From Acidobacteriota bacterium (GTDB lineage Bacteria > Acidobacteriota > Terriglobia > Acidiferrales > UBA7541): DNA of 41,182 nucleotides. The stretch lies in NCBI GenBank assembly GCA_013286165.1, contig JABDGF010000016.1:1-41182 (forward strand). Direction: 5' to 3'. Positions within the stretch are counted from its first letter, which is position 1. Each line of letters starts with the position of its first letter. This document shows, piece by piece, positions 1 to 41,182 of this stretch. Both the position numbers and the translations under genes were made by a program. The notes below the pieces were generated by a model. That model searched no databases, had not been told where the DNA came from, and saw only the letters and a program-made list of their open reading frames with translations.

Positions 1-289
1 AACCGAAGACGTCGCTGAAAACTTGCGTGGTGTCGCGCGTCACGTCCTGGTAATCGAGATACGAAAACATTTGGTAGTCGCCGTCGCCTTTTTGTTTGGT
101 GGCGAGGACGGTGAGCTGCTCCGGGTGCGGGACGGGAAGCGGGCGGAGCAGGATGCCGTTGATGACGCTGAAGACGGTGGTGTTGACGGCGAGGCCGAGA
201 CCGAGTGTGAGGATGGCGATGAGGGCAAAGCCCGGCGAGCGGCGCAACGAGCGCAACGCGTAACGCAAATCCTGAAGCAGGCTGTCCAT
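1..289 (-). CDS. ADOP-type ABC permease, N-terminal part (cut by window edge)
   Basis: The first 96 codons of a permease read on the minus strand from ATG at 289 and run off the window. The start has a good Shine-Dalgarno (GAGGTG, 6 nt upstream). The protein opens MDSLLQDLRYALRSLRRSPG, followed by one hydrophobic helix at about residues 20-42 (ALIAILTLGLGLAVNTTVF). This matches the openings of the complete permeases at 778 and 3377, including the motif LRxSPGF and the alternating hydrophobic/Gly helix, so it belongs to the duplicated MacB/FtsX-like orphan permeases common in Acidobacteria. It lacks the MSWRKYF prefix domain. It is divergent from the permease at 778. The rest of the gene lies outside, so intactness cannot be judged. 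Confidence 0.88.
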   Translation of the reverse strand, partial: MDSLLQDLRYALRSLRRSPGFALIAILTLGLGLAVNTTVFSVINGILLRPLPVPHPEQLTVLATKQKGDGDYQMFSYLDYQDVTRDTTQVFSDVFG

Positions 290-777
290 CGATTCACCTC
301 TCACGCGACACACTTGATACGAGTGCGCGGGCGCGGTAGTTCACTACTTGTGCGTACGGCGCGAGTGCATGCGCTGGGCCTTTTGACGTGTGCGCTAAAG
401 GCTGAGTTGCGCTGGAGTTAGAAGGTGGCGCGCGGGTGGTGCGGGGCGGCGTTGCGCGGATTTGGGATTGGGCGTGGCGATAGTGGACGCGCCTAGGCTG
501 TATATAAGGATGCGCGGCGCAGTGTTGCGGGAATGCGACGGCGCGTCCCACTAGCGGGCACGGCCTGCCAGTGCGACCGGTGCGGGTGGCACGTAAGTGG
601 CTGAGCACGCTGGGGATTGCAGTGCCGCGTTGTGGAGCGGGTCGTGCAATGCGTCGTGTGACTTAGTGTTTTGTATGTGCGATCGAAGCTTATCTTAGAG
701 AGCGGGAAGGAGCTGGCGGCCTTCCGCATTCTAAATGGTTCGGCGCTCGTTGTGGAAATTGTGCGGAGGTCTTTGGC
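290..777. other. Divergent intergenic region, no gene seen
   Basis: This 488-bp spacer separates two divergent permease genes and must contain both promoters. I see no convincing protein in any frame; the open frames here are Arg/Ser/Pro-rich and lack family features. A short perfect palindrome GTAGT-TC-ACTAC lies at 333-344 and could be an operator. A stretch near 437-460 (GGTGGTGCGGGGCGGCGTTGCGC) closely resembles one near 38361-38383, which suggests a shared intergenic repeat. No promoter box pair stands out. Confidence 0.5.
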
Positions 778-3267
778 ATGGGAACGCTCTGGCAGGATTT
801 GCGGTTTGGGTTGAGGCAGCTGCGGCTTTCGCCGGGGTTTGCGGTGGTGGGAATTTTGTCGCTGGCGCTGGGGATTGGCGCGAACACGGCGATTTTTCAA
901 CTAATCGACGCGATCCGGCTACGGTCGATGCCGGTGCAGAAACCGGAGGAGCTCGGCTCGATCAAGATTCAGCCGCGCAATTGGGCCAGCGGTAACTTCC
1001 GTAACGACTACAGCGAACTGACCTACCCAATCTGGCAGCAAATCGCCGCGAAGCAGGAAGGGTTTCAGACGTTTGCGGGATGGGCGCCGGAGCAATTCAA
1101 CCTGGCGCGTGGCGGCGAGACGAAACCGGCGCACGGAATGTGGGTCACCGGAGATTTTTTCAAATTGCTGGAGATGCAGCCGCTGGCAGGCCGGCTGATC
1201 GATGCGAATGACGACGTGCGCGATTGCAGCGAGCCCGCCGCGGTGATCAGTTACGCCTTCTGGCAGCGGAATTTCGGTGGCGATCCGGCGGCGGTGGGAA
1301 AGAGGATCACGCTGAATAATTATCCGGTGGAGATCGTCGGGATCACGCCGCGAAAGTTCACGGGCGTGATCGTGGGCGATTGGTACGACGTTGCGGTTCC
1401 CGTGTGCGCGACGCCTCGCATCGACAACACCGACGCGATGCTGGCGGGGCGGCGGATGTGGTGGATCAGTTCCATCGGGCGATTGAAACCGGGATGGACG
1501 ATCGAGCGCGCGGCGGCGCAGGCCAAAACGATTTCGCGGCCGGTGATGGACGAGACCACGCCATCTGAGTACGACGCCGAGAAGGTGAAAAAATATCAGG
1601 CCTACGTGCTGACGGCGCTGCCGATTGCGACCGGCGCGTCGGAGTTGCGCGAGTCTTCTTCGTCGGGATTGTGGATGCTAATGGGAATTTCGGCGCTGGT
1701 GCTGCTGATCGCCTGCGCGAATATCGCGAACCTGATGCTGGCGCGGGCGAGCGCCAGAGAAAGGGAGCTTGCAGTGCGGCTTGCGCTGGGTGCTTCACGG
1801 CCGCGGCTGATCCGGCAACTGCTTTCTGAAAGCTTCATGCTGGCCCTGAGCGGTGCGGTGCTCGGTGCGGCACTGGCCGCGATGCTGAGCACGTCGTTGA
1901 TCGAGTTTCTTTCCACCGAGAGCAACCAACTTTTCGTGGATTTGAGCCTCGACTGGAAGGTGCTTGGGTTCACGACGGCGCTGGCGTTTCTGACGACGCT
2001 GCTCTTTGGTTTAGTGCCGGCGCTGAAGGCGACGAACACGGCGCCGGGCGAAGCGTTAAAGTCAGGCGGCCGCGGGATGACGGCATCGCGCGAGAAATTC
2101 GGGCTGCGGCGGATTTTGGTGGTTTCGCAGGTGGCGCTGTCGCTGGTGCTGCTGGTGGCGGCGCTGCTTTTTGTACGCAGCCTCCGGAACCTCTACGCGC
2201 GCGACGCGGGATTCGAACCGGGTGGTGTGCTGATTGCGAACGTGGACTTCACGCGGCTGAAGATCCCGGATCAGCAAATCGGAGCGTTCGAGATGCGGGT
2301 ACTCGAGCAAGCGCAGTCGATGCCGGGCGTAACGTCTATCGCGGCATCGACGGAGACTCCGCTGAGCGGATCATATTCGAACGACATCGTGCTCGGCGCG
2401 AACGGCGAGAGTCTTTCGCCAGCCACGCAGAACTGGGTAAGTCCCGGCTATTTCCATGCGATGGAAACGCCGATGCTTTCGGGGCGGGATTTCGGCGCAG
2501 AGGACACGGCGACATCGCCCACGGTGGCGATCGTGAATCAGGCGTTCGTCGATAAATACTTCGGCGGGCACGACGCAGTGGGAAAAACATTCCGGATGCA
2601 GCAGCCGAAGGGCGCGCCCATTCCGGTGTTTCAAGTGGTGGGCGTGGTGAAGAATTCCATCTACAACGACATTCACGCTGAACTGCCGCCGACGGCATAC
2701 TTTCCGATCGCACAGCCGATGCAGCCGAACACGTGGATGTCGCTGGTGGTGAGATCGCCGGAGCACGTGAATGCGGTGGAGAGCGCGGTGAAGGATGCGG
2801 TGGCGCGCGTAAATCCGGAGATCGATATCGAGTTCCACATTTTTAGCGCGCAAGTGGATTCGGCGCTGAAACCCGATCAGCTGATGGCGACTCTGACTGG
2901 ATTTTTCGGCGGACTGGCCGCGGTGCTGGCGATCATAGGATTGTACGGCGTGATTTCGTACATGGTGGCGCAGCGGCGGAATGAAATCGGCGTGCGGATG
3001 GCGATGGGAGCGCAGCGCGCGGATGTATTACGGATGGTGATGCGCGACGCGGCGGCGATGATCGGCATCGGGCTGGTTGTCGGTGCGGTGCTGGCGGTGA
3101 TTTCGGCGAAGTGGGCGGCGTCCATGCTGTTTGGGTTGAAGCCGCGCGATCCCATTACGTATGTGGTGTGCGCGGTGGCCTTGGCGTGTGTGGCGGCGGT
3201 GGCGAGTTTGATTCCGGCGCGGCGGGCGGCGCGGCTGGATCCGTGGACGGCGCTCAGGGATGAGTAG
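778..3267 (+). CDS. ADOP-type duplicated ABC permease (829 aa)
   Basis: Inner-membrane permease made of two MacB-periplasmic-core plus FtsX-like halves. Helix 1 is at about residues 20-42; a three-helix FtsX block spans about 295-425 and carries RERELAVRLALGASRPRLI. A helix near 450 (VSQVALSLVLLVAALLFV) opens the second half, and three C-terminal helices (about 705-820) carry RRNEIGVRMAMGAQRADVL. It ends in the family-typical P-A-R-R-A-A-R-L-D-P-W-T-A-L-R. The ATG has GGAGG 8 nt upstream. MacB-like permeases normally work with an ATPase, but none is encoded here, hence 'orphan'. Substrate is unknown; related MacB/LolCDE systems act in mechanotransmission, efflux or lipoprotein release. It has no N-terminal prefix domain. 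The next gene is a same-length paralogue 109 bp downstream. Confidence 0.95.
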   Translation: MGTLWQDLRFGLRQLRLSPGFAVVGILSLALGIGANTAIFQLIDAIRLRSMPVQKPEELGSIKIQPRNWASGNFRNDYSELTYPIWQQIAAKQEGFQTFAGWAPEQFNLARGGETKPAHGMWVTGDFFKLLEMQPLAGRLIDANDDVRDCSEPAAVISYAFWQRNFGGDPAAVGKRITLNNYPVEIVGITPRKFTGVIVGDWYDVAVPVCATPRIDNTDAMLAGRRMWWISSIGRLKPGWTIERAAAQAKTISRPVMDETTPSEYDAEKVKKYQAYVLTALPIATGASELRESSSSGLWMLMGISALVLLIACANIANLMLARASARERELAVRLALGASRPRLIRQLLSESFMLALSGAVLGAALAAMLSTSLIEFLSTESNQLFVDLSLDWKVLGFTTALAFLTTLLFGLVPALKATNTAPGEALKSGGRGMTASREKFGLRRILVVSQVALSLVLLVAALLFVRSLRNLYARDAGFEPGGVLIANVDFTRLKIPDQQIGAFEMRVLEQAQSMPGVTSIAASTETPLSGSYSNDIVLGANGESLSPATQNWVSPGYFHAMETPMLSGRDFGAEDTATSPTVAIVNQAFVDKYFGGHDAVGKTFRMQQPKGAPIPVFQVVGVVKNSIYNDIHAELPPTAYFPIAQPMQPNTWMSLVVRSPEHVNAVESAVKDAVARVNPEIDIEFHIFSAQVDSALKPDQLMATLTGFFGGLAAVLAIIGLYGVISYMVAQRRNEIGVRMAMGAQRADVLRMVMRDAAAMIGIGLVVGAVLAVISAKWAASMLFGLKPRDPITYVVCAVALACVAAVASLIPARRAARLDPWTALRDE

Positions 3268-3271
3268 AATG

Positions 3272-3330
3272 GTGTTGAAGTTGTGCCGCGCACCCCTTTG
3301 AGGGGAAAAGGGCGCGGCACCCGGAAAAGC
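3272..3330. repeat. Intergenic palindromic repeat, copy A
   Basis: Between two permease genes lies a hairpin with arms GTGCCGCG (3283-3290) and CGCGGCAC (3313-3320), an inner CCCTTT/AAAGGG pairing, and conserved flanks GTGTTGAAG and CCGGAAAAG. Related copies are at 9245-9302 and 12174-12230, also just after permease genes. It could be a REP-like element or a transcription attenuator. Confidence 0.8.
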
Positions 3331-3376
3331 AACGGCACCGAGAAAATTCTGTGGGGAGTGTTTCGGAGGAATACGG

Positions 3377-5866
3377 ATGCGATCGTTCTGGCAGGATTTG
3401 CGATTTGGGATGCGGCAGCTGCGGCTTTCGCCGGGGTTCACGCTTGTTGGAATTTTGTCGCTGGCGCTGGGGATTGGGGCGAACACGGCGATCTTCCAGT
3501 TGATCGACGCGATCCGGCTGCGCACGATTCCGGTGAGCGATCCTTCGACGCTTGCGACGGTGCGCATTGCGGACCGCAACTGGGGCTCGGGAAGTTTCTA
3601 CGGTCCGTATTCCGAACTGACCTATCCGCTGTGGCAGCAGATCGCGCAGCGCCAGACGAGTTTTTCGCACGCCGCGGCCTGGGGCAACGACACATTCAAT
3701 CTGGCGAACGGCGGCGAGACGCATTACGCGCGCGGATTGTGGGTGAGCGGCGACTTCTTCGAGACGCTGGATCTCAAGCCGTTTCTTGGGCGATTCATTC
3801 AATCGAGCGACGACACGCCCGGATGCGGGCAGACCGGCGTAGTGCTCAGCTATCCCTTCTGGCAGCAGAATTACGGCGGAGATCCTGCGACGGTAGGGAA
3901 GAAGATCACGCTCGATGGATATCCCGTTGAAGTAATCGGAGTTGCGGGGCCGCGTTTTACGGGCGTTACGGTGGGCGAATCGTTCGATGTAGCCGTTCCG
4001 CTTTGCGCCGAGGCTTCGATCCATTCTCACGATCGTACAAAGGATCGCCGCGCTTGGTGGATCGCCTCTGTGGCGCGGCTGAAACCCGGCGTATCGATTG
4101 CGCAAGCTGATGCGCAGATGAAAGCGATCACGCAGGCCACACTCGAAGAAACCGTGCCGCCGACGTACGACGCCGACGGCGTGAAGAAATACATGGAGTA
4201 CAAGCTCGGCGCGTTCACCGCGGCGACGGGATTTTCGGATATTCGCAAGGGCGCGGAAACCGGTTTGTGGTTGCTGATGGGAATTTCGGCGCTGGTGCTG
4301 CTGATTGCGTGCGCGAATATCGCGAACCTGATGCTGGCGCGCGCGAGTTCGCGTGAACGCGAGATTGCGGTGCGGCTCGCGCTGGGCGCTTCGCGGCCGC
4401 GGCTAATCCGGCAGCTGCTGTCTGAAAGTTTGCTGCTGGCCGCGGGAGGGGCGCTGCTGGGATCGTTCATTGCTTGGTCTTTGAGCGCGTGGTTGATCGC
4501 ATTTCTTTCGACGGAGCGGAACCGGATCATCGTGGATCTAAGTCTCGACTGGCGCGTGCTGGGATTCACGACGGCGCTGGCGTTTTTGACGACGCTGATT
4601 TTTGGTTTGATTCCGGCGCTGCGTGCGACGAGCGCGCCGCCGGGAGACGCGTTGAAATCAGGCGCGCGCGGGATGACCGCATCGCGCGAAAAATTCGGAT
4701 TGCGGCGCGTGCTGGTTGTGTCGCAGGTCGCGCTGTCGCTGGTGCTGCTGGTAGGAGCACTGCTTTTCGTGCGCAGCTTGCGGAATCTTTACCAGCTCGA
4801 CGCGGGATTCCAGCAGGACGGAATTCTGGTGGCGCAGCTGGATTTCGAGCGGCTGAAGACTCCGCCTGAGGGCATCTGGGACTACAAGCGCGGGCTGATC
4901 GAACGCGCGCGCGCGACTCCGGGCTTTGAATCGGTGGCGGGCGCGATGACGACGCCGCTCTCCGGCTGGACGTCGAACGACTCGCTGCTCGGGCCACACG
5001 ACGAAAAACTCGATTCGACGATGATCAATCGCGTGTCGGACGGCTACTTTCAGACGTTTGGCACGACGCTGCTCGAGGGCCGCGACTTCAATTCAGGAGA
5101 TACGCTCACGTCTCCGAAAGTGGCGATCGTGAACCAGGCATTCGTGAAGAAATTTCTGCAGGGCGACGGTGTCGGCCAGACGTTTCGTATCGCGGTGGAA
5201 AAGGGCGAAGAGGTGCCGGTCTACCAGATCGTCGGGGTGGTGAAAAATGCGTTGTACCAGAATATTCACGAGGATTTTCAGCCGACGGCGTATTTTCCGA
5301 TGGCGCAGGAGCGGCTGAAAGATCAGGGGCACGAATTCTCGTTAGTGGTGCGTTCGCGCGAGCCGATGGGCGCGATGATCAATTCGGTGAAGGCGATGTC
5401 GGCGTCGGCGAATCCGGAGATCGACATCGACTTCCACATCTTTAAGACGCAGATCAAGGATACGCTGCTGCAGGACGAGTTGATGGCGACACTGACGGGA
5501 TTTTTTGGATTGCTCGCGGGGCTACTCGCGGTGATCGGTCTCTACGGCGTGATTTCGTACATGGTGGCGCAGCGGCGCAACGAGATCGGCGTGCGGATGG
5601 CAATGGGCGCGCAGCGCGGCGACGTGCTGCGAATGGTGATTCGCGATGCGGTGGTGATGGTGGGGATTGGAATCGTGGTGGGCGTGGTGCTGGCTGTATT
5701 TGCATCGAAGTCGGCGGCGTCGCTGCTGTACGGGCTGAAGTCTTACGATCCGTTCACGTATGTGGCGTGCATCGTCGGGCTGGTGATTGTGGCGGCGCTG
5801 GCGAGTTTTGTGCCGGCGCGGCGTGCGGCGTCGCTGGATCCGTGGACAGCGCTTCGGGATGAGTAG
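3377..5866 (+). CDS. ADOP-type duplicated ABC permease (829 aa), tandem paralogue
   Basis: Same length and architecture as the gene at 778: helix 1 at residues 20-42, first FtsX block with REREIAVRLALGASRPRLI (about 328), midpoint helix, second FtsX block with RRNEIGVRMAMGAQRGDVL (about 733), and the same C-terminal ending. Long stretches such as LMGISALVLLIACANIAN are identical between the two proteins, so a local tandem duplication is the simplest origin. The periplasmic parts (about 60-280 and 480-690) differ more, which would fit different partners or ligands. ATG follows GGAGG with 7-nt spacing. No ATPase gene is adjacent. An orphan permease role is inferred from family and context; the substrate is unknown. 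Confidence 0.95.
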   Translation: MRSFWQDLRFGMRQLRLSPGFTLVGILSLALGIGANTAIFQLIDAIRLRTIPVSDPSTLATVRIADRNWGSGSFYGPYSELTYPLWQQIAQRQTSFSHAAAWGNDTFNLANGGETHYARGLWVSGDFFETLDLKPFLGRFIQSSDDTPGCGQTGVVLSYPFWQQNYGGDPATVGKKITLDGYPVEVIGVAGPRFTGVTVGESFDVAVPLCAEASIHSHDRTKDRRAWWIASVARLKPGVSIAQADAQMKAITQATLEETVPPTYDADGVKKYMEYKLGAFTAATGFSDIRKGAETGLWLLMGISALVLLIACANIANLMLARASSREREIAVRLALGASRPRLIRQLLSESLLLAAGGALLGSFIAWSLSAWLIAFLSTERNRIIVDLSLDWRVLGFTTALAFLTTLIFGLIPALRATSAPPGDALKSGARGMTASREKFGLRRVLVVSQVALSLVLLVGALLFVRSLRNLYQLDAGFQQDGILVAQLDFERLKTPPEGIWDYKRGLIERARATPGFESVAGAMTTPLSGWTSNDSLLGPHDEKLDSTMINRVSDGYFQTFGTTLLEGRDFNSGDTLTSPKVAIVNQAFVKKFLQGDGVGQTFRIAVEKGEEVPVYQIVGVVKNALYQNIHEDFQPTAYFPMAQERLKDQGHEFSLVVRSREPMGAMINSVKAMSASANPEIDIDFHIFKTQIKDTLLQDELMATLTGFFGLLAGLLAVIGLYGVISYMVAQRRNEIGVRMAMGAQRGDVLRMVIRDAVVMVGIGIVVGVVLAVFASKSAASLLYGLKSYDPFTYVACIVGLVIVAALASFVPARRAASLDPWTALRDE

Positions 5867-5961
5867 AGCTTCCATAGACAGTCTTCTGAGGCACGGAACT
5901 TCTAGATAAAAACTGGTATGGATGGCGGTGAAGCCGGGTCGGACGCATTTTGTTCTTGCGG

Positions 5962-5972
5962 TAGATAATCTA
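5962..5972. promoter_or_regulatory. Short palindrome upstream of padR-like gene
   Basis: TAGAT-A-ATCTA is a perfect 11-bp palindrome 60 nt before the PadR-family start, in an otherwise GC-rich spacer, and contains a GATAAT -10-like hexamer. PadR-family proteins commonly autoregulate through AT-rich palindromes, so it may be an operator. No matching -35 box is visible; this is weak evidence. Confidence 0.3.
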
Positions 5973-6031
5973 GTGGAGTAGAACTTCGATGGATGCTGTC
6001 GATCGTGAAATTGATTTGAGGGGAATGGTGA

Positions 6032-6385
6032 ATGCCGAGGAAGGCTGCGCCGCCGCTCGAGGCGGACTTGCTGCAGGGGACGCTGGACCTGCTGATTTTG
6101 CAGACGCTGGTGATGGGCGCCGCGCACGGGCACACGATCGCGCACGCGATCGAGCGACGGTCGGATGAAGTGCTGCAGGTCGAGCACGGCTCGTTGTATC
6201 CGGCGCTGCACAGGCTCGAGGATCGCGGGTGGATCGCGTCTTTTTGGGGGACGAGCGAGAACAATCGCAAGGCGCGCTACTACCGGCTGACGCAGGCGGG
6301 GAAGAAACAACTGACGCATCAGACGAGCCGGTGGGAGCAGCTGGTGCGCGCGGTGAATCGCGTGCTGGGGCCGGCGACGGATTAA
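6032..6385 (+). CDS. PadR-family transcriptional regulator (117 aa)
   Basis: Winged-helix DNA-binding regulator of the PadR type. Visible family features are the opening [14 protein letters not shown] (residues about 13-26), the HG-x-x-I segment (about 32-37), the wing-helix stretch [19 protein letters not shown] (about 50-68) and the [14 protein letters not shown] wing (about 81-94). The short C-terminal helix (to residue 117) is typical of the acidobacterial subgroup found next to ADOP permeases. The start ATG has GAGGGG 8 nt upstream. It lies 13 bp before the next permease gene, so the two are probably one transcript. It presumably represses its own operon in response to an unknown signal. 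Confidence 0.95.
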
Positions 6386-6398
6386 CCGGGAGACGCGG

Positions 6399-9233
6399 AT
6401 GAGCTGGCGGAAATATTTTCGGCGAGACGGGCGGGACGCGGAGCTGGCGGCGGAGATGGAGTCGCATCTCGCGCATGAGGTGGATGAGTTCGTGGCGCGA
6501 GGGATGACGCGCGAAGAGGCGCAGCACGCGGCGCACCGGAAATTGGGCAGCGTGCGGCGCGTGCGCGAAGACGTTTACGAAATGAATTCGCTCGGATTCA
6601 TCGAGACGCTGTGGCAGGACGTGCGGTACGCGGTGCGGATGCTGCGCAAATCGCCGGGCTACGCGGCGGTGGCGATTTTCACGCTCGCGTTGGGGATCGG
6701 AGCGAATACGGCGGTGTTCAGCGTGATCAATACGGTGCTGCTGCGGACGTCGCCAGTGCGCGACCCGGCGAATCTTTTTCTGGTGAGCTGGGAAGCGAAC
6801 AAAGCGCCGGACATGGAATGGCAAAGCAGCTACGGCGACTGTGCGGGAGGGAGGTCGAGCCCGAATCCTTCAGACTGCACGTTTCCGCGAGGCACGTACG
6901 AAGGCCTGCGAGACGATTCGAAAGTCTTCTCAAGCGTGGCGGCGTTCGCGGGTCCATCGGAACTGCAAATGAGCGGCAACGGCGCTGCGAGCGTGGTGCG
7001 GGCGATTACGGTGTCCGGGGAGTATTTCGCGACCCTGGGCGTGAATCCTGTGATTGGACGGACGCTCACGCGCGAAGACGATCGGCCGGACCCTTCGAAC
7101 GTGGTGTTGAGCTACGCGTTTTGGCAGAGCAATTTCGGCGGCGATCCCGGAGTGCTGGGGCGGACGATCGCGCTGAATGGCGCGGCGTTTCGCATCGTGG
7201 GCGTGGCGGAGCAGAAATTCACGAATCTCTCGCCCGGAAAAACGCAGGATCTGTGGCTGACGATCGCGGCTTCGAAAACGATGGGCATCAAGTGGGCGAA
7301 GCGCAGCGACGGCATTTCGAATTGGTGGCTGGTGATCGTGGCGCGGCTGGCGCCAGGCGTGACGCGCGCGCAGGCCGAGTCTGAAGCGAGCGTGATTTTT
7401 GGCAATCAGCTCCTGCACGGAGAAAAGCCGTTAGCAAAGGCCGAAGACAATGCGCGCATCGTCTTGACGCCGGTGCAATCGGGGCTCACCGGGCGGCGGC
7501 GAATGTATTCGACGCGGTTGTACGTGCTGATGTGCGCCGTGGGCCTTATTTTGCTGATCGCGTGCGCGAACGTGGCAGGCCTTTTGCTGGCGCGCTCCGC
7601 CGCGCGGCGAAAGGAGATCGCGCTGCGGCTGGCGCTGGGCGCGCGACGGACGCGCATCGTGCGGCAACTTCTCACGGAGAGCTTGTTGCTTTCGTTCATC
7701 GGCGGCGTGGTGGGAATTGCGTTTGCGTTTTGGGGAGTGAAGACGATTACGGCATTGCTCGGCGGAGGGTCGGCGGAGGACTTTGCGTTCGCGGTGACGC
7801 CGGACTGGCGCGTCCTGGTGTTCACGCTCGGCGCGTCCACACTCACGGGAATATTTTTTGGCCTCGCTCCCGCCCTGCGGACGACGCGCCTCGATTTGAC
7901 GTCGTCGTTGAAAGAAAATGCGCCAGTAAACGCAATTTCCGGCGAAGGCGCGTGGTGGCAGCGATTACAGACGGGAAACGTGCTGGTGGTGGCGCAGGTG
8001 GCGCTGTGCGTGGTGGTGATGATCGGCGCGGGCCTGCTGGTTCGGACTGTGAACAATCTGCGGCGCATCGACCCGGGATTCGATACGAAGAACGTGCTGC
8101 TGTTTGACGTGGACCCGACACGCACCGGAATGAAGGACGAGCAAGCCGCGAGTCTCTACAACCATCTGCGCGAGAAATTGGCGGCGCTGCCGGGCGTTGC
8201 GTCGGCGACGTATTCCTCCGGCGAACTGATGAGCGGCGGGCAGTGGCGCGAAGCTGTACGCGCCGAAGGCTCGGCGAGTGAGAAGGCCGAAAACGTTGAC
8301 GTGCTCTCCATCGGACCGGACTTCTTGCACGCGGCGCGGATTCCCCTGCTTGCCGGAAGGGAATTTACTTCCGAGGATTTTGAGCGGGCGTCAACGAAAT
8401 ACAACGAGCAATTGAAACTCGCACAGGAAATGGATAGCGGGAAGACGGTTGACGAGAACGCGCAGCTGACGATCGTGCCGGTGCTGGTGAATCGCGCGTT
8501 CGCGGCGAAATATCTGGCAGGGAAGGAGCCGATTGGCAGAGCGCTCACGCGCGGCGGGTACTCCGGCGCGACGAACGGCCGCAACAACGAGCCGCCGTCG
8601 CGGGAGTACGAAATTGTGGGAGTGGTGGCGGATACGAAGTACGGAACGCTGCGCGATGCGATCGCGCCGCTGCTGATTGTGCCAAACGTCACCGGCGGCG
8701 TGGAATTTCAACTACGCACGGCGAGCGATCCAGAGGCGCTCGTGCCTGTGGTACGTGAGGTGGTGAAAAAAGCCGACGCGGAACTGCCGGTAACCGCCGT
8801 TCGCACACTTACTCAGCAAATCGACCACTTGATGGAGGCGGAGCTCTTTCTTGCGCGGCTCGTGAGTATTGCGGCAGGGCTGGCGCTGCTGCTTTCGTGC
8901 GTCGGCCTGTATGGGCTGCTTTCGTATGAAGTGGCGCGGCGCACGCGCGAGATCGGTGTACGGATGGCGTTGGGCGCGAAGCGCGGGGATGTGATGCGGA
9001 TGGTGTTGGGGCACGGCGTGCGGCTCGCGTTGATCGGTGTGGCAAGCGGTGCGGCCGTGGCAGCGAGCGTTACGCGCTTCTTGCAGAGCTTTCTGTACGA
9101 GTTAAAAGCGAACGACCCGGTCACGTTCGCGGCAATCGGCCTGCTGATTTTGTGCGTGAGCGTGGCGGCGAGTTATGTGCCGACGCGGCGGGCGACACGC
9201 GTGGATCCGATGGTGGCGCTGCGGTACGAGTGA
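6399..9233 (+). CDS. ADOP-type permease with N-terminal prefix domain (944 aa)
   Basis: Large permease co-transcribed with the PadR-family gene. Residues 1-65 form a charged cytoplasmic prefix (MSWRKYFRRDGRDAEL, then a helical AEMESHLAHEVDEFVARGM region) that the permeases at 778 and 3377 lack. Then come helix 1 (about 85-107), a first periplasmic core, an FtsX block with RRKEIALRLALGARRTRIV (about 402), a midpoint helix, a second periplasmic core and an FtsX block with RTREIGVRMALGAKRGDVM (about 848). The end is TRRATRVDPMVALRYE. The start is preceded by GGGAG. No ATPase is encoded nearby. The prefix may link the permease to a cytoplasmic partner; that is inference. Confidence 0.95.
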   Translation: MSWRKYFRRDGRDAELAAEMESHLAHEVDEFVARGMTREEAQHAAHRKLGSVRRVREDVYEMNSLGFIETLWQDVRYAVRMLRKSPGYAAVAIFTLALGIGANTAVFSVINTVLLRTSPVRDPANLFLVSWEANKAPDMEWQSSYGDCAGGRSSPNPSDCTFPRGTYEGLRDDSKVFSSVAAFAGPSELQMSGNGAASVVRAITVSGEYFATLGVNPVIGRTLTREDDRPDPSNVVLSYAFWQSNFGGDPGVLGRTIALNGAAFRIVGVAEQKFTNLSPGKTQDLWLTIAASKTMGIKWAKRSDGISNWWLVIVARLAPGVTRAQAESEASVIFGNQLLHGEKPLAKAEDNARIVLTPVQSGLTGRRRMYSTRLYVLMCAVGLILLIACANVAGLLLARSAARRKEIALRLALGARRTRIVRQLLTESLLLSFIGGVVGIAFAFWGVKTITALLGGGSAEDFAFAVTPDWRVLVFTLGASTLTGIFFGLAPALRTTRLDLTSSLKENAPVNAISGEGAWWQRLQTGNVLVVAQVALCVVVMIGAGLLVRTVNNLRRIDPGFDTKNVLLFDVDPTRTGMKDEQAASLYNHLREKLAALPGVASATYSSGELMSGGQWREAVRAEGSASEKAENVDVLSIGPDFLHAARIPLLAGREFTSEDFERASTKYNEQLKLAQEMDSGKTVDENAQLTIVPVLVNRAFAAKYLAGKEPIGRALTRGGYSGATNGRNNEPPSREYEIVGVVADTKYGTLRDAIAPLLIVPNVTGGVEFQLRTASDPEALVPVVREVVKKADAELPVTAVRTLTQQIDHLMEAELFLARLVSIAAGLALLLSCVGLYGLLSYEVARRTREIGVRMALGAKRGDVMRMVLGHGVRLALIGVASGAAVAASVTRFLQSFLYELKANDPVTFAAIGLLILCVSVAASYVPTRRATRVDPMVALRYE

Positions 9234-9244
9234 GAGTTTTGCGC

Positions 9245-9302
9245 GTGTTGAAGCTGTGCTGCGCACCCTTTTGTGAAGCAAAGGATGCGGCACGCGGAAA
9301 GG
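9245..9302. repeat. Intergenic palindromic repeat, copy B
   Basis: Starts 12 bp after the permease stop with GTGTTGAAG, then arms GTGCTGCGCACCCTTTT and AAAGGATGCGGCAC around a short loop, then GCGGAAAGG. It matches copies A and C in order and flanks. Confidence 0.8.
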
Positions 9303-9371
9303 CGATGTGTGCTGCGGCTAGGCGCGGAGATGTTCGAGGCGTTTGCGGGGTGTGGGCTGCGGTGGAGGCAG

Positions 9372-9395
9372 AGCGGTAGCTGCGCTCCCGCAGTC
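9372..9395. repeat. Single copy of the arm later seen as a 33-bp inverted repeat
   Basis: AGCGGTAGCTGCGCTCCCGC followed by AGTC closely matches the arm at 12299-12322 (AGCGGTAGCTCCGCTCCCGC...). Here only one arm is seen. It follows repeat copy B at a distance similar to that seen at the 12 kb locus, so the two loci appear to share a composite element. Confidence 0.65.
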
Positions 9396-9415
9396 CGAGA
9401 GGGGCGGAGGGTTCG

Positions 9416-12061
9416 ATGAGCTGGCGGAAATATTTTGGGCGTGCGGGGCGGGACGCGGAGTTGGCGCGAGAGATGGAGGCGCATCTCGCGCATGAGGTGG
9501 ATGAATTTGTGGCGCGGGGGATGTCGCGCGAGGATGCGCGCTTTGCGGCGAAGCGGAAGCTGGGGAATGAGACGCGCGTGCGCGAGGAAGTTTACGACTT
9601 CAACAGCGTCGGGTGGCTGGATTCAATTTGGCAGGATGTAAAGTATGGCGCGCGGACGCTGCGCAAGTCGCCGGGGTACACGGTTGTGGCGGTGCTGACG
9701 CTCGCGCTGGGGATCGGCGCGAACACGGTGATCTTCAGCGTGGTGAATACGACGCTGCTGCGCCCTCTGCCATACAAGGACGCCAAGCAGCTGGTGATGA
9801 TTTTCCGCTCCGACGCGAAGAATCGCCTGCAAGATTTCGGCATCGATTCGAAGCCCGACTACGAAGACTACGTGAAGCAGGCGGACGCGTTTAGCTCAGC
9901 CGCGCTTTTCGATTCGAGCAGCAACGGCTACAACCTGTCGGAAGGCTCGCGACCGGAGCGGCTGCAGGGCGTGCGGATCACCTCTGGATTTTTTAAAACA
10001 TTTGGCGTGGAGCCTATGCTCGGCCGGGAATTTGTGCCAAACGAAGAGCCGCAGGGGGCGGATCATGAAGTGATTCTGAGCTACCGCGTGTGGGCGCGGC
10101 GCTACAACAGCGATCCGTACATTGTCGGGAAGTCAATCCGCATCGACGGCGTGGGACACACCGTGGTGGGCGTGACGCCCAAGGATTTCGTATTTCAGTT
10201 TTGGCAAAACCCCGGCGACATTTTTATTCCTGTCGGCTACACAAGTGGCGACCAGCAGCGCGGCTCGCATTCGTTTGGCGTGGTGGCGCGGATGAAGCCG
10301 GGCGTGACGCTCTCGGAAGCCGACGCGGAAGAGGATGCGATTGGGCAACGGCTGGCGAAGCAGTATCCGGACAGCAACGCATCGACGACCGCGACGGTGA
10401 TCCCGATGGATCGGATGGGCGTGGACGATTTGAAGTCCGTGCTGATGGTGATGTTCTGCGTGGTCGGGTTCGTGCTGCTGATCGCGTGCGTGAACGTGGC
10501 GAATCTTTCGCTGGCGCGATCGGCGACGCGACGAAAAGAAATTGCGGTGCGTCGCGCGTTGGGCGCAGGGCGGTGGCGCGTGATGCGTCAGCTGCTCACG
10601 GAAAGTTTGCTGCTCGCGGCGATTGGCTGCGCCGCAGGACTTGCGCTGGCGTACGTGAGCCTCACGCTGATCGACGGATCGCTGCCGGACCAGTTGAAAT
10701 TCATGCCGTTCCGGCCGATCGATACGATTCCGATGGACGCGCGCGTGTTTGTATTCGCGTTTGCGGTGACGTGCTTGACGGCGGTTCTGTTTGGAATTGC
10801 GCCGGCATTTTCCGCGGAGCGCACCGAAGCGAGCGACGCGCTGAAGTCGGGAAGCGGTCGCGGCACATCGCACGTGCAGGCGCGGTTGGGGCGCGGACTC
10901 GTGGCAGCGGAAGTGGCGCTGGCGTTTGTGGTCGTGGTGCTGGCGGGGCTTTTGATCGACAGCTTGGTGCGCGTGCTGCGCGTCGATCCGGGATACACGG
11001 CGAAAAATGTGCTGACGATGAATATTTCCACGCCGCAGACGGAAATTTTCTACGGGCCGCCGGTGAACGAGCGTTTCTGCCAGCAGGTGAGCGACAGTTT
11101 GGAAGCGATACCGGGCGTGGAACGCGCGAGCGCGGTGAGCCGCTTGCCGCTGCAGGGCGGCGCGGGGCGCGGCATCGAGATTGAAGGGCAGAGTTTCACG
11201 AATCCCGACGATCAGCCGGGCGCAGGATATTTGATTGCGTGCCCGGGAGCGTTCGCGTCGCTGGGCGTGCAGATGATTGAAGGGCGCGAATTCACAAACG
11301 CCGATGCGAACGGCGCGCCGCCGGTGACGATCATCAACGAATCGATGGCGAAAAAGTGGTGGCCAAAGGAAAGCGCAGTAGGCCGCCGTATCCGGATTTC
11401 GCGAATGAAAGCGGACGAGCCATGGATGACGATCGTCGGCGTGTCGAAAGATATCCGGCAGGGCGGGCTCGATCGCGATACGTTCCCAATTTTTTACCGG
11501 CCGTTTCCGCAGGCGGGCTGGCCGCAGATGGCAATCGTGGCGAAGACGGCGATGCCGCCACACGCGATTGAAGAATCCGCAAAGCGCGCGATTGCGACCG
11601 CGCTGCCGGATACTCCCGCGGCGGACGTGATGAGTCTCGAGGCGGTGCTGCACGATTCGGTTTCGTATCGCAGAGTGCCGACGATGGTGCTGACGAGTTT
11701 TGCGTTGCTGGCGCTGGTGCTGGCGGCGGTGGGAATTGCGGGCGTGGTGAGTTATGGCGTGGCGCAGCGGACGCAGGAAATTGGAATACGGATGACGTTT
11801 GGTGCTTCCGCGCGCGACGTGCTCTCGATGATTGTGGGCGGCAGCATGAAGTGGGTGCTGGCGGGAGTGGTGGTGGGCATTGGGTGTGCGCTGGCGGCGA
11901 CGCGATTGCTTACCGGCCTGCTATTTGGAGTGAAGGGGTGGGATCCGTGGGTGATGGCGTCGGTTGCGGCGCTGCTCGCGGGAGTGGCGTTTGTGGCGAG
12001 CTGGTGGCCGGCGCGGCGGGCGACGCGGGTGGATCCGATGGTGGCGCTGAGGTATGAGTGA
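9416..12061 (+). CDS. ADOP-type permease with N-terminal prefix domain (881 aa)
   Basis: Fifth permease of the array. Its first 65 residues (MSWRKYFGRAGRDAELAREM and onwards) repeat the prefix domain of the gene at 6399 almost unchanged, including HLAHEVDEFVARGM. Helix 1 is at about 85-107; the first FtsX block carries RRKEIAVRRALGAGRWRVM (about 373) and the second RTQEIGIRMTFGASARDVL (about 785). The C-terminus ends ARRATRVDPMVALRYE, nearly the same as its neighbour. The periplasmic regions are clearly different, so the ends are conserved while the putative sensing cores diverge. ATG follows GGAGG. A repeat-bearing 182-bp gap separates it from the upstream permease, so it may have its own promoter. 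Confidence 0.95.
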   Translation: MSWRKYFGRAGRDAELAREMEAHLAHEVDEFVARGMSREDARFAAKRKLGNETRVREEVYDFNSVGWLDSIWQDVKYGARTLRKSPGYTVVAVLTLALGIGANTVIFSVVNTTLLRPLPYKDAKQLVMIFRSDAKNRLQDFGIDSKPDYEDYVKQADAFSSAALFDSSSNGYNLSEGSRPERLQGVRITSGFFKTFGVEPMLGREFVPNEEPQGADHEVILSYRVWARRYNSDPYIVGKSIRIDGVGHTVVGVTPKDFVFQFWQNPGDIFIPVGYTSGDQQRGSHSFGVVARMKPGVTLSEADAEEDAIGQRLAKQYPDSNASTTATVIPMDRMGVDDLKSVLMVMFCVVGFVLLIACVNVANLSLARSATRRKEIAVRRALGAGRWRVMRQLLTESLLLAAIGCAAGLALAYVSLTLIDGSLPDQLKFMPFRPIDTIPMDARVFVFAFAVTCLTAVLFGIAPAFSAERTEASDALKSGSGRGTSHVQARLGRGLVAAEVALAFVVVVLAGLLIDSLVRVLRVDPGYTAKNVLTMNISTPQTEIFYGPPVNERFCQQVSDSLEAIPGVERASAVSRLPLQGGAGRGIEIEGQSFTNPDDQPGAGYLIACPGAFASLGVQMIEGREFTNADANGAPPVTIINESMAKKWWPKESAVGRRIRISRMKADEPWMTIVGVSKDIRQGGLDRDTFPIFYRPFPQAGWPQMAIVAKTAMPPHAIEESAKRAIATALPDTPAADVMSLEAVLHDSVSYRRVPTMVLTSFALLALVLAAVGIAGVVSYGVAQRTQEIGIRMTFGASARDVLSMIVGGSMKWVLAGVVVGIGCALAATRLLTGLLFGVKGWDPWVMASVAALLAGVAFVASWWPARRATRVDPMVALRYE

Positions 12062-12085
12062 GTGTTCGGCTGAGTCGAGGCTCAG

Positions 12086-12326
12086 TTTAGAGTGCGGGAG
12101 CGGAGCTACCGCTTTGCCCCGGGCTGAATGCAGTGTGCGAATGACGGCTCGTAGGCGCGATCGCCGCGATGAGGTGGAGTTTGTGCCACGCACCCTTTTA
12201 AGATGAAAAGGATGCGACACCCGGGAAGGCGCGCTGTGCTGAGGATGACGTTGCAGTGGTTCGAGGCTTTTGCGGAGCTGCGCTGAGTTTTATGGCAAAG
12301 CGGTAGCTCCGCTCCCGCACTCTAAA
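12086..12326. repeat. 33-bp perfect inverted repeat enclosing palindromic repeat copy C
   Basis: The arms 12086-12118 and 12294-12326 are exact reverse complements over 33 bp (left arm begins TTTAGAGTGCGGGAGCGGAG). They enclose 175 bp that contain repeat copy C (12174-12230). No open frame encodes a transposase and I see no flanking target duplication. It resembles a small non-autonomous (MITE-like) element or a large hairpin terminator between the permease array and the next gene. Confidence 0.85.
12174..12230. repeat. Intergenic palindromic repeat, copy C
   Basis: GTGGAGTTTGTGCCACGCAC, CCTTTT, a short loop, AAAAGGATGCGACACCCGGG, AAGG: the same layout as copies A and B, with compensating-looking changes in the arms. 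It lies inside the 33-bp inverted repeat. Confidence 0.75.
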
Positions 12327-12342
12327 TTGGGGGGAGCCTGCC

Positions 12343-12750
12343 GTGAGACTGGAGAGGGCGGTGTCGAAAGCGAAGCTCGGCGGGATTGCGCCCCTTTTCA
12401 TCGTTAGCGATGTGGCGCGGTCGATTGCGTTTTACTGCGACTCGCTGGGATTCGCGGCGGAGCACAAGGCGCCGGACGTTGAGCCGTTTTTTGCGATTGT
12501 GCAGCGCGATGGCGCGATGATTTTCATGAAGGCGGATCGCAATGTGGCGCCGCTGCCGAATCACAAGCGGCACCACTACATGAAGTGGGACGCGTACGTT
12601 TCGGTGGCCGATCCGGATGCACTCGCGGCGGAATTTGCGGAGCGCGGCGTTACGTTCAGCGACCCGCTGCGTGATACGCACGACGGTCTGCGCGGCTTCG
12701 AAATCAGTGATCCCGACGGCTACGTTCTTTTCTTCGGCCGTCCTCGATAA
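12343..12750 (+). CDS. VOC-superfamily (glyoxalase/bleomycin-resistance fold) protein
   Basis: A 135-residue single-domain protein with the two beta-alpha-beta-beta-beta modules of the VOC fold. Module one is about residues 11-70 (PLFIVSDVARSIAFYCDSLG, a classic opening) and module two about 80-135, ending in FEISDPDGYVLFFGRP, the usual last strand that carries the metal-ligand Glu. The first-module metal His is not obvious, so it may be a binding protein rather than a lyase or dioxygenase. The start is GTG at 12343 with GGGGAG upstream; an in-frame GTG at 12361 with GGAGAGG 5 nt upstream is equally possible. A decayed copy of its 3' end lies 2 kb downstream at 14691. Confidence 0.88.
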   Translation: MRLERAVSKAKLGGIAPLFIVSDVARSIAFYCDSLGFAAEHKAPDVEPFFAIVQRDGAMIFMKADRNVAPLPNHKRHHYMKWDAYVSVADPDALAAEFAERGVTFSDPLRDTHDGLRGFEISDPDGYVLFFGRPR

Positions 12751-12859
12751 GTTCGCGTTCACTCCGAAACGCGGCATCGCGTCACAAGCTGTTTTTCAAT
12801 TCCACTCCAGCGGATTAAGCTCACCTGCAAATCGGCCGGTGCGGCACGGAGATATTCCA

Positions 12860-14149
12860 GTGAAAACAGGAGTGAATTTCGAGGTGCGGGCGGTGCGGAT
12901 GTGTGCGTCATTCGTCGCGATCGCGTTGGTGTGCGGGGTCGGGCTGAGGCGTGGCTTCGCGTCGGCGCCGGACACGAGCGCGACGGCGCATTACATGTTT
13001 GTGTGGACGGGCGATCAGGAAAAGAAGGGCAACGATTTTCTGGCGGTGATCGATGCGGACCCGGCGTCTGCTACCTACGGCAAGCTGATCACGACGCTCG
13101 TGACCGATCAGCCGACGATGCAGATTCATCACACTGAGTATGTGATGCCCGCGAGCGGAATGCTGTTTGCGAACGACCACCTGGCGGGGCGCACATTTAT
13201 TTTCGACGTGCGCGACGCGTTGCACCCGAAGATCGTCACGTCGTTCACGGAGATGGATGGATACGCGCATCCGCACTCCTACGTGCGGCTGCCGAATGGG
13301 CACGTGCTCGCAACATTCCAACACGCCGGGCATCACCACGGAGATCATGCAAGCGGGATGGACGGGATGGGCCCGATGGGGCAGTCCGGCGGTTTGGTGG
13401 AGATCGACGACACGGGGAAAGTGGTGCGGTCGGCAAGTTCGGCTGACCCTGCGTTTCCCGACGCGCTACTTACACCGTACGGGCTTGCCGTGATTCCCGA
13501 CGCCGATCGCGTGGTGACGACGAACTCGTCGATGCACGACCTGGAAGTATTCGCCGGCGTGACTTATCAGGTGTGGCGGCTCTCCGATTTGAAATTGCTG
13601 AAGACTGCGAATCTCGACGTCGGCGCAAACCACTACGGACATATTTCGCCGGAGGAGCCGCGCGTGGGGCCGGATGGCGCAGTGTACGTGCAGACGCTCG
13701 GCTGCGGCATCGAACGCATCACAAATTTCAAGGGCGGCGATCTCGCGGCGAATCCGCCGGTGTCGAAACTTGTGTGGACGTTCCCTGGATCGTTCTGTGG
13801 CGTGCCAACGATTGTGGGACATTACCTCTTGCAGTCTGTGCCGGAGATAGCCGGCTTGATCGTGCTGGATATTTCGAACGGCGCGAAGCCGGTGGAAGTG
13901 TCTCGCGTGAGACTCGGTGACACTTACTTTTCGCACTGGACAAGCTGGGACGCAAAGGCGCGGCGCGTGGTGGTGACGGGAGACAACCGGCTCTTTCTGC
14001 TGACGCTCGATGAAAAAACGGGCGCACTCGCCGTGGATACGGCGTTTCACGACGCCGCCGGCAAGCCGGGATTCGATTTTGTGAATCGCGATTGGCCGCA
14101 GGGCTGGACCGGAACGGGTCGGCCCCACGGCGTTGTGTTTTCGCGGTGA
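12860..14149 (+). CDS. Secreted beta-propeller protein, selenium-binding-protein-like
   Basis: About 429 residues. An in-frame open stretch extends back to 12617 inside the VOC gene, but the GTG at 12860 is preferred: ACGGAGA lies upstream and the product then opens with a signal peptide (basic n-region, hydrophobic core about 14-28, Ala-x-Ala site near 36). The mature part has repeated strand motifs with HPHSYVRLPNGHVLATF, a His/Met-rich loop (HAGHHHGDHASGMDGMGPMG, about 154-175), LLQSVPEIAGLIVLDIS and a C-terminal DWPQGWTGTGRPHG. The layout and His/Asp-rich loops resemble SBP56/methanethiol oxidase-type propellers, but I am not certain of membership. The His/Met loop could bind copper or another metal. 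It acts in the periplasm if the signal is real. Confidence 0.75.
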   Translation: MKTGVNFEVRAVRMCASFVAIALVCGVGLRRGFASAPDTSATAHYMFVWTGDQEKKGNDFLAVIDADPASATYGKLITTLVTDQPTMQIHHTEYVMPASGMLFANDHLAGRTFIFDVRDALHPKIVTSFTEMDGYAHPHSYVRLPNGHVLATFQHAGHHHGDHASGMDGMGPMGQSGGLVEIDDTGKVVRSASSADPAFPDALLTPYGLAVIPDADRVVTTNSSMHDLEVFAGVTYQVWRLSDLKLLKTANLDVGANHYGHISPEEPRVGPDGAVYVQTLGCGIERITNFKGGDLAANPPVSKLVWTFPGSFCGVPTIVGHYLLQSVPEIAGLIVLDISNGAKPVEVSRVRLGDTYFSHWTSWDAKARRVVVTGDNRLFLLTLDEKTGALAVDTAFHDAAGKPGFDFVNRDWPQGWTGTGRPHGVVFSR

Positions 14150-14173
14150 TGCTGATGCGGTAAACTGGCGTGG

Positions 14174-14635
14174 ATGAAAACCGAACGTAAAACGCCGCCG
14201 CCGATTATCTGCACGAATGACCGGTTCGTAGTCTTGTACGCAAATCTCGACAAGTCGATCCCGCATCGGCCGGCGACCGTACATCTTTATGTGGCCGGAA
14301 AGGAACTCGGCTGGATGCCGCACGTGGCGATAGCTGAGGATGCGGCGACTGGAATGTTCAGCCTGTATGTGTGCGATCGGAAGTGGAAGCCGATTGGGAT
14401 TGGTGGAGGCTGCGCTACGCTGGAGGAGGCTGCGGCTCGCGCCGACAAACTGTATCCCGGCGTGAGCACGCTGTGGATCGAGGCGAGCTTTACTGACGAA
14501 GACGTGGAACGATTTCGCGAGGAGCAGTTTGGCAAGCATCGCTGCGTGATTTGCCGGAAGCGGCCGGACGAAGTTTTGAGCGACGTGACATTTAAGTCTG
14601 TGCACGACGGATGGATCTGCAGCAATTGCGGATAA
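14174..14635 (+). CDS. Hypothetical protein with C-terminal zinc ribbon (153 aa)
   Basis: I do not recognise a named family. The body (residues 1-115) is a mixed alpha/beta protein without membrane segments. The last 35 residues contain CVIC and, 24 residues later, CSNC, a CxxC...CxxC pattern that should bind one zinc ion as a zinc ribbon. No good Shine-Dalgarno precedes the ATG; instead TAAACT ends 7 nt upstream, so the mRNA may be leaderless as proposed for the kinases in this window. A strong hairpin follows the stop. It lies 24 bp after the secreted propeller gene, so co-transcription is also possible. Confidence 0.78.
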   Translation: MKTERKTPPPIICTNDRFVVLYANLDKSIPHRPATVHLYVAGKELGWMPHVAIAEDAATGMFSLYVCDRKWKPIGIGGGCATLEEAAARADKLYPGVSTLWIEASFTDEDVERFREEQFGKHRCVICRKRPDEVLSDVTFKSVHDGWICSNCG

Positions 14636-14652
14636 ACAAAGTCAACGGCTGC

Positions 14653-14680
14653 CGGGTCGATGCTTGGCCGCATCGACCCG
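14653..14680 (+). terminator. Strong hairpin, likely terminator of the zinc-ribbon gene
   Basis: CGGGTCGATGC, a 6-nt loop TTGGCC, then GCATCGACCCG form a perfect 11-bp stem 18 nt after the stop codon. Only a short CCTTTAC follows, so a factor-independent terminator is likely but not textbook. Confidence 0.6.
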
Positions 14681-14690
14681 CCTTTACAGG

Positions 14691-14784
14691 CATGAAGAGC
14701 GCGATGGCTTGCACGACGGCCTGCACAGTTTTGAGGTCAGCGGTCCAGATAGCTACGTTTTATTTTTTTGGGAGGCCTCGGTAG
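14691..14784 (+). pseudogene. Decayed 3' fragment of a VOC-family gene
   Basis: Reading from 14691 gives HEERDGLHDGLHSFEVSGPD then SYVLFF, which matches the C-terminus of the VOC protein at 12343 (RDTHDGLRGFEISDPDGYVLFFGRPR by position). After the run of seven T at 14763-14769 the frame is lost; omitting one T restores GRPR followed by TAG at 14782-14784, exactly the ending of the intact gene. The N-terminal two thirds of the gene is absent; a hairpin lies immediately upstream instead. So this is a truncated, frameshifted duplicate or a remnant of a related gene. Confidence 0.8.
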
Positions 14785-14862
14785 CGACGCGCACTGCGCC
14801 GGCTTGCCGCTGCGCGACAACCCGCCTCAACAGGGAGTTGTTGTTGTGGCGTCGGAGGTGGA

Positions 14863-15159
14863 TTACCAGGAGCGGACGAGCGCGACCGCTTGTGCGACGC
14901 ACTGAGCGATCATGATCAGGAAGAGCGATTGGCGCATGCGATCGTCTTTGTTCCAGCGAGCGGCGAGCAGCGCGATTACGAAAATGGCCAGCGCGGCGAT
15001 GGCGATCTGGTAGGCGAGCGGCGAATTGTGTTGATGGAATTTCCAGAGGTAGGCGCCCATCAGTAGCAGCACGAACACGCCGTAGAGTTTGATGTATTTC
15101 GGCGGCAGCGTTTTGTTGCCCCAGTCGAGCTTCTCGTTGTAACTGAGTCCTGACGCCAT
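14863..15159 (-). CDS. Small membrane protein (98 aa), unknown function
   Basis: The protein has a 24-residue charged N-terminus (DWGNKTLPPKYIKLYG) followed by three probable helices at about 26-42, 48-66 and 78-96. The middle loop ARWNKDDRMRQ is positively charged and probably cytoplasmic. I do not recognise a family. ATG at 15159 has GAGGG 7 nt upstream. A plausible promoter lies at 15212-15241. It is convergent with the VOC remnant and divergent from the exported protein at 15432. Confidence 0.8.
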   Translation of the reverse strand: MASGLSYNEKLDWGNKTLPPKYIKLYGVFVLLLMGAYLWKFHQHNSPLAYQIAIAALAIFVIALLAARWNKDDRMRQSLFLIMIAQCVAQAVALVRSW

Positions 15160-15211
15160 GATTCAGCCCTCGCTCGACCGGCGCAGCGGTTCACCGGTCC
15201 GTTCACACACC

Positions 15212-15241
15212 CTTATAGCACGTATTGTAGAACGTGGTTAA
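15212..15241 (-). promoter_or_regulatory. Candidate sigma70-like promoter for the 98-aa membrane protein
   Basis: On the minus strand TTAACC, 18 bp, TATAAG; the -10 matches consensus at five of six positions. The predicted leader of about 45 nt contains the GAGGG Shine-Dalgarno. Confidence 0.45.
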
Positions 15242-15431
15242 TTCCATCGCTAAGTAAGATGCGCGCGGCGTACGCGCGGGCTCACCGCAATCGTTGCGCG
15301 TGGGAAGGTCTGGTATGCTCGCGCGTCGACTTGGTTTCACAGGCAAAGGCGTTTACTGCGAGCGTCTATAACGGCCGATGCCGGTTTTGCAGCGGGCAGA
15401 TTTTGTATTTGTGACGCGAAAAGAGGATGGG

Positions 15432-16094
15432 ATGAGCGGAATGCGGTGGGGACATCGGAGTAGCGATTCGAGGCGAGCGTTGGCGATTACGGCCGCGCTT
15501 GCGGCGGTGGCGACTGTCGCGTGGGCTAATGGCGCGAAGCTCGTTGTGAGTTGGAAGAATCCTGCGTATTCGGGCGCGCAGCCGAAGCGCGTGCTGGTGA
15601 CCGGCATGAGCGAAGACCCTGCGATTCGCGCGGACTTCGAAGACGACATGGCCGCGGCGATCGCGAAAGACGGCGTGGAAGTGATCCCGGGCAATCATAT
15701 TTTGTTGCGACCCGATTCGCCGGAGATGGACGAGAACTATTTGAAGGGACAGATCCGCGATCACAAAATCGACGCGGTGCTGACCACGCGCATGATTCGC
15801 GTGGATAAATCGCAGACATACATTTCGGGGCCCAGCTACGTGGTTCCGTTCACTTACTACAATACGTTCTGGGGATACTACGGCACGGTGTACCGGCAGG
15901 TTTACACGCCCGGATATTTGCGCCACGACACGACAGTGCGCATCGAGACGAATTTTTATTCGACGGCGGGCGAGAGCGGCGAATTGATCTGGACGGGGAC
16001 CAGCGAGACATTCAATCCCAGCTCGGCGAAGAAAATGATCGATGGCGTGGTGAAGACGATCGCGAAGGAATTCAAGAAGAAGGGGATTTTGTAA
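15432..16094 (+). CDS. Exported hypothetical protein (220 aa)
   Basis: The frame is open from 15378, but ATG at 15432 is chosen because AAGAGGA lies 5 nt upstream and it opens a signal peptide (Arg-rich n-region SSDSRR, hydrophobic core about 17-30, cleavage after A-W-A-N or nearby). The mature domain has LVVSWKNPAY, then KRVLVTGMSEDPAIRADFED, a Tyr/Phe-rich middle and a lysine-rich C-terminus. The layout (short strands, an 'ageing-name' helix DMAAAIAKDGVEVIPG, a basal Ser/Thr strand IWTGTSETF) recalls DUF4136-like periplasmic lipoproteins, but no lipobox Cys is present. Role unknown; probably envelope associated. It ends 9 bp from the convergent 46-aa gene. Confidence 0.8.
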   Translation: MSGMRWGHRSSDSRRALAITAALAAVATVAWANGAKLVVSWKNPAYSGAQPKRVLVTGMSEDPAIRADFEDDMAAAIAKDGVEVIPGNHILLRPDSPEMDENYLKGQIRDHKIDAVLTTRMIRVDKSQTYISGPSYVVPFTYYNTFWGYYGTVYRQVYTPGYLRHDTTVRIETNFYSTAGESGELIWTGTSETFNPSSAKKMIDGVVKTIAKEFKKKGIL

Positions 16095-16103
16095 GCGCGG
16101 CGA

Positions 16104-16244
16104 TTACCAGTCCCGGCGGTAAGCGAACCACCAGCTGAAAATTGCGATCGGGATCGTCGCGCCGACGCCCCACCAGAAAGGTAGAAACAAGTCGGCGGCG
16201 AGCCCCAGGACGAAGAACGTTCCCCAGAAGATTTTGTTTTCCAT
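16104..16244 (-). CDS. 46-aa small membrane protein
   Basis: This short frame begins MENKIFWGTFFVLGLAADLF and continues with a Trp-rich second hydrophobic stretch (FWWGVGATIPIAIFSWWFAY), ending RRDW. Two hydrophobic segments (about 5-21 and 23-41) with a positively charged tail fit a membrane hairpin with both ends in the cytoplasm. Hydrophobic residues are confined to this one frame and the codons have GC-rich third positions, as in real genes nearby. The Shine-Dalgarno is weak (GACGAG). It is convergent with the exported protein at 15432 and divergent from the kinase at 16350. Unknown function. Confidence 0.68.
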   Translation of the reverse strand: MENKIFWGTFFVLGLAADLFLPFWWGVGATIPIAIFSWWFAYRRDW

Positions 16245-16311
16245 GGTGCTCGTCTATTTTGACGCGCCGCAGGGCGCAGCGGTAGTGAGGATCTGCGCTC
16301 AGGCGGCCGCG

Positions 16312-16340
16312 TTGACACTATGGAGGCGTGAATCTACCAT
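16312..16340 (+). promoter_or_regulatory. Promoter of propeller kinase, predicted near-leaderless
   Basis: TTGACA (16312-16317), 17 bp, TACCAT (16335-16340). The -10 ends 9 nt before the ATG at 16350, and there is no correctly spaced Shine-Dalgarno. The sequence CGTTGAC around the -35 is shared with the three kinase promoters at 31958, 35046 and 38409. Confidence 0.72.
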
Positions 16341-16349
16341 AAGCGCCAA

Positions 16350-19073
16350 ATGCCGGACCCGCAGTCTCTGATTGGCCAGACGATCTCGCACTACCGCATC
16401 CTCGAGAAACTGGGCGGGGGCGGAATGGGAGTCGTTTACAAGGCTGAAGATACCCGGCTTCGCCGTTTTGTTGCGCTGAAGTTTCTCCCACCTGCTGTTG
16501 CTCGCGACCCGCACACGCTCGCGCGTTTTCAGCGTGAGGCGCAAGCCGCATCCGCGCTGAACCATCCCAACATTTGCACGATTTATGACATCGGCGAACA
16601 GGACGGGCATCCGTTCATCGCGATGGAATATCTCGAGGGCGTGACGCTGAAGCACCGCATCGACGGGCGGGCGCTGCCGCAGGAGACGCTGCTCGCCCTG
16701 GGAATTGAAATCGCGGACGCGCTGGACGCGGCGCATACGAAGGGAATCGTGCACCGCGACATTAAGCCCGCGAATATTTTTGTTACAGAGCGCGGCACGG
16801 CGAAGATTCTGGATTTTGGGTTGGCGAAGGTGACGGGCGGCGCCGAGCAAGGCGCTGACATTACGGCGGCGACCGAGACTGCGCCGGAACATCTGACGAG
16901 TCCCGGCTCGGCGGTGGGCACCGTGGCGTATATGTCCCCGGAGCAGGTGAGCGGCAAGCCGCTGGACGCCCGGACAGATTTGTTTTCCTTTGGCGCGGTG
17001 CTGTATGAAATGGCGACGGGCGCGTTGCCGTTCCGCGGGGACACAACGGGTTTAATTTACGACTCGATTCTTAATCGAATGCCTGTGTCTGCGGTGACGC
17101 TCAATCCCGGAGCGCCGGCGGAACTGGGGCGGATCATCAACAAGGCGATCGAGAAGGATCGCGACATGCGGTACCAGCACGCGAGTGAGATGCGCGCGGA
17201 TTTGAAGCGCCTCGCACGCGATACAAGTTCGGCGCGCCACGTAAGTCTTTCGGCGCAACCTCCATTGGCGGTGACTGGTGGCGTCGAGAATAGGCAGCGA
17301 AGCGGGCGGAAGGGACCGTACGCAGCCGTGGCGTTTATCGCGCTACTCGTAATCGGAACTGGAGCGACATACCATTGGCGCGGGCTGCTCGACCGGTCGC
17401 CGAAGAAACCACTTTCAGAAAAACAACTGACACGAAACGGACCGGAGCGCCGAATCTTGAGCGAAGCGATCTCTCCCGACGGCAAGACCCTGGCGTACGC
17501 GGACGGGGTTGGATTGCACGTCCAGGTGATTGAGACGGGCGAAGTGCACGACATCGTTCCGCCGGAGGAGATCCGAGATAACGTGAATAGCGTCTTGTGG
17601 TATCCCGACGGTGTGCGGATGGTTTTGAATTTGGGCGGGGTACATACGACGGCATCGGTCTGGGAAGTTTCGATCTTCGGCGGCGCCCCCCGGAAGCTCA
17701 AAGACCGGTACAAGGCAGTTGACGTTTCTTCGCGTGACGCTTCGGTGCTGTTGACGTCGGAGGATGCGCCCGGATCGCTATGGATGTGGACACCCGGCGG
17801 CGACGCCGAAAAGAAAATCATCGACACAAAGGCGCCAATCGATACGGCCGCGTGGTCGCCGGACGGCCAATTCGTTGCATATGTGGCGAACGACAACAAC
17901 ACTGGCAGCATCCACGTGTGGTCCAGACAGAGCAATTCCAGCGCGTTAATTCTGACGGACTCCGAACTCGCGGCCTCCGATAACAACGGGGCGAGAGCTG
18001 TGTGGCTTGCCGATGGGCGGTTGGTGTTTGAAAAAATCAGCGCCGCAGAAACGGGCACATCGAATTTGTGGTGCATCCCGCTCGATCTTCGAACCGGAAA
18101 AGCGACCGGAGCCGCCTCGCAGATTACGAACTGGCACGGAGACTATGCGTGGGTGCCGAGCGCCAGCGCGGACGGCCGATTTCTAACGGTCGTCAAAGGC
18201 CACATCAAAACTGACGTGTTTGTGAGCGAATTAAAAGATAAAGGCCGCACGGTCGACGCGGGACGAAATCTCACACTCGGTGACAGCAGCGACAAGCCCG
18301 ATGCGTGGTTTCCAGACGGCCACGCGATCTTGACGACTTCACGGCGAACGGGCATGGATCAGATCTACCGCTTGTCGCTCGATGGAAGCGCCTCACCCGT
18401 GGCTCCGGATCGCGGGCTGCAATTCGACGGGCAACTTAGTCCGGACGGCACGTGGATTCTTTTCTGGTCGCAATCGGCGGATCCGACGGCCAAAACGGTA
18501 AGAATCGACCGAGTGCGATCAGGTGGGGGAACCCCGGAGGAGATTGCGGAATTCCCAGTCGACGAGACGACGTTGCTGAGCTGTCCCTCGCGAGCTGGGA
18601 GCGTTTGCGTGTTGAGCGACTGGAGAGCGAATCAGGTGGTGTTTTATGAGTTCGATCCGCTGAACGGAAAGGGAAAGGAGCTGGCGCGGACCGCGCTGGA
18701 CGAACCACGGAACCTGAGCCTGAGCGTCTCGCCCTCCGGAGGGCGCGCCATCATCTCGAGCCGCGACATGCTGAAGGGACAACTTCGGCTCGTGGACTTT
18801 CGAGACGGTTCGGCGAGGTCAATTCCGTTACCGAAGGGCTGGGAGATTTGGAGCGTCAGTTGGAACCAGGATGAAACGGCCGCGCTGATTTCACTCTGGG
18901 GGTTTGAGGCGGGAATGGCTGCGGTAACGCTCGATGGAAAAGCGACGCTACTGATCGCGGGCAAGTCGAGGAGCGAGTTTTACTACTCGCCGATCTGTTC
19001 ACCAGACGGGCGCCATTTGGCGTACGGGAAGCAGGGATGGAACGCGAACGTTTGGCTGCTGGAGAATTTTTGA
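16350..19073 (+). CDS. Membrane Ser/Thr protein kinase with C-terminal beta-propeller (907 aa)
   Basis: A PknB-type kinase fused to a sensor. The kinase domain covers about residues 15-290: glycine loop [11 protein letters not shown] (21-31), ATP-binding Lys44, HRDIKPAN with catalytic Asp137, DFG at 155-157 and [10 protein letters not shown] in the activation segment. One membrane helix lies at about 325-345. The C-terminal 550 residues contain WD40/TolB-like blade motifs ([50 protein letters not shown]), so a periplasmic propeller of about 6-8 blades is expected. It should phosphorylate Ser/Thr on cytoplasmic targets in response to an external ligand; targets are unknown. The start fits the promoter geometry. 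Unlike the three kinases at 32-41 kb, it lacks TPRs. Confidence 0.95.
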
Positions 19074-19096
19074 GTTGAGGTGCGCGTAGAAGTCGC

Positions 19097-19125
19097 TTTT
19101 CATTCTGGTTCAGACGGTCTATGCT
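19097..19125 (+). promoter_or_regulatory. Candidate promoter of small membrane protein gene
   Basis: TTTTCA, 17 bp, TATGCT, followed by CGCGCG. The -10 plus discriminator TATGCTCGCGCG also occurs at 15314-15325 before the exported-protein gene. Leader of about 40 nt with GGAG before the start. Confidence 0.42.
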
Positions 19126-19170
19126 CGCGCGCAAGTTGTCCCCCGCAATCCATGCACGGAGAAAACTAAG

Positions 19171-19578
19171 ATGACGAAAGAAAGTGGCAGCGGTATTGGC
19201 GTTCTGCGTATTGCGTTGGTCGTGATTGGAGTGACGTTCATCGTGGGCGTGTACCCGCTGACGATTGTGTGGCCGTCGGGGTGGGCGTGGCATACGGGTG
19301 GGCCGTCGATGTATCTGCAGATGATTCTCGGTGTGTACGCGACGCTGGGAATTTTTCTGGTGATGGCGGCGCGGAGGCCGCTGGCGAATTTGAGTTTGAT
19401 CTGGTTTACGGTGTGGTCGAGTGTGGTGCACGCGGCGATCATGGCGTGGCAGTCGATTGCGTATCCGGAGCATCACGGGCATCTGTACGGCGATGTGCCG
19501 GTGCTGTTGGTGGTGGGGATTGTGTTGGCGGTGCTCACGATGCGGGCGGAGAAGGGGACGGCGGTGGCTGTAGCGTAG
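19171..19578 (+). CDS. Four-helix small membrane protein, DUF6632-like (135 aa)
   Basis: Four hydrophobic helices at about 11-34, 45-66, 73-94 and 106-124. The sequence carries MILGVYATLGIFLVMAARRP, then NLSLIWFTVWSSVVHAAIMA, a motif set I associate with the DUF6632 family of uncharacterised bacterial membrane proteins. A His-rich loop (YPEHHGHLYGD) joins helices 3 and 4. ATG has GGAG 10 nt upstream. Function unknown. It stands alone behind the kinase, separated by 97 bp and its own candidate promoter, and is followed by a long inverted repeat that probably ends transcription. Confidence 0.82.
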   Translation: MTKESGSGIGVLRIALVVIGVTFIVGVYPLTIVWPSGWAWHTGGPSMYLQMILGVYATLGIFLVMAARRPLANLSLIWFTVWSSVVHAAIMAWQSIAYPEHHGHLYGDVPVLLVVGIVLAVLTMRAEKGTAVAVA

Positions 19579-19629
19579 TCCTGGGTTGCGGGACAGCGTG
19601 GGAATGCGCGACAGCTCCACTTTAAAAAA

Positions 19630-19808
19630 AAAGCACACAGAAAATATTTCTATGCCACGAAAGGCACTGTAACGAGTGGCTGTGCTTGCCGACCCGGTGT
19701 CAATTTGTTGTGGTTGGTGAGAAAGCTGGAGAACGCTCAACTGCGGCCATCAGCACGCGCGGTCGTTATGGTGAAGTTCGTGGCATAGAAATATTTTCTG
19801 TGTGCTTT
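19630..19808. repeat. 32-bp perfect inverted repeat between convergent genes
   Basis: Arms 19630-19661 (AAAGCACACAGAAAATATTT...) and 19777-19808 are exact reverse complements over 32 bp, separated by 115 bp. Pairing continues imperfectly outward (GCGCGACAGCTCC against GGAAGCTGCGTCGC) so the whole structure may span about 19604-19855. The arms are AT-rich compared with their surroundings. There is no open frame inside. It could be a MITE remnant or a bidirectional terminator for the flanking convergent genes. Confidence 0.85.
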
Positions 19809-19860
19809 GTGAAGCGTTGAGGGGCAGTTCAAAAAGGAAGCTGCGTCGCTGCGCGACGTG

Positions 19861-19884
19861 CGCAGACTGAAGTCTACGCTACGG
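19861..19884 (+). repeat. 24-bp direct repeat, copy 1
   Basis: CGCAGACTGAAGTCTACGCT followed by ACGG. It contains the small palindrome AGACT-GA-AGTCT. An exact second copy is at 21822-21845 in the same orientation, on the other side of the gene at 19889-21508. Confidence 0.85.
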
Positions 19885-19888
19885 CGCG

Positions 19889-21508
19889 TTAGTTGTGGGT
19901 GGTGTAGGCGGCAGTGTGGAGGAGCGCGGCGTGTTTTGTGGTCGCGGGCTTGGGCGACGATTTTGCGGAGGCGTGCGTGGTGGGCTGAAGCGCGCTCGTG
20001 GGTTGCAGCGCTGCTTGTAGCGGAGCGCGGGAGGCGGCTAGCAGGTACTGGTCGCGGCGGAATTCGATCAGGTCTTCGCGCGAGTGCTTGGGCGAGGCGA
20101 GTTCGCGGTCGAGGCGCGCGAGCATCAGCTGGTAGGCGAACTGTGGATCGGAGCCGAGGGCGAGCACGTTACTCTCGCTGATGCCGATGCGGACCGGTTG
20201 GCCGCCCGGAACGCCGGTGGTGGCGGGCGAGACGGTGAGCCACAACGCGCCGTCAGCATCGGCGGAAACTTTGGCGTCGCGATTCAGCGTGCGCAACACA
20301 TGTTTCAGGTAGCCACGGTTCGGAATCATTTCATCGTTCACAGCTTCCTGCACGGCTAGCGCGAAACTCGCCTGATTTTGTTGCCAGTCGGCATTCGTGC
20401 CAACGATCACCGCGCGACGATTCGTTTCTTCCTGCGCGAGATCCTGCACGCTGATTGTCTGCGGTTGCTGAAGGTCCGGCACATCGGCGTAGGCGTCGTC
20501 GAGGTCGGCGGCGGCGTGCGATTCGTAAACGTGCTCAGGATTGAAGCGGCCGGTGATCATGTAGGACGCGGTGACGGCCGGAATCGCTTCCCACGCGAAC
20601 CATGCCAGCGGCGCGAGAAATTTCTTCGAGTGATAAATCTCCTCGGTGCCGCTGCGGCATTCGCTCGAGCGTTTGATCGTGCCAGGCACTTGCGTGAAAT
20701 GGACAACGCGTAAATCAAGCTCGGGATTTTCTTTCGCGAAAGTGGTGAGCGAGTGCGCGGCAGCCTTCGGGCTGGTCATGAAGAAATCGTTGAGCGCGTC
20801 GCGATGCACGGAGTGCGGATAGTAGAAGTCCATCACGCGTTTGGTGAAGTCGGCGCAATTATTGGTCGCGCCATTGAAGTGATTCACGTTAGGGCGCGAA
20901 TTGAATTGCGCGATCAGCGTTTCGTCCTGCTTGACGGTGGTATTGACGACGAACATGTAGAGGCTGCGCTCGAGCGTCGCACCGACCATTTCACGCCACT
21001 CGGAGGAATTGCTGGTGAGGCATTTCTTCGTGTCGCATAGGCCGGTGAGGTAATTCTGGCGGTAGCGCTCTTCGAGAGCGGTTTTGATTTCGCGCGAACT
21101 CATCAGCGGGCGGTCGGCGGGATTTTCGACGCCGTAGAGGTAAATGTTGAGCGGGACGATATTCCACTCGTAAGGTGAGTCTTCGCCGAGCGTGGTGTAA
21201 TTGCTTACGACGGAACCTTGTTCGCCGGGGCGGCACAGGCGCATCTTGACGGGCGAGTTGTCTGGGCAGATTCGCGAGAGGTACACGGCGGTGTGGCCCG
21301 AGCCGGTGATGCGGGCGACACTGGTGTCGAGCGATTCGTTGAGGATCACGCCGGCGTCAGCACTGGCGCGCGGGGCGGACACGAGTCCGCCGGCAACGGC
21401 AAGTGCAGCCGCGACCGCCGAGGCGAGCCACGACGCACGGGTGCGCGCCGACCGGTTCGCAACCGAGTGGTTCTTCGTGAGATTTGGCTCGCTCGTAGCT
21501 AAACGCAT
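19889..21508 (-). CDS. Secreted protein, possible permuted papain-like (NlpC/P60-type) fold (539 aa)
   Basis: The frame is open further upstream to 21946, but that extension is Arg/Pro-rich and runs through repeats. The ATG at 21508, with GGAGG upstream, opens a long signal peptide (Arg-rich n-region, hydrophobic core about 31-45, A-S-A site near 50). After the signal comes ITGSGHTAVYLSRICPDNSP with His72, then GEDSPYEWNIVPLNIYLYG, and NGATNNCADFTKRVMDFYYP with Cys218. A His before an N-N-C-A-D motif is the order seen in circularly permuted papain-like enzymes (LRAT/DUF4105 types), so a thiol peptidase or acyltransferase is possible. The C-terminal 200 residues look non-catalytic, with an Ala/Thr/Pro tail. 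No family name is certain. Confidence 0.78.
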   Translation of the reverse strand: MRLATSEPNLTKNHSVANRSARTRASWLASAVAAALAVAGGLVSAPRASADAGVILNESLDTSVARITGSGHTAVYLSRICPDNSPVKMRLCRPGEQGSVVSNYTTLGEDSPYEWNIVPLNIYLYGVENPADRPLMSSREIKTALEERYRQNYLTGLCDTKKCLTSNSSEWREMVGATLERSLYMFVVNTTVKQDETLIAQFNSRPNVNHFNGATNNCADFTKRVMDFYYPHSVHRDALNDFFMTSPKAAAHSLTTFAKENPELDLRVVHFTQVPGTIKRSSECRSGTEEIYHSKKFLAPLAWFAWEAIPAVTASYMITGRFNPEHVYESHAAADLDDAYADVPDLQQPQTISVQDLAQEETNRRAVIVGTNADWQQNQASFALAVQEAVNDEMIPNRGYLKHVLRTLNRDAKVSADADGALWLTVSPATTGVPGGQPVRIGISESNVLALGSDPQFAYQLMLARLDRELASPKHSREDLIEFRRDQYLLAASRAPLQAALQPTSALQPTTHASAKSSPKPATTKHAALLHTAAYTTHN

Positions 21509-21700
21509 CCTTTTAATTGTCCTCCGCTGGGCGCCTGCGGGCGATAAGTCACGGCTATTAAGGGGGCCTGGGGAGACCCAGTACTTAGAAACACGGTTTA
21601 GGCGCAATAGTTGCTTTGCTGGCTGGGATGGGAGGGTAAGTGTAGCTAATACAGTAAGATGCGGGGAAGGGTGGCTTCGGTCAACGGGGCGGAGTAGCGT

Positions 21701-21719
21701 AGTCCCGCACTGCGGGACT
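21701..21719. repeat. 19-bp perfect palindrome
   Basis: AGTCCCGCA-C-TGCGGGACT. Similar GTAGTCC...GCGGGAC wording appears near 19575-19598, after the four-helix membrane gene, so it may belong to a dispersed element. Confidence 0.75.
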
Positions 21720-21821
21720 GCGTCGAGGAGGGCTTTGCCCGCTAGGCGCGTGATCGGATGGGGGAAGGGCTTTCGTGGGCAAGGCGGTGGCAAGCGACCG
21801 CAGTCTAAGGCGCTTCGCGCG

Positions 21822-21845
21822 CGCAGACTGAAGTCTACGCTACGG
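21822..21845 (+). repeat. 24-bp direct repeat, copy 2
   Basis: Exact match to 19861-19884, preceded in both places by a GCG-rich stretch. Confidence 0.85.
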
Positions 21846-22023
21846 CTCCGGGGCTGTGGGGCGCGGGTAGGCGTTGCCTCGAGTGGACGAATGTGGTACT
21901 CTGTGGGTGCGTTTGTTGCTCTTGAGTACCTTTGAATGCGTTTCAACTAAGGTCGCCGGGCACAGCTCGACGGCCATTTTTTTTGTGACGACGGCAACGG
22001 TCTTGAGGGGCAAATAGCTTTCT

Positions 22024-22040
22024 AGGTGGCAAGACCACCT
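22024..22040 (+). promoter_or_regulatory. 5' UTR hairpin before the cold-shock gene
   Basis: AGGTGG-CAAGA-CCACCT forms a 6-bp stem ending 11 nt before the AGGAG Shine-Dalgarno. AGGTGG itself resembles a ribosome-binding site held in the stem. CspA-type mRNAs are known to have temperature-responsive leaders, so this may contribute to cold control; that is inference. Confidence 0.5.
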
Positions 22041-22063
22041 TAAGAATAATCAGGAGCAGTAAA

Positions 22064-22270
22064 GTGGCAAAAGAACAAGGGACAGTGAAGTGGTTTAACG
22101 CGGCTAAGGGCTTTGGATTCATCCAGCGCCAGAGCGGTGAGGACGTTTTCGTGCACTTTTCGGCGATTCAGGCCGATGGGTACAAGAGCCTCAACGAAGG
22201 GCAGGCGGTTGAATTTGAGGTCAAGCAGGGTCCGAAGGGCCTGCAGGCTGAGAACGTCGTCGGTCTGTAA
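22064..22270 (+). CDS. cspA: CspA-family cold-shock protein (68 aa)
   Basis: A single cold-shock domain of standard length. RNP1 is KGFGFI (residues 15-20) and RNP2 is VFVHF (28-32), with the usual GTVKWFN opening and the ending [10 protein letters not shown]. It binds single-stranded RNA or DNA in the cytoplasm and typically melts mRNA secondary structure. The start is GTG at 22064, with AGGAG 7 nt upstream. The upstream region is long and structured, and a 15-bp hairpin follows the gene, so it is probably monocistronic. The symbol is assigned at family level; which Csp paralogue this is cannot be told from one window. Confidence 0.97.
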
Positions 22271-22305
22271 AAAACCTCTGAGCAATAGCCCGGTATAAAG
22301 CATGG

Positions 22306-22342
22306 TTCGGAAGAGGCGGTTCCCAACACCGCCTCTTTCGAA
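22306..22342 (+). terminator. Hairpin terminator candidate after the cold-shock gene
   Basis: TTCGGAAGAGGCGGT, 7-nt loop TCCCAAC, ACCGCCTCTTTCGAA: a 15-bp stem with a single G-T wobble, 35 nt after the stop codon. There is no long T-run. Confidence 0.65.
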
Positions 22343-22398
22343 ATCACCAGTCCCGGCAGTCGATCCAGCAGGTGAGCAGTAGAGGTTATGTGTGCGCG

Positions 22399-22426
22399 AA
22401 CGTGCGGCGAGATGCCGGCACGTTTT
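22399..22426 (+). terminator. Second hairpin followed by T-run
   Basis: AACGTGCGGC, loop GAGAT, GCCGGCACGTT with one bulged base, then TT. It could be a back-up terminator after the cold-shock gene, or a leader structure of the next gene. Confidence 0.42.
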
Positions 22427-22507
22427 ATCGCAACGCGGTGCCGCCACGAAATGGGGACGTAACGCTCGATATAGCGTGGCGTGCGTGGCAATCCTAAGGA
22501 GGGCGCA

Positions 22508-22738
22508 GTGCATATTCTGGTGGAAGGTCAGGCGATTAAGCACGAGTTGTACGGTGCGGGTGTGGTGACGGAATCGAATACCGAACGGACCACGATCGAT
22601 TTCGACGATCACGGCGTAAAGAAATTCGTGACGTCGATGTGGACCGCCGAGCTGATCGGCGAACCGCCCGCAACGCCGCCGGGAAAGCGCCGCGGCCGCC
22701 GCAAGACGGTGAAGAAGAAGGTTGCCGCCGAGAAGTAA
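22508..22738 (+). CDS. Small basic protein (76 aa), unknown function
   Basis: GTG at 22508 is preferred over an upstream in-frame start because AAGGAGGG sits 5 nt before it. Residues 1-50 form a small beta domain containing IKHELYGAGVV and TTIDFDDHGVKKFVTSMW. This KHxxYGxGVV...IDFDDHGxKKF pattern resembles the short SH3-like domain seen in DUF3553 proteins and at the C-terminus of UvrD/PcrA-type helicases, which bind RNA polymerase or DNA; the link is inference. Residues 54-76 are a Pro-then-Lys/Arg-rich tail (GKRRGRRKTVKKK) that probably binds nucleic acid. It follows the cold-shock gene in the same direction and has its own intrinsic terminator. Confidence 0.85.
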   Translation: MHILVEGQAIKHELYGAGVVTESNTERTTIDFDDHGVKKFVTSMWTAELIGEPPATPPGKRRGRRKTVKKKVAAEK

Positions 22739-22778
22739 CGGCGGAACTTTCGTACAGACAATTGAAATGGAATTTGAG

Positions 22779-22808
22779 ACGCCCCGAGAAATCGGGGCGT
22801 TTTTTTTT
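22779..22808 (+). terminator. Intrinsic terminator
   Basis: ACGCCCCGA, GAAA tetraloop, TCGGGGCGT, then eight T: a textbook Rho-independent terminator 41 nt after the 76-aa gene. Confidence 0.95.
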
Positions 22809-22863
22809 CGCAAGAGACGGCGCGAAGAAAAAATTATCGTGGCGCGCGTCCGCGCTCTGCACT

Positions 22864-23034
22864 TTAACGGACGGAAGTCGAGCGCCGAGGAAAATCTTCC
22901 GGCGACGCGGAGCCCCAAAAGAGCTTGCGCAGGAACGGTCTCGAGTAATACGCGAAAGCGCCGAGGATTGCCGTAAACACGGCTGCGCTACCGATCCAGA
23001 GCGCCATAAATTCCAGAAAGCTTTTCACGCTCAT
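22864..23034 (-). CDS. Small membrane protein (56 aa), second of a coupled pair
   Basis: Product with one clear helix at about 10-30 (FMALWIGSAAVFTAILGAFA), followed by a basic segment (YYSRPFLRKLFWG) and a short soluble tail. The ATG at 23034 overlaps the TGA of the upstream gene (ATGA), which fits translational coupling. Because GGGGAGG abuts this ATG, the GTG two codons on (23028), at 6-nt spacing, may be the true start. An upstream in-frame start at 23052 would overlap the neighbour more and is less likely. Unknown function; the pair probably acts together in the membrane. Confidence 0.68.
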   Translation of the reverse strand: MSVKSFLEFMALWIGSAAVFTAILGAFAYYSRPFLRKLFWGSASPEDFPRRSTSVR

Positions 23035-23231
23035 CCTCCCCGGTACGACCAAACGATTACAGCCACCGGCGCAAACAGAGTGACTGCGCCGAGCGACAAC
23101 CCAATTATAGCATTTCGAAAAGGCACAGGGATCTGCCTGCGAACTGCTCTTGCACGGATCAGAACCAGTATCGCTCCAGCAATCAGGTCGACGGCAATCA
23201 CGGTCACAGCAAGGAGAGGGGAATGTAGCAC
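23031..23231 (-). CDS. Small membrane protein (66 aa), first of a coupled pair
   Basis: Two hydrophobic helices at about 5-25 (LLAVTVIAVDLIAGAILVLI) and 40-61 (AIIGLSLGAVTLFAPVAVIV), joined by a basic loop RARAVRRQIPVPFRN. This gives a hairpin with a cytoplasmic positive loop. The start is uncertain: GTG at 23231 has AGGA almost touching it, and a GTG at 23204 opens the first helix equally well. No family recognised. The last codons contain the ribosome-binding site of the next gene. Confidence 0.65.
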   Translation of the reverse strand: MLHSPLLAVTVIAVDLIAGAILVLIRARAVRRQIPVPFRNAIIGLSLGAVTLFAPVAVIVWSYRGG

Positions 23232-23383
23232 ATCCTGCGGGCGGGCGATATACCGAGACGATACGTGTCGGCCCTTTTATGTCTGGCTTGCGCCGTCGGC
23301 ATGGGCGGACCGCATGGGTATCGTTTTCATCGGAGAACTGTCAGACTGGATTGGCTCGCGCGACGTGTGAATTGAGGTGCTGG

Positions 23384-24556
23384 ATGGGGCGTTGGATTCG
23401 AATGGCAGGGTTGCTGGTTGCGGCGGCGATAGTGTGTGCGGGCGTGGCGCGGGCGCAGGATGCTGCGACCACCACGCAATCGGCACCGACGGGAAGCAGC
23501 CCTGTGGCACCGCAAAGTACGAGCGATCCTGGCACACAACCGCAGCAGCAACAGGACGGCACTGGCACAACCTCTGGCTCGGGCGCGGCGGCGTCCGCTG
23601 CAGCACCTGGTACAACAGCGCAAGGCGCACAGGCTTCAGGCCGACGCTCAAATTCCTACAACGCGGCCAACGCGGGCGGCGACGATCCGAAGGGCGGCAA
23701 CATCCACATCATGACGAACAACGTGTCTATTACGCTTTCGCAGAATTGGACGGAAGCGGCCACCGATGGTACACCGCCGCCGCGCGAGCTGCGCGCGTTC
23801 GCTCCGCCGTTTCATCTGAATGCGATCCTCACGCTACAAAATGTGAAAAACCAGGGCGTGCTGCAACTGGCGATGAGTGACAATCCGCTGCTGAATCACG
23901 ATTCGAGTTGGCTCGACGAGCAAATGCACATGCCGGGCGGTACGGGCATGAGCGTAATGGACATGTTGTTCTATTATTTTTTTCCGCCGTCGGCGCAGTG
24001 CATGGACGAGGCGCAGCGCGACGTGCTGACCGCGACGTTTGCTCCGACGCCCGCCGTGGAATCGGCGGAAGCAACGGGCTCGCAGCCGCCATCGACCGAC
24101 GGGACGGCGCCGATGCTGCAGGTGACGTACCACTGCCGGCGCGAGGCGACGCTGGACAGTTTTTATTCCTCGCAGTTGAGCAACGGGATCGTGTTCGCGC
24201 AGTCCAACGATGGGCCGCGCGCGTATTCCGTGATTCCGCAGTTTTATCTGGCGCCGATGGAGCAGGTGCGCGGGGCGGGAATCAGTTGGTACGTGTTCGA
24301 GGCGCAGCGCACCGAGCCGGTGCCGCCCAGCGCATCGACGCGTTACAACGTGCCGATTCCCGAGGGCGCGCAGCCGGATTATTTTTACGCGATTGGCGCG
24401 CCCGATCCGTTTCCGTGGACGGCGGACGTCGGCTCATGGTCGAATCGCCTGATTCACTTGGCGTACGTAGGGCTTTCGATGAACAACAACCGCCGCTCGG
24501 AATTTATCAGCCTGCTGCAGCGCGTGCGCATTCGCGGGGCGAACGGGAATCAGTAG
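23384..24556 (+). CDS. Exported hypothetical protein with low-complexity linker (390 aa)
   Basis: ATG at 23384 is chosen over more distant in-frame starts because GAGGTG lies 5 nt upstream and it opens a clean signal peptide (MGRWIR n-region, core about 7-20, cleavage A-R-A/QD at 24-25). Residues 25-110 are Gln/Thr/Ser/Gly/Ala-rich with PQQQQ-type runs, a likely flexible linker. Then follows a soluble domain of about 280 residues with NIHIMTNNVSITLSQNWTE, LNAILTLQNVKNQGVLQLAM and a C-terminal Trp-rich part. I recognise no family or catalytic motif. It is probably periplasmic or surface exposed. Gene direction changes on both sides, so it seems monocistronic. Confidence 0.82.
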   Translation: MGRWIRMAGLLVAAAIVCAGVARAQDAATTTQSAPTGSSPVAPQSTSDPGTQPQQQQDGTGTTSGSGAAASAAAPGTTAQGAQASGRRSNSYNAANAGGDDPKGGNIHIMTNNVSITLSQNWTEAATDGTPPPRELRAFAPPFHLNAILTLQNVKNQGVLQLAMSDNPLLNHDSSWLDEQMHMPGGTGMSVMDMLFYYFFPPSAQCMDEAQRDVLTATFAPTPAVESAEATGSQPPSTDGTAPMLQVTYHCRREATLDSFYSSQLSNGIVFAQSNDGPRAYSVIPQFYLAPMEQVRGAGISWYVFEAQRTEPVPPSASTRYNVPIPEGAQPDYFYAIGAPDPFPWTADVGSWSNRLIHLAYVGLSMNNNRRSEFISLLQRVRIRGANGNQ

Positions 24557-24605
24557 CCTTTCAGACCACACATTCCAGCGCAGTCCCCGCAGTTCGTTTC
24601 AATCG

Positions 24606-24637
24606 AACTACAACACGGGCGGAAACGTCCATGCCAC
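24606..24637. repeat. 32-bp dispersed intergenic repeat, copy 1
   Basis: Begins AACTACAACACGGGCG and matches 27739-27770 at 27 of 32 positions by eye. Copy 2 forms a perfect CACGGGCG-CGAA-CGCCCGTG hairpin; this copy is partly eroded. It lies in the 87-bp gap between two convergent genes. Confidence 0.7.
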
Positions 24638-24643
24638 TCGTTG

Positions 24644-26302
24644 TTATTGTTTTGCGAAGCGCTGGCCGAAGATGTCGCCTGGATTCCAGTGCGGGCGTTC
24701 CGGCGCGTTGGCAATTTCATATCCCACCGCGAAAAGAACTTCTGTGCAGAGGCGGGCGGCTTTGAAATTGAGAGGCTGCTGCATGTCGTCCTGCGGCGTG
24801 TGATATCGCGTCTGAATCCAGTCCACCTGCATTTTCTTGCCGTCGAGCGCGGGATCAACGGTCTTGAACCCTTCGCTGATCGTCAATGCCGGCACTCCCT
24901 GCTTCACAAACGAATATTGGTCGCTGCGGATAAAGAAATTCTCTTCGGGCATCGGATCGGGACTGACTTCGAGGCCGAGATGGTGCGCGACGTCATCGAC
25001 GGGCTCCGCGAGCGTGCTGTGGTCGGCGCCGAGCGCGACGATGTCTTTGAATTCGTAGAGGATGGACACGCCGTCCATGTTCACGTTGGCAGCGATCTGT
25101 TTGATGGGCACGGTGGGGAAGTGCGCGAAATAATCGGAGCCGAGCAGGCCGGCCTCTTCGCCGGTGACGGCGAGAAATAGCACGGAGCGCTTGGGACACT
25201 GCGAGCCTTCGGCAAATGCCTTCGCGATTTCGAGAAGCGCGGCGGTGCCGGAGGCGTTGTCCACAGCGCCGTTGTAAATCGTGTCGCCATTCACGGCGTC
25301 GCCGATGCCGACGTGATCCACGTGGGCGCTCAAAATGACGTACTCGTTTTTCAGCGTGGGATCAGAGCCGGGAAGCACGGCAGCGATGTTGGGACTTTGG
25401 AGCGCGGTGAACTTCGCGCTTTCGCGCATGTCGAGCCGGCCCTCGAGTGGAAAGCTGAGCGGCTTCGCGGCGGTGATGCTGGCCATGGCCTGGTCGAGCG
25501 TGTGCGGAGCGCCGGCGAAAAAGACTTCCGCGGACGAACCATTCACGAGCGCCTTCGCGCGCAATTCGGGAACGTAGTCGTTGGGCGTGCCGTTTTTGTC
25601 GAGCCAGTTCATGTTCGGCTGGTGCGTGAAGGCGATGATTGCGGACCACGGAGTGTTCTTGGCCTGCTCGCCGGTCCAGATGCCGATGATGCCGATTGCG
25701 CCGTGAGCGGCGGCGTTGCGCTGCTTGACGAACCCGTCGGAATAAAAAGCGCGCACGGATGAAGGAAACGCGGGCGGGGCGTTGAAGATGGTGACGACGA
25801 TTTTTCCTTTCGCATCGATGCCCGCGTAGTCGTCGTAGTGCTGGTCGGGCGCGGTGACACCGTATCCCACAAAAACCATGCCGCCCGAAGCCGACGCGTC
25901 CTCATGAGCGGAGTCGCCGGGCATTACGTAGTCTTTCTCGAACGCGAGTTGGGTGCGCTGGCCGCCGCGCTCGATGACAAGCGAATCGTTTGCGGGATTC
26001 GGCGTGACCTGGCGCAGGCGGACCTGCTGGAAGTACGTTCCGTTGTCTCCGGCGGGGGCGAGGCCGAGCTGCTCGAATTCGGCGCGGACGTAATTCGCCG
26101 CGAGTTGGTAGCCGCGCGTGCCGGTGCCGCGGCCTTCGAGCAAATCGTCCGCGAGGAATTCCATGTGGGCGTGGATTCCGGCGGCGGTGATCTTGTCGAG
26201 GTCCTGCTGGGGTGGGAAGAGCGACTGGGCGTGAAGAGACGGCGCGCACAGCACAAGCAAAACGGCGGTCGCGACGCTTAGGGCCGCTAGCTTTGATTTC
26301 AT
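24644..26302 (-). CDS. Secreted M28-family metallopeptidase with PA domain (552 aa)
   Basis: A zinc aminopeptidase-like exopeptidase exported to the periplasm. ATG at 26302 has GGAG 8 nt upstream and opens a signal peptide (residues 1-24, A-L-L...LHAQ). A protease-associated (PA) insert covers about 110-280. The M28 catalytic set is visible: His327 (SAHVDHVG), Asp348 (GAVDNASG), Glu382/Glu383 (TGEEAGLLG), Asp410 (NVNMDG) and His501 (RYHTPQDD), which is the usual H-D-EE-D-H co-catalytic zinc arrangement. It should release N-terminal residues from peptides; the exact specificity is unknown. It is divergent from the gene at 26489. Confidence 0.96.
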   Translation of the reverse strand: MKSKLAALSVATAVLLVLCAPSLHAQSLFPPQQDLDKITAAGIHAHMEFLADDLLEGRGTGTRGYQLAANYVRAEFEQLGLAPAGDNGTYFQQVRLRQVTPNPANDSLVIERGGQRTQLAFEKDYVMPGDSAHEDASASGGMVFVGYGVTAPDQHYDDYAGIDAKGKIVVTIFNAPPAFPSSVRAFYSDGFVKQRNAAAHGAIGIIGIWTGEQAKNTPWSAIIAFTHQPNMNWLDKNGTPNDYVPELRAKALVNGSSAEVFFAGAPHTLDQAMASITAAKPLSFPLEGRLDMRESAKFTALQSPNIAAVLPGSDPTLKNEYVILSAHVDHVGIGDAVNGDTIYNGAVDNASGTAALLEIAKAFAEGSQCPKRSVLFLAVTGEEAGLLGSDYFAHFPTVPIKQIAANVNMDGVSILYEFKDIVALGADHSTLAEPVDDVAHHLGLEVSPDPMPEENFFIRSDQYSFVKQGVPALTISEGFKTVDPALDGKKMQVDWIQTRYHTPQDDMQQPLNFKAARLCTEVLFAVGYEIANAPERPHWNPGDIFGQRFAKQ

Positions 26303-26488
26303 GAGTGATCTCCAGAGGCGGTAGTCGCCAGATTGTACGCGAAAAGTGACGCGATGCACGGCGGCAGATACGGAGGACATCGAGTCGCGCGTGTAGGGGC
26401 GATATTGGCCCGCCATCGTGCCGTACTCGTTAACGTTCGTCAGAGGATCATTGGGTGCGGTGAATCGTGCTCCTTGTAAAATGGGAAC

Positions 26489-27655
26489 GTGAGGCGCGCC
26501 TACTTCAAGCCTGCTGCGATTCTTCGTACGACTGCGACCGTTGCGTTGTTAGTTGTTGGTCTGGCGCGTGTGTGCGCTGCGCAGGGCGACGCCACTTTCT
26601 CCTGCCTCGATAAAACGAAAGATGCTGCCGCGTGGGCGCGCGTGGAATCCTCGATGGCTGGGGAACTGAAAGCCCCGCCGCGAGATGGAATACCCGATTC
26701 GGAATATTTCGCGCGTCGCTCCGTTTACAGGGTTTGCGCGGTTGGCTCAGCGGCGCTGGTGATTTTGGAGTACGCCCCACTCGTGCCTGATCCGAGCACG
26801 GAAAAGTTTGATCACTTGTTCGAAGCTTTTAATTTGGATTTGCACAACGGCAAACGCACTCCGTTGAAGCTTAAGGATCCGACGTGGCTTTGGACCCTCG
26901 TAAGGTTCGCGCGGTTCGAGCCAGGCGGCGTTCCGGATGTGGTGTTCACGTCGTTCGGTTGCGTCGAGTGCGACGGAGGGCGCGTCCTGTCGAGCTATCG
27001 GTTTGACGGCATCACGAAATCGTGGACGGCGCGACAATACGGCGACGGAAAGAATCCATGGTGGGATACGCGGGACGCGATTGTAGTCGATGAGGAACTC
27101 GTCGATTCCGACGCGGTGCTATTCGATTGCGCGTTCGGTGTTGGCCGTTACGCGAGCAAGGATCTGGATGAGCTGTTCGTCCGCTGCAAGCAAATCACTC
27201 CGGCCGAGAGCGGCGGCGCGAAGATTGGCGACTTGAGCTTTCTGTACGGCTGGAAAGATGGGAAGTTTCAGCGCGTGCGCGTAACGGACGAAGCGCAGGT
27301 CAGCAGCTTCACCGCGAAAGCTTGCGAGACGCTGGCCGACGAGCGGTTGTGCACACTTCCGAATTCTCTCGAGGCGACGAACGAGGGAATTGCGGCGGCG
27401 GAGAAGATGCACCAGCGGTTTCCGAACGCGCGGCGGCACGTAAATGGTCTCGATTCGTTTCGACAGATCAAGAAAGGCATGTCACTCAAGGACGTGATCA
27501 TACTTTTGGGCGTGCCTGACGCGATCGAAGGCGCCGGAACTGTTTTCTATCAATACTATTTAGGCGACGGTTCGTTTGTGGTGGTGATTGGCATGGAGAG
27601 CGTCGATGACGTTCACGTCGTGCGGCCTGACGGATCGATCGAACATCTCTTGTAG
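26489..27655 (+). CDS. Exported protein with C-terminal BamE/SmpA-like module (388 aa)
   Basis: Starts at GTG 26489 with a signal peptide (RRAYFK n-region, core about 13-28, A-A-Q cleavage near 31). The central 290 residues are a soluble domain with no family I can name; a CVECDG pair and further Cys may form disulfides. The last 60 residues read FRQIKKGMSLKDVIILLGVP, then a Tyr-rich strand and VVVIGMESVDDVHVV, which matches the 'I-k-G-M-s-x-x-V-x-x-L-L-G-x-P' pattern of BamE/OmlA-like modules. That module usually docks envelope proteins. No clear Shine-Dalgarno is present, and TAAAAT ends 6 nt before the GTG, so a leaderless mRNA is possible. Confidence 0.82.
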   Translation: MRRAYFKPAAILRTTATVALLVVGLARVCAAQGDATFSCLDKTKDAAAWARVESSMAGELKAPPRDGIPDSEYFARRSVYRVCAVGSAALVILEYAPLVPDPSTEKFDHLFEAFNLDLHNGKRTPLKLKDPTWLWTLVRFARFEPGGVPDVVFTSFGCVECDGGRVLSSYRFDGITKSWTARQYGDGKNPWWDTRDAIVVDEELVDSDAVLFDCAFGVGRYASKDLDELFVRCKQITPAESGGAKIGDLSFLYGWKDGKFQRVRVTDEAQVSSFTAKACETLADERLCTLPNSLEATNEGIAAAEKMHQRFPNARRHVNGLDSFRQIKKGMSLKDVIILLGVPDAIEGAGTVFYQYYLGDGSFVVVIGMESVDDVHVVRPDGSIEHLL

Positions 27656-27738
27656 TTGCAGAAATTCCACTAAATTCGCTACCTCCCCCTCATACATTGC
27701 ATTCGAAGGCTTCGGCGGTTTGCCTGGTGGGCTAATTC

Positions 27739-27770
27739 AACTACAACACGGGCGCGAACGCCCGTGCTAC
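27739..27770. repeat. 32-bp dispersed intergenic repeat, copy 2
   Basis: AACTACAACACGGGCGCGAA, then CGCCCGTGCTAC. The part CACGGGCG-CGAA-CGCCCGTG is a perfect 8-bp stem with tetraloop, so the copy is a structured REP-like unit. It lies 84 nt after a stop codon. Confidence 0.75.
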
Positions 27771-27853
27771 TGGCGGCGGGCGCGAACGCGGCAGTAAGGC
27801 GGAGTGCAGCGATTGCCTGATGGTGCGGCGGCGTGGGCGGGACGATAGTTTGC

Positions 27854-27876
27854 GGAGGCGCGTGTTGCGCGTCTCC
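27854..27876 (+). promoter_or_regulatory. Stable hairpin upstream of first cysteine-motif gene
   Basis: GGAGGCGCG, loop TGTTG, CGCGTCTCC gives a 9-bp stem with one G-T pair, ending 27 nt before the start codon. It may be a leader structure or a terminator of upstream transcription. Confidence 0.45.
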
Positions 27877-27903
27877 CGGCCCGCGATGTTCCGGAGGCAT
27901 GCG

Positions 27904-28242
27904 ATGAGCAATCAAAGTGGAGATCGCTATACGTGTTCAAACGCGATTTGTGGATGCGAGATTGAAGTTAAGCGGCCGGCGATGGGCGCGGAATCGACGG
28001 GGCAGACCAGCGGGCGGCGCAGCGTAAAGCTCGATGACGACCTGGGGAAGTCCGACACGATCATGGACGTTGCGTACGTGCGGCCGGAGGATGCGCATCT
28101 GCCGGCGCCGCGTAGCGGGCCAGGGCAGGAGAACGAGCGCAAAGCGAATGAAATGCCCGTGCCGCGTTGTTTCTGCGGAAGCCCGATGGAGGAAGCGGGC
28201 GAGGGCGTGGCGAAGGCGCGAGTGGCGAGCGTGAAGCTCTAG
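27904..28242 (+). CDS. Cysteine-motif protein, desulforedoxin-like split knuckle (112 aa)
   Basis: ATG at 27904 follows GGAGG and is chosen over an upstream in-frame start at 27820 because the sequence is then colinear with its paralogue at 28399. Residues 8-24 read RYTCSNAICGCEIEVKR (Cys11, Cys16, Cys18) and residues 88-95 RCFCGSPM (Cys89, Cys91). The two cysteine clusters are joined by about 70 polar, probably disordered residues. YxC..CGxxxEV...CCGxPM is the pattern of desulforedoxin-type Fe or Zn sites, so a metal site formed by both ends with the middle looped out is my inference. It could equally be a metallothionein-like zinc protein. It is cytoplasmic, with no signal peptide or membrane helix. 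Confidence 0.82.
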   Translation: MSNQSGDRYTCSNAICGCEIEVKRPAMGAESTGQTSGRRSVKLDDDLGKSDTIMDVAYVRPEDAHLPAPRSGPGQENERKANEMPVPRCFCGSPMEEAGEGVAKARVASVKL

Positions 28243-28398
28243 TACGCCTCGTAGTGGGACGTACACGTGAAATTCAGGCTATCGCCCGATGGCTGGAGGC
28301 GCGCGGCGGAGCGATAGTCGCCTTAGGCGGGCACGAATCGCGATGCTGTGTGCGACGGCTCGCCGAGAAAAACTGTTGGAAGACCCGGGAGGAGTGAG

Positions 28399-28893
28399 AT
28401 GAGCAATCAACGAGGAGATCGTTACACGTGTTCGGATCCGAATTGCGGGTGCGAGGTGGAAGTGAAGGAGCCGAGCCTAACCGCGGCGGCGCGCGCGAAG
28501 GCGACCGACGCGCGAACGGCGGCGACGCCAGTCGAAGCGGGCTACGCCGACGCGACCGACAACTTGCAGGATCGCGGCCACGGCGTACCTGCGGCGGGAA
28601 ATATTTCCGATCGCGGATTCCGGTCCGAGAGTATTTCCACCAGCGGCGATTTCGGGAAGCAGGGCGCGACGGGTGAGGGAATTTTCGGAACCGTTGGCGC
28701 TGACTCCGATCACATTCACACGGAGGGGCGCTACGGCTCGCGGTTGCCGCGCAAATCAGGATTCGCGGACGAACCGCGGCCACGCACGTTCGAGCCGGCG
28801 ACGTATGTGGAAGAAGCGTCGATGCGGTGTTTCTGCGGCGCGGAGATGCGTAGGGCGGGCGCGGCGGAACGGGCGCGCGGAGCTTCTGCGTAG
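28399..28893 (+). CDS. Cysteine-motif protein, longer tandem paralogue (164 aa)
   Basis: Paralogue of the gene at 27904 in both protein and DNA (MSNQxGDRYTCS start, ATGAGCAATCAA shared). Residues 8-23 read RYTCSDPNCGCEVEVK (Cys11, Cys16, Cys18); residues 142-150 read MRCFCGAEM (Cys144, Cys146). The five Cys are thus all conserved, while the linker expands to about 125 residues of Gly/Asp/Thr/Arg-rich sequence with HIHTEGRYGSRLPRKSG. ATG follows GGGAGGAG with 5-nt spacing. Conserved ends with a variable middle argue that both ends make one metal site. The gene lies 156 bp after its paralogue in the same direction and is convergent with the glycosyltransferase. Confidence 0.82.
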   Translation: MSNQRGDRYTCSDPNCGCEVEVKEPSLTAAARAKATDARTAATPVEAGYADATDNLQDRGHGVPAAGNISDRGFRSESISTSGDFGKQGATGEGIFGTVGADSDHIHTEGRYGSRLPRKSGFADEPRPRTFEPATYVEEASMRCFCGAEMRRAGAAERARGASA

Positions 28894-28913
28894 ACTTCGG
28901 CGTAGAGCGACAC

Positions 28914-28937
28914 GCACAGGCCAACTCCAGCCTGTGC
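28914..28937. terminator. Hairpin between convergent genes
   Basis: GCACAGGC-CAACTCCA-GCCTGTGC is a perfect 8-bp stem. It starts 20 bp after the stop at 28893 and ends 5 bp before the end of the opposite-strand gene, so it can serve both transcripts. Confidence 0.55.
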
Positions 28938-28942
28938 CATCC

Positions 28943-30556
28943 TTATTGGCGAACGAGCGCGGGAGGGGCTGCGGGCATTGCGCTTGCGACTGGCGCGCAG
29001 CCGAAGCTGGCGTAATCGAGGGGTGGAGTGCTGCGCGCTGTCGCTTTCGGCGACCACACCTCGAAAACGTCGAACGTGCAATTTTTTGTGTAGTGCTGCT
29101 TGAGCGCGGCCCACATGTCCGCGTCCCATTGGTGTAGATTTCGGTGCTTCACCTGTTCCGGGTCGTCCGCCTGTCCCTTTGTGATCACAATCATGTCGTA
29201 CATGTCCGCGTTCATTTCGCTGAGCACATCGCCGGGGCGCCAGCGGCCGCTTTTTTCAAGAACATCGTTGAGGAAGCCGTCGGGAATCTCCGGATGACGG
29301 CCGAGGATCGTCACATCGGGGTGCGTGGAGAGCAGCAACCTGCCGCTCGCAGCCTCGACGAATTTCTGCCACTGCGCTTTGCGTGCGGGGATCCGCTTGG
29401 CTTCGTCATAGTCATAGCGAATGGCTTTGAAAGCGGGGACCAGCCCCGGCCACAGAAGAATGCAGACTGCGATGCAGGCGAACAGCGGACGGCGCGTAGA
29501 ATGTCGCTGCAGTTCGATCAGGCCGAGCCCCGCGAGCACTCCTGAAACCATCAATGGCTCGAAGAAATAATTGATGTTGCCACCCGCCTGCGGAATGGTG
29601 AGCACGGCGACGGCCCAAGCAGACACGGTGTAAAACAGAAGCAGCAATCTTTCCGGCGCACGTTCGCGTTCATGCCACGCGAAGAGCGCGCCGATGCACA
29701 TGAACGGGACGACGGGCTGACGCAACGCAAGCCATCCGATCGAGAGCGCGCCGCGAAATTCGAGGACGGGGTGGCGCAAGTCCGCGATGGTCTGCGCCAT
29801 GTAGGGCTCGTGCAGATACGCGATCACGTTTCCGGCGATGGCGGTGAGACCGGCGAGCGCGGCCCACAGAATTGCATCGCGGTAGCGGCGGCGGTAGAGG
29901 AGCCAGCCGACGATCGCGAGCGGCGCCGCGATGAAGGTCTGCTTGAAGAGAAGCGCGAGGCCTGCAACGACTGCGGAGAGGATGGGCACGCGTTTCTCGC
30001 GCGATTGCAAAAACCACAGCATCGCCGCGAGGGAACAGGCGAGCGCGAGAAAATCGGGACGGAATTGCACTGTCCAGGACGCCATTGGATACGACGACAC
30101 GGCAAACAGCGCACACAAGAGCGCGACGCCGCGTGAGCCGTAAAGTTTTTTGCCGATTAAATACACACACGCGATGCAGATGAAAACGGCGAGCAGCACA
30201 GAGAGGCGTAGGAAAGTTTGTGGAGATGCGCCGAGCGAGAGCGCCAGCTTGTACGGCGCCGCGAAGTACGCGTAGGTGAGCGGGCCGTAGATGCTGATGA
30301 AGTACGGCGGGCGGTCGCCGGGGTAATAAATGTGATGGTCGTGGACGACTTGGCTGACGCGGAGGAGCGTGGCGCTGTCTGGATAGCCGGCGTCGCGAAA
30401 GCTCATTAGGCCGAGGGCGGTGCCAGTGGCGACGGTGAGCGCGCCGACGGAGAGCATCGCGACGACGAGCACGATTAAGATGGGTTGGCGGCGGAAGAAG
30501 TTGTCGATGGGCGCGAGCGGCGACGGCGAGGCATCAAACTGTGGATGTGGCGTCAT
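28943..30556 (-). CDS. GT-C type polyprenyl-sugar membrane glycosyltransferase-like protein (537 aa)
   Basis: Membrane protein with about ten helices, the first at 25-48. The early loop PDSATLLRVSQVVHDHHIYY then GDRPPYFISIYGPLTYAYFA resembles the acidic-residue periplasmic loop of GT-C enzymes (GT39/DUF2029-like), where the Asp binds the metal and the lipid-linked sugar. The middle has SWTVQFRPDFLALACSLAAM; helices end near residue 385, followed by a soluble C-terminal domain of about 150 residues. It probably transfers a sugar from a polyprenyl-phosphate donor to an envelope acceptor, but donor and acceptor are unknown. ATG at 30556; no strong Shine-Dalgarno is visible. Divergent from the SDR gene. 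Confidence 0.8.
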   Translation of the reverse strand: MTPHPQFDASPSPLAPIDNFFRRQPILIVLVVAMLSVGALTVATGTALGLMSFRDAGYPDSATLLRVSQVVHDHHIYYPGDRPPYFISIYGPLTYAYFAAPYKLALSLGASPQTFLRLSVLLAVFICIACVYLIGKKLYGSRGVALLCALFAVSSYPMASWTVQFRPDFLALACSLAAMLWFLQSREKRVPILSAVVAGLALLFKQTFIAAPLAIVGWLLYRRRYRDAILWAALAGLTAIAGNVIAYLHEPYMAQTIADLRHPVLEFRGALSIGWLALRQPVVPFMCIGALFAWHERERAPERLLLLFYTVSAWAVAVLTIPQAGGNINYFFEPLMVSGVLAGLGLIELQRHSTRRPLFACIAVCILLWPGLVPAFKAIRYDYDEAKRIPARKAQWQKFVEAASGRLLLSTHPDVTILGRHPEIPDGFLNDVLEKSGRWRPGDVLSEMNADMYDMIVITKGQADDPEQVKHRNLHQWDADMWAALKQHYTKNCTFDVFEVWSPKATARSTPPLDYASFGCAPVASAMPAAPPALVRQ

Positions 30557-30878
30557 TGCTCGCGGCGGAATTATTGAAACAGTGTTGAGGTGGTGGGGTC
30601 AAATGAAACGCGGTGTGCGAGGTGATTCAGACTACCTACAGGGACACAGACATGACTGTCTATTTTACGGCCGTCGCCCCTTGTTGTGGCTGTAGGCCGG
30701 GTGTGATTGTGCGAGGAGCTTGAGTGGAGGTCGTCGGACGACCGCCAGGGTGGCTGTCGGACAGGCGTCGGACGGCGGCTGCGGCACAAATTCACGCGAC
30801 TTCGCGGATGCGGGTACATCCAATTTTGCTGAGATGAGGCGCGGCTGCTCGCTGGTAGCTGCGCGATGGGAGAGACAC
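30557..30878. other. Divergent intergenic region, short repeats only
   Basis: This 322-bp spacer has no convincing gene. It contains GTCGGAC three times between about 30733 and 30773, and a small palindrome AGACA-TGAC-TGTCT near 30648-30661, a possible operator for one of the divergent genes. An open frame continuing upstream of the SDR start lacks sequence features and is not called. Confidence 0.5.
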
Positions 30879-31919
30879 GTGAGCATCGTTTTGGTGACGG
30901 GCGGGTCGGGATTTATTGGAAGCCACACGATCGTGAAGCTGCTCGAGGCGGGGCACACGGTGCGCACTACGGTGCGCGACCTGAAGCGGGCGGATGATGT
31001 GCGCGCGATGCTTCGCACGGGCGGCGCGGCGGCTCCTGAGCGCGTGCAATTTTTCGCGGCGGACCTGGAGAAGGATGCGGGATGGGCGGAAGCCGTGCGC
31101 GGGTGCGAATTCGTGCTGCATGTGGCGTCGCCGCTGCCCGCGAGCGTCCCGAAAAACGAGGATGAGCTGATCGTTCCGGCGCGCGAAGGGACGCTGCGCG
31201 TGTTGCGCGCGGCACGCGATGCGGGAGTGAAGCGCGTGGTGGTGACGTCGTCATTCGCGGCGATTGGCTACGGGCATCCTGCGTCGCATCCGGCGTTCAC
31301 GGAGAAGGACTGGACCGATCCGAACTCGAGCGACGTGATGGCGTATCCAAAATCAAAAACGCTGGCGGAGCGCGCGGCTTGGGATTTTATGGCGAAGGAA
31401 GGGGGCGCGCTGGAACTCGCGACGGTGAATCCCGTGGCGGTGTTTGGGCCGGTGCTGGCGCCGGATTTTTCCGCGTCGATTCAGATCATCAGCCGGTTGA
31501 TGGATGGATCGTTGCCGGGCGCGCCGAAGCTTTCCTTCGGAGTGGTGGACGTGCGCGACGTGGCGGACCTTCACGCAATTGCGATGACGCATCCGGCGGC
31601 GAAGGGCGAGCGGTTTCTCGCGGTGGCGGGAGAATTCATGTCGATCAAGCAGGTGGCGCTGGTGCTGAAGGCGAAGATGGGCGCGGCGGCGAAAAAAGTG
31701 CCGACCAGGGAGATTCCGGATTTTCTGGTGCGCCTCGCCGCGCTGCGCGACCCGGCGGTGAAGTCGATTTTGCCGGAGCTGGGAAAGAGGAAAAACGCGA
31801 CGAACGAGAAGGCGCGGCGGTTGCTGGGGTGGTCGCCGCGATCGAATGAAGAGGCGATTGTGGCTACGGCGGAGAGTTTGATCGGTCTCGGCCTGGTGAA
31901 TACGCCGGCGACGAAGTAA
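30879..31919 (+). CDS. Extended SDR oxidoreductase, dihydroflavonol-4-reductase/epimerase-like (346 aa)
   Basis: NAD(P)-dependent short-chain dehydrogenase of the extended class. GTG at 30879 is chosen because GGGAGAG lies 5 nt upstream and the Rossmann motif TGGSGFIGSH falls at residues 7-16, the usual place. The catalytic pair is Tyr156 and Lys160 (AYPKSK), and the Ser is in VVVTSSFAAIGYG. VNPVAVFGPVL marks the substrate-lid region. The family reduces aldehydes or ketones, or acts on nucleotide sugars; members close to DFR and cinnamoyl-CoA reductase share YPKSK-type active sites. The substrate cannot be told from sequence. The previous gene is divergent and a kinase follows with its own promoter. 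Confidence 0.93.
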   Translation: MSIVLVTGGSGFIGSHTIVKLLEAGHTVRTTVRDLKRADDVRAMLRTGGAAAPERVQFFAADLEKDAGWAEAVRGCEFVLHVASPLPASVPKNEDELIVPAREGTLRVLRAARDAGVKRVVVTSSFAAIGYGHPASHPAFTEKDWTDPNSSDVMAYPKSKTLAERAAWDFMAKEGGALELATVNPVAVFGPVLAPDFSASIQIISRLMDGSLPGAPKLSFGVVDVRDVADLHAIAMTHPAAKGERFLAVAGEFMSIKQVALVLKAKMGAAAKKVPTREIPDFLVRLAALRDPAVKSILPELGKRKNATNEKARRLLGWSPRSNEEAIVATAESLIGLGLVNTPATK

Positions 31920-31957
31920 GCCTCGAGCGGGCCTGCTCGCGCTTCGTTTTAGGTTCG

Positions 31958-31986
31958 TTGACTTGCGTCGCCGCGCTCAATAAGAT
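31958..31986 (+). promoter_or_regulatory. Promoter of first tandem kinase, predicted leaderless
   Basis: TTGACT (31958-31963), 17 bp, TAAGAT (31981-31986). The -10 ends 9 nt before GTG at 31996, so transcription should start at or 1-3 nt before the start codon. No Shine-Dalgarno exists. CGTTGACTTG around the -35 is identical in the next two kinase promoters. Confidence 0.78.
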
Positions 31987-31995
31987 GAGCGGCGC

Positions 31996-34900
31996 GTGCC
32001 CAGCCCGGACTCACTGATTGGCCAATCCGTATCGCACTTCCGCATCGTCGAAAGACTCGGCGGCGGCGGTATGGGCGTCGTTTACAAAGCCGAAGACACA
32101 TCCCTCGGCCGGTTCGTCGCCCTGAAGTTCCTGCCTGACGACGTCGCGAAAGACCCGCAAGCGCTCGAACGTTTCCGCCGCGAAGCGCGCGCCGCCTCCG
32201 CGCTGAACCATCCCAACATTTGCACCATCCATGAGATCGGCGAAGACGGCGGGCGCCTATTCATCGCTATGGAATTCTTGGATGGGATGACGCTCAAGCA
32301 CCGCATCGACGGCCGCCCCATCGACATAGACACCGCAGTGTCCCTGGCGATCGAAATCGCCGACGCTCTCGACGCCGCGCACGCCGAAAATATCGTCCAC
32401 CGCGACATCAAGCCTGCGAATATTTTTGTCACCAAGCGCGGGCGCGCCAAGATTCTGGATTTTGGCCTGGCGAAAGTTGCGCCGGCTGCCAGTTCGTCGA
32501 GCCAGACTTCGGCGGCGAGCACGACGGCGGGAGACGTGGACGAGCGCGACTTGACGAGCCCCGGCTCGACGCTGGGCACCGTGGCGTACATGTCGCCGGA
32601 GCAGGCGCGCGCGAAAGAACTCGACGCGCGCAGCGATTTATTTTCGTTTGGCGCGGTGCTGTATGAAATGACCACCGGTACGCTGCCGTTTCGCGGCGAA
32701 AGCTCGGCCGTGATCTTTGCAGCGATTCTGAACTCCGCGGCAACGCCGCCGGTACGCCTGAACCCATCGGTGCCTGCCGAGCTGGAACGCATCATTAACA
32801 AGGCGCTGGAGAAAGATCGGGATCTCCGCTACCAGCACGCGTCGGAGATGCGTTCCGATTTGCAGCGGCTGAAGCGCGATTCGGATACGGGGCGATCCGC
32901 CGCGGCGAGCTCCGGAACGGTGGCCGTGCCTTCGGCCGTGGCTGGGGCGCAGGATGGGAGTTCTCGAGTCGCATCGCAGGTGTTCGTGCCCGCATCGGGA
33001 TCGGCGACAGCCGTGCAACCGCCGTCCAGCGGCGTAAACGTCGCCGCCGCCACCCCGCCGCCGAAGAAAGCGTGGAAGATCGCGGTTCCGGTTGCCGCAC
33101 TCGTCGCGGCCGCAGCCGTTGGCGCGTATTTCTACACCCATCGTCCGCAAGCGCAAGCGCTCACCGAGAAAGACACGATCGTCCTTGGCGACTTCACCAA
33201 CAACACGGGCGACGCCATTTTCGACGACACGCTGAAGACCGCGCTCAACGTCTCCTTGCGTCAATCGCCCTTCCTCAACGTGCTCTCCGACAGCGAAGTG
33301 GCGAAGAATCTGAAGCTGATGACTCGCCCCGCAGACACGAAACTCACTCCCGAAGTGGCTCGCGAACTTTGCCAGCGCGCGGACAGCAAGGCTTACATTG
33401 CCGGGACGATTGGCAGCCTCGGCAGCGAGTACGTATTGGATCTGAAGGCAGTCAACTGCCGCACCGGAGACACCGTCGCGGAGAATCAGGTGACCGCTGC
33501 GTCCAAAGAGAAAGTGCTCGACAGCCTCGGCGAAGCCGCGACGAAGCTGCGCGCCGAATTGGGCGAATCGCTGGCGACGGTGCAGAAATTGGATGTTCCA
33601 TTGGCTGAGGCCACCACCTCTTCGCTTGAAGCTTTGCAGGCACTCAGCCAAGGTCAAAAAGCGTCCAATCAAAAAGGCCCCGCCGCGGGGCTGCCTTACG
33701 ACCAGCGTGCCATCCAGCTTGATCCGAATTTTGCTGCCGGTTATGCGGCGGTGGGCAGCGATTACGTCACTCTCGGAGAGCCAGCGCGAGCCAGCGAGTA
33801 CTTCGCAAAAGCCTTTGAGTTGCGGAACCATTCGAGCGAGCGCGAAAAGCTCTCCATCGCCGGCCAGTATTATACGAATGTCACCGGCGAATTGGACAAA
33901 GCAGCTCAGACCTACCAGGAATACGCTGAGAATTATCCTCGGTCACGCGTAGGTCATAGCAATCTGGCTCTGGTGTTCGGCCAACAGGGGCAGTACGAAA
34001 AAGCTTTGGCGGCGCTGAACGAAGCGCTGCGCATTGCGCCGGACATTGCCAACTACGGTAACGCGGCAAACTTCAACCTGGCCTTGCAGCGCTTCGATGC
34101 GGCGCGGCAGAGCATCCGCGACGAGCATGCGCGAAACCTGGATGAATTCATCGCCCACAGCGCCCTCTATGCTCTCGCGTTTCTCGGATCGGATTCCGCC
34201 GCAATGGCGGAGGCGCAGAAGTGGTACGCGGGCTCGCCGGATAACGAGCTTTATGGGTTGGCGCTGGCGGCAGACACCGAGGCCTACGCCGGACGTGTGG
34301 CCAAAGCGCGCGAACTGACCAAGCGTGCTGTGGAGTCCTCACTTCGCGTGGACAGCAAAGAAAATGCGGGCATCTGGCACGCGAATGCGGCAATCCAGCA
34401 AGCCGCATACGGCTCGAGCGCGGAAGCAAAGCAGTCAGCGGCAGACGCGCTGAAACTGGCGCCAACCAGTCCGGACGTCCAGAGCGAGGCCGCGCTTGCG
34501 CTCGCCATGGCGGGCGATTCCGCACAAGCTGAATCTCTGGTGCAAAACTTAGCGAAAGCCCATCCAGTTGACACGCAGATTCAGGCGCTCTGGATCGCCC
34601 CGACTCGCGCGCAACTGGCGCTGAACAAAAAGAACGCCTCCGGCGCGTTGACCGCACTGGAAGCAGCCCCCTCGCCGCTCGAGCTCGGACAAATTTCGTT
34701 CGTGAACAATATTTCGTGTTTGTACCCCGCGTATATTCGCGGGCAGGCGTATCTCGCCGCCGGGCAAGGCACAGCGGCCGCCGCGGAATTTCAGAAGATT
34801 CTCGATCACAGCGGTATCGTGTGGAATTGCTGGACCGGCGCGCTGGCACATTTGGGCGTCGCTCGCGCCAACGCTCTCGTCGCAAAAACCTCGCAAGGCG

Positions 34901-35028
34901 CCGATGCCGACGCCGCCCGCACTCGCGCCCTAGCCGCCTACAAAGATTTCCTCGCTCTCTGGAAAGACGCCGACCCCGACGTCCCCATCCTGAAAGAAGC
35001 TAAAGCCGAATACGCCAAGCTGCAATAG
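31996..35028 (+). CDS. Ser/Thr kinase with membrane helix, TolB/FlgO-like domain and TPRs (1010 aa)
   Basis: Kinase domain at about residues 15-290: [11 protein letters not shown] (21-31), Lys44, HRDIKPAN with Asp137, DFG at 155-157 and [11 protein letters not shown] Pro/Ala/Ser-rich linker leads to a membrane helix at about 360-382 ([17 protein letters not shown]). The outer part begins [20 protein letters not shown], the opening of TolB/FlgO-like domains that often precede TPRs, then [13 protein letters not shown], and TPR-like helical repeats from about 555 to the end. Such kinases sense in the periplasm and phosphorylate cytoplasmic proteins, but targets are unknown. The GTG start fits the promoter position and has no Shine-Dalgarno. 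It is the first of three tandem paralogues. Confidence 0.95.
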
Positions 35029-35045
35029 CTGTGTATTCCACTTCG

Positions 35046-35074
35046 TTGACTTGCCCTCGCGCGGCAACTATTAT
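35046..35074 (+). promoter_or_regulatory. Promoter of second tandem kinase, predicted leaderless
   Basis: TTGACT (35046-35051), 17 bp, TATTAT (35069-35074). The -10 ends 8 nt before ATG at 35083. An alternative TTG start at 35074 lies within the -10 itself and would be untranscribed. Confidence 0.78.
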
Positions 35075-35082
35075 TGCGGCGC

Positions 35083-38000
35083 ATGGCGGAACAGGACCCT
35101 AGCCCCGTTGGCCGCACAATTTCGCATTATCGCGTCGTCGAGAAACTCGGTGGCGGCGGAATGGGCGTCGTTTACAAAGCCGAGGATTTACAGCTCGGCC
35201 GCTTCGTTGCACTGAAATTCCTGCCTTTTGACGTTGCCCACGACCCGCAAGCGCTGGAGCGATTCCGGCGCGAAGCGCGGGCGGCGTCCGCGCTGAATCA
35301 CCCCAACATCTGCACGATTCACGAGATCGGCGAAGACGCGGGACACGCGTTCATCGCCATGGAGTACCTGGAAGGGACGACGCTGAAGCACCGCATCAAC
35401 GGGCGCCCGCTCGACCTGGATCTTCTTCTCGATCTGAGCATTGAAATTGCGGATGCGCTGGACGCGGCGCATTCCAAGGGCATCATCCACCGGGACATCA
35501 AGCCGGCGAATCTTTTCGTCACCACGCGCGGGCACGCGAAGATTCTGGATTTTGGCCTCGCGAAGCAAATCGGCCTGGGCGCGAGCGACGTGACGCTGGT
35601 GAAAGACGAAACGGCTTCTACGGAAGACGGGCCGACGATCAGTGAAGCGGACCTGACGAGTCCCGGGACGACCGTTGGCACGGTGGCGTATATGTCGCCG
35701 GAGCAGGTTCGCGGCAAGTCGCTCGATGCGCGCACGGACCTTTTTAGTTTTGGCATCGTGATGTACGAAGCGGCGACGGGCGTGCTGCCGTTTCGCGGCG
35801 AGACCAGCGGCGTAATCACCGAAGCGATATTGAATCGCACGCCGCCGGCGCTGGCGCGCGTGAATCCGGATTTGCCGCCGAAGTTCGACGACGTAATTGC
35901 GAAGGCGCTGGAGAAGGATCCGAAGCTGCGCTACCAGCACGCCTCTGAAATTCATGCAGATCTGCAACGGCTGAAGCGGGATTCGAGCGCGAGCGGCCGG
36001 CGCGTTCCCACGGAAGACGAAGAGCAGCAGGGAGCTGTGGCGAGCGGAAGCGGCGGAGTGCCGCGCGCGCCGTCAGACTCCGACGCAAAAGGTTCGAGGC
36101 CGGGCTCTGGCAAGCGTCCCTCGACGCGGACGGAAGCGGCAACTTCACCTCCGGACGACGGGTCAACGTTGCGACCGAAACCGCCGGCGGGGAAGCTGAT
36201 CGCCGGTGCGGCGATTCTCGCAGCGGTGTTGGCGGCGGCCGGCTACTACTACTTCCATCAAACGCCGAAGCTCACGGCAAAAGACGTAGTGGTGCTCGGC
36301 GACTTCCTGAATACGACGGGCGACACGGTGTTCGACGGCACGCTGCGGCAGGGCCTGGCGGTGCAGCTGGAGCAGTCGCCGTTTCTTTCCTTGATGGACG
36401 ACGACCAAGTGCAGCAGACGCTGAAGATGATGCAGCAGGCGCCGGACGCGCGGCTGACGTCGGCGCTGGCGCGCGAGGTGTGCCAACGCGCGAACGCGAC
36501 GGCAACGATCGACGGCTCGATCGCTCAAATCGGGAGCGAGTACAACGTCATCGTGAAAGCGATGAACTGCAATTCGGGCGAAACGCTGGCGAGCGCTGAG
36601 GCAAGCGCGTCCGACAAAAGCCACGTGCTGGACGCGCTCAGCAAAGTGGCGACGGAGCTTCGAGGGAAGCTGGGCGAATCGCTCGCCACGGTGAAGAAAT
36701 TCGATACACCGCTGGAACAAGCGTCCACGTCGTCGCTCGAAGCGTTGCAGGCGTATAGCAAAGCCCGGGCAGCGACGGGAGCGGGAAACTTCCCGGTAGC
36801 GATTCCGCTGCTGAAGCGGGCCATCGAACTCGATCCGAATTTCGCGATGGCCTACGCTGGACTGTGCACTTCCTATCTGGATATCGGCGAGCAGGAGCTT
36901 TCGTCGCAAGCAATCTCCAAGGCGTACGAATTGCGGGACCGAGTGAGCGACCGTGAACGCTTCTACATCGAATCGCACTACGAGCAGGCCAATACCGGGA
37001 ATCTCATCAAAGGCCGTGAGATTTTTCAGGATTGGCAGAAGGCGTATCCGCGCGACCAGGTGCCCAATACCGATCTCGGCGTGATCGCTACCGAGCTGGG
37101 CGACTACGACGCCGCGTTTGAATCGGCCACCGCGGCCTTCCGGCTGAATCCCAGCGGCTTGAATTACACGAATCTGATCGGAACTTACATCGCCCTCAAC
37201 CGCCTGGATGAAGCGGCCGCCCTGGCCGCAGACGCTCAGGCGAAGAAACTCGATTCCGGATATCTGCGGATCGCGCTCTATCAAATCGCTTTTCTGCGAA
37301 ACGATCAGAAGGGGATGGCGGAGCACGTCGCATGGGCCAGAGGGAAAGCAGGAGTCGAGGATACGTTGCTCATGGCCGATTCGGACACGTTGGCCTACTT
37401 CGGCCGATACAAACAGGCGGAAGCGTTGACGCAGCAGGCTGCAGAACTGGCCGTGCGAGCGGACGAAAAAGAAACGGCGGCCATCTATTGGGGGCAGGCG
37501 TCGGCTCGAGCAGGGCTGTTCGGTGAAGCGGCCGACGCGAGGAGCAATGGGGCCAGGGCATTAGGGCTCGCGAACGCTCGCGACGCCATTTTTCTATCCG
37601 CGCTGGGCGCCGCATTCGCCGGTGACGCTGCAAAAGCGGAATCGCTGGCGGATACTTTGGCGAAGATGTCCTCGACGGACACTTTATTGAACTCGAACAA
37701 TATTCCTTCGGTTCGCGCTCAGATCGCGCTAATTCGTCACGATCCGCAGAAAGCGATCGACGAACTGAGTGTGACGCAAAAATACGAGCTCGGCCAGGTG
37801 GGAACCGGTTTGGTGAACCCGGCGCTTTATCCGACGTACATTCGCGGGAATGCGTATCTGGCGCTGAAGCAGGGGAAGGAAGCTGCGGCGGAATTCCAGA
37901 AGATCATCGATCATTCCGGCGTGGTGCTGAACAATCCGAACGCCATCATGGCGTATCTGGGATTGGCGCGGGCGTATGCGGTCGAGGGTGACGACGCGAA

Positions 38001-38103
38001 GGCGCGGGTGGCGTATCAGAATCTGTTTGCGAAATGGAAGGACGCGGACCCCGACCTGCCGGTGCTGCTGCAGGCGAAGGCGGAGTACGCGAAGTTGAAG
38101 TGA
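35083..38103 (+). CDS. Ser/Thr kinase with membrane helix, TolB/FlgO-like domain and TPRs (1006 aa)
   Basis: Second of three tandem paralogues. ATG at 35083 is preferred over an in-frame TTG 9 nt upstream. The kinase core has [11 protein letters not shown] (22-32), Lys45, HRDIKPAN with Asp138, DFG at 156-158 and the activation segment [14 protein letters not shown]. An acidic insert ([20 protein letters not shown]) lies between DFG and this segment. A membrane helix is at about 371-392 ([20 protein letters not shown]), then [20 protein letters not shown] (TolB/FlgO-like), with TPR repeats to the end ([20 protein letters not shown] and others). It is closer to the third kinase than to the first, for example through the EADLTSPGT insert and the shared GKRPSTRTE linker. 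Confidence 0.95.
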
Positions 38104-38132
38104 CGTCGTATCGCCTTGGCGATGTGGCGTCA
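38101..38132 (+). terminator. Nested hairpin overlapping the second tandem kinase stop codon
   Basis: TGACG...CGTCA encloses ATCGCC-TT-GGCGAT. The left arm includes the TGA stop. There is no T-run, so termination is plausible but unproven. Confidence 0.4.
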
Positions 38133-38408
38133 TCCTGAGACCTGATGCATCGATCCAAGGCTCTCTCTTCGATCGCGCTCTACACCCTCCACAGACAATC
38201 TCTATGCCAGTGAAAGCGCCGGCGCGTTTGCGCGGTGCTGGAGTGTGAGCGTCCTTCGTTGTGTGAAGTACTCCGCCGGGGCGGCAGGCTACTTTACGGA
38301 GCCGCGAGTACGTAAACACTCGCGTTAGCACTGCGGGGGCGGTGGTTGTGCGCTTTAAGGTGGTGCGGGCGGCGTTGCGCAGCCTTACTGGCGACCCCAC
38401 TCGTTGCG
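38133..38408. other. Intergenic region between second and third tandem kinases
   Basis: No gene is seen here. It holds a perfect 7-bp stem hairpin CGCGAGT-ACGTAAAC-ACTCGCG (38303-38324) and a GC-rich stretch near 38361-38383 that matches one at about 437-460. The spacer is much longer than the gap between the first two kinases, so an insertion or decay may have occurred. Confidence 0.5.
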
Positions 38409-38437
38409 TTGACTTGGATACGTGGGCCACATAGACT
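38409..38437 (+). promoter_or_regulatory. Promoter of third tandem kinase, predicted near-leaderless
   Basis: TTGACT (38409-38414), 17 bp, TAGACT (38432-38437). The -10 ends 10 nt before ATG at 38448; CGTTGACTTG is conserved with the other two. Confidence 0.72.
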
Positions 38438-38447
38438 CTGGCAGCCC

Positions 38448-41182
38448 ATGCCCGAAACGGATTCGCCGATTGGCCGAGTCATCTCCCATTACCGCGTCGT
38501 CGAGAAGCTTGGTGGCGGCGGAATGGGCGTCGTTTACAAGGCCGAAGACACCGACCTTGGCCGATTTGTCGCGCTGAAATTCCTGCCTTTCGATGTGACG
38601 CACGACCAGCAAGCGCTCGAGCGATTCCGGCGCGAAGCGCGCGCTGCGTCGGCGCTGAACCATCCCAACATCTGCACGATCTACGAAATCGGCCAGGCCG
38701 ACGGGCGACCTTTCATCGTGATGGAGTACATGGAAGGCGTCACGCTGAAGCACAAGATCAACGGGCGGCCGCTCGATCTCGAACTTCTGCTCGACATCAG
38801 CATCGAGATCGCCGACGCGCTGCACGCCGCGCACTCCAAGGGCATCGTCCACCGCGACATCAAGCCTGCGAATTTATTTGTTACCGAGTTGGGGCACGCG
38901 AAAATCCTCGACTTCGGCCTCGCGAAACAGATGAGCACCGCGGCCGATACGACGCTAGTGCGCGAAGACACCGCATCCACCGAAGGCGGGCCGACGGTGA
39001 GCGAAGCCGATCTCACCAGCCCCGGTACGGCGGTAGGCACGGTGGCGTATATGTCGCCGGAGCAGATTCGCGGTAAGGCTGTGGATGCGCGAACGGATCT
39101 CTTCAGTTTCGGAATTGTGATGTACGAAGCGGCGACGGGCGTGCTGCCGTTCCGCGGCGAGACCAGCGGCGTGATCACCGACGCGATTCTGAATCGCATG
39201 CCGACGGCGCTGGCGCGGGTGAATCCCGATTTGCCGCCGAAGTTCGACGATGTGATCGCGAAGGCGCTCGAGAAGGATCCCAAGTTGAGATACCAGAGCG
39301 CCGCGGAAATTCGCGCCGACTTGCAGCGACTGAAGCGCGATTCCACCGCGAGCGGCCGGCATATTCCCGCGGGAGACGAAGACGGTCAGCCAGGCGTAGC
39401 CAGTGGAAGCGGCGGCGGGTCGGGCGCGGCGTCAGGTTCGGTGTCGAGCGTCGAGAGGCCGGGATCGGGTAAGCGGCCATCGACGCGCACGGAAGTCGCG
39501 ACTACTCCTCCCGAGGATGGGGCGACGCCGAGGCCAAAACCAGCCGTCGGAAAAATAGTCGCGGGCGCAGCGATTCTCCTGGCGGTGCTGGCGGCGGGCG
39601 GCTACTACTATTTTCACCAAAAGCCGAAACTCACCGAAAAGGACGTTGTGGTGCTTGGCGAGTTTCAGAACCTGACGAGCGACACGGTGTTCGACGGAAC
39701 GCTGCGGCAGGGGCTCGCGGTGCAGCTCGAACAGTCTCCTTTTCTGGCGCTGCTGGGCGACGACAACGTGAGAAAGACGCTGGTGATGATGCAGCAACCT
39801 GGCGACGCGCGGCTCACGGCGTCGCTGGCGCGCGAGGTGTGCGAACGAGCGAACGCGTCCGCCACGATCGAAGGATCGATCGCTCAGGTTGGCACCGAAT
39901 ATACGGTGATCGCGAAAGCGGTGAATTGCCATCCGGGAGATACGCTGGCGAGCGCTCAGGCGACTGCCGCCGACAAAAACCATGTGCTCGACGCGCTCAG
40001 CAAAGTCGCTTCCGATCTTCGTGGAAAGCTCGGCGAATCTCTGGCGACGGTGAAAAAGTACGATACTCCGCTCGATGCCGCATCCACTTCCTCGCTCGAG
40101 GCGCTGCAGGCGTATGGCCGGGGGAAAACCTTGCTCTACGCCAATGACCAGGCGGGCGCCATCGTTCAGTTCAAACGCGCCATTGAGCTTGATCCCAATT
40201 TTGCGATGGCTTACGCATCCATGGGATCGGCGTACCGGACTCTCGGCGAAACGGACGCGGCGGGCAACGCGGCGCGAAAAGCTTACGAACTGCGCGACCG
40301 GGTGAGCGAGCGGGAACGCCTGTACATCGAAGCGCATTACGTCTCCGACGTCGAGGGAGACCTGGAGAAGGCAAGCCAGATTTATGAATCGTGGCAGCAG
40401 ACCTATCCGCGCGACGACGTGCCAACGAATAATCTGGCAGTGATCGATAATGAGTTAGGAGAGTATGCGAAGGCTCTGACCGGCCTACAGGCAGCGTTTC
40501 AATTGAGTCAGGATCCGCTGGCTTACAGCAATCTGGTCAGTGATTATGTCGCCAACGAGAAGATCGATGAGGCTGAGACGTTGATTCAGCAAGCGCAGGC
40601 TAACAAGGTCGATTCACCGGACCTGCGAGCCGAGATTTACGGGGTAGCATTTCTGAGGAACGACGTTGCCGGGATGAAAGCGCAGGTCGCTTGGAGCAAG
40701 GGGAAGCCGGGAGTGGAGGATTTGTTCCTGGCGACGGAGGGGGACACGGCGGCGTACGGTGGGCGGCTGAAAGAAGCGTCGAAACTCACCGAACAGGCAG
40801 CCGCATACGCAGAGCGGGAAGATCAAAAAGAAACCGGCGCTATGTATTACGCCTTAGCCGCTATTCGCGAAGGCATCTTTGGGGACAAGGGTGCAGCGCG
40901 GCGATTCGCGGAGCAGGCGCTGGCGTGGTCGAGTGGCCGCGATGTGCAAGCCCTTTCGGCGACAGGACTGGCATTCGCGGGCGATGCAGCAAGAGCCGAG
41001 CAATTCGCTACGGATCTGAGCAAAAAGCATCCCAACGACACTCTGATCCAGAAGGCGTGGGTGCCGGTGATTCGCGGAGAGATTGCCCTGAGCCGAGGGG
41101 ATTTTGAAAAGGCGTTGACCATTCTGGCTCCCGACCAGACCGACGACCTGGGATCAGTAACGTCAGGTGCGATCACGGAAAC
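38448..41182 (+). CDS. Ser/Thr kinase with TolB/FlgO-like domain and TPRs, 3' end outside window
   Basis: Third tandem paralogue, open through 911 codons to the window end. It begins [20 protein letters not shown] and has [11 protein letters not shown] (21-31), Lys44, HRDIKPAN with Asp137 and DFG at 155-157. A linker with the GKRPSTRTE motif shared with the second kinase leads to a membrane helix at about 368-388 ([19 protein letters not shown]). Then comes [20 protein letters not shown] and TPR-like repeats ([20 protein letters not shown] and more). By comparison with its 1006-residue neighbour, about 90-95 residues are missing beyond the edge. No frameshift is seen in the part present. Start and promoter spacing agree with the other kinases. 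Confidence 0.93.

Follow-up and report, generated by a model that had tools for sequence, protein, structure and literature searches.

The closest described counterparts of the locus considered here are the leaderless genes of the Deinococcus-Thermus group and the Actinobacteria, which are hallmarked by a TANNNT element located a few nucleotides ahead of the start codon and by the lack of a Shine-Dalgarno sequence (Zheng et al. 2011, PMC3160421; Zhong et al. 2025, PMC12340547). According to the portions of the latter report consulted, such a -10 motif accompanies nearly a third of the genes of Deinococcus radiodurans without any pathway bias, is situated at about 6-7 bp in Deinococcus, and is functional even in the absence of a -35 element (PMC12340547). 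As for the Acidobacteria, leaderless genes were scored in all three genomes included, at proportions of 9.7-19.4% (Zheng et al. 2011, Table 2, PMC3160421), and kinases are not named among them in the consulted parts of that report. No report of leaderless kinases, or of a promoter of the kind described below, was found for the Acidobacteriota in searches of the open-access literature.

Herein, a window of 41,182 nucleotides from an Acidobacteriota bacterium (GCA_013286165.1, contig JABDGF010000016.1) was analysed, in which kinase genes share the layout of the leaderless genes mentioned above. Unlike in D. radiodurans, as far as that report was consulted, the layout occurs within the sample almost exclusively in one kinase family, its gap amounts to 8-9 nt, and it comprises a strong, conserved -35 element. 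The reading that we favour, with a probability of roughly 0.74, is that one sigma70-type promoter class tied to these kinases would give rise to leaderless or near-leaderless mRNAs and has been kept by selection.

Four kinase genes and their promoters in the window

The features concerned are as follows.

16312-16340, + strand: kinase 4 promoter; -35 TTGACA at 16312-16317, 17 nt, -10 TACCAT at 16335-16340, 9 nt to ATG
16350-19073, + strand: kinase 4; ATG start, 907 aa, protein kinase domain and PD40/WD40-like propeller repeats
31956-31986, + strand: kinase 1 promoter; CGTTGACTTG at 31956-31965, -35 TTGACT at 31958-31963, 17 nt, -10 TAAGAT at 31981-31986, 9 nt to GTG at 31996 (direct reading and pattern scan)
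31996-35028, + strand: kinase 1; GTG start, 1010 aa, protein kinase domain (16-281) and TPR repeats
35044-35074, + strand: kinase 2 promoter; CGTTGACTTG, -35 at 35046-35051, 17 nt, -10 TATTAT at 35069-35074, 8 nt to ATG at 35083
35083-38103, + strand: kinase 2 (L009); ATG start, 1006 aa, protein kinase domain and TPR repeats
38407-38437, + strand: kinase 3 promoter; CGTTGACTTG, -35 at 38409-38414, 17 nt, -10 TAGACT at 38432-38437, 10 nt to ATG at 38448
38448-41182, + strand: kinase 3; ATG start, open at the contig end, protein kinase domain and TPR repeats

The promoters of kinases 1-3 had been proposed in the initial annotation, each with a spacer of 17 nt and with 9, 8 and 10 nt, respectively, left to the start codon; direct reading and the pattern scan bore this out. 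Its statement holds for those three genes; its scope proved too narrow, in that kinase 4 (start 16350) is arranged alike, as are the majority of the related kinases inspected elsewhere. With gaps of 9, 8, 10 and 9 nt, the window kinases have a TANNNT element about 6-10 nt ahead of the start, as in TA-led leaderless genes. Moreover, the Shine-Dalgarno 4-mers GGAG, GAGG and AGGA are absent ahead of all four, which agrees with what had been noted for kinases 1-3 and with the lack of such a site in leaderless genes.

The four proteins score 160-170 bits against Pkinase PF00069 (curated cut-off 31.7); the catalytic K, HRD and DFG columns are invariant in an alignment of ten kinases of the genome, and the position of the start codon is fixed by protein alignment. 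A hydrophobic stretch between the kinase and TPR parts, recognised by eye, suggests that these may be membrane proteins. Compared with bacterial Ser/Thr kinases bearing TPR or propeller parts, these are ordinary proteins, and the oddity resides in the promoter. A single operon would have one promoter before its first gene; kinases 1-3 each possess their own, that of kinase 2 beginning 15 nt past the stop codon of kinase 1. The terminator scan gave 12 sites versus 7.5 in shuffles, two of which fall within the promoter of kinase 2 and at 38234-38253, respectively, and transcriptional read-through may occur among the three genes.

Taken alone, the -35/-10 pair is weak evidence within one 41-kb window, as it matched 3 times versus 0.87 expected and 12 of 100 shuffles equalled that count; CGTTGACTTG with at most one mismatch was found 6 times versus 2.97 expected, which is no excess. 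When a start codon 6-10 nt further on was included in the pattern, 4 matches were obtained versus 0.13 expected and none of 100 shuffles reached 4. All four matches precede kinases, the fourth being 16312-16352.

Conservation in the genus and distribution in the host genome

The genus set consisted of 77 kinase 5' ends, those nearest to the window kinases among 503 matches; four further best hits, from low-scoring genomes (L222-L225), which stand outside the set, are all devoid of the box. Within the set, the box is present in 63 ends and absent from 14, while 200 shuffles gave a mean of 0.36 boxes, and of 0.02 with a gap of 7-11 nt. Chance matches, for which the count of the bare pair in the window (3 versus 0.87) leaves some room, are rendered a negligible explanation by these figures together with those of the anchored scan. 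The spacer measures 17 nt in 48 of the 63 boxes and 18 nt in 15, in keeping with sigma70-type promoters as defined by -35 TTGACN, a 16-18 nt spacer and -10 TANNNT, hexamers that the scan itself demanded.

In 52 of the 77 ends, the -10 terminates 7-11 nt ahead of ATG or GTG, with a mode of 9 (31 at 9 and 13 at 8). Among the 60 boxed ends with ATG or GTG, eight have gaps of 15-84 nt, GGAG, GAGG or AGGA occurs in none, and looser 4-mers (also AAGG and GGTG) occur in four; three further boxed ends lack ATG/GTG. The base ahead of the start codon is C in 35 of the 52, and C is common just before the bacterial transcription start.

Pairwise identity in the genus set is 0.82 for the 10-mer and 0.82 for the -10, the two hexamers being partly fixed by the scan, versus 0.37 for the remaining spacer and 0.28 for the upstream flank. 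A likeness of the promoters due merely to recent copying of the genes, as the initial annotation had considered, would fit the sister relationship of kinases 2 and 3 (support 99). However, kinase 1 is placed elsewhere in the tree, flank and spacer identity is near random where the boxes are conserved, and the layout recurs in numerous kinases of the genus as well as in 11 of 30 named relatives; recent duplication is thus rejected as the main cause and is very unlikely.

Conservation also extends beyond TTGACT, by 4 nt on the upstream side and 2 nt on the downstream side (0.46-1.11 bits), which exceeds a plain -35 element, and in the three genomes of the genus inspected in this respect the 10-mer is mostly associated with kinases. 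Both observations could be expected if CGTTGACTTG were the operator of some regulator overlapping the -35, with the real start elsewhere. Against this stands the result for two sister genomes, in which 30 of 33 CGTTGACTTG sites were retrieved and kinases were recognised by motif: of the 20 sites with a -10, 18 have a kinase downstream, as against none of the 10 without. In addition, in other genera CGTTGACTTG together with a -10 is located before unrelated genes, and an operator is altogether an improbable explanation.

In the host genome, the strict box precedes 10 of 21 kinases. Kinases of other types are devoid of the box. Seven copies of CGTTGACTTG exist in the 2.19-Mb genome versus three for the reversed control; six of them are kinase promoters, and the seventh has neither a -10 nor a kinase. 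A TTGAC/TANNNT scan of a 441-kb sample gave 24 matches, 21 of which are intergenic. All eight kinase matches lie 7-10 nt from the start codon (distances for two come from separate scans), versus 2 of 13 others within 12 nt, the genes having been called by a simple codon-usage caller that missed or cut some (e.g. the C11 kinase). Since each boxed kinase gene carries its own copy, in the genome as in the genus set, a promoter class rather than one operon is indicated, as the initial annotation had argued.

Although the host belongs to the same phylum as the Acidobacteria scored by Zheng et al. 2011 in the part consulted, no TANNNT peak was found before the starts of 283 sampled non-kinase genes of its genome, and an earlier run with a narrower start window had the same outcome. 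Leaderless initiation as a general habit of the genome is thereby rejected for these 283 genes, and within the sample the layout is specific to these kinases. A loose promoter at 5-11 nt was also encountered at 4 of 709 in-frame starts of non-kinase genes. A Shine-Dalgarno sequence precedes some in-frame start in 134 of 276 non-kinase genes versus 1 of 9 called kinases, a contrast of small numbers (p 0.04). The earlier impression that most other genes of the window have good Shine-Dalgarno sites is correct for all five ORFs at 778, 3377, 6032, 6399 and 9416, and fails for the nine other non-kinase ORFs, none of which has one at the listed start:

12617, 14174, 15378, 26489, 30720, + strand: non-kinase ORFs without Shine-Dalgarno at the listed start
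21946, 22918, 26416, 30556, - strand: non-kinase ORFs without Shine-Dalgarno at the listed start

Examination of later in-frame starts in the five + strand ORFs revealed a Shine-Dalgarno sequence for those at 14174, 15378 and 30720.

Predicted initiation of the kinase messages

The boxes would be real sigma70-type promoters of one class, with the consensus TTCG-TTGACTTG, AACC-TAAGAT and 17-18 nt spacing, belonging to a serine/threonine kinase subfamily of the host's genus. Because the promoter stands almost against the start codon, the 5' end of the kinase messages probably coincides with the beginning of the coding region or lies only a few bases from it: RNA polymerase would start 6-10 nt past the -10, which places the first base on the start codon or at most about 4 nt ahead of it, and the resulting leaderless or near-leaderless mRNA would be translated by the ribosome with no need of Shine-Dalgarno pairing. 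As the layout is kinase-tied and not general, leaderless or near-leaderless kinase mRNAs (0-4 nt) are likely but unproven, the assignment of sigma70, start site and translation mode being drawn from sequence. If polymerase starts 6-7 nt past the -10, a gap of 8-9 nt would leave a leader of 1-3 nt; the mode of 8-9 nt is larger than the 6-7 bp of Deinococcus, so such a leader is as likely as none. Each gene would have retained its own copy under selection while the paralogues diverged, which would result in one promoter type for the family.

The same promoter can be read otherwise, as a strong constitutive one inherited with the kinase 5' end, with transcription starting 1-4 nt ahead of the start codon and selection acting on transcription alone, involving neither translational control nor co-regulation. 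The mode of 8-9 rather than 6-7 nt fits this alternative, as does the finding that the conserved IGxT motif of many kinases lies 27-32 nt from the -10, whereby one ancestral distance could have been inherited. Nevertheless, two kinases without the N-terminal extension (L049 and L061) retain gaps of 8 and 9 nt, and kinase 2 is one codon longer with its gap still 8. In view of L049 and L061, a constant spacing between promoter and kinase domain is not sufficient as the only constraint, and inherited constitutive expression is a tentative, less probable account. A strong sigma70-type promoter common to the kinases can also mean uniform constitutive expression rather than co-regulation.

A further reading is speculative and rather unlikely: a whole expanded eukaryotic-like kinase family could be set apart from the rest of the genome by its translation mode, its members being translated from leaderless mRNAs that one dedicated promoter class supplies. 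An altered state of the ribosomes or of the initiation factors would then raise or lower the entire set of kinase sensors together, with no regulator devoted to it. Leaderless mRNAs are favoured under stress in other systems. 

Leaderless layouts are spread across many gene kinds in the lineages for which they have been described; here, the layout is kept for one paralogous kinase family in the host, a soil bacterium, and its genus relatives, and the other sampled genes of the host have Shine-Dalgarno starts or no start signal. This would provide a clean natural test of the benefit of leaderless initiation and of a large paralogue set under one expression mode.

The promoter outside the genus

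Among 30 named relatives, 11 (one of the same genus) have gaps of 5-11 nt, 12 are boxed at 13-139 nt, and seven lack the box; among 79 named relatives, a box at 4-12 nt was found in 13, two of which are weak. The idea that CGTTGACTTG marks kinases exclusively throughout the order was rejected, as in G021, another genus of the same family, a kinase follows one of seven sites with a -10. In G038/G040, a kinase match lies downstream of 6 of the 80 CGTTGACTTG sites read; an origin of these copies as remnants of kinase 5' ends is not supported because 74 of the 80 are without a kinase match. The coding fraction in the G038 pieces is only 0.58 with the codon-usage caller, and no downstream-gene counts were therefore drawn there. 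Outside the genus, the same promoter also heads, at longer distances, kinases as well as other genes, which indicates that the promoter is spread more widely than its spacing to the start codon.

Kinase promoters in the window and its genome

The window (contig C16) is one entire contig from a draft genome of 2.19 Mb in 120 contigs, with a completeness of 55%, whose genus is placed by sequence within the Candidatus Acidiferrales group of Acidobacteriota. Its kinase genes are the following:
Start 31996: kinase 1, TPR repeats
Start 35083: kinase 2, TPR repeats
Start 38448: kinase 3, TPR repeats
Start 16350: kinase 4, propeller repeats

The initial annotation had described a sigma70-type promoter, placed to give leaderless mRNAs, ahead of each of kinases 1-3, and the three promoters were found as described by direct reading and by a pattern scan of the window. 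The pattern TTGAC, 17-19 nt, TANNNT, 6-10 nt, RTG gave four matches against 0.13 expected, all before kinases. A shared promoter type rather than a single operon is supported, as each gene has its own promoter and an operon is therefore not needed; co-regulation of the boxed kinases is plausible, and read-through between the kinase genes is possible. By eye only, a stretch in the gap preceding kinase 3 (38104-38406), TGGTGCGGGCGGCGTTGCGCAG, resembles one near 430-460.

Hereafter, a box denotes a TTGAC-type -35 followed at 17-18 nt by a TANNNT -10, and the gap is the distance from the -10 end to the start codon. In the host genome, the strict layout (TTGAC, TANNNT 17-18 nt on, 7-10 nt to ATG/GTG) was seen in 10 of 21 Pkinase matches:
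Own-genome kinases with the strict layout: L007-L013, L017, L018, L020

An eleventh kinase (L006) carries, by eye, TTGACT together with CACAAT, a non-standard hexamer 7 nt upstream of ATG. The remaining ten comprise L015 and L021, which belong to the same subfamily, and eight kinases of different types. This genome has seven copies of CGTTGACTTG, versus three of the reversed control pattern; six of the seven sites are kinase promoters, and the seventh has neither -10 nor kinase.

Kinase 5' ends across the genus

Seventy-seven kinase 5' ends were examined, comprising 13 subfamily members selected from the own genome, 24 of 30 loci (two window genes already counted and L222-L225 being left out), and 40 further hits taken in rank order from a similarity listing with two skipped. 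The box was present in 63 of the 77, with a spacing of 17 nt in 48 and 18 nt in 15, a share not transferable to the rest since these, out of 503 matches across 20 genomes, are the closest to the kinases of the window; it was found in none of L222-L225, best hits of low-scoring genomes and other kinase types. In 200 composition shuffles of the 77, boxes averaged 0.36 per run and never exceeded 2, and those with a gap of 7-11 nt averaged 0.02. An ATG or GTG followed in 60 of the 63, with gaps of 7 (3), 8 (13), 9 (31), 10 (4), 11 (1), and 15-84 nt (8). As the scan demands TTGA and TANNNT, conservation is countable at other positions only, where it comprises CG 5' of TTGACT (0.76 each), TG 3' of it (0.78, 0.75), AACC preceding the -10 (0.59-0.63), and the inner AGA of the -10 (0.79, 0.59, 0.92); pairwise identity was 0.28 in the upstream flank and 0.37 in the rest of the spacer.

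Recent duplication could also have left similar promoters. On a quick tree of 68 kinases, in which 32 of 65 inner branches are weak, kinases 2 and 3 are sisters and kinase 1 lies in a separate part. The label "gap of 5-11 nt" required 14 changes versus a shuffled mean of 22.5, with none of 500 shuffles as low; the short gap is clustered on this tree, yet repeatedly gained or lost. Duplication as the main cause was rejected.

The reverse reading, from CGTTGACTTG to its gene, covered 30 of 33 sites in two sister genomes. A -10 accompanied 20 sites, and a kinase lay downstream of 18 of these, many of which overlap the set of 77, versus none of the ten sites lacking a -10 (p 2e-6). Some gaps among the 18 were 17 and 27 nt, and one was 39 nt.

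Translation starts of kinases and other genes

A sample of 20 stretches and the window (441 kb) gave 292 genes, nine of them kinases, with a simple codon-usage caller. No TANNNT peak 6-11 nt before in-frame starts was found across the 283 non-kinase genes, the frequency (4-10 per 1000 in-frame starts) being in the same range at other distances and at out-of-frame starts; with a loose -35 allowed, a promoter at 5-11 nt preceded 4 of 709 non-kinase in-frame starts. Shine-Dalgarno 4-mers preceded 149 of 709 in-frame versus 15 of 471 out-of-frame non-kinase starts, and were ahead of some in-frame start in 134 of 276 non-kinase genes versus one of nine kinases. Among 24 TTGAC/TANNNT matches, 21 were intergenic: the eight linked to kinases all had a start codon 7-10 nt on (two of these distances coming from separate readings, the caller having overlooked the gene or its end), against 2 of 13 non-kinase matches within 12 nt (p 0.0002), the other 11 having their first candidate start 21-514 nt off. 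With no non-kinase peak and kinase matches at 7-10 nt, the kinases are therefore the exception in this sample, unlike the three Acidobacteria genomes for which Table 2 of PMC3160421 lists 9.7-19.4% leaderless genes.

With a normal sigma70-type start and a gap of 8-9 nt, the leader would be 0-4 nt long, too short for a Shine-Dalgarno site; none of the 4-mers GGAG, GAGG and AGGA was found before the boxed kinase starts of the window and genus. In 35 of 52 genus kinases with a 7-11 nt gap, a C immediately precedes the start codon, which would fit transcription starting at the codon itself. From what is established for leaderless mRNAs, the boxed kinase mRNAs would be translated by the leaderless route, and the leaderless reading is likely on sequence evidence. 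The genus distance of 8-9 nt differs from D. radiodurans, where the -10 motif lies ~6-7 bp upstream of the ORF according to PMC12340547.

By hand, some boxed kinases (L273, L275, L302, L128, L147, L176) start at or near MIGxT, with the -10 27-30 nt before IGxT, and the same distance was seen in near-leaderless kinases with a seven-codon extension, MPDxxSL. This extension may be a former leader captured as coding sequence, although L246, L258, and L266, at 18-22 nt by hand, do not fit. In another kinase type (GTKLGPYEI and similar; L002, L005, L114, L127), TATAAT/TAAACT was seen by eye ~9-13 nt before ATG without a strong -35.

The promoter class beyond the genus

Eighty named loci were fetched. 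The first scan (79 rows) found a box with a 4-12 nt gap in 13: 11 lie in the 28 rows that match best (L049-L076), and the remaining 51 rows contribute two, both weak. The wider scan took 30 of the 80 loci (25 of the best, three picked for a box or TTGAC already noticed, and two outgroup rows from other phyla) and gave 11 boxes with a 5-11 nt gap, 12 with 13-139 nt, and seven loci without a box; one of the 11, L052, belongs to the window's genus and, over the 3846 bases compared, is identical to L212, a contig locus of G003 in that genus. The kinase-type promoter also precedes non-kinase genes, at longer distances, in the relatives G021, G038, and G040, and the promoter class is therefore broader than the genus; its tie to kinases and the start codon is sharpest within the genus.

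G038 and G040 belong to the same order (family f3):
Promoter loci: L159-L176, L177-L205, L325-L330
Truncated kinase 5' ends: L176:210; L170:384; L168, - strand, 6905 of the reverse complement

In G038, 3.2 Mb contain 91 copies of CGTTGACTTG against 4 of the control, and G040 has 36 against 9. The copies form a dispersed unit of ~40 bp, CGCGTTGACTTGCCTGCGGGCGSGGCCTARGATGGC, whose spacer is likewise conserved and whose flanks are unrelated. Several units stand on some contigs (8 in 13.5 kb), and no kinase match lay downstream at 74 of 80 sites read. The unit gives the impression of a promoter that has spread as a repeat. Of the six kinase matches that follow it, three are truncated 5' ends (match ending at residue 24-44), as if decayed.

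Two non-kinase cases, at distances within 34-88 nt, were noted in passing: L299 of G004, whose product we take by eye to be a GAF-like sensor, and a small protein family with the kinase-type promoter in both genera (L323 of G004 and L142 of G021).
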